This document shows, piece by piece, positions 1-40,736 of a DNA stretch of 40,736 nt; positions within the stretch are counted from its first letter, which is position 1, and every line of letters starts with the position of its first letter. Source of the stretch: a virus. Made by a program: the position numbers and the translations under genes. The notes beneath the pieces were generated by a model. It ran no database searches, was not told the DNA's origin, and saw only the letters and a list, made by a program, of their open reading frames with translations. The stretch spans positions 1 to 40,736 of the IMG/VR virus record IMGVR_UViG_3300047476_001065. The stretch is one strand, 5' to 3'.

Positions 1-70
1 CATCAGTATTCATTAAGGCCATACTTTCTGTGTCTCTAACGAAATTTGTTCCTGTGACTTTAACAAACAT
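1..70 (-). CDS. Small conserved T4-like phage protein, 3' part cut by window edge
   Basis: An ATG at 68-70 lies one base after the stop of the upstream gene (TAACATG), so it is the next cistron of the tail operon. The visible N-terminus reads MFVKVTGTNFVRDTESMALM and stays open to the window edge. Short proteins with a similar start (about 60-70 residues, ending in a coiled coil) occur next to structural genes in T4-like phages, as far as I recall. Function is not known to me; only the first 23 residues are visible. Confidence 0.6.
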   Translation of the reverse strand, partial: MFVKVTGTNFVRDTESMALMNTD

Positions 71-71
71 G

Positions 72-2255
72 TTAAATTCCTGTTCCTGATGGTAAAGCAA
101 GCGCACGAATATCAGTCAAGAATGGACAAATTGTTCCATCATTTGCCGCCATCACAACCTTAATTGCAAATTGGCTGAACTGTGTATATGTTTGGCCACT
201 TGTACTTGTGTATGAAATATAATTGTCTGGATTATTATTTGTACCAGGAGCACATTCAAATTCAATTAAATTTTCCTTTGAAGTGGAATATATATTCGCA
301 CCTTTAATCTGAGTCATTAACTGCCACTCTTGTTCATCAAAATTCTGGTCATCATTTCTATTCAGAATCTTGTAGTACACATATATTTCAGTACCAAAAG
401 GTTTGTATGCAGTGTAAAATACTCTTAGATCACCTGAGTCATTGTTAGGTGCAAGAACAACTTTCTTAGTGAAGTATTTAGCGAGTGAGTTACCACCACG
501 TGACGATGTTTCACCAAAAACAACTACGTTTGCAGGCGTTGTATTTGCACCATATACTGTGATTGTTGGTGATTTAATATAACCAGAACCACCATATGTG
601 ACATATACCGATGATACTACATTTGATGTACCATTATTTGCAACCGTTACACTAATAACTGCACTGTCTGTTCCAACGTCTGGTGCTGAGATAGTTGCAT
701 AGGTATTTGCAGCGTCATTATAACCTGAACCAGTATTTGCTAGAGAGATTACAGCATTTGATATACTCATATTATTGATGATGTACTGTATGTTGTACAT
801 GGTAGTACCATCATCTGAAATAATAGGACTCAAATTTGGATCACTAGATTGCATTGTTGCATACATTGAGAATGAATGTGCAGTATCTTTCAACAATACA
901 CGTTGGCCTTTACCGTCATCAAATTCAATGTTGTCTGGTGTTGGTGAACCAAACTTACCTGGAAAGGCTTGTATTGCTCCCGTAGGAACATTACCATCTG
1001 CAAGTGTTGCTTCGTATGTATATGAAATTGATGTTCCTGAAGGAATAAAATCAGTCGTAGTCAAATTAATAGCATCAGACCAGGTTGTTTCCACAAAGTT
1101 GTCTGTTAGGTTAGTAACGTTGTTTGCATCGATTGAATGTTGAATGTCATTGGTACCTAGTTTTCTACGTGGCAATCCTTTAGGTATTGAGAATTGAACG
1201 TATGGTGTAATAGTTGTATCAAATACACACCTATCAATAATAAACATCATTGATTTTGTTTGGTCGGCAGTCCAAGTAATAGAGTTCTGTGATTCAAACA
1301 ATGCACCAACGTAAGGCGCACCACCAACTTTAGTAGGTGATGCTGGATCTGGATCTGTAGGTAAAGCTTTTGCAGTTGAAGGCACAGCAATCTTATTTTG
1401 TTGTGCATAATACAATACATAATCGGGTGTAGTTGTTTCCACTAGGACTGCATACATAACTCCGCCTTGAATATAGACGGGTGATTCAAACATAAACTCT
1501 GTGTAAGTCGAAGAATCCAAATAGTGTGGTTTTTTGGAAGTATTAACATTATCAGCTGATAGTATTACAGTTGAGTGATCCAACTTGACGCCATTTGGAT
1601 ATCCATTTAGTGTACCAATAATAGAAACTTTAATTGGAATATTTGTATCTGGTTTTGAATAGAAAAATAATTTAACGGAAGAAATAAACAAACCGTTGGG
1701 ATAATTATCTTTATCCAATATGAATGTTTGTGCTACTGGATCCCATGGCTGATATGTTGTTATTGTACTTATTAATTGTTTTTCTCTTTGTCTAACTTGT
1801 GTAAATGCAGTTGAAGCTGAGTCTATTGAAGGACCAAATTCTAATTTTTGTGATGTTGTAGAAAGGCCTGATGCTGTAAATGTTCCTTCAGCATAGGCCG
1901 TTGCTGTCATGGGGTCTGCATCAACACTTCTGTTATCAACTCTGAATATTCTTTGTCCTGTTTGAAATGTTCCTCCGGGAACATTAAAAATACCAACAAA
2001 ATTACCTGATTCATCTGTTGATAATTTAGGTAAACCTGTACCTGTTTTTACTGCTGTAGTAAGGTCTGTAACGTTACCAATAAGATTGTATTGAGAGGTT
2101 ACATCACCGACAGACTCATTATATCCCAGTGATACATTAATTGGTGTTTCTAATGTAACGATTTTGGTAGCTGCATCATAAGCAATAATATTTGCAGTTT
2201 TTTTGTAATACTGAGTTATTATTCGTGTTGGTGATGTTGTATAATTATATGGCAT
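72..2255 (-). CDS. Large virion structural protein (baseplate/tail-fibre associated)
   Basis: A 727-residue protein downstream of the DUF4815 gene in the late tail operon. The N-terminus (residues about 18-60) carries a short beta-rich segment of the kind found repeatedly in aquatic T4-like tail proteins. The middle contains the block around DPVAQTFILDKDNYPNGLF, followed by a jelly-roll-like stretch typical of phage fibre/structural proteins. Residues about 500-590 hold two copies of the GxGY beta module also present in gp6, gp7 and gp8 here. No enzymatic motif or signal peptide is seen. GGAAG precedes the ATG by a few bases. A virion protein at the baseplate rim or fibre attachment is the likely role, inferred from position and composition; the exact T4 counterpart (gp9/gp10 region) is unclear. 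Confidence 0.7.
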   Translation of the reverse strand: MPYNYTTSPTRIITQYYKKTANIIAYDAATKIVTLETPINVSLGYNESVGDVTSQYNLIGNVTDLTTAVKTGTGLPKLSTDESGNFVGIFNVPGGTFQTGQRIFRVDNRSVDADPMTATAYAEGTFTASGLSTTSQKLEFGPSIDSASTAFTQVRQREKQLISTITTYQPWDPVAQTFILDKDNYPNGLFISSVKLFFYSKPDTNIPIKVSIIGTLNGYPNGVKLDHSTVILSADNVNTSKKPHYLDSSTYTEFMFESPVYIQGGVMYAVLVETTTPDYVLYYAQQNKIAVPSTAKALPTDPDPASPTKVGGAPYVGALFESQNSITWTADQTKSMMFIIDRCVFDTTITPYVQFSIPKGLPRRKLGTNDIQHSIDANNVTNLTDNFVETTWSDAINLTTTDFIPSGTSISYTYEATLADGNVPTGAIQAFPGKFGSPTPDNIEFDDGKGQRVLLKDTAHSFSMYATMQSSDPNLSPIISDDGTTMYNIQYIINNMSISNAVISLANTGSGYNDAANTYATISAPDVGTDSAVISVTVANNGTSNVVSSVYVTYGGSGYIKSPTITVYGANTTPANVVVFGETSSRGGNSLAKYFTKKVVLAPNNDSGDLRVFYTAYKPFGTEIYVYYKILNRNDDQNFDEQEWQLMTQIKGANIYSTSKENLIEFECAPGTNNNPDNYISYTSTSGQTYTQFSQFAIKVVMAANDGTICPFLTDIRALALPSGTGI

Positions 2256-2280
2256 TTATTTCTTCCAGTAAGACTATTGT

Positions 2281-5200
2281 TTATTTATTGTTGATGATAC
2301 AAGCAATTTTACCTACGATATTGAAGGTCGCCAGTAAGAACTTTTTGGTTAAAGGACTCTTATTGTCTTTAAATGATCTACCAATTAGATATTTACCTAT
2401 ACTTAGATTCATATCTCCACATAATTTATTCAATATATAACCACCATATGTTATATATTTACCTAAAGATGTTACTTCCACTAGTGTGTCAGAAATTGCT
2501 TGTTTAGTAAATGTTCCATTTTCATAGTTCAACCTCAATACACCACCATCACCAACAATAGATGTTGTTCCATAACCATTAACGATGTATGTACCATCAC
2601 CATCAACCCACAGATTGTAAACCATATCACCTTTAGCTGGTGTTCTGATTGCATCATCCATCTGATTAATATGTCCTAACCATGGATACAGGTTCATTAT
2701 TTCTTTAGAAATAGGGCAACTTAATTGACCATCAATATAAAGTGGATGGTTAATTGTTGCGAATGGTTTTAGTTTTTTGTTTGGTGAATATAGTTCCATG
2801 AATGTAGAATCTAATGTTTCCTCTACAAACATTACAACATTCAACATTTTCTTATTGTGGTTAAATACTACATCACCAACTTTAACGTCTTTGATTTTCT
2901 TTTCTGTTCCATCGGCCATTAATATCAAAGTATCTTTGGTGAAACATCTACCTCCACTACTTGGTGGTGGTGGAGGTGGAACATATGTTGCGCTTTGTAC
3001 TGTATATGAATAACAATATTTCGATTGTATTGCAAGCTTGGCACCAACATAATAATCATTGACATCTGAAGCGTTAGCATCTAATGCTAATTTTGTTACA
3101 CCAGTGAACCATGCACCACCTTTTGGCATAACTATTTGTTGTGCAACATCATTATAACTTGATGCTGGTGGTGATGTGGATTGGTAAATTATTTCACCAG
3201 CAGAATTTTTACCTACAACTGCAACTGCACCTGGACTACCAGCTGTTGTTGTTGCATACACTCTAATAGTATGTGAACCAACAGTTAAATACTTGGTATT
3301 GGATGTTGTTGTTCTTGGACCAGCACTGTGAACAATAACATTATTTGCCGCACTAGTTCCACCAACTCTAAGTGTACCTGTACCACTAGCACTCATTACA
3401 AATGTATATGTGCCGGCCTCTTGAACATCTACAACAAAGGTTAAATCAAACGTTCCGGATTTAGATAAATCACCCCAAACACCATATTGATTTAAGAAAG
3501 TTCCCCAATCATTTGCAGATTGTATTTTGTAAATATTTGATTCTGCGCCACCGCCAGCTGGGTTATATTTTCCACCAACACCAGTAATTACACCTGATGT
3601 GTGTAATGGAGTTACAGAAGCTGACTCATTAATGAATCCGTATGCCGTATTAGATGCTGCTGCATTATACTGGCCTGCTGAGTCAAACACAGCATTTTGA
3701 ATTATACTGGTTGTTGTGGATTTTTGAGCACCTAATAATGCAGAAATATACAATCGAGCACTTGTACTATCTGGATAGTTGTACATACCAACAACTCTAC
3801 CAAGTGGATTAAATTTATTTGCTGTATAGAATCCTACAATATCATTCTCTTTGAATTTACCTCCAACATTTACAAGTTCAATAGTGTTTGGTGAAGTCAT
3901 ATAATCATTTGCTTTTATACCATCAAACCAACATGATACTTCACTATTGATTAGTAGACCTTTAGCTCTTACTATAATTTGTTGTGGTCTAATGTATGGT
4001 AATACAGCAATGTTTGTTAGATAACCATTGTTACTACCAACAGTAGATGATACTTGACTGTAACCAGCTTTAGTAACATTACCTAATTGACTTGCGTATG
4101 TGTCGGTTGTTGTTGCAATAAATCCACGACCAGTAGTTACTGTTGATGTAGATTCTGAAGTTCCAGGAATTGTTGCAAAGTCTCCTGAATTCAGTAAGTT
4201 AACACCATTTGTTTGTTGATAAACCTTTAATGATGGATCTGTAACAAGAATAGCTGGGGCTTGGTTGTTATCTACCCAGTTATCCATTGGAGGATTTAAA
4301 CTAACAATACCTTGTGCTACAGCGACAGCAAATGGGTTTACACTTACCGTACTTGTTGCAATTGGTTGTACAATAACATTTGCTGTTGTGTATGGTAGAG
4401 TAAATATATTTGTTTGAGTGCCACCAATACTAGAAACTGAGAAATAATTTGTTTTATTTAACGTACCCAATGAATTTAATACGACTGGGTTTTGTAGTGC
4501 AAAGTTCTCTACGATATTTAAAGGTCCAAGTCTTTTCTTTCTTGTATTCACATTGGCTTGGAAGTCTGGATTGGCCGTATCAGCAGTTGAGTATGATGAG
4601 AAATCATCAACTAAGATACCATTTTTAAATCTATTCAGACCATTAACATCTTGTACTTGTAATGATTGTGCATTTGTTTCTAACAAACTCAATGCAGAAT
4701 AATATTCTAAGTTATTAACACGAGTTTGTAGGTCTGTGATATCTCTCTTAATCCAATTTTTATGTAATACTTTTTCGATTGAGAGGTTTGCATCAACTTG
4801 TCCTGTTGCTTCACCTGGAATATAAGCTGTGTAAGGATCCAATGTAAGGTTGGCCAACACTAAAGAACCATCAGGCTCAGTTGGGAAAATTGGATCAGTT
4901 GATGGTGTACCTTTTATAATCTTAAATTCTTTATCTTTTGTTAGAACAAGTTTATCTTTTCTTGCCAAGTAGTAGTTATAATCACTTGTATATTCTGACA
5001 AAGGTTGAGGAATTAAAATACCAGTATCATCTGATGAAGGATTACCAGTATATTCAAATTCCATTTCTGCTTGTGCGCTTTTTCTGACAGGTCTAAAATC
5101 AACACAATCTGCTAATCTATAAACAGTACCACCTTTACTTGTGTAAGTGGGAATGGATTGATAATCTTCAGGTGATGTTGATACACCACCTGATGAACCA

Positions 5201-7734
5201 GGAATATATGAATTGACACTGAAGTATCCATCACCACCTGTGTGAGCATAATAATCAAAGATGACTAGAATATTACCATCTGGTATAGATGCACCAGCAA
5301 CTAAGTCTGCCGATGCATGGTCATACATCGTATCTTTCTGTCCGTTATTTAACACAAATAATGATGTGATATCATAAGCAGCATCAATTACCATTGCACT
5401 TGTTACTGTCACTGCTGGATTTCTAGAGTTAACAACTTTAACTATTCTCTTAACATCAGAAACATATAAAGAATTTATTTTACCTATTGCTGCATGTTTA
5501 ATGTAAACTTGACCTTTAGTTAAATCGATATATGTGCTTGAATTGATTGTGTTACTTACACCAGATGTGCTTGCAACTGTAACGTTACCTGTAACGAGGT
5601 TTTTGGCCTTTAATATTGTTGTAGAATCATCCGCATTTGAAATTGAAACATCTGCAATAACATCAACAACAGTACCACTAGCATGAGTTGTTGATCTTAA
5701 TGTGGCAGTTTTCTTATCAGAAGAAATTGTTATTGTATTTCCTGATGTTGAGAAATCTAAAATTGAACCTGTTGATTGGTTAATAACAATGAAGTTTTGT
5801 TTAGCTACATCAGAGGATAATTGACCTGTACCAGTGAACACCTGAGGTGTACCTGAAGGTATAGTTATTGCTAGTGTTGCCGTACCACTAACATTCGTTA
5901 ATGTTTTAGAACGGAATACTTTTGATGAGTTGTAATCACTATTTGAAATGTTTGCAACATATTGGTAACCAATTGGGAATACTAGTTCTGGAACCTTAGG
6001 GTTCGTTAATATTGTATCACCTGTGACCAACCCATTTGTTTTACCTGCATTAGCAATTTGTGCTGTGGCAATAATACTACCACTACTATTCTTTGTTATG
6101 AAAGAATCCACATCTTTAACTTTGAAAGCAAAAGAGAAATTAGAACTACTATCAACTGCAACAGTAAATGGAGTATCCACGGTAGCAGTTTTGGTTGCTC
6201 CATTATAAGACACAACTGTTCTTCTATCACCAGTGCTTGCTCCACCAGTAATTGTTATTGTTGATCCATAATATGCATTTGCAACATTTGAGAAAGTGCC
6301 GTTAGTATCTAAGAATTGAATAGTTGTTGCTGAACCTGATGCAGCAGTACCATTCAATGTTGTTGTGGAGATATCGGTAACATAGGCCTTATAGGTATAT
6401 GTTGATGTGTCTGAGTCTGATGTGCTTGATTCAAACTGTAAATTTCTGATATAGGCAGTACCAACTAATGTGGAGTTATATGTCGTTGCATTGGCTGAGT
6501 ATATATTTGAACTCGTTACACAATGTAAATCAATTTTAGGCATTGTGGTAATGTCAAATTTACCATTAATACGATTTACAATCAAGTAACTACCGTAATC
6601 GAAGAATACTGGATTGTTTTCATATGAATCGGTTGTTCTTGCTCTATCATTTTCTAATAGTAGATCAGACTGGTTTTCTATTCTATAACCATGTACATAT
6701 GCAACACCTTTACCTAATCTAAGATCAAATTTAGATTCATCTGCATTTGTTACAGGAGTGATTCTGAATTCGTTTACAACATAATCACCGTTACTTTCAT
6801 AGTCACGCTTAGCAAAGTAATCATCAATAACAGAATATACTGTACCATCAACTTGTTTAACTATAAGGCCATTTTCAATTCTTAATAGTTCAACAAAAGA
6901 ATCGTCATCACCTAGTTTTAAAGGTTTAGAAACTAGTGATAGTGTAATTTGATATCTATCTGCACCTGGTGCTTGATAGTTGGATGCACCAACAGCTGGA
7001 TCCAATAACGATGTATCACCAAGATATGTAACAATATTTTCTGCAATATCTAAACCAACACGGTAAGATGGTGTGTTACTGTATGCATCTAGAATTGTGG
7101 TTTGTGGTAATACTGATACAAAATTACCAATTGAATATTTGGAATATGAACCATCTGGATTTGGTGTAGATGAGTTACTATAACCATTTACAATATAGAA
7201 TACACCTTGTGAGATCGATGCGGTCGAGGCCTTGCCTGAACATGTAGTCCCGCCTGCAACACCAATGGTTAATGCAACCGTGCTTGATCCATCAACGCAG
7301 GACACGGTCATTCCATCAGTGAACTGTGCGCCAGAATAATAATTAATAATAATGGTAGGTGGTAAATTGGAATCTATTAAAGAACCTTCTCTATATGCCA
7401 CAACCTTTGCACGAACTGTACCTGTATCATCAGTAATTTCTTTGTTTAAGAAGTCAGAAACTACGATGTCCACGTTTTGATATTGTGGTTGTAATTTAAG
7501 ATATGTACAATTTAAATTTGTGGTAACTTTACCACCGGTAACTGGAGTATTCTGAGAGAAAATGTGATCAGCAAAGTTGGAGATTTGATTCTGTAGAATA
7601 CTTTGAGATTGAGTTAACTCTCTAGCTTGAACGGCTGAACCTGGTTTGAATAGTATACGATGAAAATTTTTACTTGGATCAAAATCATCATAGTATGGAT
7701 CAACGTTAAAATTAATTGCTTCTTTAATAGCCAT
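2281..7734 (-). CDS. Giant DUF4815-type tail structural protein with C-terminal Hint domain
   Basis: At 1817 residues this is the largest gene of the window. The N-terminus (FNVDPYYDDFDPSKNFHRIL, then KPGSAVQARELTQ) is the hallmark of DUF4815 virion proteins of aquatic T4-like phages and probably occupies the first half. Residues about 1400-1500 look like a PA14/CBM-like beta-sandwich (GTYTFVMSASG, GSHTIRVYA). A run of six prolines (about 1586-1591) leads into a Hint domain starting at Cys1597 (CFTKDTLILMADGT), with a TxxH motif at 1660-1663 (TINHPLY) and a late block around YNLWVDGDGTYIVNG. The last 80 residues follow the Hint core. It is adjacent to gp8 and has AAGGG as ribosome site. It probably belongs to the baseplate periphery or fibre network. 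Self-cleavage before Cys1597 is predicted, not shown. Confidence 0.8.
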   Translation of the reverse strand: MAIKEAINFNVDPYYDDFDPSKNFHRILFKPGSAVQARELTQSQSILQNQISNFADHIFSQNTPVTGGKVTTNLNCTYLKLQPQYQNVDIVVSDFLNKEITDDTGTVRAKVVAYREGSLIDSNLPPTIIINYYSGAQFTDGMTVSCVDGSSTVALTIGVAGGTTCSGKASTASISQGVFYIVNGYSNSSTPNPDGSYSKYSIGNFVSVLPQTTILDAYSNTPSYRVGLDIAENIVTYLGDTSLLDPAVGASNYQAPGADRYQITLSLVSKPLKLGDDDSFVELLRIENGLIVKQVDGTVYSVIDDYFAKRDYESNGDYVVNEFRITPVTNADESKFDLRLGKGVAYVHGYRIENQSDLLLENDRARTTDSYENNPVFFDYGSYLIVNRINGKFDITTMPKIDLHCVTSSNIYSANATTYNSTLVGTAYIRNLQFESSTSDSDTSTYTYKAYVTDISTTTLNGTAASGSATTIQFLDTNGTFSNVANAYYGSTITITGGASTGDRRTVVSYNGATKTATVDTPFTVAVDSSSNFSFAFKVKDVDSFITKNSSGSIIATAQIANAGKTNGLVTGDTILTNPKVPELVFPIGYQYVANISNSDYNSSKVFRSKTLTNVSGTATLAITIPSGTPQVFTGTGQLSSDVAKQNFIVINQSTGSILDFSTSGNTITISSDKKTATLRSTTHASGTVVDVIADVSISNADDSTTILKAKNLVTGNVTVASTSGVSNTINSSTYIDLTKGQVYIKHAAIGKINSLYVSDVKRIVKVVNSRNPAVTVTSAMVIDAAYDITSLFVLNNGQKDTMYDHASADLVAGASIPDGNILVIFDYYAHTGGDGYFSVNSYIPGSSGGVSTSPEDYQSIPTYTSKGGTVYRLADCVDFRPVRKSAQAEMEFEYTGNPSSDDTGILIPQPLSEYTSDYNYYLARKDKLVLTKDKEFKIIKGTPSTDPIFPTEPDGSLVLANLTLDPYTAYIPGEATGQVDANLSIEKVLHKNWIKRDITDLQTRVNNLEYYSALSLLETNAQSLQVQDVNGLNRFKNGILVDDFSSYSTADTANPDFQANVNTRKKRLGPLNIVENFALQNPVVLNSLGTLNKTNYFSVSSIGGTQTNIFTLPYTTANVIVQPIATSTVSVNPFAVAVAQGIVSLNPPMDNWVDNNQAPAILVTDPSLKVYQQTNGVNLLNSGDFATIPGTSESTSTVTTGRGFIATTTDTYASQLGNVTKAGYSQVSSTVGSNNGYLTNIAVLPYIRPQQIIVRAKGLLINSEVSCWFDGIKANDYMTSPNTIELVNVGGKFKENDIVGFYTANKFNPLGRVVGMYNYPDSTSARLYISALLGAQKSTTTSIIQNAVFDSAGQYNAAASNTAYGFINESASVTPLHTSGVITGVGGKYNPAGGGAESNIYKIQSANDWGTFLNQYGVWGDLSKSGTFDLTFVVDVQEAGTYTFVMSASGTGTLRVGGTSAANNVIVHSAGPRTTTSNTKYLTVGSHTIRVYATTTAGSPGAVAVVGKNSAGEIIYQSTSPPASSYNDVAQQIVMPKGGAWFTGVTKLALDANASDVNDYYVGAKLAIQSKYCYSYTVQSATYVPPPPPPSSGGRCFTKDTLILMADGTEKKIKDVKVGDVVFNHNKKMLNVVMFVEETLDSTFMELYSPNKKLKPFATINHPLYIDGQLSCPISKEIMNLYPWLGHINQMDDAIRTPAKGDMVYNLWVDGDGTYIVNGYGTTSIVGDGGVLRLNYENGTFTKQAISDTLVEVTSLGKYITYGGYILNKLCGDMNLSIGKYLIGRSFKDNKSPLTKKFLLATFNIVGKIACIINNK
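2500..2946 (-). other. Hint (hedgehog/intein-type) autoprocessing domain within the giant tail protein
   Basis: The block starts with Cys (codon 2944-2946) in the motif CFTKDTLILMADG, the usual block A of inteins and hedgehog proteins. It is followed by IKDVKVGDVVF and the block B motif TINHPLY with the Thr and His expected for the N-S acyl shift. Block F-like YNLWV and TYIVNG follow. The usual terminal His-Asn of splicing inteins is absent (GYGTTSIVGDGG instead) and there is no complete C-extein. Cleavage of a hedgehog or bacterial-intein-like kind is therefore more likely than splicing. Confidence 0.8.
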
Positions 7735-7743
7735 TTTTTTCCC

Positions 7744-9135
7744 TTAGTAACCTAATACAAACTTAAATTGTTCTATACCGTCTGTGTTTCTTTGAACACC
7801 TGATCTATTCTCTACAAACATAAGGTGTCCGGAGAATGTTATATATTCAGGTGGATTAATATTATTAATTGTTCTGACTGTCTTTGATGTGTCACCAAAA
7901 ATTGGTTGATTTGGTTCCGGTGTTCCATTCATATTTATAACTCGTATTACATTGTTTGACGAATCAAAATCTAAAACATTTGCTGTGAATGTACTTGCGG
8001 CCAAAGAAGAACCTTGATATACAATTTCATCCTCAACATACGTACCAAAACCTAGAGCTACTGTTAATTGTGTTGAACAATCGTATACTGTACCATTAGC
8101 AATTGCCCAATTTTCAGGTGCAGGTAATTTAACTGATGGGTCAACAATAATACCTACTTGATGGAAGTCGATGTCTGTAGATATTTTACCACCTTCTGTT
8201 CCAGTAAACTGTGCAATTAACATAACATGTTCACAACCAAGTTCGGTTAAAAGATCACTGCCGTGGCCACCGATTGGTGAAACACCAGCATATGCATTGG
8301 CACCAGAACCTAAATTGGATGTTATGTTGATATTTGCATAAGTATAACCTGTGCCTTTATTGGTAACTGTAATGTCAACAATCTGATTATTGGCGTCGGA
8401 TGCTATCGCAGTTGCACCAGTTCCATCACCCTGTATTGTTACAAAGATGGCTGCATTATCTGAATCGTAACCTGAACCACCATTTAGAACATTAATTACT
8501 TCAATGTTACCAGCACCAGCTGGATCTCCTATTGTGGTTTCTGTAGTTGTGTATATGTTAGGTGCTCTGTTTTTAATTTGAACAGGTACCCAAACACTAT
8601 CCATGAAATTGACTTTTAAACCTGTGTCAATTGTATACATGTATTTCCACTTGTAACCATCAACGTCAAGAAAAATACCATCATCGTTGAATGTTCCTGG
8701 TTCAAAGTATGGTTCTACAGTTGACGGTGCACCGTTGTTATTCCATAGACATTTAAATATCTGGTCATACTTGTTCTTCACATAGAACTTATACACTAAA
8801 AGACCACTAGAAGATTTTTGATAGATGTCTAAATCTTCTTGGTAATACGTGTACACTTCACCTGAAGTCCAGTCTACACGTTGAATTACTGGACAAATAT
8901 TATTAACACTAATCTTTTTGACCGCAAAGATGTTTTTGCGAATCTGTTTCATCGAATATGGGCTGAAACTAGGTGCAGGTGGAAATTGATCGTTTGGCCA
9001 AACATCAACTTTAGATAAGAAACAATAATAGTTTGTAACTGGTATTTCTGAGTTGGGTATGGTTGCAACAGAAGAATAGTAACCTTGAGTTACTGCTGAT
9101 ATCTTTGCGCCGTGTGTAAGTATATTTTTATTCAT
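7744..9135 (-). CDS. gp8: Baseplate wedge protein gp8
   Basis: This 463-residue protein corresponds to T4 gp8 (334 residues), a wedge component that binds gp6, gp7 and gp10. Shared landmarks are DVWPNDQFPPAPSFSPY near the N-terminus (T4 has a similar PWSSNENEVGFAPPYP stretch), DGYKWKYMYTID at about 159-170 (T4 GDGYVWEYLFEI), and a C-terminus LMFVENRSGVQRNTDGIEQF matching the T4 pattern MENRPPI...EEINILF. The extra length comes mainly from a GxGY module inserted at about residues 209-285 (GGSGY...GDGTGATA...GTGYTYA). It lies downstream of gp6 and gp7 as in T4, with one extra fibre-like gene between gp7 and gp8. Confidence 0.88.
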   Translation of the reverse strand: MNKNILTHGAKISAVTQGYYSSVATIPNSEIPVTNYYCFLSKVDVWPNDQFPPAPSFSPYSMKQIRKNIFAVKKISVNNICPVIQRVDWTSGEVYTYYQEDLDIYQKSSSGLLVYKFYVKNKYDQIFKCLWNNNGAPSTVEPYFEPGTFNDDGIFLDVDGYKWKYMYTIDTGLKVNFMDSVWVPVQIKNRAPNIYTTTETTIGDPAGAGNIEVINVLNGGSGYDSDNAAIFVTIQGDGTGATAIASDANNQIVDITVTNKGTGYTYANINITSNLGSGANAYAGVSPIGGHGSDLLTELGCEHVMLIAQFTGTEGGKISTDIDFHQVGIIVDPSVKLPAPENWAIANGTVYDCSTQLTVALGFGTYVEDEIVYQGSSLAASTFTANVLDFDSSNNVIRVINMNGTPEPNQPIFGDTSKTVRTINNINPPEYITFSGHLMFVENRSGVQRNTDGIEQFKFVLGY

Positions 9136-9145
9136 GATTTATTTA

Positions 9146-10729
9146 TTACGCTGATACGGTTACGAATGTGTTTGCTAAGTCGCCATCAATACTAAAGAAT
9201 CTCATGTATGCAGAACTAGATGCAGTAATTGTAAATGCTGTTGACTTAGTTGTTGAATTGATTGCAGAAACACCATGTGTAACTGTGCGGTTTTGAGCTC
9301 CTGTATTTGTTAACCAAACTTCAACAACTTTACCATAAGTAAAATTACTATGTGATATAGTTACATCTGCACTACAACTAGCTTTAATAATTGAATCTGA
9401 AGAATAGTCGATTGTGATTGCAGTCTGAGCACCCTCTAGTAATCTTGGAGTAAAGACGAAACCTTTTTCTGGTATAACAGAACCAGTAAATGATACAGTG
9501 TTCGCATTAAACGTAGCAATTTCTTGTGCCACATTTGCACCATCAGGAGTATTCATGAAACGAATTTTTGATCCTCTTGCTGCATCAGTATGATTTTCCG
9601 TAGCTACAAACTCTATACGAGCATCAGAGAATTGACTAAATTTAGTTGTACCATAAGCATTACCACCAAATCTAACGATAATATCATTATTTTGCACTGC
9701 TGCAGGAAATTGTGCAGTACCTCTAGCACGGCGTCCAATAAACGATGCATAATCATTTGAAATATTACTATAAGATTCAGCTACAATTCTATTACCACCA
9801 TCGGTTGCAGTGTGTATTGTGTAACCTGGATTAGAAGGTGTACTAATTGCATCACCAGCAGTACCAGTAATAATTAAATGCTGAGTATTTCCTGGTATAG
9901 ATGCGTTGTGTATCGCCGCTTTTGTTTTGATCGTTGTGTTACCAGTAATAGTTAAATCACCAGCAAAGATACCAGATGCATTTGCTAATGCAGCATTCGC
10001 TTTATTAAAAGCCGATTCTGATTTTGATATCACATAAGAAATGTTGGAATTTTGTGTATTATTTATTGCGTTTATGTATAATATGTTTGAAGCATTTGTA
10101 TTTGCTGTTGCAAATGCCTCTTGTGAATAACTGGCTGGTGATGCCGCAGTATTCTGTGAAGTACCATCTGCAAATATAATAGGTTTTTGTGTTAGTTTAA
10201 ACCCATTTCCATAAGAGAATCTGGCCACAATATTGGCCGTTTCTGCACCACCTTGGAAGAATACTATATCTCTATTTTGAGTAACAACACCTATGGCCAA
10301 ATTACCACCAGGTGTAGTAGAATCTGTGCCACCTTGTACTAATAAGTAACCGTCGGATGGTTTGTAAACTGTATAACCTGGATAATTATATGTCGAACCA
10401 GCAAAACCCATGTCAATGTAATTCGTTACATCTGTACCATTATCACCAGTAATTACATAGTCGGATGAACCATTTCCTCGATCATTCTGTATACTAACTT
10501 GAAGATAATTATCCGATTCGCCAGCAAATTGGCCAACAGCATTAGGAAGAATTGCACTATGATTACCAACATTTAAATAATTGTTTGCATATAGTTGTTG
10601 TGCAAGTGTAGTTGCAGTAAATTTACCCGTAACCTGAGTTGGTAAATCCACACCTAAAAATATTGTATTAGATGTATTTGCACTAATTGCTGGCAATTCT
10701 ATTAGTTCTGAAATCTTTACTGTAGACAT
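9146..10729 (-). CDS. Tail-fibre-like structural protein between gp7 and gp8
   Basis: A 527-residue protein rich in Asn, Thr, Gly and Ala, with low-complexity helical linkers (ANTNASNILYINAINN; AFNKANAALANASG) separating two beta-rich blocks at about 50-190 and 270-410. The blocks share the theme NPGYTIHTATDGG / YPGYTVYKPSDGY, suggesting an internal duplication. The opening MSTVKISELIELPAI is shared by many phage tail-fibre and head-decoration proteins. It sits 10 bases upstream of gp8 and 3 bases after gp7, with AGGAT as ribosome site, so it is co-expressed with the wedge. Likely a virion fibre or wedge accessory protein; no counterpart lies at this place in T4. Confidence 0.65.
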   Translation of the reverse strand: MSTVKISELIELPAISANTSNTIFLGVDLPTQVTGKFTATTLAQQLYANNYLNVGNHSAILPNAVGQFAGESDNYLQVSIQNDRGNGSSDYVITGDNGTDVTNYIDMGFAGSTYNYPGYTVYKPSDGYLLVQGGTDSTTPGGNLAIGVVTQNRDIVFFQGGAETANIVARFSYGNGFKLTQKPIIFADGTSQNTAASPASYSQEAFATANTNASNILYINAINNTQNSNISYVISKSESAFNKANAALANASGIFAGDLTITGNTTIKTKAAIHNASIPGNTQHLIITGTAGDAISTPSNPGYTIHTATDGGNRIVAESYSNISNDYASFIGRRARGTAQFPAAVQNNDIIVRFGGNAYGTTKFSQFSDARIEFVATENHTDAARGSKIRFMNTPDGANVAQEIATFNANTVSFTGSVIPEKGFVFTPRLLEGAQTAITIDYSSDSIIKASCSADVTISHSNFTYGKVVEVWLTNTGAQNRTVTHGVSAINSTTKSTAFTITASSSAYMRFFSIDGDLANTFVTVSA

Positions 10730-10732
10730 TTT

Positions 10733-13612
10733 TTATCCTAAAATGATGATTCGATCATCTTCTGTTGTTAATATTCTTCCATCTTCTGCTGCTAACTCAG
10801 GGAAATACTGTACACCAACTGGTCCGTAGATTGTTATTTGTTCTGCTTTATTTGCAGCGCCACCTGCAACAAATGAGGACCTATTGACAGTCATATATCC
10901 ATTTGAATTTGCCGCCAATGCTGAGTTTACTGTGATAACACCAGTTACATAATTAATACCTGTAACAGTTCTTACTGTATTATTTGGAACAAGAATCTTG
11001 TCACCAACATACACAATATCTTTTAATGGATATGCAGTATTACTAAAGACGCCACCATTAATAACATTGTATGTTCCTGTTAACGATGTTATATTTATTG
11101 TGTTAGAAGAAGCATTACCTCTAACTTTTGCAACACTAGAGAAAGTTAATATTGTATTTTCTTCTATTACAATAGTATTTGATATTGGATTTACCGACAA
11201 AATCTTAGAGAATATATTTGGACCAATTGTCGGTGTTAGTCGAATAAAAGTATTGGGGAAAATAAATGTTGCAATATTTGTTCCCTCACCCAAATTATTA
11301 AACTTAATAAGATTGGTATACTTTTTATCAAAGTCAGTAAACATCTGTGCATTAGAAGATGCATCATTTGTATAGTAATACAATGTCTGGCCTTGTTGTA
11401 GTGCAGAGGACATATGCGATTGTATTGAACCATTCGAACGCATACGATATTTACCAAGAACTTTTGTTCCTGATGGATGCAATAGATTTATTAGTATGTC
11501 TTTATAAGTTTGTATTGATCTCTCTACAACAATTTGATATGTGAAGTTATTGTAGATGTTATCTTGTAACAAATCAAAAGAACTTAATTGGCCTTTAGAA
11601 TCAACATATCTTCCTTTTCCAACAACTACACCATCCAAATATACAGATTTTCCTTTTGCTGAACCATCACCAAAACTCTTGATACCACGTTTGTCGTATG
11701 CTGGACTACCTTTGTAGAAATAATTCTTAGCAAAAGGTTGATTCACCATGTCCATTACAATTTCTTTATCTTTTATTTTTAGTTTTTGTGTTGGGTCAGT
11801 TGTGGACAGATACTCAAAAACTCTTAGATTATATTTTGTAAGTAATGGATCAATAGTATTTGTTTCTAATATTGTTATTGAATTAACTGTTGCTTTATAT
11901 GCAGAAACATTATCGTAGGTGTATTGGAATACGATATCACCTTTTTCTGGTAAGTTAATCAAAGTAACATTTGATACCACAATATCTTGCACTCTTAATG
12001 AAACATTCGGTGCAGCAATATAATCTGTACCACCATATAACACATCAATAGTTCTAATTCCACCTGCACGTTGTACCATTGATGAAAACTCTGCACCATC
12101 ACCAAGAACTCCTGTTACATAAATTGAAGCATCTCTAGCACCAGCGTTAGCTGATTGTACAGATAGTAAAGGTAAATCTAGAGGTTTGTAACCCATACCA
12201 CCTAATGGATATACACCTGATGGGTCAGTGCGATAGTATATACTGGTAATTCCACCAGTATTTGAAACATTACTTACATATGCATTAGCACCATAACCTG
12301 AACCACCAGTAAATACAATTTTATCATTGATCTGATAACCTACTCCTGTATTTGCAATTTGTATTGGTGCTAGTATACCTAAATATCTGAGTACCGCACT
12401 ATTATCTTCATAATCACCTGCAGCAATTGATTCTGCATCTACCGCCACATCAGGTATAATACCAGTACCACCATCATTAACTAATACCGATACGATAGGG
12501 AAACCAAACCTTGTAATAAAGTTTAATGAGTTTGCTAAAGTTGTATTTGCATTAGCGGATGGATTTCCTGTTAAGAATGTATATCTTGTATTTCCAATTG
12601 TCGTATTGGCCGCAGCACCAATCATGTTTGTTGGAAAATATGTTATGTTAGCTCTAGATTGTGAACTGGATGATGGATCAACCGCTATAACTGAAGCGAT
12701 TGCACCTTTTGTTTCACCATCACCATCTGATATGGTAATTGCACTATTTGATAAGATGTCGAACCCATGACCACCTCTACCTGGTAATACATTAATTCTC
12801 TGAATGAAGCCCGTGTATACCTGACCAATTTGAGCAATTGCGCTGTTAGCTTCTGGTGTATCCTCGGTCAAACCACCATAAAGAATTACTGGATCACCAG
12901 TTCTGTATAATAGACCTGTTTTGTTTGGATCTGGTAATGTAATTGCTGCAATTTCACCTACAATTTTAGCACGTAATGGTTGTCCGTTTACAAGATAATC
13001 GTTGTTATCATTGTCCAAAATCTTTGCAAACTCACCAGATTGAAAGGCTCTACTAATAGAAGAAATGAATATTTGTATTCTATTTGGACCTATTTTGGCC
13101 ACATTTTCAATCACAGCAAATGATTTAGAATCTTCACCAAAAATTCTAAGATTTTTTACATTTAAGAAGTTTGTATCAGAGGTTAATAATTTCAAACTCT
13201 TTGATCTATACCATGTGCCTGCTGAGGCTTTTAGTACAGCATCACTGGTATTAAATACATCAAAATCAGAATTGTATAATATTCTGAACAAGAATTTATA
13301 AGATGCAGGTGTACCTTTTGTATCGTAAATAGTTTTGGCTATTTTGATAGCATTCTTCTTGTTGATTAATGCATCTTCTGGAAAATAAGGAAGAAAATCA
13401 TTGATAAAGTATTTTAAAAACCTATCAATTGTGTTATCAATATCTCTATAACTTAATAAGTTTTTCGTATAGTCTGAAACATTACCTTCTTGTTCCATCC
13501 ATTCATAGTATGCTTCAACGAATGAAACAAACTTGGCATATTCTTCCTCATCTCTAATGAATTGAGGTAGTTGTGATGCGACTAGTAGTGATGTTTTTTT
13601 ATCTGTAGACAT
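10733..13612 (-). CDS. gp7: Baseplate wedge initiator, gp7-like
   Basis: A 959-residue protein directly after gp6, with its ATG overlapping the gp6 stop (TAATG). Position and size fit T4 gp7 (1032 residues), the wedge initiator. The N-terminus LPQFIRDEEEYAKFVSFVEA, then YYEWMEQEGN, is the typical opening of this family in aquatic T4-like phages, where it is often labelled only as structural. Residues about 60-130 are helical (FLKYFINDFLPYFPEDALIN). The middle, about 350-560, is a long run of GxGY beta modules (GGSGYGANA; GGMGYKPLDLP; GGTDYIAAP). The identification as gp7 rests mainly on gene order and length, because the family is divergent. Confidence 0.65.
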   Translation of the reverse strand: MSTDKKTSLLVASQLPQFIRDEEEYAKFVSFVEAYYEWMEQEGNVSDYTKNLLSYRDIDNTIDRFLKYFINDFLPYFPEDALINKKNAIKIAKTIYDTKGTPASYKFLFRILYNSDFDVFNTSDAVLKASAGTWYRSKSLKLLTSDTNFLNVKNLRIFGEDSKSFAVIENVAKIGPNRIQIFISSISRAFQSGEFAKILDNDNNDYLVNGQPLRAKIVGEIAAITLPDPNKTGLLYRTGDPVILYGGLTEDTPEANSAIAQIGQVYTGFIQRINVLPGRGGHGFDILSNSAITISDGDGETKGAIASVIAVDPSSSSQSRANITYFPTNMIGAAANTTIGNTRYTFLTGNPSANANTTLANSLNFITRFGFPIVSVLVNDGGTGIIPDVAVDAESIAAGDYEDNSAVLRYLGILAPIQIANTGVGYQINDKIVFTGGSGYGANAYVSNVSNTGGITSIYYRTDPSGVYPLGGMGYKPLDLPLLSVQSANAGARDASIYVTGVLGDGAEFSSMVQRAGGIRTIDVLYGGTDYIAAPNVSLRVQDIVVSNVTLINLPEKGDIVFQYTYDNVSAYKATVNSITILETNTIDPLLTKYNLRVFEYLSTTDPTQKLKIKDKEIVMDMVNQPFAKNYFYKGSPAYDKRGIKSFGDGSAKGKSVYLDGVVVGKGRYVDSKGQLSSFDLLQDNIYNNFTYQIVVERSIQTYKDILINLLHPSGTKVLGKYRMRSNGSIQSHMSSALQQGQTLYYYTNDASSNAQMFTDFDKKYTNLIKFNNLGEGTNIATFIFPNTFIRLTPTIGPNIFSKILSVNPISNTIVIEENTILTFSSVAKVRGNASSNTINITSLTGTYNVINGGVFSNTAYPLKDIVYVGDKILVPNNTVRTVTGINYVTGVITVNSALAANSNGYMTVNRSSFVAGGAANKAEQITIYGPVGVQYFPELAAEDGRILTTEDDRIIILG

Positions 13613-15684
13613 TACGTTTTAGCTATTACGTTTACTGTTATGGCCGTTGGGTCAAATGGATCAACAGTAATAATTCTATTATATGTTGATGAGATAATTG
13701 AAGTCATTGGGTTTGCTGTTATAGTAAGTTGTCCTAACTCATTATTAACACCAACTGGACTGAATGGTCCTATTGTAACTACACCTTCATTATAATTGAT
13801 TGTTCCAACATTGTCTTTGATGACTGTTTTTACACCTTTAGTATCATACCAATATAATCTTAATATACCAACTCTACCTTCTAATAAAGCTGTTGCAGCA
13901 CCTAAAGCACCGGTCGTATCATTTTGTGTTGGGGTAATCTTAACAATAGCACTAGTGTATCCTGAACCTTTATTAACAACTGTGATCTTTGTAATTCTTC
14001 CTGCGACAATAGTTGCTTCAGCTGTTGCACCTGCACCATCACCAATAATTTCAATTACGGGTGGATATTGATACCCATAACCAGTATTGATTACTTGTAC
14101 AGATTCCAAACCACCAGTTGATGATGGAACTTCTTCAATATAAACTTCATTTAACGTCTGAGTAATATTATTTGGATCTTTGTAACCTATACCTGGAGAA
14201 CTCGTAACACCACTTAAAAATAGACCTTTCTTTAGAGGTGTACCATAGTATAATTTATATGTTGAACCAGTTACTAAATTTGGATAGAATTTCTTTTGTA
14301 CTTGTATGGAAATTTCATTCGTCAATATAGATGAATCTACAGACTTAATTGTTTCCATTAAATCAGACAACAAGAATGTTGAGTTGAATGTATTTAATGT
14401 TGAACTTGCAAATCCAGTAACAGCATTACTTACTTCAAGACGTATTTGATTATCTGTTAAAGTGGTTTTCTTTGGATCATAATATACATTAGTATTAATT
14501 TTAATATATGTATAGTCTGGATCAACAATAGTAGGAATAATAGACATCATTGAAACAGGTTTTAATACTTCTTCAACAATTCTTTTCTTCTGTATTTCGG
14601 ATAATGAATATGCACCTTTTGGTTTAATAGAAACAAATACTTGTCCATATACTGGTGGATCATTCTCTTGACCACCCCATGCAGATACCGCATCAAATGA
14701 AAAACCTAATCTGTTTTGTTGTACTGCTGTAATGTAATCTTCTTTTGTTACTGCTCTTCTTTGTGAAGAAAAGGCCTTAGTTGCTTGATATCGAATTGAA
14801 TCTATACCTTCTTTATCTCCACCATTTACTGAAGCACTAATAGCATCTACAAATGCAGCTGTACCTAAATTTGTTGTTATACTGAAGTTATTTGCACCAA
14901 TTGAGGCAGTTCCCGAAGTCGTTAAATAATTAACTATGACTCTGCTACCATTAGATAATTGTTTGCCTAAAATACCATCACCAAAATATATTTCATAGTT
15001 ACCATCTGTACCTTCTTGCAAGAAGTATACTCTAGATTCTGAATTCAGATTTATATAATCATCTGAAAGCACATACGTTTCTGAGAAATTTACTGAAGGA
15101 TTTTCATAAACAACTACTTCAATCGTGGTGCTATCTATATTTGGGTTTGTAAGTTTGAATAACGCAGTTGGGTTCGTAGTGACATCTAATGTGAATGTCT
15201 GTTTAACTGGAATACCTTGTTTGATTGTTAGGTTTTCAAATAACACTTCACCATCTGGTGATACACTTGCTGTGTGTGCATCCATTGTAACAAAGTTGTA
15301 GTGAACATTGTCAATCAACTCAGAAATGAATGCTGTATATTTTGGTAATGTTGCTAATGTGCCTGCAACACCTGAAGCTGACACGTTTACAACGGCCGAT
15401 GGTGCAATTGCAGTTTTAGGAACATAACCTAATTCTTTTGCGTGTGAAACAACAGAACTTCTTTGTAGTGCTGTGTCCATGAACATCTCATTGGCCACCA
15501 TATTCAAGTAATATGAGTTATATTGTGTATTATATGCAAGAATGTCGAGCAAAACTGAAAGACCGGAACCAGAGAAATTATAGTCCTTAAAGGTATCTTG
15601 ACTCTTTAAGAAATTGGTTAAATTTTCTTTGATTGAAACAAAATCTAAGTCTGCAATCTGTGTATTATTATTGGCTATAGCCAT
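13612..15684 (-). CDS. gp6: Baseplate wedge protein gp6
   Basis: A 690-residue homologue of T4 gp6 (660 residues), the dimeric wedge protein that forms the inner iris ring of the baseplate. The N-terminal stretch FKDYNFSGSGLSVLLDILAY, followed by NT and LQRSSVVSHAKELGYVP, matches T4 gp6 (FLDYDFEGSRLNVLCDLLAYNT, LRSSVVQAAQDNGYLP). The central region resembles the gpJ-like fold found in gp6 proteins. Residues about 525-605 carry a GxGY module (NTGYGYQYPPVIEIIGDGAG ... NKGSGYTSAIV) that T4 gp6 lacks. Stop and start overlap with neighbours on both sides (TAATG with gp25 and with gp7), indicating coupled translation. Confidence 0.92.
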   Translation of the reverse strand: MAIANNNTQIADLDFVSIKENLTNFLKSQDTFKDYNFSGSGLSVLLDILAYNTQYNSYYLNMVANEMFMDTALQRSSVVSHAKELGYVPKTAIAPSAVVNVSASGVAGTLATLPKYTAFISELIDNVHYNFVTMDAHTASVSPDGEVLFENLTIKQGIPVKQTFTLDVTTNPTALFKLTNPNIDSTTIEVVVYENPSVNFSETYVLSDDYINLNSESRVYFLQEGTDGNYEIYFGDGILGKQLSNGSRVIVNYLTTSGTASIGANNFSITTNLGTAAFVDAISASVNGGDKEGIDSIRYQATKAFSSQRRAVTKEDYITAVQQNRLGFSFDAVSAWGGQENDPPVYGQVFVSIKPKGAYSLSEIQKKRIVEEVLKPVSMMSIIPTIVDPDYTYIKINTNVYYDPKKTTLTDNQIRLEVSNAVTGFASSTLNTFNSTFLLSDLMETIKSVDSSILTNEISIQVQKKFYPNLVTGSTYKLYYGTPLKKGLFLSGVTSSPGIGYKDPNNITQTLNEVYIEEVPSSTGGLESVQVINTGYGYQYPPVIEIIGDGAGATAEATIVAGRITKITVVNKGSGYTSAIVKITPTQNDTTGALGAATALLEGRVGILRLYWYDTKGVKTVIKDNVGTINYNEGVVTIGPFSPVGVNNELGQLTITANPMTSIISSTYNRIITVDPFDPTAITVNVIAKT

Positions 15685-16076
15685 TATCTAGTCCTCTGTA
15701 GTACAAGATTTACTGGAGTTGGTGCTGTGTTGTTTCCTATAAAGAAGGACATACGAACATTATAACCTTGTTCATCTGGTGTTGCGGAAACTTCAACAAA
15801 CTGTAATTTTACTCTAGGTTCATAGTTATTGATACAATCCTCAATCTCCCTAGCAAGTGTTCTTTCTATCAAAGGTGAAGCATTCTCAAACAATAGTGTT
15901 TCTAAGTTTGACCCAATATCTGGTTGGAATAGTCTCTCATAGTGATTAGTCGAAAGTAAATTTGTGACTGACCTTATAACTGCTTGGTCATCATAACTCA
16001 AAGCAATATCACCCGTAACCGGTGAACGATTAAAGGTAAGGTCTATGTCTGAGTATATTTTTTTAAGGGTTGCCAT
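15684..16076 (-). CDS. gp25: Baseplate wedge protein gp25
   Basis: A 130-residue gp25 (T4: 132 residues), lysozyme-like in fold only, which joins gp6 and gp53 in the wedge and contacts the sheath. Family features are MATLKKIYSDIDLTFNRSP at the start, then DQAVIRSVTNLLSTNHYERL and FQPDIGSNLETLLFENASP. The EPRVKL stretch (gp25/IraD family core) is present. The frame is open further upstream to a TTG at 16154, but that extension is unlike the family. ATG at 16076 gives the correct N-terminus and is preceded by CTAAATAT. It overlaps gp6 by one base. Confidence 0.93.
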   Translation of the reverse strand: MATLKKIYSDIDLTFNRSPVTGDIALSYDDQAVIRSVTNLLSTNHYERLFQPDIGSNLETLLFENASPLIERTLAREIEDCINNYEPRVKLQFVEVSATPDEQGYNVRMSFFIGNNTAPTPVNLVLQRTR

Positions 16077-16165
16077 TTTTATATTTAGTGCGAAAGTAAA
16101 ACGCTTTTTTGGACTCCTGAGTTGCGTGGCAAAAAATCTTGGGCCGGAACGCAAAATTTCGAATT
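16077..16165 (-). promoter_or_regulatory. Non-coding leader upstream of gp25, with CTAAATA and possible hairpin
   Basis: An 89-base gap in an otherwise gapless tail operon. It is richer in G+C than its surroundings near 16130-16155. On the minus strand it contains TTTTTTG and CAAAAAA flanking an 18-base loop that itself holds ACTC-AG-GAGT, so an RNA hairpin is possible. CTAAATA (16082-16088), the late-promoter variant known from T4-like cyanophages, ends five bases before the gp25 ATG. Promoter, processing site and structured leader are all possible. Nothing decides between them here. Confidence 0.4.
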
Positions 16166-17029
16166 TTAGGTATTCGCAGAGGCCAACCTTTCCTTGAGTT
16201 TATTTGAACCTATGTAATCGTTTATCAGTATCATTTGAGTTTCACTCATAGCACCCTTTGCGAATCTGTGTAAAAATGCATTTTCTGTTGCTATCTGAAA
16301 ACCTCTTGCAAAAAACGTCCAATCACTGGTTCTTCTAGTATATACGAAATTTGAGAGATTATCTAAAGTTGTAACCATCTCTTGCAATCTACTATTTGAT
16401 AATTGGCAGGTATTTGCTCCAGGAAGTCCAGGAACATATATTGTATTATCAATGATTTCTTGACTATACAATGAAATTATATCATTATTTGCTTTTAAGT
16501 CGGATTCAATAAACAAACTGGTCATTGCACCTAGAGCACCAACTGTATTTTGAATTCCATTTGTTTGGTTTAGAATAACAATCATTTGATTGCCTAAAGC
16601 CATAATAGAATCTTGTGTTGGTACATTAGGATCTTGAAATATATTTGCGGAGGTACCTGAAACATTTGCAGTATGTGAAACAAAGCGATTCATTTCTGCA
16701 ATTCTGTTAGCCGCAGCACCATATGATAAATTGTTTGCGATAGCAGCATTTTTGAAAGTAATACGCATACCCTGTTGTGAGTTTGCTGTTGCTGCCAACG
16801 TGGTCATACTAGAGATTATGTCATTTGACACATTTAGTACAGGATTCCGATAATAACTAGTTGACTCTATAGGACCATTGGCCATATCAGTAATCATCCA
16901 CTCATCCGGTTCATCTATCTTTGAATAGTTAGTTAAACTATTTTTAGCATCGTCAGATAGATTAATCGCATCTCCAAATTTAGTATTATCGAAATTAAAA
17001 TTCAATCTTCCAAAAACTGTATTAGCCAT
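16166..17029 (-). CDS. Predicted virion structural protein of the tail operon, unknown function
   Basis: A 287-residue protein between the spike gene and gp25. The sequence is largely helical, with Asn- and Ser-rich stretches (ISSMTTLAATANSQQG; LGNQMIVILNQTNG) and a C-terminal segment FFARGFQIATENAFLHRFAK, then GAMSETQMILINDYI. No signal peptide, membrane segment or enzymatic motif is seen. Position inside the baseplate operon suggests a baseplate or hub component, or an assembly factor. I do not recognise a T4 counterpart. Confidence 0.65.
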   Translation of the reverse strand: MANTVFGRLNFNFDNTKFGDAINLSDDAKNSLTNYSKIDEPDEWMITDMANGPIESTSYYRNPVLNVSNDIISSMTTLAATANSQQGMRITFKNAAIANNLSYGAAANRIAEMNRFVSHTANVSGTSANIFQDPNVPTQDSIMALGNQMIVILNQTNGIQNTVGALGAMTSLFIESDLKANNDIISLYSQEIIDNTIYVPGLPGANTCQLSNSRLQEMVTTLDNLSNFVYTRRTSDWTFFARGFQIATENAFLHRFAKGAMSETQMILINDYIGSNKLKERLASANT

Positions 17030-17043
17030 TATATCTCCATCAT

Positions 17044-17886
17044 TTAATCGGGTAATAAATTGCCACCAGCATCGGGATGCGTGTGAGCGTTATATTTCAT
17101 TCTCAACATTGCCAGTGCGCCATGATAATCAAGAACCATAATTGTCTTAACTATACCTATTTGAGCTGCTGCACCGACAAAATTAGGTGCAGTAATCACA
17201 CCAGCAGCAGTTATACATCCAGGTGGCGCTAATGCTGTAAGTGGACCAGGTGAAGTAGAACCAACTACTATACCACCTAAAGTTTCAAAACCACCTAGTG
17301 TAAAACATTTATAACCAGCAGTCAAGTATGTAGTTGCATTAATACTTGAACCTCCACGAATCGTTCCACTTACTTGTAAATCACCGTTTACCTTAACTGC
17401 TCCTGCGGTCGTTAAATTGATGTCAGGTGAAGTTAATGGGTCTAAACTTAATGCATCACCAGCATTAATATTTACTCCACCACTGGCTGATATATCAACT
17501 TGGCCACCCGAAACGAGGTTAACGTCTCCATTAGGAACATAAGCACGTAAACTCTCACCAACTTCTGCAATTACACTACCTGCAACGGAAAGTTTTACAT
17601 CTGCATCAACGGTAATACTGCATACACCACCAATTCTTATGTTGTTATTATTAACAATAATACTGAAATTATTTCCAGCAGTAACTTGGTCTACTGAACC
17701 ATCTGGTGTTATTCTCCAATAAGTTTCTGTTTTACCGTGTTGTATTCTTATATTTTCATTTCCCGGTGTGTCATCCATCATAATAAAATGGCCTGATTCG
17801 GTTTGTTCTACATTGATATAGGGGTATTTTCCCGGCTCTTGTACGCCTGTAAGAACATAAGTACCTATTGGGAGGGTTAATGCCAT
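17044..17886 (-). CDS. Central spike protein, gp5 C-terminal beta-helix-like
   Basis: A 280-residue protein with the features of the T4 gp5 C-terminal needle or a gpV-type spike. The N-terminal part (GHFIMMDDTPGNENIRIQHG, then KTETYWRITPDGS) is the entry motif of spike beta-helices. After it come short strands about eight residues apart (NIRIGGVCSITVDADVKLSV, AGSVIAEVG, GDVNLVSGGQVDISASGGVN). It ends with YNAHTHPDAGGN, a His-rich tip like those that bind iron in phage spikes. In T4 this domain is part of gp5 together with the OB-fold and lysozyme. Here it is separate and two genes away from the OB-fold protein. It probably forms the membrane-piercing trimer. Confidence 0.82.
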   Translation of the reverse strand: MALTLPIGTYVLTGVQEPGKYPYINVEQTESGHFIMMDDTPGNENIRIQHGKTETYWRITPDGSVDQVTAGNNFSIIVNNNNIRIGGVCSITVDADVKLSVAGSVIAEVGESLRAYVPNGDVNLVSGGQVDISASGGVNINAGDALSLDPLTSPDINLTTAGAVKVNGDLQVSGTIRGGSSINATTYLTAGYKCFTLGGFETLGGIVVGSTSPGPLTALAPPGCITAAGVITAPNFVGAAAQIGIVKTIMVLDYHGALAMLRMKYNAHTHPDAGGNLLPD

Positions 17887-17895
17887 ATTTTTTCC

Positions 17896-18885
17896 TTAAT
17901 AAAAACTCACATTTACAACTGGTTTTGGTGGATTATTTTGTATATTAGATAAAGTAGAAGTTAAAATATCAACAGCTGCATCTATTCCTGTAGGAATATT
18001 TCCAATGTCAGCCACAATTTGTTCAGCACCAGCGATAACTTGTCTTGTTGCATTTTCAGCTACTGCAATGTTTCTTTGTAATGCTTGAATTTGACCAAAT
18101 AAACCGCCTGTTCCAACATTTGGTATTACAACAGACAAGGCTGATGCGAGAGCATTTCTTAATGCAACCAAACATTCGGCTAATGCTTGTGCAAATATTG
18201 CTGGTAAAGAGGTAATAAATTTTATAAGTAAACTAATATATTTTTCTACTTGAACAATCAATAACGCATTAATTATATAAATTTTTATTATTCTATTTAT
18301 TTCTTTAATAACACTGGCCACATAAGCGGCAGCTTCTCTAATCTGAGTAACAAGAGGACTGCTAAATGTATCACCCAAAGCACCTTCAATTGCTGATCTA
18401 ATCTTCTTCAACTCCGCTTGAACTTCTGCACTTTTTAAAATGATGCTCAATTCTAATGCAGGTGCTCCTAATTGTAAGTTAGGTACTTCAATGCCATCAA
18501 CTGTTGTGATTGTAGTTCTTTTTGGTTGTGGAATTCCTACTGGTTCACAAAGATGATGTTGATGTTTATTTGAAAAATTAATACTTGTAACTATATTGAC
18601 TTTTTTGGTTGAGGTATTTGATGTTGTTGTTCCACTTAATACAGAGGCCACACCACCCTGAATACCAGGAATACCTTCACTTATTTTAGGATCATAAGGT
18701 GATGCTGGAACAGTCGCAGTATATTCTAATACACCTCTAGCAATATTTGGTATAGTTTGAAAACCTTTAAGAGAACCATCACCATAAAATCTAGATTGTG
18801 GTGATTCACTTTCAATAGTACCATACTTATGTGTATAAGTTACGGGTGCTGGATTGACTGCTGATTTTGAGACAATATTAGTCAT
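17896..18885 (-). CDS. Unknown tail protein between the gp5 OB-fold and spike genes
   Basis: A 329-residue protein. The first 130 residues are Pro/Gly/Ser-rich with little predicted secondary structure. The rest is helical and strongly hydrophobic: INRIIKIYIINALLIVQVEK, then ISLLIKFITSLPAIFAQALA and LVALRNALASALSVVIPNV, followed by Gln/Ala-rich amphipathic helices. It could be a membrane-active or hub-lumen protein. Its place between the two parts of the split gp5 suggests that it links or accompanies them in the central hub. No lysozyme or peptidase motif is visible. The function is unknown to me. Confidence 0.65.
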   Translation of the reverse strand: MTNIVSKSAVNPAPVTYTHKYGTIESESPQSRFYGDGSLKGFQTIPNIARGVLEYTATVPASPYDPKISEGIPGIQGGVASVLSGTTTSNTSTKKVNIVTSINFSNKHQHHLCEPVGIPQPKRTTITTVDGIEVPNLQLGAPALELSIILKSAEVQAELKKIRSAIEGALGDTFSSPLVTQIREAAAYVASVIKEINRIIKIYIINALLIVQVEKYISLLIKFITSLPAIFAQALAECLVALRNALASALSVVIPNVGTGGLFGQIQALQRNIAVAENATRQVIAGAEQIVADIGNIPTGIDAAVDILTSTLSNIQNNPPKPVVNVSFY

Positions 18886-18898
18886 TTAAATTTACCTG

Positions 18899-19315
18899 TT
18901 ATAATCCTAATGAAGCTAAAGCGTCAAGCACTGATTTATTTGTGTCATTAGTGAAATCGGAATTATCATTGCCTTCAGTTGTTTCCGGTCCAACACCAGT
19001 TGTTATTGGATTGAATCCTGAGAAAACACCTAACATACATGGAGCTTGGCCTGACATACCATCTAAAAAGAATCCAAGAACCCAATCTCCAACATGTGGT
19101 GATGAAAATTTGCCTCTTGAATTTAGTGGATATATTGCTTGAGCCCAAGGCAAATCTTTTTCTGGAATTTTTTCTAGAGATTCTTGTGTACCATCACCGT
19201 GCCAACCAAATATTCTAACTTGACATCTACCTGTACCTAATGGATCAACTCGATTTACTATCTCACCAATCCACCAGACAAATCCGTCTTTACCTGCAAA
19301 ACTAATTTCATTCAT
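18899..19315 (-). CDS. gp5: Baseplate hub OB-fold protein, gp5 N-terminal domain only
   Basis: At 138 residues it matches just the first domain of T4 gp5 (575 residues). Shared signs are WWIGEIVNRVDPLGTGRCQV (T4 WFVGVVEDRMDPLKLGRVRV), then RIFGWHG, EKDLPWAQAIYPL (T4 EKLPWMSVIQPI), GDWVLGFFLDG and PCMLGVFSG. The T4 lysozyme domain and beta-helix are absent. The gene stops after an acidic linker (TTEGNDNSDFTNDTNKS). It follows gp27 directly, and gp27 and gp5 form the hub complex in T4. The likely role is an adaptor from the gp27 ring to the separately encoded spike. Confidence 0.88.
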   Translation of the reverse strand: MNEISFAGKDGFVWWIGEIVNRVDPLGTGRCQVRIFGWHGDGTQESLEKIPEKDLPWAQAIYPLNSRGKFSSPHVGDWVLGFFLDGMSGQAPCMLGVFSGFNPITTGVGPETTEGNDNSDFTNDTNKSVLDALASLGL

Positions 19316-19318
19316 ATT

Positions 19319-20722
19319 TTAACCTTTAGCCTTATCAATTGCTTCATTTTGTGTAAATTGTATATTTGGTGCTGACAGACTATCTGTAACAGCTGTTACA
19401 ACACACTTATAAGAACCACGATAATCCATAATGTGTCTAATAGACGATACCATGTATTTACCAGAGTAATATTTATCTATGTTACTGTCTTTTTTATTTG
19501 TTGCTGGATTTAATGATGGTATGTTTAATTTTACTATATCACCAGCTCTCATCATTGGATCACCAGGTATACTAAATTCCACCTTTATATAATTGGCCAA
19601 TCCTAACTGTGCAATTCTATATGGTATTCTTGTCTCAGCATCAATACTAGGTGCAACTGATTGTAAACTTTTTACATCACCTCTAATTAATTGATTAGCT
19701 CTCTGTGCGGAATTAACAATAACTAATTTGACTGATGCATCTGTCATCTCACTTACAGTTTTATCTAATCTATTTTTATAACCAGCAGTAAGTGGATAAG
19801 GGTTTAATGTTAATGGTTTTTTACCACCTTGTGCAGCCAATTTACCATCAATATAATTATCATATTTAAAACCAGTAACGAATTTGTCTTTGGTAAGTGT
19901 ATCAATACCTATAAACTTATTCGCAAATAGGCCACTCATCGAAGCACCTAATGTGTCAAAGTGTTTAACGATTCTACAACTTAACATACTTTTTAAACCG
20001 TAAGGTAGACTCTCTGCACTTTCTGGTTCATATATGTTTTGTGGACTAAATTGATATTCATTGTACACATCTTGTTTATATAATGACTGTAGTGATCTTA
20101 AATGAAAGCCTCTTCTTGTTTCATAAAACATCATATCAGCACCAACATAACCACCATCATTCTTTGATGGTTTGGCATATGTGGCCAACCAATTTATTGC
20201 ATCATAAGGTGTTAAGTTTGGAACAATTAGATTAAAATTACCCTCAGTTAAATCTAAGTCATAAGGTTTAGTTGATCTTAATTCTTCTTCTAAAATATTC
20301 GCAATCATGTCACGAATAGTCATATTAGTATAAGACCTAGCAACTCTCTTTTGTGTTGATAAGAATAGTTCTTCTGAAACAAACTGTATCATATATTCTA
20401 CGTTTGTTCGTGTGTTTTGATTTACTGCCTCAATTTTATAAACTCTAAAATTAACATTAAATTGACCTGGATCATCAGGTGTGGATTTACTGAAAGATAT
20501 ATTAATAAAATTGAAACCATTAATATTAAAATTTTCAATAAAACCGGACGAATCTGTTACTATGACATAACCAGAGAAGGATGGCATGAACAGTTCTTCA
20601 AAAATGGATAATTCTAACATCGATGGTTTAAGAGATATACCTGTACCATCACCTGTTAATAGTAGAACCTCATTGATATTATACTCTTGTGGTTCTGAAA
20701 TACCAGCCGTCTTTTTTACCAT
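19319..20722 (-). CDS. gp27: Baseplate hub protein gp27-like
   Basis: A 467-residue protein between gp53 and the gp5 OB-fold protein. It shows the gp27/gpD hub organisation: LELSIFEELFMPSFSGYVIV near the N-terminus, a second tube-like domain (VNFRVYKIEAVNQNTRTNVE), TIRDMIANILEEEL, LTPYDAINWLATYAKPSKND and a C-terminal domain ending YYSGKYMVSSIRHIMD. Proteins of this type form the trimeric hub that carries the gp5 spike and continues the tail-tube channel. T4 gp27 has 391 residues. The assignment is firm by motif and context, but similarity to T4 itself is low. Confidence 0.85.
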   Translation of the reverse strand: MVKKTAGISEPQEYNINEVLLLTGDGTGISLKPSMLELSIFEELFMPSFSGYVIVTDSSGFIENFNINGFNFINISFSKSTPDDPGQFNVNFRVYKIEAVNQNTRTNVEYMIQFVSEELFLSTQKRVARSYTNMTIRDMIANILEEELRSTKPYDLDLTEGNFNLIVPNLTPYDAINWLATYAKPSKNDGGYVGADMMFYETRRGFHLRSLQSLYKQDVYNEYQFSPQNIYEPESAESLPYGLKSMLSCRIVKHFDTLGASMSGLFANKFIGIDTLTKDKFVTGFKYDNYIDGKLAAQGGKKPLTLNPYPLTAGYKNRLDKTVSEMTDASVKLVIVNSAQRANQLIRGDVKSLQSVAPSIDAETRIPYRIAQLGLANYIKVEFSIPGDPMMRAGDIVKLNIPSLNPATNKKDSNIDKYYSGKYMVSSIRHIMDYRGSYKCVVTAVTDSLSAPNIQFTQNEAIDKAKG

Positions 20723-20724
20723 AA

Positions 20725-21330
20725 TTAAATATTTCCATATAGAAGTTTGAACTGTCTCTGTAAATCTTCTGCAACAGTTTTACTAATCAAGTTAATTGTT
20801 CTTTTTGCTTCATTTACTTGTACTTCATATTGATAATTAGATATGATGGCTTTGTTTACTGAATAATTAACTCTATCTCCTGAAGGTAATATGCAATCTT
20901 TCGAATATACAAGTAGATTATCATATTCATCTTTACCAATTGTTGTAATATCTTCTTGTTTTTCATTTGTCAATAACTCTGTGTATGTTATTGTTTTTTC
21001 ATAATGATGTGGTTGTGCTGCATTTTCAATTGAACCATACTTTTGAATTATGTATTTGTTTAGATTATTTTCACTTATTGGCCAGTCCCATTGTGGATCT
21101 TTTAATAGGTTGGACACCATAACCAACCAATAATCATCAACTGATCCATAATACTTCTCTGCAACTATCTCTGGAGTATCATTCTCTTTTAATGTATACT
21201 CATAATATGATAGTGGACTTTTTATCAACTGAGATACAATATAAACTCTAGTTGTTAAGTCTTTCATATAGATGTTGTTTCCACGTCCATCTGGATACGA
21301 AAGAGTTGGTAAATTTTTGAAATATAACAT
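20725..21330 (-). CDS. gp53: Baseplate wedge protein gp53
   Basis: A 201-residue homologue of T4 gp53 (196 residues), which joins wedges together in the inner baseplate. It has the LysM-like segment ENDTPEIVAEKYYGSVDDYW, then LVMVSNLLKDPQWDWPIS, equivalent to T4 PEELANAIYGNPQLYWVLLMCND. FKNLPTLSY at the N-terminus is the usual opening. A short helix with RTINLISKTVAEDLQRQFK closes the protein, as in T4 (RQIKIIAKSDINSFMNDL). Its start overlaps the gp48 stop (TAATG). Confidence 0.92.
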   Translation of the reverse strand: MLYFKNLPTLSYPDGRGNNIYMKDLTTRVYIVSQLIKSPLSYYEYTLKENDTPEIVAEKYYGSVDDYWLVMVSNLLKDPQWDWPISENNLNKYIIQKYGSIENAAQPHHYEKTITYTELLTNEKQEDITTIGKDEYDNLLVYSKDCILPSGDRVNYSVNKAIISNYQYEVQVNEAKRTINLISKTVAEDLQRQFKLLYGNI

Positions 21331-22328
21331 TAGTAACCCTGTGAGATTTTATTCTTGTCAATAATGGCCATCTCTTTAAATGATAATGTCAAACGAGTTT
21401 GAACAGGAGAACCATCTGGATAGGTGATCCATCCATTTGTTGCATAGTCAACTTCTATATTTTCTAATACACATTCATCTATTTTATGTAAGAATTTATT
21501 TTCGACACCTTTGTATAGGAAATTGATATCGAAAGTTGATGGTAATATAAAGAATTGACCACCTATTCCTGCTGCAGCGTTACCTACTTCTGGTGCAGCA
21601 TGAAATTTGAATAATTGTATAATTTTATTTACGTTTTTGGCTTCTTCTTGACTATAAGGAGTAAAGAGGAAAGTCATTTGAAAAGTTCTCAATGCTGTTG
21701 CTTTAAATAGTAACTGCACCTGAGGGTTGATTGCATAACCTCTACCTTTGAGTAATATATCAATAGGTATTGCACCACCAACCGCATCTTTAATAAGTGC
21801 CAATAAGTTTGGATTAGTTGCAGCTGATATGAAACTAACACTATCACGGCCTATACCAGACATATAATCCTTTACATCACCACCTAGACCTGCAATTCCT
21901 TGGCCATATTTTGGGATAGTATAATCATTCAGGTCATCTTCTTGATATGCGTTGGTATACGAAGTCTGTACTGTATCTGGCATATACAGTTGAATAGATC
22001 CAGCTAATCTTTTTCTCTCGGGAGAAATTTTAAATCCAGTATCAATATTATTGAATCTGCCGATGGTAAACGATTCAGTAGTTTTGGTTGTATTAGTATC
22101 ATAATTTGAACTTGCACCAGAACTATATGCCGACTGGTCAATCTGATTGATGAAAAACTGTACTATGTGTTGTTTAGCGTCATCACCACCCAAATCTGAC
22201 GGATATTTAACTACAGTAGTCTGGTACGGATTGTAATCCAAACTGGAAAGTGGACCATAACTAAATGGTTCAGTTGAGTTCGTGGAAATATCCGAACTTT
22301 CTTTGTCAATCGTTATTTTGATAGCCAT
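21330..22328 (-). CDS. gp48: Baseplate tail-tube junction/cap protein gp48
   Basis: A 332-residue protein, the first gene after the late promoter of the tail operon. The C-terminal half has the tail-tube fold signature LFKATALRTFQMTFLFTPYS, then FKFHAAPE and IDECVLENIEVDYATNGWIT, with ETRLTLSF-like ends (QTRLTLSFKEMAII). This is the pattern of T4 gp48 (364 residues), which caps the hub and starts tube polymerisation with gp54. The Ser/Thr-rich N-terminus is variable. There is no strong Shine-Dalgarno site before the ATG, only AAAAAAATAAA. Confidence 0.85.
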   Translation of the reverse strand: MAIKITIDKESSDISTNSTEPFSYGPLSSLDYNPYQTTVVKYPSDLGGDDAKQHIVQFFINQIDQSAYSSGASSNYDTNTTKTTESFTIGRFNNIDTGFKISPERKRLAGSIQLYMPDTVQTSYTNAYQEDDLNDYTIPKYGQGIAGLGGDVKDYMSGIGRDSVSFISAATNPNLLALIKDAVGGAIPIDILLKGRGYAINPQVQLLFKATALRTFQMTFLFTPYSQEEAKNVNKIIQLFKFHAAPEVGNAAAGIGGQFFILPSTFDINFLYKGVENKFLHKIDECVLENIEVDYATNGWITYPDGSPVQTRLTLSFKEMAIIDKNKISQGY

Positions 22329-22357
22329 TTTATTTTTTTGTTAAGAATAGACATATA

Positions 22358-22365
22358 TATTTATA
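22358..22365 (-). promoter_or_regulatory. T4-type late promoter TATAAATA for the tail operon
   Basis: The minus strand reads TATAAATA exactly, the T4 late -10 consensus recognised by the gp55 sigma with gp33 and the sliding clamp. It lies 29 bases upstream of the gp48 start, in the short divergent gap before gp4, and its first base overlaps the gp4 ATG. It is the only perfect copy at an operon head in the left half of the window and would drive the 22-kb baseplate/tail operon. Confidence 0.75.
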
Positions 22366-22802
22366 TGGCTTACTCAGGACGTTTTATACCTAAAAACCCT
22401 CGAAAATATATGGGGGATCACAATAATATCATCTATCGTTCCAGTTGGGAAGCGAGGTTTATGCACAAGTTTGATGTTGAAGAATGGGTTGTTGCATGGT
22501 CAAGTGAAGAAATTATCGTACCTTATGTCTCCCCAGTTGATGGTAGGACACATCGTTATTTTCCAGATTTTGTTATAAAAGTCAGAAATCAACATGGTGA
22601 AGTGAAAACATGGATGATAGAAGTTAAGCCCAAAAAACAAACGATTCCACCAGAAAAGAAAAAACGAGTTACCAAACAATATATTACAGAAGTTACTAAT
22701 TGGGGTATAAATCAAGCAAAATGGCAATTCGCAAAAGAATATTGTCTTGATCGTGGTTGGGAGTTTGTTGTATTCACAGAAGATCAATTACCTAAAGTTT
22801 AA
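22365..22802 (+). CDS. gp4: Head completion nuclease-fold protein gp4
   Basis: A 145-residue homologue of T4 gp4 (gp50), needed to complete packaged heads before tail joining. Clear family motifs are MAYSGRFIPKNPRKYMGD, NNIIYRSSWEARFM, WSSEEIIVPYVSPVDGRTHR and YFPDF. The TnsA-like PD-(D/E)XK core is visible as PDF (Asp68) and IEVKPKK (Glu86, Lys88). An in-frame TTG exists at 22338, but the ATG at 22365 gives the family N-terminus and is used here. It is divergent from gp48 and heads the plus-strand group. Confidence 0.93.
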   Translation: MAYSGRFIPKNPRKYMGDHNNIIYRSSWEARFMHKFDVEEWVVAWSSEEIIVPYVSPVDGRTHRYFPDFVIKVRNQHGEVKTWMIEVKPKKQTIPPEKKKRVTKQYITEVTNWGINQAKWQFAKEYCLDRGWEFVVFTEDQLPKV

Positions 22803-22842
22803 ATAATCGTTTTTGTTTTTCTATTAGTCATCTAGGTCTTAA

Positions 22843-22849
22843 CTAAATA
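22843..22849 (+). promoter_or_regulatory. Possible late promoter variant CTAAATA
   Basis: CTAAATA followed by TTGCA and the ATG of the next gene, in a 52-base gap after gp4. The same heptamer with the same five-base distance to ATG occurs before gp25. CTAAATA is a known late-promoter core in T4-like cyanophages. The distance to ATG would give an almost leaderless mRNA, so its promoter role is uncertain. Confidence 0.4.
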
Positions 22850-22854
22850 TTGCA

Positions 22855-23451
22855 ATGACATCTAAACTTACACAATTAGCTGAACAAAAGACTGCCGCTC
22901 AGGTAAAGAGTCTGTCCGTAGAATCTTATAGGTGGTTACAAAATAAGATTACACAACTTAGGAATCCAGGAGCTATTCCAAAACAGATTGCCAGAGAAAA
23001 GGATAGGTTTGCAACAAGATTTAAACTTGGTGGATTATATTTCTTTTTTTATGATCCAAAGACAAAATCTGAGTTACCTTATTATGATACATTTCCTCTG
23101 GTATTGGTATTGGAAAGATATGCAGATGGATTTTTGGGTTTAAACTTACATTACCTACCGGTAAAATACCGTATTGCTTTTCTAAACAAGTTAATGCCAC
23201 TTGCACTCCTGGACGATTCGGATGAAATCAAACGCATACGAGTCACATATGACATTCTAAGCGCCTCCAGACGTTATAAAGAGTTTAGGCCATGCGTTAA
23301 AAAGTATTTGTACGGTCACATGAGGTCTAGGTTACTTACCGTTCAGCCAAATGAATGGGATGTGGCATCTATGATACCGGTACAACAATTCAAGAAAGCC
23401 AGAACAACACAAATTTGGCATGAATCCATAGAACAAATTAGGAATAATTAA
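22855..23451 (+). CDS. Conserved T4-like phage protein next to gp4 (possible gp2-type DNA end protector)
   Basis: A 198-residue basic protein. The core YFFFYDPKTKSELPYYDTFP, then LGLNLHYLPVKYRIAFLNKL, is a strongly conserved block in T4-like phages of aquatic hosts. The C-terminus is rich in Arg and Lys (RPCVKKYLYGHMRSRLL). T4 places gp2, the DNA end protector, beside gp4 and gp53, which makes gp2 a candidate by gene order. I could not confirm this from sequence, so no symbol is given. It lies between a head-completion gene and a tail-tube-fold gene and is separated from the latter by two bases. Confidence 0.65.
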   Translation: MTSKLTQLAEQKTAAQVKSLSVESYRWLQNKITQLRNPGAIPKQIAREKDRFATRFKLGGLYFFFYDPKTKSELPYYDTFPLVLVLERYADGFLGLNLHYLPVKYRIAFLNKLMPLALLDDSDEIKRIRVTYDILSASRRYKEFRPCVKKYLYGHMRSRLLTVQPNEWDVASMIPVQQFKKARTTQIWHESIEQIRNN

Positions 23452-23453
23452 AG

Positions 23454-24011
23454 ATGCCAACATTAGACATCAAAAATTTCATAAACAGTTTCAATAAAGA
23501 ATTGGCACGACCATCGAGGTTTGATGTATACTTTAATATACCATCTCCTCTTTTACTTAAAGATACTAGAGATCCGGTTTACCTGAATTCACTAGACTTA
23601 TCTTTAAGATGTGAGAGTGCTCAATTACCGAGCAGAACACTTATGACTACAGAACAAAAAATATATGGCATTACAGAAAAGTATCCATATGAAAACTCAT
23701 ACAATGATGCAGAATTTGTATTTCTGGTTAGTGGTGACATGAGAGAGAAGAAATTCTTTGATAAGTGGATCAACCTTGTTAGTCCAAAGTTAACATATAA
23801 TATGAATTACAAGGAAGATTACGCTACAAGTGTAATTGTTAATCAATATAATGTTGCCAACAAATTACAATACTCCGTTGAGTTGCGTAAGGCATTTCCT
23901 ATATCAGTTAATCAACTTGATTTAGATTGGTCATCTGATGGTAGCCACAAGCTTGCTGTGGTGTTTGCATTTAGTGACTGGATTACAGGATCAAGGCAAA
24001 ATGAAACATAA
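23454..24011 (+). CDS. Tail-tube-fold protein (gp19/gp54-like)
   Basis: A 185-residue protein with the T4 gp19 layout: ARPSRFDVYF at the N-terminus (T4 ARPNLFQVEI), the loop QLPSRTLMTTEQKIYGITEK, then YNDAEFVFLV, KKFFDKWINLVSP, YATSVIVNQYN and the end FPISVNQLDLDWSSDGSHKL before VVFAFSDWI (T4 WPTNVGELQLDWDSN ... LALDYWE). T4 gp19 has 163 residues and the initiator gp54 has 320. Location among hub genes (gp26, gp48) rather than with the sheath gene favours a tube-initiator role. The main tube protein gp19 is expected elsewhere in the genome. Confidence 0.78.
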   Translation: MPTLDIKNFINSFNKELARPSRFDVYFNIPSPLLLKDTRDPVYLNSLDLSLRCESAQLPSRTLMTTEQKIYGITEKYPYENSYNDAEFVFLVSGDMREKKFFDKWINLVSPKLTYNMNYKEDYATSVIVNQYNVANKLQYSVELRKAFPISVNQLDLDWSSDGSHKLAVVFAFSDWITGSRQNET

Positions 24012-24037
24012 TGAATAATATATTATAAGGAGTTATT

Positions 24038-24760
24038 ATGGCATTACCAAAAATTGATGTGCCCGTACATGAAGTTGCATTACCAATATCGAAAAAAGTT
24101 TTAAGATACAGACCGTTTTTAGTTAAAGAACAAAAAATATTATTGATGGCGGGTGAATCTAATGATGCAGACACCATCGAAAAAGCAATCAGACAAATTT
24201 TACAGAACTGTTGTTTGGATGAGTTTGATGTTGATGCTTTAAGTTTACTTGACGTAGAATTTTATTTCTTGCATCTAAGAGCTTCATCAGTCGGTGAGAT
24301 GGTAGAAAATAAATATAGATGCCAAAACGTTGTCAATGAACAAGTTTGTGACAACCTTATGGACGCAAACCTAAACATCATAGATTTAAAAGTTACTGGT
24401 ATAGAAGATTATAACGACCTTATTCAATTGACAGATAATGTAGGTGTAAAAATGGTATTACCAAAATACACACTGTTGCGTAAGGCCAGAGATATGGTAA
24501 ACGCCACAGATTTTGTATTTGATTTGATTGTGGATTGTATAGAGTATATTTTTGAAGGTGACCAAATACATTATACTAATCAACTGAACAGAGAAGAACT
24601 TTTAGAATTTGTGGACAGTTTAAATCAAGCACAGTTTGCGAAACTACAGTCTTTCTTTGATAAGATACCAAAATTAGAGAAGAAAGTTGATGTTACATGT
24701 AATAAGTGTGGGTTTGAACATAAAATTGAATATGAAGGAATCGAAAGTTTTTTCGGATGA
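24038..24760 (+). CDS. gp26: Baseplate hub assembly protein gp26-like
   Basis: A 240-residue member of the T4 baseplate family that includes gp26 (208 residues). The start MALPKIDVPVHEVALPISKK, then YRPFLVKEQKILLMA, is characteristic of the family. A likely zinc site is formed by Cys95, Cys104, Cys221 and Cys224 (YRCQN, QVCDN and CNKCGFEHKIEYEG). It follows an AAGGAG ribosome site and its stop overlaps the next start (ATGA). In T4, gp26 and gp51 act together in hub assembly, and the same neighbours occur here. Confidence 0.85.
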   Translation: MALPKIDVPVHEVALPISKKVLRYRPFLVKEQKILLMAGESNDADTIEKAIRQILQNCCLDEFDVDALSLLDVEFYFLHLRASSVGEMVENKYRCQNVVNEQVCDNLMDANLNIIDLKVTGIEDYNDLIQLTDNVGVKMVLPKYTLLRKARDMVNATDFVFDLIVDCIEYIFEGDQIHYTNQLNREELLEFVDSLNQAQFAKLQSFFDKIPKLEKKVDVTCNKCGFEHKIEYEGIESFFG

Positions 24761-24954
24761 TATTTGGTCATGATTCGTTGCAAAATTATTATACAACCAA
24801 TTTTAATTTAATGCAACACCATAAGTACAGCTTAACGGAACTTGAAAATATGCTGCCGTGGGAAAGAGAAGTTTATATTAACCTCTTAATCCAACATATG
24901 AAAGAAGAAAACGAAAGAATTAAGTTACAACAGATGCAAAATCAAAATAGGTAA
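24757..24954 (+). CDS. Small tail/hub assembly chaperone-like protein
   Basis: A 65-residue protein whose start overlaps the gp26 stop by four bases (ATGA). It contains YSLTELENMLPWEREVYINL, then LIQHMKEENERIKLQ. The LPWE(R/I)E(V/I)Y pattern with a charged helix is usual for small proteins following gp26-type or tape-measure-chaperone genes in contractile-tailed phages. T4 gp51 is much longer (249 residues), so gp51 is only a functional analogue by position. It is followed after three bases by the M23 protein gene. Confidence 0.7.
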   Translation: MIFGHDSLQNYYTTNFNLMQHHKYSLTELENMLPWEREVYINLLIQHMKEENERIKLQQMQNQNR

Positions 24955-24957
24955 AAA

Positions 24958-26868
24958 ATGGCAATTTTAAATAAAAGCTCAGGTTCTTTGTTTCCTCTAA
25001 TAAACGATATTAGAGAAAAAAATGAAAAAAATGAATCAACAGAACCTAAATTAAAGAGAAATGCTGGAACAAAGTCTGATGTTAGAGTTGGTGACGGCAT
25101 GACTGTCATCTTAACTAAGATTTGGGGAACGTTAAAAAAACAGGAAGACTTTACCAAGGCCTTTAAGAAAAATATTGCTGATGAAAAGAAATTTAAAAAA
25201 GAATCAAAAGATTTGATGAAGAAGAATCATCAAGTTATTTTAAATTCTTTAAATGTTTTAAACAAAGATGTCACAAAAGTTTTAACTAAGCTTTTAGATG
25301 TTAATGAAAAAAGCGCAAAAGAAGAAACCAAAAGATTAGATGAAGCTGAAAGAGCAGAAGAAATAAAACAAGATTTTTCAAAAGAAACATTTAGAGAGAG
25401 AGAATCTGATTCCGAGAGGAGACACAAAGAACTTTTGGAAGCATTAAAAGGTCTTTCTGGTGGTGAAGGAAAAACAAAAAGACAAAAGAAAACTCCTTTC
25501 GAAAAATTATTAGGTGATTTAAAAAAAGATATGTCGGGATTCTCCGAAGGTCTATTAGCTGGAGTTTTTGGTAGGTCTATTGCTAAATTTTTAGTATCTA
25601 CATTACCTGGTTTAATTTCTACAGCTGTATCAAGTGCGATTGGTTTGGTTTTATCAAATCCTTTGTCTGCACTTGCAGTTGCAATGGCAGGCCTAAGTGC
25701 ATATATGGCTGAGAGCTTTAGAGGTAAAGAAATTGCTTTAAATGAGGCCGCCAAAAAAGGTGATATCAAGTCTATGCGAGAAGAAGCAGAACGACAAGCA
25801 ACTCAAATTGATGATCCTGGTGTAAGTGCTAATACTATTATTAGAGATCGATTGAAGAAAGCTAATACACCACAAGCAATTGCTGCAATAAAACAACTAG
25901 ATCAACAAGAAAAAGACGAAGCTCTTCATCGTCAACATGGTCCAACATCAAGGTCTATGATAATACAAACTGTTAAAGGTAAAGTAGATAGTGTTAATCG
26001 TGGCCAACAATTTCCTGGCAACTTTACATTACCTGTTAATGAAGGTGTATTAAGTAGTGCCATGAAAGAGAATAGAACTATTAAAGGAATAACTAAAGAT
26101 CATAATGGTGTCGATATTGCTGTACCCTACGGTTCACCTGTTAATCCGATTGCTGATGGAGAAATTTTACAGGTTGGTCAAGATGCTGCATCAGGAAAAT
26201 ATGTAAGAGTTAAACATCAAGGTGGAATGGTATCTTCTTACGCACACCTAAGTGCTGTTAATGATAAATTGAAAGTCGGTCAAACCGTCACAACAAAAGA
26301 TGTAATAGCAAGTAGTGGTGGTGAAGGTAAAGATGCAGGTAGATCAACAGGTGCTCATTTACATCTTGGTTTAAGAGATGCATCTGGCCAATGGGTCGAT
26401 CCACAGAGATATATTCCTGAACTTAGTGGTGTGCAAGAAAAAACGAAAGTTGCTAAGGGTGAGGCTGGATCAGGTACAATGTTAGCTTCATCTGAAACAT
26501 CCACTTTAGGTGGTATGTTGTCTGATTCACGTTTATCTTCAATGTTTCCAGATTTAAATTCTTTAGTGAGTACAGCATTGAGTGATGCTCAAAGTATGGT
26601 TAATAAGTCTGCATCATTCTTTCAAGATACTGGTGTTAAAACTACTCAAACTTCTGCAATAGACAGAATGAATGAACAGATGTTGGCACAAATGAGTCTA
26701 AAGAATAATAATCAAAGTTCACCGACCAATATTACTACTATCAATAATGTTGCTTCTGCTGGTGGAAGTGGTGGTCCATCTTTACCAACAATTAGTTCTT
26801 GGAATAGAGATTCAACTTTAGAACGAGCACAATATGGTATGTTAAGGCCAGTTACAGGCATTACATAA
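24958..26868 (+). CDS. Tail lumen protein with M23 (LytM) peptidase domain, tape-measure candidate
   Basis: A 636-residue protein. Residues 50-200 are Lys/Glu-rich coiled coil, and 196-250 are strongly hydrophobic (VSTLPGLISTAVSSAIGLVL, then ALAVAMAGLSAYM). Residues about 355-490 form an M23 metallopeptidase with His382 and Asp386 (HNGVD), His430 (YAHLS) and His467/His469 (GAHLHLG), all the expected zinc and catalytic residues. The C-terminal 140 residues are Ser/Gln-rich. Hydrophobic segments plus a peptidoglycan hydrolase are usual in tape-measure proteins. It lies where T4 has gp27-gp28-gp29 (gp29, 590 residues, is the tape measure). It probably cuts host peptidoglycan on infection, replacing the lysozyme of T4 gp5. 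Whether it measures tail length is inference. Confidence 0.8.
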   Translation: MAILNKSSGSLFPLINDIREKNEKNESTEPKLKRNAGTKSDVRVGDGMTVILTKIWGTLKKQEDFTKAFKKNIADEKKFKKESKDLMKKNHQVILNSLNVLNKDVTKVLTKLLDVNEKSAKEETKRLDEAERAEEIKQDFSKETFRERESDSERRHKELLEALKGLSGGEGKTKRQKKTPFEKLLGDLKKDMSGFSEGLLAGVFGRSIAKFLVSTLPGLISTAVSSAIGLVLSNPLSALAVAMAGLSAYMAESFRGKEIALNEAAKKGDIKSMREEAERQATQIDDPGVSANTIIRDRLKKANTPQAIAAIKQLDQQEKDEALHRQHGPTSRSMIIQTVKGKVDSVNRGQQFPGNFTLPVNEGVLSSAMKENRTIKGITKDHNGVDIAVPYGSPVNPIADGEILQVGQDAASGKYVRVKHQGGMVSSYAHLSAVNDKLKVGQTVTTKDVIASSGGEGKDAGRSTGAHLHLGLRDASGQWVDPQRYIPELSGVQEKTKVAKGEAGSGTMLASSETSTLGGMLSDSRLSSMFPDLNSLVSTALSDAQSMVNKSASFFQDTGVKTTQTSAIDRMNEQMLAQMSLKNNNQSSPTNITTINNVASAGGSGGPSLPTISSWNRDSTLERAQYGMLRPVTGIT

Positions 26869-26874
26869 AAAAAG

Positions 26875-26896
26875 AAACCCACCTTTCGGTGGGTTT
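26875..26896. terminator. Bidirectional rho-independent terminator
   Basis: AAACCCACC and GGTGGGTTT (26875-26883 and 26888-26896) form a perfect 9-bp stem around TTTC. T runs follow on the plus strand, and AAAAAAAG before the stem gives a T run on the minus strand. It lies between the convergent M23 gene and gp32 and can end transcription from both sides. Confidence 0.93.
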
Positions 26897-26900
26897 TTTA

Positions 26901-27785
26901 TTAGTCCTCTGAAGCAAGTCTTTCAAAGTATTTCATGTCATCATCTTCTTCATCCAAATCAGGTTCTTTGGATACTGGAGGTTTTGATTTCACTTGTTCT
27001 TTGATAGTTTCTACGGTAGTCTTTGCTACAGGTTCTCCACCTGCAAGACCAAGAACTTTATCTAAACGAGATTTCAGTTGGTCATAAGATTTAAATTCTT
27101 TATCATCAGTTAGTGCAGATAGAGAATGTTCAGACTTCCAAACTTTTTCAAGTTCATCGTCATCATCTAATAGTGGCTCTGAGGCCTCAAATAAAGAACT
27201 ATCATAATTTTGGTAACCATCTACCTTACGAATCTTTAGTTTAAAGTTAGCACCTTTCCATAAGTCAAATGGATTAATTGGTGTTTCATCCTCAAATTCA
27301 GGATTCATTGCAGCAGTAATCTTGTCAAAGATTTTCTTACCAAACTTGAATAAGAATACTTTGCCGTTGTTTTCTGGATGTTTAGGGTCAGAAACAACAT
27401 AGATGTTGGCCACGTAATTTAACTTACGTTTTTGTTTACGAACAATCTCTTTGTTTGCTTCGATGCCTGAATTCCACAATGATGAATTGTGTTCACACAC
27501 AGGACATTGTTGATTTTTGGTTGTTAAGCAATTATCGATTAACCAACCACCTGGTCCTTGAAAACCATGTGAGAAGATTTTAACCCATGGCAGTGCATCG
27601 TCACCATCACCAGGTGATGCAGGTAGAAAACGAATAGTAGCCATGCCATTACCTGACTTATCTACTTCTGGTTTCCAATAATTTTCTGCACGGTCGGGAA
27701 GTTCGGTGTTGCCGATTGATTCTAGAGCCTTAGACAGTTTGTCTAGGTTGCCTGATTGGCGTTTGAGGTTCGCAAATGAACTCAT
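26901..27785 (-). CDS. gp32: Single-stranded DNA-binding protein gp32
   Basis: A 294-residue homologue of T4 gp32 (301 residues), the cooperative ssDNA-binding protein that organises replication, recombination and repair. The N-terminus is basic (SFANLKRQSGNLDKLSKAL), the cooperativity domain. A zinc site is formed by His73, Cys86, Cys94 and Cys97 (QQCPVCEH), with the same H-x12-C spacing as T4. FKLKIRKVDGYQNYDSS is the OB-fold end. The C-terminus is acidic (DLDEEDDDMKYFERLASED) and would bind gp59 and other replication proteins. It is the last gene of the block with gp33 and gp59 and has an 85-base leader. Confidence 0.95.
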   Translation of the reverse strand: MSSFANLKRQSGNLDKLSKALESIGNTELPDRAENYWKPEVDKSGNGMATIRFLPASPGDGDDALPWVKIFSHGFQGPGGWLIDNCLTTKNQQCPVCEHNSSLWNSGIEANKEIVRKQKRKLNYVANIYVVSDPKHPENNGKVFLFKFGKKIFDKITAAMNPEFEDETPINPFDLWKGANFKLKIRKVDGYQNYDSSLFEASEPLLDDDDELEKVWKSEHSLSALTDDKEFKSYDQLKSRLDKVLGLAGGEPVAKTTVETIKEQVKSKPPVSKEPDLDEEDDDMKYFERLASED

Positions 27786-27874
27786 GTTATGTTACCTTTC
27801 GTATAAACGGAGTATGAACGGAATATTTTCAATGTACTTCTCATAATCAACTTCTAGTATATCATAGTATTTAG
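27786..27874 (-). promoter_or_regulatory. gp32 leader with CTAAATA and repeated CCGTTYATA
   Basis: The 85 bases before gp32 have no gene. On the minus strand CTAAATA (27868-27874) overlaps the stop codon of the upstream HAD gene and may be a late promoter giving gp32 its own transcript. Nearer the start there are two short direct repeats, CCGTTCATA and CCGTTTATA, then AAAGG as ribosome site. T4 gp32 represses its own translation by binding its leader, and an analogous operator could lie here. No pseudoknot could be confirmed by eye. Confidence 0.4.
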
Positions 27875-28365
27875 GCGATTGCAAGCGCATCTTCAATTAA
27901 TTTGATGGTATCTTTTACATCACGGTGCAGTATACCAATACCACCTGCATCTATAAAGGCCTTGATAACATAATCTGTATCATCAACCAATATTCTATCA
28001 TTACCAGATGCATATAAGGCCTTCTTTCTACTACCATTGGTAATATTTGCCTTATATGTAATACTGTGATCTTTCAACCACTGTAACTTTTGTTCTAAGA
28101 CACGACCATGAAATAACTCTCCACCAGATGAAGATAATATTTCAATTTCCACTTTACCTTCAAGTGTTTTCACATAATCTAATAATTCGATTGCACCAGG
28201 AAACCAATCAAGTGTTGCAAAGTTTCCACCTTCAATGAATAACTTCCATTGTTCAGTAAATTCTTTACGTTCTCTGGTTGATGCAGCTTCTACACCAAAC
28301 AACTCAGTGTATCTCTTATTGAAGTCACAGAGTACACCATCCATATCTAAGTATAATGTTTTCAT
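27871..28365 (-). CDS. HAD-family 5'(3')-deoxyribonucleotidase-like protein
   Basis: A 164-residue HAD phosphatase. The nucleophile and acid pair are in LYLDMDGVLCDFNKRY (Asp7 and Asp9), followed by LDWFPGAIELLDYVK, motif II in IEILSSSG, and motif III in DRILVDDTDYVIKAF. Size and motifs fit phage 5'(3')-deoxyribonucleotidases, which dephosphorylate dNMPs. Polynucleotide phosphatases are an alternative. It is inserted between gp59 and gp32, its start overlapping the gp59 stop (ATGA), so it is expressed with replication genes and may adjust nucleotide pools. Confidence 0.8.
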   Translation of the reverse strand: MKTLYLDMDGVLCDFNKRYTELFGVEAASTRERKEFTEQWKLFIEGGNFATLDWFPGAIELLDYVKTLEGKVEIEILSSSGGELFHGRVLEQKLQWLKDHSITYKANITNGSRKKALYASGNDRILVDDTDYVIKAFIDAGGIGILHRDVKDTIKLIEDALAIA

Positions 28366-28964
28366 GTATAATCTTCCACCATTTGTTTCACAATATCTTT
28401 ATAAACTTTTCGGTCATAATTTAAAAATGGTGCATACTTCTCACACTTCAATTTAAATGCAGGCCATATAATATCATCATCAATTTTTTCTTGCCACATG
28501 GGAAAGAAATTCAAAATTTCATTCAGAATAATCAATGTTTCTAAATGTATGGTTTTATCCATCACCATTTTTAGCAATGATGGATACTGACCATTTTTTA
28601 CCTTTAATGTATCATTAACTTTATAATTTTCAAATAAGTGTGTTACATCATCGGTAAATTTATACTTTAGAGAACCAGTAACGGCCAACCATACCTTATA
28701 ATTGTCATCAGCAGGTTTTAATTCTAAGGGGCCTGGTCTGATATTAGGATCAATAAGAAAATTGGCAATATAAAAATTCTTTAGTTCTTCAAAGTTATAC
28801 TTGCGTGACAATCTGTAGAAAAAATACTTATCACCACGTTGTAGAAACTTATCTTGTGACATGGTGGTTTTGCCACCATATTTTATATAATCATATTTGC
28901 CTTTAAAATGTAAACTTAACGAGTGATATAAATTAAAGGCAGCATAACCAGTATTCTCAATCAT
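28362..28964 (-). CDS. gp59: Replicative helicase loader gp59
   Basis: A 200-residue homologue of T4 gp59 (217 residues), which binds forked DNA and gp32 and loads the gp41 helicase. Matching features are LYHSLSLHFKGKYDYIKYGG (T4 KLYLMIKQHMNGKYDVIKYN), RGDKYFFYRLSRKYNFEELK (T4 RRDKYFFQKLSEKYKLKELA), then FYIANFL and TLIILNEILNFF. The gene overlaps gp33 upstream and the HAD gene downstream by ATGA at both ends. The order gp33-gp59-gp32 is that of T4 with one gene added. Confidence 0.93.
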   Translation of the reverse strand: MIENTGYAAFNLYHSLSLHFKGKYDYIKYGGKTTMSQDKFLQRGDKYFFYRLSRKYNFEELKNFYIANFLIDPNIRPGPLELKPADDNYKVWLAVTGSLKYKFTDDVTHLFENYKVNDTLKVKNGQYPSLLKMVMDKTIHLETLIILNEILNFFPMWQEKIDDDIIWPAFKLKCEKYAPFLNYDRKVYKDIVKQMVEDYT

Positions 28965-29182
28965 ATAGGCAGTTTGGATTGTTTCTTTAACATATTGTTG
29001 TCTTGTGCTTCTTCACGTATCTTTGCTTTTAATGCGGCAGAGATAAGTGTACTGGCTACTTCTATTTCAAGTCCTGTATCTTTACAATGTTCTAATATTG
29101 CATCAATTCTGGAACATCTTAATGAGGCAGCCAATTCTTCAATCAATTTACTGAATTCCGAAATTTCACTTTTAGTTGGCAT
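28961..29182 (-). CDS. gp33: Late transcription coactivator gp33
   Basis: A 73-residue protein, shorter than T4 gp33 (112 residues) but with its core: ISEFSKLIEELAASLRCSRI, then DAILEHCKDTGLEIEVASTL and KAKIREEAQDNNML, matching T4 SYLEATTAFLEENSIPETQF ... KIQSEAIDENLL. gp33 binds the RNA polymerase beta flap and couples it to the sliding clamp at late promoters. Its presence agrees with the TATAAATA promoters of this window. The stop overlaps the gp59 start (ATGA). Confidence 0.87.
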   Translation of the reverse strand: MPTKSEISEFSKLIEELAASLRCSRIDAILEHCKDTGLEIEVASTLISAALKAKIREEAQDNNMLKKQSKLPI

Positions 29183-29184
29183 AA

Positions 29185-29724
29185 TTAGGTTCTGGTATAA
29201 AATATATGGTTACCAATTCTCATCACTACACCTTTTTTGTCCCATTTTGGATTTACATAAGATGCATGATAAAACATTGCGTTCATTTGTGATATTCTAA
29301 CATGTGCAATAGGTTCTGTCAAGGCCTTTTGTGCAATATATTGTGATTCTTGCCACATGTAACTATCTTTTGGAGTAGTTAATTTATTGCATGTCCAACT
29401 GAATTGGCAAACAGTTCTACCTTTGATTTTATCTTTCTGATACACAACACCACAAATAGAATTTGGGTATTTACCAGAGTTTGCACGGTTGATAGTAACC
29501 TGTGCAACTGCCATCTTACCTTCAAAGGATTCAGATGCAGCTTCGTAGTAGATATTCTTTGCAAGACAATCCATTTCTTTTGTCATAGCAATCCGGACTT
29601 CTTGTGTAATTTCTTTTGCCACATAATGTGGAAAAGAGTAGGCCAACATTACTGTAAACAGTAAGAATGAGGCGATTAGTAAATTTATACTGGTAAAAAT
29701 TCCAGTTAGCTTTGAGTTAAGCAT
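29185..29724 (-). CDS. SleB-type cell-wall hydrolase (signal-anchor endolysin)
   Basis: A 179-residue protein with an N-terminal hydrophobic segment at about residues 11-30 (TSINLLIASFLLFTVMLAYS) and then a Hydrolase_2/SleB domain: MDCLAKNIYYEAASESFEGK (catalytic Glu61), MAVAQVTINRANSGKYPNSI, then CGVVYQ, CQFSW and a late YHASYVNPKW. SleB-type enzymes are lytic transglycosylases that cut peptidoglycan glycan strands. The frame is open further upstream, but AAGGAG is placed just before the ATG at 29724, which sets the start. A signal anchor suggests export by the host Sec system and release at lysis. It is under the late promoter at 30118-30125. Confidence 0.88.
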   Translation of the reverse strand: MLNSKLTGIFTSINLLIASFLLFTVMLAYSFPHYVAKEITQEVRIAMTKEMDCLAKNIYYEAASESFEGKMAVAQVTINRANSGKYPNSICGVVYQKDKIKGRTVCQFSWTCNKLTTPKDSYMWQESQYIAQKALTEPIAHVRISQMNAMFYHASYVNPKWDKKGVVMRIGNHIFYTRT

Positions 29725-29745
29725 GTGATTCTCCTTGTTGATTGG

Positions 29746-29763
29746 GAGTGGCCGAAGCCACTC
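29746..29763. other. Intercistronic hairpin with UUCG loop before the endolysin gene
   Basis: GAGTGGC and GCCACTC form a perfect 7-bp stem. On the minus-strand mRNA the loop is UUCG, an extra-stable tetraloop. It sits between the stop of the 91-residue gene and the AAGGAG site of the endolysin. No T run follows on the minus strand, so an attenuator, mRNA stabiliser or processing site is more likely than a terminator. Confidence 0.6.
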
Positions 29764-29775
29764 TTTCTCACGCAA

Positions 29776-30051
29776 TTACGAGTTTTGCTTTTTCGTTTTA
29801 ATTTCAGGCGTGGTTGTTTGAGACACGAAACCATTAAGCGATGCCGCTTTGGCTATAATATCGTTCTCTGTGGGGAATGTGGGAAGGTTTGGATGATCTG
29901 GTACAGTTTGGCCTTGTACTTTGGCCGACTCGATCTTCATTTCCCAATCTCTGACTACTCTTTCACGGTCGCCGTGATATTCTTCGGTGAGTAGGTCTTT
30001 CGCCATTTTTAGAAGTTCAAGGCGAATCTCGAACGGTGTCATGTTGCTCAT
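29776..30051 (-). CDS. Conserved small T4-like phage protein, unknown function
   Basis: A 91-residue protein, first gene after a late promoter, with AGGAG 8 bases before the ATG. The sequence MTPFEIRLELLKMAKDLLTE, then RDWEMKIESAKVQG and FPTENDIIAKAASLNGFVSQ, is a pattern I recall from many T4-like cyanophage and pelagiphage genomes, always as a hypothetical protein. The helical N-terminus and Pro-rich middle suggest a small soluble protein. It lies directly before the endolysin and gp33. Confidence 0.75.
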   Translation of the reverse strand: MSNMTPFEIRLELLKMAKDLLTEEYHGDRERVVRDWEMKIESAKVQGQTVPDHPNLPTFPTENDIIAKAASLNGFVSQTTTPEIKTKKQNS

Positions 30052-30117
30052 ATACTTCTCCTATTTGTGTGTGAGTGTGTTTAGTTTTTAATGAGAACTA
30101 TAACTCATGTGTAATAG

Positions 30118-30125
30118 TATTTATA
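30118..30125 (-). promoter_or_regulatory. T4-type late promoter TATAAATA for the endolysin-gp33-gp59-gp32 operon
   Basis: A perfect TATAAATA on the minus strand in the gap after the oxygenase gene, giving a leader of about 60 bases before the 91-residue gene. An AT-rich inverted repeat (CGTTATT/AATAACG, 30126-30150) lies just upstream and overlaps the stop of the oxygenase gene. Late timing suits the endolysin. Confidence 0.75.
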
Positions 30126-30130
30126 CGTTA

Positions 30131-30682
30131 TTATTTTTGAAAAAATAACGATAAGGTAAATCTGTAATTTGGTGCTATAGATGATTGTGGTCTCACTGAA
30201 TGTGGTATCTCACCATCAAATACTATAATACGACCTGGTTTATATATAGATGCGTAGGCCACTTCACTTAAATCATCATTAAAGAACATTGTTTCACCAG
30301 CCCAATCATGTTTCCAATGTTTGTTTACATAATATAATAATCCAATCTGGCCTTTGTGTGTATGAGCCCAATGACAATCTGTAGGTGTTGATAGATTCAC
30401 ATGAGCTCTTACCATTTCTTTTCCAACAATCAAATCGTGTATCTTAGTATTTTCTATTTCTTTTAGAATACCAACAACATTTACATCATTTTCATTATAA
30501 TAAGAACACATATACTTGTGTTGTGATGATTCTATAGCATCAGCATCTTCATTACCAATTTTATATAATGAATTTTTGATTATACTATATGCATATTCAC
30601 GTGCATTAAAATCCATCGCACCATCAAAAACATATATGTCTTTATTATTAATTTTAAAATGTTGTTCTTTAATGTTGTTCAA
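30131..30682 (-). CDS. 2-oxoglutarate/Fe(II)-dependent oxygenase
   Basis: A 183-residue protein with a double-stranded beta-helix oxygenase signature: HWAHTHKGQIGLLYYVN (His107 and His109 as probable iron ligands), then DWAGETMFFND, KPGRIIVFDGEIPHSVRP (His161) and YRFTLSLFF (Arg174 as probable 2-oxoglutarate contact). The first ligand pair is His-x-His rather than His-x-Asp, as in some phage families of this fold. The start is TTG at 30682, with GGA about ten bases before it; the next in-frame ATG is residue 23, which would remove a likely strand. Such enzymes are common in aquatic phages and hydroxylate proteins or DNA. The substrate here is unknown. It follows the glycosyltransferase by three bases. 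Confidence 0.8.
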   Translation of the reverse strand: MNNIKEQHFKINNKDIYVFDGAMDFNAREYAYSIIKNSLYKIGNEDADAIESSQHKYMCSYYNENDVNVVGILKEIENTKIHDLIVGKEMVRAHVNLSTPTDCHWAHTHKGQIGLLYYVNKHWKHDWAGETMFFNDDLSEVAYASIYKPGRIIVFDGEIPHSVRPQSSIAPNYRFTLSLFFQK

Positions 30683-30685
30683 AAT

Positions 30686-31405
30686 TTAATTCCAGTATTT
30701 TGAATAGTCTGATTCATTCCAATATTTGTAGTTGTTTCGATTCCAAAAATTTTTAATGAGATACCAGGCCATACCAAAGTAACCCATTTTCTGAAACCTT
30801 CTACTATCTTGACCCAGATAATGTTTGACCAATTTAAATTTCTTAACATCATACATCTTGGATAAAAAGAAATCTTCACTGGTACCAAACTTTTCAGCGA
30901 ACCCACCCAATTCTTCAAATTTACTTCTTCTTGTCAACATATATGCACCAACAGCAAATGGTACCCAGTATTTCATTATGTTGTTGATGATATTGAACAA
31001 CATGAATCCAATCTTTGCTCTAAAGTCATTATCATAACATTTTAAATTTAATCCAATTAAGTCTAAATTGTTATTCTCTAATTCATTTACCGTATCATGT
31101 ACAACTGTGTTAGAGAAAAATCTCACATCACTATCAATGAATAGAATATATGGTGTTGTGACTAGTCTTGCACCATTGTTCTTTGCAATAGAAACTGGAC
31201 CGCCATCAATGATTTCTACATTCAAATAACCTTTATTGGCCTCGATAACTTCTCTCGTGTTATCTGTAGAAGCATCAGCAATAATAATTCTAGTGTCACC
31301 AATGTTTTGGTTTCTTAGACTGTCAAGTAAGTGATGAATATAATCTTGTTCATTCTTACATGGAACAACAATCGTTATCTTATCTTTTAATTCATCTTCT
31401 GACAT
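30686..31405 (-). CDS. Family 2 glycosyltransferase
   Basis: A 239-residue GT-A protein. ITIVVPCKNEQDYIHHLLDS and IIIADASTDNTREVI form the nucleotide-sugar fold. FIDSDVRFF contains the metal-binding DSD (91-93), and ELGGFAEKFGTSEDFFLSKM is the usual acceptor-side motif ((E)DF). No membrane anchor is seen. It may add a sugar to modified phage DNA, a virion protein or host surface glycan; the sequence does not show which. It has AAGGTAGAAGG before the ATG and a possible promoter upstream, and probably forms a unit with the oxygenase. Confidence 0.88.
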   Translation of the reverse strand: MSEDELKDKITIVVPCKNEQDYIHHLLDSLRNQNIGDTRIIIADASTDNTREVIEANKGYLNVEIIDGGPVSIAKNNGARLVTTPYILFIDSDVRFFSNTVVHDTVNELENNNLDLIGLNLKCYDNDFRAKIGFMLFNIINNIMKYWVPFAVGAYMLTRRSKFEELGGFAEKFGTSEDFFLSKMYDVKKFKLVKHYLGQDSRRFQKMGYFGMAWYLIKNFWNRNNYKYWNESDYSKYWN

Positions 31406-31430
31406 TTACCTTCTACCTTAAAGCCATCAA

Positions 31431-31459
31431 ATTTTAATTTATATTTTAAACTATGTAAA
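31431..31459 (-). promoter_or_regulatory. Possible sigma70-type promoter before the glycosyltransferase
   Basis: Minus strand TTTACA (31454-31459), 17 bases, TAAAAT (31431-31436): each box is one base off consensus with ideal spacing. It lies in the 60-base gap between the LpxH-like gene and the glycosyltransferase, leaving a leader of about 20 bases with a good ribosome site. The region is very AT-rich, so a chance match is possible. Confidence 0.4.
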
Positions 31460-31465
31460 CTAGTT

Positions 31466-32311
31466 TCACAACTCTGTTGATCCGGGAACTCCAGTGTCAC
31501 TTTTCCTGGTACGTCCTTTGGATCGCTTATGTTGACTGCTAGTATTATTAGTAACCACATCATCGTTCTCCTGTGTCCATGTGATTATTTCCCATCGACC
31601 ATCATGATGTTCCACTAATGCAGTACAACTCTCAACCCAATCACCATCGTTCATATAAACGATGCCATTAATATCTTTAATCTCTGCGTGGTGTATATGA
31701 CCACATATTACTCCATCAAAGCCACGCTTGCGGCAATAACCAACAAGGTTAAGCTCAAACTGAAACATAAAGTCCAAAGCTTTCTTGACTTTATGCTTAA
31801 GAAACTTAGATAAACTCCAATAACCAAAGCCCATCCTATGCCGTAGCCAATTATACTTGCTGTTAAGACTGAGTACAAAGTCATAGGCCTTATCTCCTAG
31901 AAAACTTAACCAAGGTGCTAATCGTGTTATGCCATCGAATAAGTCACCATGTACTACGAGATAATGTTTACCATCTACACCGATATGCTCTATTTGATTG
32001 ACAACTTCAATCAATCCAAACCCAATACCATAAGGCATCAAAGGTCTTAAAAATTCATCATGATTACCTGCAACATAGACTACTCTGGTGCCACGTTTTG
32101 CGTGACCCATAATCCTACGAACTACATTAGTATGACTTTGTTTCCAACGCCACCTGTTTTGTTGTATTCTCCATGCATCAATTATATCACCAACCATATA
32201 CAAGGTATCACATGTATTATGTTTGAGGAAATTATTTAATTGTTCAGCCTTACAATCTCTTGTACCTAAGTGTACATCAGAGATAAAAATACTACGATAT
32301 GTTTTTTGCAT
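31466..32311 (-). CDS. LpxH-like UDP-2,3-diacylglucosamine phosphoesterase
   Basis: A 281-residue calcineurin-like phosphoesterase of the LpxH/YbbF group. All metal motifs are present: SDVHLG (Asp12, His14), GDIIDAW (Asp42), GNHDE (Asn83, His84), VHGDLFD (His121) and CGHIHHAEI (His205, His207), then NDGDWVESCTAL. LpxH-type enzymes hydrolyse UDP-2,3-diacylglucosamine to lipid X in lipid A synthesis; close relatives act on other substrates. The 30-residue C-terminal tail is Arg/Lys/Ser-rich (SSQHKRSKGRTRKS) and could touch membrane or nucleic acid. It starts 14 bases after the tmRNA 3' region. A host-derived envelope enzyme is likely. Confidence 0.85.
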   Translation of the reverse strand: MQKTYRSIFISDVHLGTRDCKAEQLNNFLKHNTCDTLYMVGDIIDAWRIQQNRWRWKQSHTNVVRRIMGHAKRGTRVVYVAGNHDEFLRPLMPYGIGFGLIEVVNQIEHIGVDGKHYLVVHGDLFDGITRLAPWLSFLGDKAYDFVLSLNSKYNWLRHRMGFGYWSLSKFLKHKVKKALDFMFQFELNLVGYCRKRGFDGVICGHIHHAEIKDINGIVYMNDGDWVESCTALVEHHDGRWEIITWTQENDDVVTNNTSSQHKRSKGRTRKSDTGVPGSTEL

Positions 32312-32376
32312 TTTTTATTATTGTTAGTGCAAGGTGATTGGGTGATAAGGACACCTTGCGAAACCTCATCTAGTGC

Positions 32377-32409
32377 TTAAGCAGCTAGAGCGTAACTTTC
32401 ATCGTTTGC
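32377..32409 (-). other. tmRNA tag reading frame, peptide ANDESYALAA
   Basis: GCA resume codon (32407-32409) followed by ten codons in all and TAA at 32377-32379: ANDESYALAA. E. coli has (A)ANDENYALAA, so only one residue differs. The ending ALAA is the ClpXP/ClpAP degron. AAAACTAGTAACT precedes the resume codon, like the A-rich region in known tmRNAs. The stop lies in a helix-5-like stem-loop, as in E. coli. Confidence 0.95.
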
Positions 32410-32496
32410 AGTTACTAGTTTTGCTTGATTTACGGTCATCGCCTACCGAGTAGCCTAATATAATACTTAAATGTCGGTCGAAACTATTTCGCCCCC

Positions 32497-32563
32497 ATCA
32501 GAAGCACACAATCCCCACTAGAGCCCTCAGAGGTTTCTTTCATCTAGGACAACTATATGCTTC
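32497..32563 (-). other. Intervening segment removed from the pre-tmRNA
   Basis: The 67 bases between the acceptor-piece CCA and the coding-piece GGGGG. Its ends (GAAGCA at 32558-32563 and TGCTTC at 32501-32506) pair with each other. Pairing extends by two bases into the CA of CCA, giving an 8-bp helix stacked on the acceptor stem. Such a loop is expected in permuted tmRNA precursors and is excised by host RNases. Confidence 0.85.
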
Positions 32564-32634
32564 TGGTGGAGGCGGCCGGTACTGCCCCGGCGTGTCGCCA
32601 TTCTTTTTTATACTAAGTTATACTACCATTTTTC

Positions 32635-32718
32635 TTAGATATTACTAAGTAACCATATAGCAAATGATATTACCATACCTATTGCAATACCAACACTAAA
32701 TGCTATTAATAAGTCCAT
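32635..32718 (-). CDS. Possible 27-residue membrane peptide upstream of tmRNA
   Basis: ATG at 32718 opens a 27-codon frame, MDLLIAFSVGIAIGMVISFA then IWLLSNI, ending 5 bases before the tmRNA acceptor region. It would be a single membrane helix with a small-residue face (GIAIG). No clear ribosome site is seen, and its ATG overlaps the -10 box of the tmRNA promoter, so transcripts from that promoter start after the ATG. It could only be translated from read-through of the upstream gene. It may be a chance frame. Confidence 0.35.
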   Translation of the reverse strand: MDLLIAFSVGIAIGMVISFAIWLLSNI

Positions 32719-32745
32719 TTTACTACTTGTAATTAGAAATGTCAA
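32717..32745 (-). promoter_or_regulatory. Strong sigma70-type promoter of the tmRNA gene
   Basis: Minus strand TTGACA (32740-32745, perfect -35), 17-base spacer, TAAAAT (32717-32722, one mismatch to TATAAT). Start is expected near 32710, about 80 bases before the acceptor piece. This is the best host-type promoter seen in the window and allows tmRNA expression from unmodified host polymerase, early in infection. Confidence 0.72.
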
Positions 32746-32753
32746 GATATTTA

Positions 32754-33503
32754 TTAATCTTTACCAAATAACTCTTTCGTTTCGTTATGGTTCTTAATGA
32801 ATCGATGTTGGTTACTTAAATCAAACAAGTCATGTATGTTTGCAGGTTTACCTATAGTTTTCATTTCAATATCGAAATCTTGTTTTGGCACTAATATGTA
32901 TTGTGAGATGGGTGTGCCGGCTTTTATTAATGTTTTACCTTCAGTTAAATGCCACATTAATTGCACATTCATTTGTGCAGGACCCATCTCTCTAGTAAAA
33001 TATCCAGGTACAGTAGTGAATCTATTTTCATCTGAATATGCAACAGGCATTTCCATTAAATAATAACCTTTTGGTACAACGCATTTCCATCCAGTGTGTA
33101 TTTTAATTAATGATTTTAATGTATTATTTGGCCAATTGTTCATATATTGATGCAGTTGGTCGGGTGGATGTGAACCAATATATTCTTCTTGATTAATCAC
33201 ACTCTGATCTATTGGTGTAGTCCATCTGAAAGTCTGTCCATCACCATTTGTTTCAATAGTTATGTCTTGCCAAGTTCTAAGAATCCAACCATGTCGTTGT
33301 AGTTTAAAAATACCAGGACACCTTGCGGTGTGTATCATCTTTTCCATGCCATAATTTGGTTGTTTTCTGATATTCGCCAAATCATCTAATGCTCTATTTA
33401 CCCAAGGATGTTTATAATCTTTTGCAGGTATAATAGGCATTATTTTGTCCATGCCTGGTATTGATGTCTCAAACACTATTTTTTCTTTTCGCCATTTAAA
33501 CAT
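32754..33503 (-). CDS. Conserved phage protein, DUF6065-like, unknown function
   Basis: A 249-residue protein beginning MFKWRKEKIVFETSIPGMDK. It has a Trp-rich core (CPGIFKLQRHGWILRTWQDI; FRWTTPIDQ) and WKCVVPKGYYLMEMPVAYSD, then IKAGTPISQYILVPK. The layout is that of the DUF6065-type proteins seen in phages and marine bacteria, which form beta-rich cupin-like folds. A TTG lies further upstream in frame, but the ATG at 33503 is four bases after the nuclease stop and gives the usual start. No catalytic residues can be named. It is the last gene before the tmRNA promoter. Confidence 0.7.
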   Translation of the reverse strand: MFKWRKEKIVFETSIPGMDKIMPIIPAKDYKHPWVNRALDDLANIRKQPNYGMEKMIHTARCPGIFKLQRHGWILRTWQDITIETNGDGQTFRWTTPIDQSVINQEEYIGSHPPDQLHQYMNNWPNNTLKSLIKIHTGWKCVVPKGYYLMEMPVAYSDENRFTTVPGYFTREMGPAQMNVQLMWHLTEGKTLIKAGTPISQYILVPKQDFDIEMKTIGKPANIHDLFDLSNQHRFIKNHNETKELFGKD

Positions 33504-33507
33504 AATA

Positions 33508-34164
33508 TCACATTTTTCTATAGTAATCAATTGCTGATACAAGACCTGGTATATGGTCTATAACTTTCTCTTTAAATATCATTGGTGATGAATCCTTAAC
33601 TGCCATTATAATAACTATATCGTGAATTGGTTCACCAGTTAATTCTTCATACATCAAAGCATATGCAGTACACTGCCAAAAGTAATCTTCAATATCATCT
33701 CGTTTCTTTGGTCTACTTGCAGTCTTAAAATCAATTACAGATAGTTTACCTTCATACTCTGCAATACAGTCAACACGACCTGCCATCTCTATCTTTTCAG
33801 ACCACAATGCTTGTTCTTGATAATGTATATTATCTATATTATTCAAATATGGTTTGATTGTTAAAAAGAATTCAACGGCATCAGGCATAATACCTTTAAG
33901 GTAGTCCTGTTTGTTGTTTAGATAGTTTTCACAGATGGTGTGAACATTGGTACCACGTGATGTGGCCTGTTTGGTGATTCTGTTTGCTTCTTCATCACCA
34001 ACACGTTTACGCCAATCAATGAATGTTTGTTTCTTTTGAGCACCAACAACTGTGGTTACTGAAGGTAATCTTTTACCATTTGGTAGTGTGTAGTATCTTT
34101 TACCGTCAGGAAAAGTTTCAGATTTCAAATCTTCCAGTTGAACTGGTGGACAATAATTAAACAT
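33508..34164 (-). CDS. PD-(D/E)XK exonuclease of RecB/Cas4 type
   Basis: A 218-residue nuclease. The RecB-type order of motifs is visible: GTNVHTICENYL with His75, GRVDCIAEYEGKLSVIDFKT (Asp132, Asp145, Lys147), and the QxxxY motif WQCTAYALMYEE (Gln164, Tyr168). No Cys cluster of the Cas4 iron-sulfur type is seen. The N-terminus has LPSVTTVVGAQKK, usual for this phage family. Phage enzymes of this kind probably trim DNA ends in recombination or degrade host DNA. It is encoded with a conserved unknown gene four bases downstream. Confidence 0.85.
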   Translation of the reverse strand: MFNYCPPVQLEDLKSETFPDGKRYYTLPNGKRLPSVTTVVGAQKKQTFIDWRKRVGDEEANRITKQATSRGTNVHTICENYLNNKQDYLKGIMPDAVEFFLTIKPYLNNIDNIHYQEQALWSEKIEMAGRVDCIAEYEGKLSVIDFKTASRPKKRDDIEDYFWQCTAYALMYEELTGEPIHDIVIIMAVKDSSPMIFKEKVIDHIPGLVSAIDYYRKM

Positions 34165-34170
34165 AATATT

Positions 34171-34443
34171 TTAGGTGTAAACTTTCTCGTAAGGTCTATA
34201 AATTAATTTATCAAGATATTCTGGTATCTTTACTTTACTTAATGCTGCAATGCGTTCTAATTGTCCCACTGGTGTGAAACGATTAATTATCTCATCTAAT
34301 TCTTCATAATGTGGATAATGTCCATCTATTATAGGTAGGTCTACATTATAGACAAGGCCTTGTGGCACTTCATCACAATACCATTTAACTACAATACAAC
34401 CTATATGAGGCACAAATTCAAGTATATCATACTTTATATTCAT
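34171..34443 (-). CDS. Small hypothetical protein after the adhesin gene
   Basis: A 90-residue protein, MNIKYDILEFVPHIGCIVVK at the start, then a Pro/Tyr-rich middle (LVYNVDLPIIDGHYPHYEEL) and RIAALSKVKIPEYLDKLIY. The ATG at 34443 is preferred over an in-frame TTG two codons upstream. It lies nine bases after the adhesin stop, so a fibre-assembly or attachment role is possible. That idea rests on position only, and I do not recognise the family. Confidence 0.6.
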   Translation of the reverse strand: MNIKYDILEFVPHIGCIVVKWYCDEVPQGLVYNVDLPIIDGHYPHYEELDEIINRFTPVGQLERIAALSKVKIPEYLDKLIYRPYEKVYT

Positions 34444-34452
34444 TGTCAATCT

Positions 34453-36060
34453 TTATCCTGATGTTGGTCCATTTATAGTACCTAAAGCTAACCAAGTAAC
34501 TTTTGAGTAACCAACAATTGATGAACCCGCTGTTCCACCGCCACCACCGGCTGCCCTAAAAGTATTACCATTACCTGTACCACCAGTTGAACCAGAAGAT
34601 CCATATCCACCACCTGTACCACCTGCACCAGCAGTATATCCATTTGCTCCGCCAGCACCACCACTACCAGCAGCGTTCGTTGCGCCACCTGTTCCAGTGC
34701 CGCCATTTGCTTGTCCTGTACCTCCACTAGCACCACTTGACACGCCAAGGCCTCCGCCTCCACCGCCACCACCAGTAAAGTAATAAACAGTCCGTGCAGT
34801 TTTGCCTGATCCAGATGTAGCCGTACCACCTGTTGATCCTCCACCACCGCCACCACCGCCACCACCTGAAATTCTTCCTGCGTTACTTATTCTAACAGGA
34901 CTTGCAGTGAATAAGGCCGGACCACCTGCTGCACCTGCTGCTCCACCTGCACCAGAATTATATGCTGTTGCTGAGCCACCTGCGCCTGCATTACCGCCAC
35001 GGCCAATAATTGTTCCGTTGTTTATTATTTTCAATCCGCCATAGAAATAGTTTGGTATTTCCATTGCATATGAACCGGTAGAGGTTGATGTTATTGTTAC
35101 TCCACTATTGATTGTAACAACAACTAAACCATTATTTGCGTCCCAACCAGCAGTTTTTGCAATGCTGAATACATTTGCATTACTAATACTTGATGCAATA
35201 GTAACTGGATATGTTGGAGATATTGGTGGTACTACATCAAGAGTTAATGTCGGTGCAACAGTTTTTGCGGTTAAAGATACACTCTTTCCACTTTCATCAA
35301 CTATATTACCACTCTTTAATGTCAGCAACTCTGTGTTAGGAATTGGAGCCAATGTTAGAGTTGGTGGCGTAAAATCCGTAGTGTATATTGCTCTACCTTT
35401 TACTATTCTAAGATTGGATAACCAACCAGTATAGGTATTATCACTAGACTGACCACCACCATAAGTTGATCGACCAATTTGGCCATTAGCTAGAAATGCA
35501 TTTGTTACAGTTGACCATGCACCAATAGCAGTGTTTGCTTCTTTTACACCATTAATGAACAACATACCTGTATTTGCAAACTTAACGCAAGCGATGTGTC
35601 TCCAAGTATTGTCTGTAACATTGTTTGCACTTTTTATAGTAGTTGATACACCACCTTGTGCAAAGAAATTTAATTTACCAGGTGTACCACCACCGGACTG
35701 TTGACCAATACCAATTCCTGTACCTGTATTGTTTGTACTAGAATCTAAAATTGTTGAATATGTAGATTGGTCTGTGTTTGCCTTCATCCAAAATTCAACA
35801 GTAAAATCACTTGTGCCAAATTCTAAATTTGCTGTGTTGGCTATTTTTAGTCCATTACTTGTGCCATCAAAATAATAAGCAGCTGCTAGGCCATCATTTG
35901 ATTTACCTTGAAGATCATTAACTCCAATTGCACCGGATAATTTGCCGGCAAGGCTTCGTACTGCATTGTCATTTAAACTGACTATAGCTGATGTTCCATA
36001 CCCATTCTCGGTATTAATTTGACTAAATGATAGTGATGATCCGGCTAGTGGTAATGTCAT
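34453..36060 (-). CDS. Tail adhesin with LamG domain and polyglycine-rich C-terminus
   Basis: A 535-residue protein. The start LPLAGSSLSFSQINTENGYG is shared by many aquatic phage fibre proteins. Residues about 57-260 form a LamG/concanavalin-like lectin domain (AAAYYFDGTSNGLKIANTAN, FTVEFWMKA, NTWRHIACVKF, GMLFINGVKEA, WLSNLRIVKGRAIYT). Residues about 270-340 are a beta linker. From about 345 the protein is Gly-rich (runs of up to nine Gly), ending WLALGTINGPTSG. Gly-rich bundles of this kind form polyglycine-II sandwiches in the gp38 receptor-binding adhesins of T4-like phages. Binding to a host surface glycan or protein is the likely role. It lies with accessory genes, not in the tail operon, and has AGGGA before the ATG. 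Confidence 0.8.
   Translation of the reverse strand: MTLPLAGSSLSFSQINTENGYGTSAIVSLNDNAVRSLAGKLSGAIGVNDLQGKSNDGLAAAYYFDGTSNGLKIANTANLEFGTSDFTVEFWMKANTDQSTYSTILDSSTNNTGTGIGIGQQSGGGTPGKLNFFAQGGVSTTIKSANNVTDNTWRHIACVKFANTGMLFINGVKEANTAIGAWSTVTNAFLANGQIGRSTYGGGQSSDNTYTGWLSNLRIVKGRAIYTTDFTPPTLTLAPIPNTELLTLKSGNIVDESGKSVSLTAKTVAPTLTLDVVPPISPTYPVTIASSISNANVFSIAKTAGWDANNGLVVVTINSGVTITSTSTGSYAMEIPNYFYGGLKIINNGTIIGRGGNAGAGGSATAYNSGAGGAAGAAGGPALFTASPVRISNAGRISGGGGGGGGGGSTGGTATSGSGKTARTVYYFTGGGGGGGGLGVSSGASGGTGQANGGTGTGGATNAAGSGGAGGANGYTAGAGGTGGGYGSSGSTGGTGNGNTFRAAGGGGGTAGSSIVGYSKVTWLALGTINGPTSG
34520..35010 (-). repeat. Glycine-rich repeat region of the adhesin
   Basis: About 160 codons in which Gly, Ala, Ser and Thr dominate, with (GGx)n and G8-9 runs encoded mainly by GGT/GGC/GGA. 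It stands out as the most GC-rich stretch of the window (plus strand rich in CCACCACC). Such DNA is prone to slippage and recombination and is a usual site of host-range variation in phage adhesins. Confidence 0.85.
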
Positions 36061-36072
36061 TTTTATCCCTAA

Positions 36073-36774
36073 TTATACTAAGCCCAATTTCTCCTTTACG
36101 GTTAGATACTCTTTAACAAAACCACTCCTCACAATATCCTCGATACCGAATTTTATATGGGCAACATCGCTGACGCTTTCTAAGATACGCACCGTATCTG
36201 TTAGGCCAGACTTTTCTTTCCTGATATTTAGGTCATTTTGGTTGAAGTCTCCACATAACATAAACCTGCAATTCTCACCTATTCTAGTGAGTACAGTATC
36301 TATTTCATGGAAGGTTGCAGACTGAAATTCATCAAAAACAATAATACAATCTTTGAATGTAAGTCCACGTAGGAAACTGGTAGTCTGGAATTCTACAATC
36401 TCTTTATTTAAGAGGAAATGCCACGCATCACCACGGCCAATCAATTCATTAACTATGTTCATGTATGGTTCTTGATAAATTTTGGCCTTTTCTTCCAGTG
36501 TACCTGGAACGAAACCTAAGTCCCTAGATGGAACGGCCGAACGTACAATTATGATTTTATTGTAACATGAATTATCAACCAATAAGTCTTGTAGACCAAG
36601 ATACAATGCAAGAAAAGATTTACCTGAGCCCGCAGACCCAGATAAAATTAAATTGTTACCTTTTTCATATGCTTCAAAGGTTCTTTCTTGATTCTCTGTT
36701 AATGGTTTGATTCTTTTAAGTGAAAAGTGTTGCGATTTGGCTTCTGCTGATGCTGTTTTTTTTCTTGTCGCCAT
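36073..36774 (-). CDS. phoH: PhoH-like ATPase
   Basis: A 233-residue P-loop protein. Walker A is GSAGSGKS (46-53) and Walker B is IIVFDEFQ (144-151), with LTENQERTFEAYEKG upstream and MLCGDFNQNDL as sensor motif, all of the PhoH family. RSAVPSRDLGFVPGTLEEKA is another family block. PhoH is among the commonest genes of aquatic phages. It binds RNA or ATP and its role in infection is not settled. The N-terminal 15 residues are basic. It lies 12 bases upstream of the adhesin gene. Confidence 0.93.
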   Translation of the reverse strand: MATRKKTASAEAKSQHFSLKRIKPLTENQERTFEAYEKGNNLILSGSAGSGKSFLALYLGLQDLLVDNSCYNKIIIVRSAVPSRDLGFVPGTLEEKAKIYQEPYMNIVNELIGRGDAWHFLLNKEIVEFQTTSFLRGLTFKDCIIVFDEFQSATFHEIDTVLTRIGENCRFMLCGDFNQNDLNIRKEKSGLTDTVRILESVSDVAHIKFGIEDIVRSGFVKEYLTVKEKLGLV

Positions 36775-36787
36775 GGTTTCCCTTATG

Positions 36788-37063
36788 TCACCACTCCCGT
36801 GGTAGTTTAGTTTTATGATTCTTACCTAGTGTATTACCAGGTACACTTTGTTTGATACGTTCTATCACACCTTTCTCAAAGGCAGAATCGGGCTGGCCGA
36901 TGCCAGGAACGGACATTCTCATTCCGTCACCCAGCATTGGCACAGCATCGATATAAGATTCCAAATTCGGATTACTTTCTTTATATGAATCTAGTTCCGA
37001 GATTTTTAATAGAATCTCAGTGATTTCATCCGTCTCTTTATTTCGGAACTTATAGTATGGCAT
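36788..37063 (-). CDS. Small conserved phage protein, FmdB-like without zinc ribbon
   Basis: A 91-residue protein: PYYKFRNKETDEITEILLKI, then SELDSYKESNPNLESYIDAV. Phage proteins with this PTY(K/R)FRN...T.E...M.SISE pattern recall the FmdB regulatory family, but the CxxC pairs are missing. The C-terminus (GVIERIKQSVPGNTLGKNHK) resembles the helix-plus-basic end of related cyanophage proteins. It lies between the outer-membrane protein gene and phoH. Function unknown. Confidence 0.7.
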   Translation of the reverse strand: MPYYKFRNKETDEITEILLKISELDSYKESNPNLESYIDAVPMLGDGMRMSVPGIGQPDSAFEKGVIERIKQSVPGNTLGKNHKTKLPREW

Positions 37064-37064
37064 A

Positions 37065-37637
37065 TTAGAATGAACGTGTGTAACTTACACGATAAGCATT
37101 CTTTGCTTCACCGTCATCACCATAGGCTTTACTATAACGTAAAGCAACTGTGTCTTTGTTAGTCAATGCATAAGATAATGTGGCATGAGCACGGTTACTT
37201 TGAAATGCATTTACAGTATCAAGGGCATTACGATAACGACCACCAATGTCACCACTTAATGCACCAGCGATTGGAAACTTAACACCATAGTCAACAGCGT
37301 AATGGGTGAAATGTGTACTTGATGACATCTTCTCACCTAAACGAACACCCAAATAAGGATTTACACCAACAATAGCATCAAAGTTCTTACGAGCACGAAC
37401 TTCTACACCAGTGCTGATTGAACCTGAACCGATATCAGCTTGGCTTGATTCCATCTTGATAGAATAATCCATGCCACCATCAACTTTAACACCAGCAACA
37501 ACCGCACCTTTAACACTATCAGCATCGGTGATACGGTTAGTTTCATTACTGTATTCAAGGCCAGCATAACCTTTAGTTTCAGCCATTGTTGCTGAAGATG
37601 ACGCAATCAAAATTGCCATTAAAAAGAATTTCTTCAT
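37065..37637 (-). CDS. Outer-membrane beta-barrel-like protein with signal peptide
   Basis: A 190-residue protein. A typical Sec signal peptide MKKFFLMAILIASSSATMA is followed by cleavage near A19-E20. The mature part alternates polar and hydrophobic residues in strands (GYAGLEYSNETNRI; MDYSIKMESSQ; VNPYLGVRLGEKM; AHATLSYALTNKDTVALRYS). It ends in RVSYTRSF, the C-terminal Phe used by the BAM complex. No Cys is present. The likely product is a small outer-membrane barrel made by the infected host. AAGGAG precedes the ATG. It could alter receptor exposure or exclude superinfecting phages; this is inference. Confidence 0.85.
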   Translation of the reverse strand: MKKFFLMAILIASSSATMAETKGYAGLEYSNETNRITDADSVKGAVVAGVKVDGGMDYSIKMESSQADIGSGSISTGVEVRARKNFDAIVGVNPYLGVRLGEKMSSSTHFTHYAVDYGVKFPIAGALSGDIGGRYRNALDTVNAFQSNRAHATLSYALTNKDTVALRYSKAYGDDGEAKNAYRVSYTRSF

Positions 37638-37657
37638 GTTACTCCTTATTATTAAAG

Positions 37658-38224
37658 TTAAGATACTACATTATACCAATACGGTATTGGGCGAGAATTC
37701 ACTTTGCCTTTCCATGAAGCAAGGTGAGTCTTATTGTTTATATAGTAATTGCGATATGAGGCTAACGAACTACCAGGTACTTTTACATCATCAGGCATGG
37801 CCGGTGTAGGTTCAGTAAAAGGTTTATCTTTGTTTATGTTTGTTGGTATTTTTTGCAACGCACCAGATAAACCACTACCTTGTACTTTATGTACTTTACC
37901 GTAACGATAAGTATATTCAAGGCATAAGCACTCTAATAGGTTTTGTAACCAAACATAATTTGCAGCAGACTGCCTGCACCAGACAGCTGACGGATGGTTG
38001 ATATGAGTGGCACTATAAAGCACACCATCAATGTCACCATGTAACATATACTTAGTTTGTTTTCGGCCACTTGTAGCACTGCGTACAATAGTGGGAGTAC
38101 CATCAAGAACCCGATGAGCAGTAGAAAGAAGTTGAGCATATTCAAGTATCATTTTCACAAGGTGTTTATCATTGTGCATCTCAGCACAAACACGGGTATC
38201 ATTATCTAAGTAAAATATATTCAT
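37658..38224 (-). CDS. Conserved T4-like phage protein, unknown function
   Basis: A 188-residue protein with the block MNIFYLDNDTRVCAEMHNDK, then HLVKMILEYAQLLSTAHRVL, and HPSAVWCRQSAANYVWLQNL, then EYTYRYGKVHK. This is a well-known hypothetical family of T4-like and other large phages. Conserved His, Asp and Lys (CAEMHNDKH) might be catalytic, but no reaction is established to me. The C-terminus is Pro/Lys-rich. It lies directly upstream of the outer-membrane protein gene. Confidence 0.75.
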   Translation of the reverse strand: MNIFYLDNDTRVCAEMHNDKHLVKMILEYAQLLSTAHRVLDGTPTIVRSATSGRKQTKYMLHGDIDGVLYSATHINHPSAVWCRQSAANYVWLQNLLECLCLEYTYRYGKVHKVQGSGLSGALQKIPTNINKDKPFTEPTPAMPDDVKVPGSSLASYRNYYINNKTHLASWKGKVNSRPIPYWYNVVS

Positions 38225-38233
38225 AATTTATAA

Positions 38234-38440
38234 TTAAACAGGATGATGTTTCAGTTCTTCCAAAATTTTTGGATCATCCAAATGCACTTGTAATGAATGT
38301 ATATTGTAACCACAACCTTTTAAGAAAGTTTCCAATCGTTCTACAATCAGAAATATGTCACTCTCAATAAAATCTGTATGCACAGATAGTTCTTGTGAAT
38401 CATAATCATCATGCATACTTAAATGGAATCTATGGCTCAT
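38234..38440 (-). CDS. Small hypothetical protein
   Basis: A 68-residue acidic protein with a His-rich N-terminus (MSHRFHLSMHDDYDSQ) and helix ESDIFLIVERLETFLKGCGY. Its ATG overlaps the stop of the upstream gene (ATGA), showing that it is translated in the same operon. I do not recognise a family. Confidence 0.65.
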   Translation of the reverse strand: MSHRFHLSMHDDYDSQELSVHTDFIESDIFLIVERLETFLKGCGYNIHSLQVHLDDPKILEELKHHPV

Positions 38441-38709
38441 AGTTTGGGTATCTCCAATTTATCTTTTTCTGATTTTTTAGGGAACTTCTTTGCAATGTCC
38501 TCAGCTGATACTGTTTGCATTACAAATTGTTTAAATGATTCATAATTATCTGTTACTTTCATAGAGATACGAGCACCAACACCACCTGCATCAGTAAAGA
38601 ATATGGCACTACCACCTTCTCTGAGAGGAGCAATTTCAACAATTTGATCCAGATTAATAATTACTGGACACCCTTTTTCTACCGAATTTACTTCAACAAA
38701 AATACTCAT
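38437..38709 (-). CDS. Small beta-rich hypothetical protein
   Basis: A 90-residue protein: SIFVEVNSVEKGCPVIINLD, then QIVEIAPLREGGSAIFFTDA. The pattern of a residue-wise V-IN-D-I-I followed by a turn and strand is like FlbD-type and phage small beta proteins. The C-terminus is a Lys-rich tail (KKFPKKSEKDKLEIPKL). It overlaps the next gene by ATGA and the previous one by TAATG. Function unknown. Confidence 0.65.
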   Translation of the reverse strand: MSIFVEVNSVEKGCPVIINLDQIVEIAPLREGGSAIFFTDAGGVGARISMKVTDNYESFKQFVMQTVSAEDIAKKFPKKSEKDKLEIPKL

Positions 38710-38876
38710 TACTCATCTCCTTGGTTGTTATCACGAACTTTTGCCATCTTGGCCTTTGCTTCAGCAACTTGTGCATCAATCATCATTTGTTTCATAAAAG
38801 GCCTTTTCTCAGCAGATGTAACCGCCAATAGTCTTTTAGTTTCTTTCTTCATGTTAAAGTTCGAATGTGTTTTCAT
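38709..38876 (-). CDS. Very small basic protein with coupled start and stop
   Basis: A 55-residue frame, MKTHSNFNMKKETKRLLAVT at the start and AQVAEAKAKMAKVRDNNQGD then E at the end. The ATG overlaps the upstream stop (ATGA at 38873-38876) and its TAA overlaps the downstream start (TAATG). Both junctions are of the kind used throughout this operon, which supports a real gene. An internal Met at residue 9 is an alternative start. It is probably a basic helical protein. Confidence 0.7.
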   Translation of the reverse strand: MKTHSNFNMKKETKRLLAVTSAEKRPFMKQMMIDAQVAEAKAKMAKVRDNNQGDE

Positions 38877-39130
38877 TTTTTATCGCAATCCTCTGTTCTA
38901 ACAAGGTAATTAGTATAATCATTATGTGGACGAACAAAATAACATTCACCCTTAACAGACCATACCAAATGGTTTTGAATTCCACTATACTCCTTCAAAG
39001 CAGGTGGGTTCTTATAGTTATCAATAATTTGTTTGATACTAATAATACAAATGATTATAAACAAAGCCAACATCATATTGGTTGTTATTGTAACCGAATT
39101 GTTCTTTATATAGTCAAGTATTTTTTGCAT
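38873..39130 (-). CDS. Small single-pass membrane protein
   Basis: An 85-residue protein with one membrane helix at about 17-36 (TNMMLALFIIICIISIKQII). After it comes a soluble part containing two Cys (GECYFVRP; TEDCDKK) that might form a disulfide if exported. It is one base after the upstream gene. Phage operons often hold such inner-membrane proteins near lysis or exclusion genes, but no function can be given. Confidence 0.65.
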   Translation of the reverse strand: MQKILDYIKNNSVTITTNMMLALFIIICIISIKQIIDNYKNPPALKEYSGIQNHLVWSVKGECYFVRPHNDYTNYLVRTEDCDKK

Positions 39131-39131
39131 A

Positions 39132-39377
39132 TTAATGTATACCTTTCAAAAAGAAAACATAAAGTAGACCACATCCTATCATAATTATAGAGATAAGTAA
39201 AGCTAAACTGAGTAACTTATCCATTTCCTCACGGTAATATTGTGCTTCTAAGGCAATCATATCACGTTGGGCAAGTAACATAGGTTGGCATTCTTCTTCA
39301 CCACCCATCATCATTACCGTTTTATTAGATTCTTTTAACCTACGTTTGGCACTAATGTAGTGTATAATGGAAATCAT
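39132..39377 (-). CDS. Small C-terminally anchored membrane protein
   Basis: An 81-residue protein with basic N-terminus (SAKRRLKESNK), a Met/Glu-rich middle and a membrane helix at about 56-76 (LSLALLISIIMIGCGLLYVF), followed by LKGIH. It overlaps the upstream gene (ATGA). Topology (soluble part in front, TM at end) is that of a tail-anchored protein. No recognised family. Confidence 0.65.
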   Translation of the reverse strand: MISIIHYISAKRRLKESNKTVMMMGGEEECQPMLLAQRDMIALEAQYYREEMDKLLSLALLISIIMIGCGLLYVFFLKGIH

Positions 39378-39847
39378 TCAGCTTCACTTTCACGGAATTC
39401 ATAGATAGGATCATCAGGTACAGCATAAGGAAAAGTTACCGGCACACGACTATCTCTGCTTGTATAGTATGATTTATGTTTCTCATTGGTGTCTGGGTCT
39501 GTATACCAATCCCAGAAAACTTTACCATCAATGTCATAGGCCTCACCATCTTTACCTTCTTTGAATACAGAACTGCATCGTTTATTTTGAAAATGTGGAT
39601 ATCCACTTATCTCAGATACCTCAGTCCATTCATCATCGTCACCCGTTAAAGGTGATAATGGTTTATAGGATAATAATCGTTTTAAGCAACTGATAGCGTA
39701 ACTGGCCGAATAACCTGAATGGCCTTCTTCAGAAAATTCACCAATCATATGCAATAGGTGTTTACGCATAGCAACATTCATACTATCATCACCGGTTAAA
39801 CCAATTAAGTCCATTTCTTTTTCTGCATATCTAAGTAAGTTGCTCAT
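39374..39847 (-). CDS. Conserved phage hypothetical protein
   Basis: A 157-residue protein. The N-terminal half is helical (MRKHLLHMIGEFSEEGHSGY, then SASYAISCLKRLLSYKPLSP). The second half holds the block LTGDDDEWTEVSEISGYPHF, then QNKRCSSVFKEGKDGEAYDI and TFPYAVPDDPIYEF, a combination I have seen in hypothetical proteins of unrelated large phages. Cys and Trp placement suggests a compact fold. A ribosome site AAAGGT precedes the ATG. Function unknown. Confidence 0.72.
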   Translation of the reverse strand: MSNLLRYAEKEMDLIGLTGDDSMNVAMRKHLLHMIGEFSEEGHSGYSASYAISCLKRLLSYKPLSPLTGDDDEWTEVSEISGYPHFQNKRCSSVFKEGKDGEAYDIDGKVFWDWYTDPDTNEKHKSYYTSRDSRVPVTFPYAVPDDPIYEFRESEAE

Positions 39848-39876
39848 TTTTTTTACCTTTCACGTATTTTACGTTC

Positions 39877-40092
39877 TTATAATATTGAAATAGTTGTCAA
39901 TAAAAGTGTTACAGTTGGTACAGTTATGGCCAAAGAAACACAAATTATTGGAATTCTATCTGCCATGTATGTTACACCACTAAGTGTTGCATCAAAGAAG
40001 AAATAATGGTACATATCAACAATGGCCATAATCCATGGTGAGGCAACTACTAAACTCAAAAGAGTTAAAATTATTGGTAATAAGTATTTCAT
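39877..40092 (-). CDS. Small two-pass membrane protein
   Basis: A 71-residue hydrophobic protein with helices at about 4-23 (LLPIILTLLSLVVASPWIMA) and 48-70 (IPIICVSLAITVPTVTLLLT). Its start overlaps the stop of the upstream gene (ATGA). It could be a holin-like or exclusion protein by size, but it is far from the endolysin, and this is speculation. Confidence 0.6.
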   Translation of the reverse strand: MKYLLPIILTLLSLVVASPWIMAIVDMYHYFFFDATLSGVTYMADRIPIICVSLAITVPTVTLLLTTISIL

Positions 40093-40382
40093 CTTTGTTC
40101 CAATCTAACATCTAAAATTTTAAACAACAGTTTTCTCCACCATGTGACATTATTTGTTCGCCATATAACATTTGGTGCATCAATAACTAAGTTACCATAA
40201 CCTATTGTGCCACCTGAACCACCATTAGCTAATTGTATATTACCATACTTAGCATCAGAAAAAATATAACCTTGAATATCACTATGTAATCTTGTTTCAA
40301 AGCAATCAGTATAATCTAAATCTAATGGTATCTGTTCAGTTAGTGGCCAAAAGTATTGTATCTCTAATTGTCTACCTAACAT
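40089..40382 (-). CDS. Hypothetical protein
   Basis: A 97-residue protein, MLGRQLEIQYFWPLTEQIPL then DLDYTDCFETRLHSDIQ at its start and WWRKLLFKILDVRLEQR at its end. An in-frame start 14 codons upstream is possible, but ATG at 40382 follows GGGGGA and overlaps the preceding gene by seven bases. The N-terminal block is seen in small phage proteins. No function is recognised. Confidence 0.6.
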   Translation of the reverse strand: MLGRQLEIQYFWPLTEQIPLDLDYTDCFETRLHSDIQGYIFSDAKYGNIQLANGGSGGTIGYGNLVIDAPNVIWRTNNVTWWRKLLFKILDVRLEQR

Positions 40383-40672
40383 TGTGGTCCCCCAAGACCT
40401 GTAGGACATCCAGGTAGTGAACAAACATAACCCATAACACCATCAAATTTAATTCCACATTTTACACAACCTGATGGCATCTTGAAAGTATTTGGGTCAC
40501 TAAGAAATGGGAATACAGGTGCAACATAATTAGGGTCATGATTCACAGCACGAACGATACGAGAAATATCATTCTTATCGCCTGTAAAATCTTGAGTGTA
40601 AATTGTTTCCTCATTATAATTTCCACTGGGGTGTGGACTATTTAATGTGATTTTAATTGTATACTTATTCAT
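40376..40672 (-). CDS. Small zinc-ribbon-like protein
   Basis: A 98-residue protein starting MNKYTIKITLNSPHPSGNYN. The C-terminus has four Cys in the pattern CVKCGI ... CSLPGC plus a last Cys, a probable zinc-binding knuckle. Upstream in-frame starts exist, but ATG at 40672 overlaps the stop of the previous gene (GATGAATAAG) and is used here. A nucleic-acid or protein-binding role is possible. Not otherwise recognised. Confidence 0.6.
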   Translation of the reverse strand: MNKYTIKITLNSPHPSGNYNEETIYTQDFTGDKNDISRIVRAVNHDPNYVAPVFPFLSDPNTFKMPSGCVKCGIKFDGVMGYVCSLPGCPTGLGGPQC

Positions 40673-40736
40673 CGGGAAACTCATATAATTCAAAGATAAA
40701 ATGTCCACCACGGCGTGATTGAACCCAATTTAAATG
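40665..40736 (-). CDS. 3' end of an upstream gene cut by the window edge
   Basis: The frame is open from the window edge to TAA at 40665-40667 and gives HLNWVQSRRGGHFIFELYEF then PDE. It overlaps the next start by eight bases, as is usual in this operon. Too little is visible for a function. Confidence 0.55.
   Translation of the reverse strand, partial: HLNWVQSRRGGHFIFELYEFPDE

What the first reader, a model, noticed from the sequence alone, without database searches (positions are those of the whole stretch)
2281..2946. Giant tail protein ends in a Hint autoprocessing domain
Cys1597-led block A, TxxH block B and a block-F-like end are all present in the last 220 residues, after a proline run. 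The terminal His-Asn of splicing inteins is missing. Known: Hint domains cleave the bond before the Cys. Inferred: the 170-kDa N-terminal part is released, perhaps with a modified C-terminus or linked to another molecule, during virion maturation. An additional 80 residues after the Hint core could be an adduct-recognition or membrane-targeting segment.
Basis: partly seen in the sequence, partly recalled or inferred. Interest (0 to 1): 0.8.

Follow-up and report, generated by a model that had tools for sequence, protein, structure and literature searches.

The report
Self-processing tip on phage baseplate protein
A very large protein of a virus that infects bacteria ends in a module related to the self-cutting domains of inteins and Hedgehog, joined to a conserved helical tail; relatives of the virus carry unrelated cysteine-led modules at the same spot, which suggests a family of interchangeable end-pieces that probably help to finish the virus tail.

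Summary
The 1817-residue protein (window 2281-7734, minus strand) is a VrlC/DUF4815 baseplate-type protein whose last 221 residues begin at Cys1597 with a Hint domain. Pfam Hom_end_hint passes its cut-off when the tail is scanned alone. A confident AlphaFold model (pLDDT 91, pTM 0.87) superposes on BIL, intein and Hedgehog structures (best Z 15.6). Block B TxxH is intact, block F is present, and intein His-Asn is replaced by Thr-Ser. The model continues into five helices (about 1731-1814). Fifty-nine non-redundant phage relatives keep Cys1, TxxH and this extension; none has the terminal Asn. It is therefore not a splicing intein but a BIL/Hog-like terminal module. N-terminal self-cleavage is likely but untested; the proposed adduct is speculation. 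Unexpected context: in relatives the carrier and the next gene are one fused chain without the module (28 of 28), or two genes (35). In 28 of those 35 the first gene ends in Hint+extension or in one of two unrelated helical cassettes, each also starting with a conserved Cys after a linker usually rich in Gly. Cassette type changes repeatedly on the tree. Some relatives carry 4-7 tandem Hints. New variant of a known kind.

The parts
2281..7734 (-). giant VrlC/DUF4815-type baseplate protein, 1817 aa (carrier plus Hint module)
   Evidence: PF16075 2.3e-61; phrog_358 positions 4-1258 E 9e-232
3814..7719 (-). conserved N-part (residues 6-1307), homologous to the N-terminal part of single-chain VrlC proteins
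   Evidence: single-chain homologue PHM2_088 in P-HM2
3256..3546 (-). weak carbohydrate-binding-like (CBM_35) stretch, residues 1397-1493
   Evidence: PF16990 E 0.0073, 17.1 bits, below the cut-off of 28
2947..2994 (-). Pro/Gly linker before the module (residues 1581-1596)
   Evidence: similar Gly/Pro/Ser-rich linkers in most relatives
2557..2946 (-). Hint core, Cys1597-Ile1726
2944..2946 (-). Cys1597, predicted nucleophile
   Evidence: present in every relative not cut off by a contig end
2746..2757 (-). block B TxxH, T1660-H1663
   Evidence: T and H invariant in 59 of 59
2557..2622 (-). block F, residues 1705-1726, ending G-T-T-S-I where inteins have V-H-N
2284..2556 (-). conserved helical C-terminal extension, residues 1727-1817
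   Evidence: five helices in a confident model; present in all complete relatives; dN/dS 0.21
72..2255 (-). next gene, 727 aa: the C-part that is fused to the carrier in single-chain homologues
   Evidence: phrog_358 positions 1300-1615; fused in 28 of 63 distinct relatives
7744..9135 (-). gp8-like baseplate wedge gene next to the carrier
   Evidence: phrog_438 6e-76, PF09215 1.3e-5

Best explanation
The last 221 residues form a terminal autoprocessing module of the HINT superfamily, closest to BIL (intein-like) domains in fold and Hedgehog-like in layout (Hint core plus an inseparable helical extension, no terminal Asn). Shown: the fold, intact Cys1 and TxxH, loss of the intein C-terminal Asn, a conserved extension, and a strictly C-terminal position on a baseplate-type protein that in homologues is fused to the next gene. 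Inferred: after translation, Cys1597 attacks the Arg1596-Cys1597 bond, and the thioester is hydrolysed or resolved by a small nucleophile. This releases the roughly 170-kDa baseplate protein from the Hint-helical tip. There is no C-terminal cleavage and no splicing. The tip most likely assists folding, oligomerisation or assembly before it is removed, as the unrelated C-terminal chaperone domains of tailspikes do; this last step is the least certain. Two other Cys-led helical cassettes found at the same site probably do the same job.
For: Hint fold. Catalytic residues invariant and Asn never present in 59 relatives. Extension inseparable from the core in every complete member. Purifying selection on both. 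Baseplate context; VrlC described as part of the two-layered baseplate (PMC7029224). Cassettes only where the carrier ends a protein, 28 of 35 split against 0 of 28 fused. Exchange of Hint, c2 and c3 on carriers 55-68% identical over about 1600 aa. Repeated changes on the tree of the next gene. B-type BILs, which also lack the C-terminal motif, cleave at the N-terminus (PMC7765530).
Against: No cleavage was measured. Seven of 35 split carriers have no cassette, so it is dispensable in some lineages. The extension is not homologous to any known chaperone domain by the tests run here. Cassettes c2 and c3 have no Hint fold evidence, so shared function rests on shared position and the Cys-led layout. 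The residue before Cys is Gly in 38 of 66 linkers but Arg in the window.
Confidence: 0.6

Rival explanations
1. Transfer rather than hydrolysis: the thioester is passed to a specific acceptor (an amine or hydroxyl of another virion protein, a lipid or a glycan), with the helical extension as acceptor-recognition part, as the SRR of Hedgehog does for cholesterol.
For: Hog-like layout with an inseparable extension; the homologous single chain joins what is here two gene products, so a covalent re-link would restore that state; Vint 8r2c aligns into the extension, model 7-177; naming of the adduct recognition region in PMC2362128.
Against: No acceptor is known; the next protein has no conserved nucleophile after its start Met (MPYN, MAYT, MSYN, MGYN, MKPI); split carriers without any cassette exist.
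Confidence: 0.2
2. The module is not cleaved; the Hint fold is a structural or binding domain of the mature virion.
For: No cleavage data; the extension is well conserved; exchange with non-Hint cassettes shows that the Hint fold itself is not essential at this site.
Against: Cys1, T and H of TxxH invariant over 59 divergent relatives; tandem arrays keep Cys at the start and HN at the end of their units.
Confidence: 0.12
3. Effector release: the helical tip is a separate, membrane-active or host-acting protein freed from the carrier, in the manner of HINT in polymorphic toxins.
For: HINT releases C-terminal domains in polymorphic toxins (PMC3482391); c2 cassettes often end in a TM-like helix, 46 of 61; cassette exchange on a constant carrier.
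Against: The window's extension is not TM-like; it never varies independently of the Hint core; an immunity-type gene next door was not seen; the next gene is structural.
Confidence: 0.06
4. Decayed or split intein that joins the two gene products by trans-splicing.
For: The module lies where homologues are one chain.
Against: All blocks, A to F, lie on the first protein; no terminal Asn in any of 59 relatives and no C-extein; no nucleophile at position 2 of the next protein; no fused ORF carries the module.
Confidence: 0.02

Closest known systems
Bacterial intein-like (BIL) domains, B-type, and the ciliate BIL2 of BUBL1 (6y75)
   Same: Same fold (Z 15.6; 2lwy Z 12.7), Cys1 and TxxH; like B-type BILs, no His-Asn motif
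   Different: Conserved helical extension and terminal position on phage tail proteins; hardly any cellular members found (2 MAG contigs)
Hedgehog Hog domain (Hint plus SRR/ARR)
   Same: Hint core followed by an inseparable C-terminal region, no terminal Asn, domain at the C-terminus; Z 11.2 to 1at0
   Different: No homology of the extension to SRR was shown; the acceptor is unknown; phage instead of eukaryote; Pfam Hint below cut-off for the window (20.6 against 29.7 bits)
Vint domain (8r2c, PF14623)
   Same: Structural match Z 11.4 over 146 residues that reaches into the extension; block A and B similarity
   Different: No VWA domain; 21.6 bits against a cut-off of 27
Class 1 inteins and A-type BILs
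   Same: Blocks A, B and F
   Different: No terminal His-Asn and no C-extein
HINT in polymorphic toxins (PT-HINT)
   Same: HINT near the C-terminus of very large proteins, exchangeable tips
   Different: No toxin domain recognised and no immunity-type neighbour noticed; the extension is constant
C-terminal intramolecular chaperone autocleavage (ICA, peptidase S74) of tailspikes
   Same: Would fill the same role: a removable C-terminal module on a phage tail protein (functional analogy only)
   Different: Unrelated fold and chemistry

Membership tests
HINT superfamily (fold) | Hint beta fold | tested here: met
   AF2 pLDDT 91, best Z 15.6 to BIL2; many inteins Z above 10
HINT superfamily (fold) | N-terminal nucleophile Cys/Ser and block B TxxH | tested here: met
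   C1597, T1660 and H1663; T and H invariant in 59 of 59
Class 1 intein | terminal Asn and following nucleophile in a C-extein | tested here: not met
   Ser, Thr or Asp at that place in 59 of 59, no Asn; the module ends the protein
A-type BIL | C-terminal His-Asn | tested here: not met
   TTS or THS instead
B-type BIL | intein motifs present except the C-terminal one | tested here: met
   blocks A, B and F present, G absent; definition from PMC7765530
B-type BIL | N-terminal cleavage activity | not testable with these tools
   needs expression
Hedgehog Hog domain | Hint core plus C-terminal recognition region, no terminal Asn | tested here: met
   layout only
Hedgehog Hog domain | homology to Hog/SRR at family cut-off | tested here: inconclusive
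   PF01079 matches 19 of 21 members at E<0.01 but the window stays below cut-off; extension not tested against SRR structures
Vint | Pfam Vint cut-off and VWA partner | tested here: not met
   21.6 of 27 bits for the window, no VWA hit in the protein
VrlC/DUF4815 baseplate proteins | DUF4815 and synteny with gp8 | tested here: met
   PF16075 2.3e-61; gp8-like gene adjacent
Polymorphic toxin with PT-HINT | C-terminal toxin domain plus immunity gene | tested here: not met
   no Pfam, PHROG or NCBIfam toxin domain after the Hint core; the next gene is structural

The most novel reading that the evidence does not exclude
Phage tail and baseplate proteins use a previously unrecognised class of interchangeable, Cys-led C-terminal self-processing cassettes. 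A Hog-like Hint with a helical recognition domain is one version; the orphan helical families that start KIIC(T/N)KL and CCVVAT are Hint-free versions that also act through their first Cys. Together they cut, or covalently link, a baseplate protein that other phages make as one fused chain.
Probability: 0.22. Interest if true: 0.82.

Novelty: new variant of a known kind. Interest (0 to 1): 0.62.

Why it matters
Autoprocessing by a Hint domain in virion baseplate proteins was not found in the papers searched, and the family was absent from about 50,000 named phage records with the three members tried, so it would add a maturation step to a well-studied machine. The exchange with two orphan Cys-led cassettes gives those domains a first testable hypothesis. 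A compact Hint that may cleave only at its N-terminus and carries a natural helical partner could also serve protein engineering. Tandem arrays of up to seven Hints are unusual in their own right.

Tried and rejected
Intein or split intein: rejected (no Asn, no C-extein, all blocks on one protein). Homology between the extension and cassettes c2 or c3: hhalign probabilities under 1%, not shown. Close relatives of the window's module in 50,697 phage records: none by tblastn with three different members. Pfam, NCBIfam and PHROG scans of c2 and c3: nothing convincing. Structure of c3: all-helical, modest confidence (pLDDT 67.6), no PDB match by Foldseek, which is not evidence of a new fold. CFI-box idea for c3: no paper holds the term and no NCBIfam hit. 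Membrane targeting by the extension: no TM-like stretch. Literature on Hint in phage tails: only terminase inteins and similar found; VrlC papers read here do not mention Hint domains in that protein. One failed call for a frame error and two script failures.

Full report
What is there. The minus-strand ORF 2281-7734 encodes 1817 residues. Its first two thirds are a DUF4815/VrlC-type protein (PF16075 2.3e-61; phrog_358 9e-232), next to a gp8-like wedge gene and other T4-like baseplate genes. VrlC is described as a component of two-layered baseplates in related marine myophages (PMC7029224). After a Pro/Gly linker, Cys1597 opens a Hint domain. Pfam Hom_end_hint passes its cut-off on the isolated tail (33.0 against 32.1 bits); a profile of 21 relatives finds PI-SceI and the C. 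thermocellum BIL domain among PDB sequences.

Structure. AlphaFold2 on 21 sequences gives pLDDT 91.2 and pTM 0.87, with beta structure over residues 1597-1726 and five helices over about 1731-1814. Foldseek and VIA-align place the core with BIL2 of T. thermophila (Z 15.6), mini-inteins (about 12.5), BIL 2lwy (12.7) and Hedgehog 1at0 (11.2); the Vint structure aligns over 146 residues and reaches into the extension.

Family. Profile-guided scans of IMG/VR found 77 loci and, in the genome collection, two MAG contigs. Among 59 non-redundant members T and H of TxxH, N1719 and T1723 are invariant; the place of the intein Asn is Ser, Thr or Asp, never Asn; His precedes it in 12. Every member not cut off by a contig end starts with Cys-Phe and continues into the same extension. 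Against an 87%-identical relative dN/dS is 0.17 for the core and 0.21 for the extension. tblastn with three members found nothing in 50,697 phage records.

Context. phrog_358 spans both this protein (positions 4-1258) and the next gene (1300-1615), and the P-HM2 homologue is one ORF. Of 63 distinct relatives of the next gene (window included), 28 have it fused to the carrier and none of these holds a cassette; 35 have two genes, and in 28 of these the carrier ends in a cassette (Fisher p about 1e-11, not corrected for relatedness). Three cassette types share the layout linker-Cys-helical part: the Hint plus extension; c2, starting KIIC(T/N/K)KL (61 of 61 distinct members with an N-end have the Cys; the scan patterns did not include it); and c3, starting C(C)V(V/I)AT (15 of 17; one scan pattern included the Cys). 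Carriers 55-68% identical over about 1600 residues differ in cassette type, and two further carrier families hold both Hint and c2. On a tree of the next gene the five states need 15 changes, with at least four forced for Hint by well-supported branches.

Variants. Upstream Hints ending in VHN-K precede the terminal module in several relatives: four in L131 (five Hints in all), six in L146 (seven), three in L148 (four) and one in L162, L163, L165 and L166. L245 has such a Hint directly before a c2 cassette, so a Hint can be joined to either helical tip.

Mechanism. The chemistry of Hint domains (Cys1 N-S acyl shift helped by the block B His) and the absence of the Asn that drives C-terminal cleavage make N-terminal cleavage the expected reaction; B-type BILs with the same deficit do this (PMC7765530). 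That is inference; nothing here measured cleavage. What resolves the thioester is open: water or small thiols, or a specific acceptor in the Hog manner (PMC2362128). The next protein shows no conserved nucleophile at its start, which speaks against re-joining. The strict C-terminal position and the replacement by other helical tips favour a removable assembly or folding module; this is an analogy to tailspike chaperone domains, not a shown function.

Limits. Hits come from assembled metagenome contigs, many of them fragments. The c2 and c3 families were defined here from patterns and HMMs; their equivalence with the Hint module rests on position and layout. The tree is a quick IQ-TREE run with one support measure.

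Noticed in passing
L146:1571-7084; L131:1470-8669; L148:1-2358: Tandem arrays of 7, 5 and 4 Hint domains in single phage proteins, joined by VHN-K-(x)-CF; repeat units of one type are 57-93% identical within a protein.
   Followed up: partly
L245:247-6528: A Hint ending in VHNK is followed directly by a c2 cassette, as if c2 replaced the helical extension.
   Followed up: partly
L181:5917-7134 and 7200-8669: Two adjacent tail-type genes end in different cassettes, c2 and Hint plus extension, after similar carbohydrate-binding-like stretches.
   Followed up: no
window 2529-2946: Synonymous divergence to L012 is 0.19 in the Hint core but 0.50 in the carrier and 0.61 in the extension; may reflect recombination or chance over 85 sites.
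   Followed up: no
L134, L152, L154, L168, L129, L173: A strongly hydrophobic stretch lies immediately before the Hint Cys, so cleavage would leave a hydrophobic C-terminus.
   Followed up: no
L142, L246, L249, L252, L264, L272, L285, L290: Small proteins with an NCNCACNC-like Cys/Asn-rich stretch just before a Hint or c2 cassette.
   Followed up: no
L117:7675-9525 (Synechococcus phage SynMITS9220M01): Cultured cyanophage protein with a run of Pro and Arg followed by a c2 cassette; a practical test case.
   Followed up: partly
L006:594-2357; L032:9632-12802: Ordinary Hint/intein insertions in terminase-like proteins, found through block A similarity.
   Followed up: no

Follow-up and report, generated by a model that had tools for sequence, protein, structure and literature searches.

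The 40.7-kb fragment of a T4-like phage analyzed here (the window; positions 1-40,736 of the IMG/VR record IMGVR_UViG_3300047476_001065) contains a circularly permuted, two-piece tmRNA gene that, judged from its sequence with a probability of roughly 85%, is a working phage gene and a mosaic whose tRNA-like and messenger-like domains have different relatives. Direct support for this reading comes from the structure of the gene, the covariation of its stems, its synteny, and the mosaic pattern itself. Permuted tmRNA genes of phages have been described before, and this one joins the published set, but separate histories of the two halves of tmRNA in these phages are undescribed in the literature that we searched.

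Structure of the permuted tmRNA gene

When the region was scanned with the Rfam models, RF04321 (tmRNA_permuted) matched the minus strand at 32627-32377 over its full length (model positions 1-213) with 131.5 bits (E 1.1e-25; cut-off 47), and RF01850 (beta_tmRNA) matched the same strand at 32673-32322 with 85.2 bits, only just exceeding the threshold of 84. An initial annotation made from the letters of the DNA had proposed a circularly permuted, two-piece tmRNA and a covariance-model search of the Rfam tmRNA families as its check, and both matches bear it out. A weak match to mir-879 at 32490-32574 (18.2 bits against a cut-off of 90) was dismissed as chance. Three standard one-piece tmRNAs of Pseudomonadota (L572, L573, and L574) also exceed the RF04321 cut-off of 47, at 60-65 bits, so that the cut-off alone cannot separate permuted from standard genes; these three were left out of our counts of permuted genes.

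Table 1 Features of the tmRNA gene and its surroundings in the window.
Feature	Position	Strand	Evidence
Whole tmRNA gene, circularly permuted, two-piece	32627-32328	minus	RF04321, direct reading
5' (acceptor) piece	32564..32627	minus	RF04321 alignment, direct reading, stem finder, fold
Intervening segment, 67 nt, predicted to be removed on maturation	32497..32563	minus	direct reading, fold
Coding-piece start	32449..32496	minus	RF04321, direct reading, stem finder
Tag frame ANDESYALAA and UAA stop	32409-32377	minus	RF04321 alignment, direct reading, ARAGORN -ps90
Messenger-like domain, 121 nt	32328..32448	minus	identical to relative L103
Promoter-like TTGACA-17-TAAAAT, upstream of tmRNA	32717..32745	minus	11/12 matches
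PD-(D/E)XK exonuclease, upstream of tmRNA	33508..34164	minus	phrog_298 5e-72, PF12705
Metallophosphoesterase gene, directly downstream of tmRNA	31466..32311	minus	PF00149 1e-11
gp33-like late promoter coactivator	28961..29182	minus	phrog_254 2.7e-15
gp59 helicase loader	28362..28964	minus	PF08993/PF08994
gp32 single-strand DNA-binding protein, phage marker	26901..27785	minus	phrog_224 7.5e-111

The acceptor piece with its CCA precedes the coding piece, and the acceptor stem and helix 2 join the two, as seen by direct reading, in the RF04321 alignment, in the predicted fold, and from covariation (Table 1). The 5' piece comprises the 5' strand of helix 2, the T-arm GCCGG-GGCAGUA-CCGGC, the 3' strand of the acceptor stem (CGCCUCC), the discriminator A, and an encoded CCA whose last A lies at 32564. 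The coding piece opens at 32496 with GGGGGCG, the 5' strand of the acceptor stem, and continues with the D-loop AAAUAGUUUCGAC (A18 G19) and the 3' strand of helix 2. The resulting acceptor stem of 7 bp and T-stem of 5 bp with a 7-nt loop, the two piece ends, the 67-base excised loop, and the tag frame all agree with what the initial annotation had described. Alanine identity is provided by G3.U70 in the acceptor stem (GGGGGCG/CGCCUCC) together with A73. The tag is encoded by GCA AAC GAU GAA AGU UAC GCU CUA GCU GCU UAA and thus has the hydrophobic end and terminal stop of a tmRNA tag, and the messenger-like domain closes with the hairpin/pseudoknot arms GCAAGGUG...CACCUUGC. The precursor folds with a predicted -99.8 kcal/mol (z -3.8), retaining the acceptor stem, the T-stem, an interrupted helix 2, and, in the excised segment, a long hairpin extending the acceptor stem.

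ARAGORN at its default setting did not detect the tmRNA of the window but recovered it with the same tag at -ps90. The default setting also misses the tmRNAs of L257, L241, L219, and L251, and phage tmRNA surveys based on ARAGORN undercount the subgroup to which the gene of the window belongs. In the ARAGORN reading of another gene, L245, the tag frame ANDNKYALAA is followed by two consecutive stop codons.

Genomic surroundings

The T4-like context suggested by the initial annotation is confirmed by gp32, gp33-like, and gp59 genes (Table 1) and by PhoH, baseplate, and tail-tube genes, to which the window adds a head-closure gene. Among the isolates listed by a translated search, gp32 of the window is nearest to that of cyanophages, at less than 60% identity, and no isolate near the window emerged when isolate phages were searched at the nucleotide level with the tmRNAs of the window, L257, and phage Melnitz. 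The PD-(D/E)XK exonuclease upstream is the same neighbor as on the map of Melnitz, while the metallophosphoesterase gene, a glycosyltransferase gene, a 2OG-Fe oxygenase-like gene, and a cell-wall hydrolase gene stand as extra genes between the tmRNA and gp33. Directly upstream of the tmRNA, at 32754-33542, is a gene for a conserved protein with a match to phrog_7084 (3e-40) and none to Pfam. The promoter-like site about 90 nt upstream of the tmRNA is the only strong one of the region, in which the count of such sites (3, against 3.8 by chance) is not above expectation.

A search with PF01668 found no SmpB in the window, as the initial annotation had stated, and smpB was likewise not found in 30 related phage records, among them the complete genome of Melnitz and five records with lengths of 142-170 kb. 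Function of the tmRNA therefore depends on a host that accepts the RNA, and presumably it is host SmpB that is used, a fair conclusion from phages that carry no smpB of their own.

The elbow and its classes

The T-loop of the window gene, GGCAGUA, is not of the form UUCRANN and lacks U54, U55, and A58, and its D-loop has A18-G19 where the canonical form has GG; the initial annotation overlooked both departures. This elbow corresponds to that of the alphaproteobacterial model RF01849 (consensus T-loop GGCgGUA, D-loop AUAGGAUCGAC), for which GGCRGUA with A18-G19 is characteristic, and not to that of the betaproteobacterial model RF01850 (consensus T-loop UUCGAUU, D-loop CUGGUUUCGAC, with GG at 18-19). 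Over the whole gene, however, RF01850 outscores RF01849 and wins among the clan models, which keeps the gene out of the alpha subtype; because its elbow is GGCAGUA/A18-G19 instead of UUCGAUU/G18-G19, it is not assigned to the beta subtype either. Beta ancestry, considered on the strength of the RF01850 match, was rejected since the elbow is alphaproteobacterial and the score marginal.

By pattern scan, at least 118 bacterial contigs have the GGCRGUA-type T-loop, almost all of them from Alphaproteobacteria including SAR11 and Fonsibacter, and a D-loop AG accompanies it in every bacterial sequence parsed. That the T-loop is unusual or broken through decay was rejected because the same loop with its matching D-loop is found in more than 100 alphaproteobacterial and viral sequences. 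The difference in the D-loop had already been noted as two Gs in the Reclinomonas mitochondrion against a single one in Caulobacter (PMC1168896). Among the phage tmRNAs we distinguish three elbow classes, A (UUCRA/G18-G19), B (UGCRA/A18-G19), and C (GGCRG/A18-G19), with a single entry, L651, whose class is not clearly readable. T-loop and D-loop change together in the phages parsed, in the bacterial sets, and in the Rfam consensuses. From the geometry of tRNA structures, the tertiary pair G18:U55 would be replaced by A18:G55 with G19:C56 kept, and in class C U54:A58 would be replaced by G54:G58.

Two departures were seen among the alphaproteobacterial genes. The permuted genes L506, L513, and L523 read CUCCACC followed by C, U, or G and seemingly do not encode the last A of CCA. 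L538, whose tag is read as ANDNYAEARLAA, has an apparent six-base T-loop UUCGAU and a D-loop with GG, that is, canonical pairing within a class otherwise of the GGCRGUA type.

Different relatives of the tRNA-like and messenger-like domains

The closest relative of the window phage (L103/L232; IMGVR_UViG_3300047476_001134), with 96% identity in gp32, has a messenger-like domain identical over all 121 nt (32448-32328 in the window), and hence the same tag, and an excised segment that is 93% identical. Its two tRNA-like strands are only 61% and 57% identical to those of the window and form a canonical class A domain (T-loop UUCGAUU, D-loop UGG with G18-G19, acceptor GGGGCUG). The tRNA-like strands of the window are nearest to those of L257, L241, and L219 (class C; 76-84%), the messenger-like domains of which differ from that of the window.

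Taken as a pair, the window and L103 do not make the case. Their backbone (18990-30124) is 81.5% identical overall and contains stretches of 102-128 nt without a mismatch, which points to recent recombination, and 6% of its 100-nt segments are at or below 62% identity. A conserved block beside a diverged one is thus not unusual for these two phages by itself, and we dropped the argument from the pair alone. In addition, a tree of the 100-column tRNA-like alignment that unites the window and L103 loses 27 log units, yet the AU test does not reject it (p 0.125), so the case for mosaicism rests on the whole family.

Across pairs of the 81 distinct phage tmRNAs, the identities of the two tRNA-like strands correlate with each other at 0.77, but the correlation of either strand with the messenger-like domain is only 0.21-0.28 and with the excised segment about 0.1. 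One identical messenger-like domain carries class A in L236 and L584 and class C in L237, and identical tRNA-like domains are joined to unrelated messenger-like domains in the pairs L237/L238 and L240/L603. About 19 changes of elbow class are required on the messenger-domain tree, on which a single clade of class C is rejected (p-AU 2.7e-47), and on the gp32 tree the class differs between close relatives three times (window/L002, L015/L010, and L024-L052/L026). Judged by these comparisons, the tRNA-like domain appears to behave as an exchangeable two-part module; its exchange among these phages is likely to occur, and the gene of the window is probably a mosaic made by exchange among T4-like phages.

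Two other origins of the pattern have to be weighed. The elbow could have been converted repeatedly by point mutation within lineages, the proposed path leading from G18:U55 to A18:G55 and then from U54:A58 to G54:G58; class B, found in phages and in some alphaproteobacteria, provides an intermediate, and L236/L237 and L205/L209 differ in class while their tRNA-like strands are 79-92% identical. However, the window also departs from L103 in its acceptor stem, in its T-stem, and on both pieces in helix 2, the stems resemble those of class C phages with other messenger-like domains, and identical tRNA-like domains stand beside unrelated messenger-like domains elsewhere in the family, so that we regard both conversion and the path proposed for it as unlikely. 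Very improbable is a chimera of metagenome assembly, for which it can be said that the window is a single contig and that identical blocks common to relatives could mislead an assembler: the differing segment of the coding piece spans only about 48 nt between conserved blocks, below the usual read length, it forms proper pairs with the second differing segment, which lies 67 nt from it, and the same pattern recurs in other contigs.

Why exchange should be favored is a further matter. Aquatic T4-like phages may keep interchangeable tmRNA parts and adaptively swap the non-contiguous tRNA-like strands among the three elbow classes while the messenger-like domain is kept, perhaps to suit the SmpB, alanyl-tRNA synthetase (AlaRS), or tRNA-modifying enzymes found in a new host or to evade RNases that cleave tRNA-like elbows; we put this forward tentatively and consider it rather doubtful. 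Because Melnitz combines an alphaproteobacterial elbow with an OM43 host (Methylophilales), elbow class need not follow the host, and it can be argued that a strict match to the host is not needed.

Function

Permuted tmRNA genes were identified in 32 of the 50 gp32-related IMG/VR contigs. G3.U70 is present in 80 of the 81 distinct phage tmRNAs, and acceptor positions 4-6 and T-stem position 50 each take three to five standard pair types with one broken cell in all at the covarying positions, pairing counts that lean upward because the finder required mostly paired stems and UCGA and under-counts divergent members. Such covariation is a signature of RNAs kept functional and speaks against a decaying copy for the phage family.

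The steps by which tmRNA is processed by RNase P, charged by AlaRS, bound by SmpB, and its tagged products destroyed by Clp proteases are well established. We infer that the gene of the window is transcribed and would follow the same course to the benefit of the phage. Host tRNA-processing enzymes would cut the precursor, with RNase P acting at 32496 and 3' processing at the encoded CCA at 32564, giving two pieces, one acceptor and one coding, that stay joined through the acceptor stem and helix 2. The tmRNA would then be charged by host AlaRS through G3.U70 and A73, host SmpB would bind the elbow, and the complex would rescue ribosomes stalled on broken mRNA and add ANDESYALAA, the tagged product being left to host Clp proteases. 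For a lytic phage the plainest benefit would be to free ribosomes caught on broken mRNA as it takes over the cell, and the role that the initial annotation proposed, keeping ribosome rescue going while host RNA is degraded, is plausible.

A gene of this kind might instead be a functionless remnant of a host gene that hitch-hiked by chance, given that host ssrA is an integration site and that prophages carry fragments of it (PMC9004378). The gene of the window is complete and occupies a fixed syntenic place in T4-like phages, and the number of related contigs that carry it and the covariation of its stems also make a remnant highly improbable. Rather less improbable, yet still improbable, is a decoy or interference RNA that competes with host tmRNA for SmpB or AlaRS or replaces the host tag. 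Mycobacteriophage DS6A carries a tmRNA of the tRNA-like domain only, and a molecule of this domain alone inhibits tmRNA when expressed (PMC4131195, PMC11915505); the failure to find smpB in the window and the 30 related records also agrees with such a role. A decoy, however, needs only the tRNA-like domain, whereas the window has a full tag frame with its stop, a C-terminal ALAA, and a conserved messenger-like domain. We therefore retain the working, mosaic tmRNA gene as the preferred reading.

Comparison with known tmRNAs

Two-piece tmRNA in a phage was reported for methylophage Melnitz in 2022 (PMC9004378), in a study that applied ARAGORN to 18,146 phage genomes and found, among 133 unique tmRNAs, 53 two-piece structures, of which 50 came from marine or aquatic samples. 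The same study took the resemblance of Melnitz ssrA to alphaproteobacterial forms as a sign of host transition, an argument that used one whole-gene tree. In these phages, subtyping tmRNAs by the alpha and beta models or by one whole-gene tree mixes two histories. Close sister phages carrying elbows of different bacterial types are natural chimeras with which to learn how much latitude SmpB, AlaRS, and the ribosome allow in the elbow, and the pattern of domain exchange and the joint change of D-loop and T-loop are the parts worth following.

Melnitz ssrA (MZ577097), from a Methylophilales phage, is like the gene of the window a permuted, two-piece tmRNA with an encoded CCA in a T4-like aquatic phage, has the same alphaproteobacterial elbow (GGCAGUA with A18-G19), and lies in the same order of genes, PhoH...PDDEXK-tmRNA...gp33-gp59-gp32, into which the extra genes of the window are set. 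The two differ in tag (ANDNYVPVDYALAA in Melnitz, ANDESYALAA in the window), in the length of the excised segment (142 nt against 67 nt), and in the best clan model (RF01849 with 106.7 bits against RF01850 with 85.2 bits), and a glutamine riboswitch at the 3' end of the Melnitz tmRNA has no matching counterpart in the window. Alphaproteobacterial two-piece tmRNAs (RF01849), including those of SAR11 and Fonsibacter, share the T-loop GGCRGUA and D-loop AG with the window, but most of their host tags are ANDN... or, in SAR11, short forms (for example, ANESYALAA and ANEQFALAA), their messenger-like domains are unlike that of the window, and their excised segments are mostly shorter. Betaproteobacterial two-piece tmRNAs (RF01850) provide the best clan score, which lies 1.2 bits over the cut-off, with a consensus elbow (UUCGAUU/UGG) unlike that of the window. 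RF04321, the model of permuted tmRNAs, was built in PMC11915505. Phage tmRNAs were listed in PMC4131195, among them the mycobacteriophage and phage G cases; the one-piece tmRNAs of mycobacteriophages Bxz1 and Wildcat and of Bacillus phage G are phage-borne like that of the window but unpermuted.
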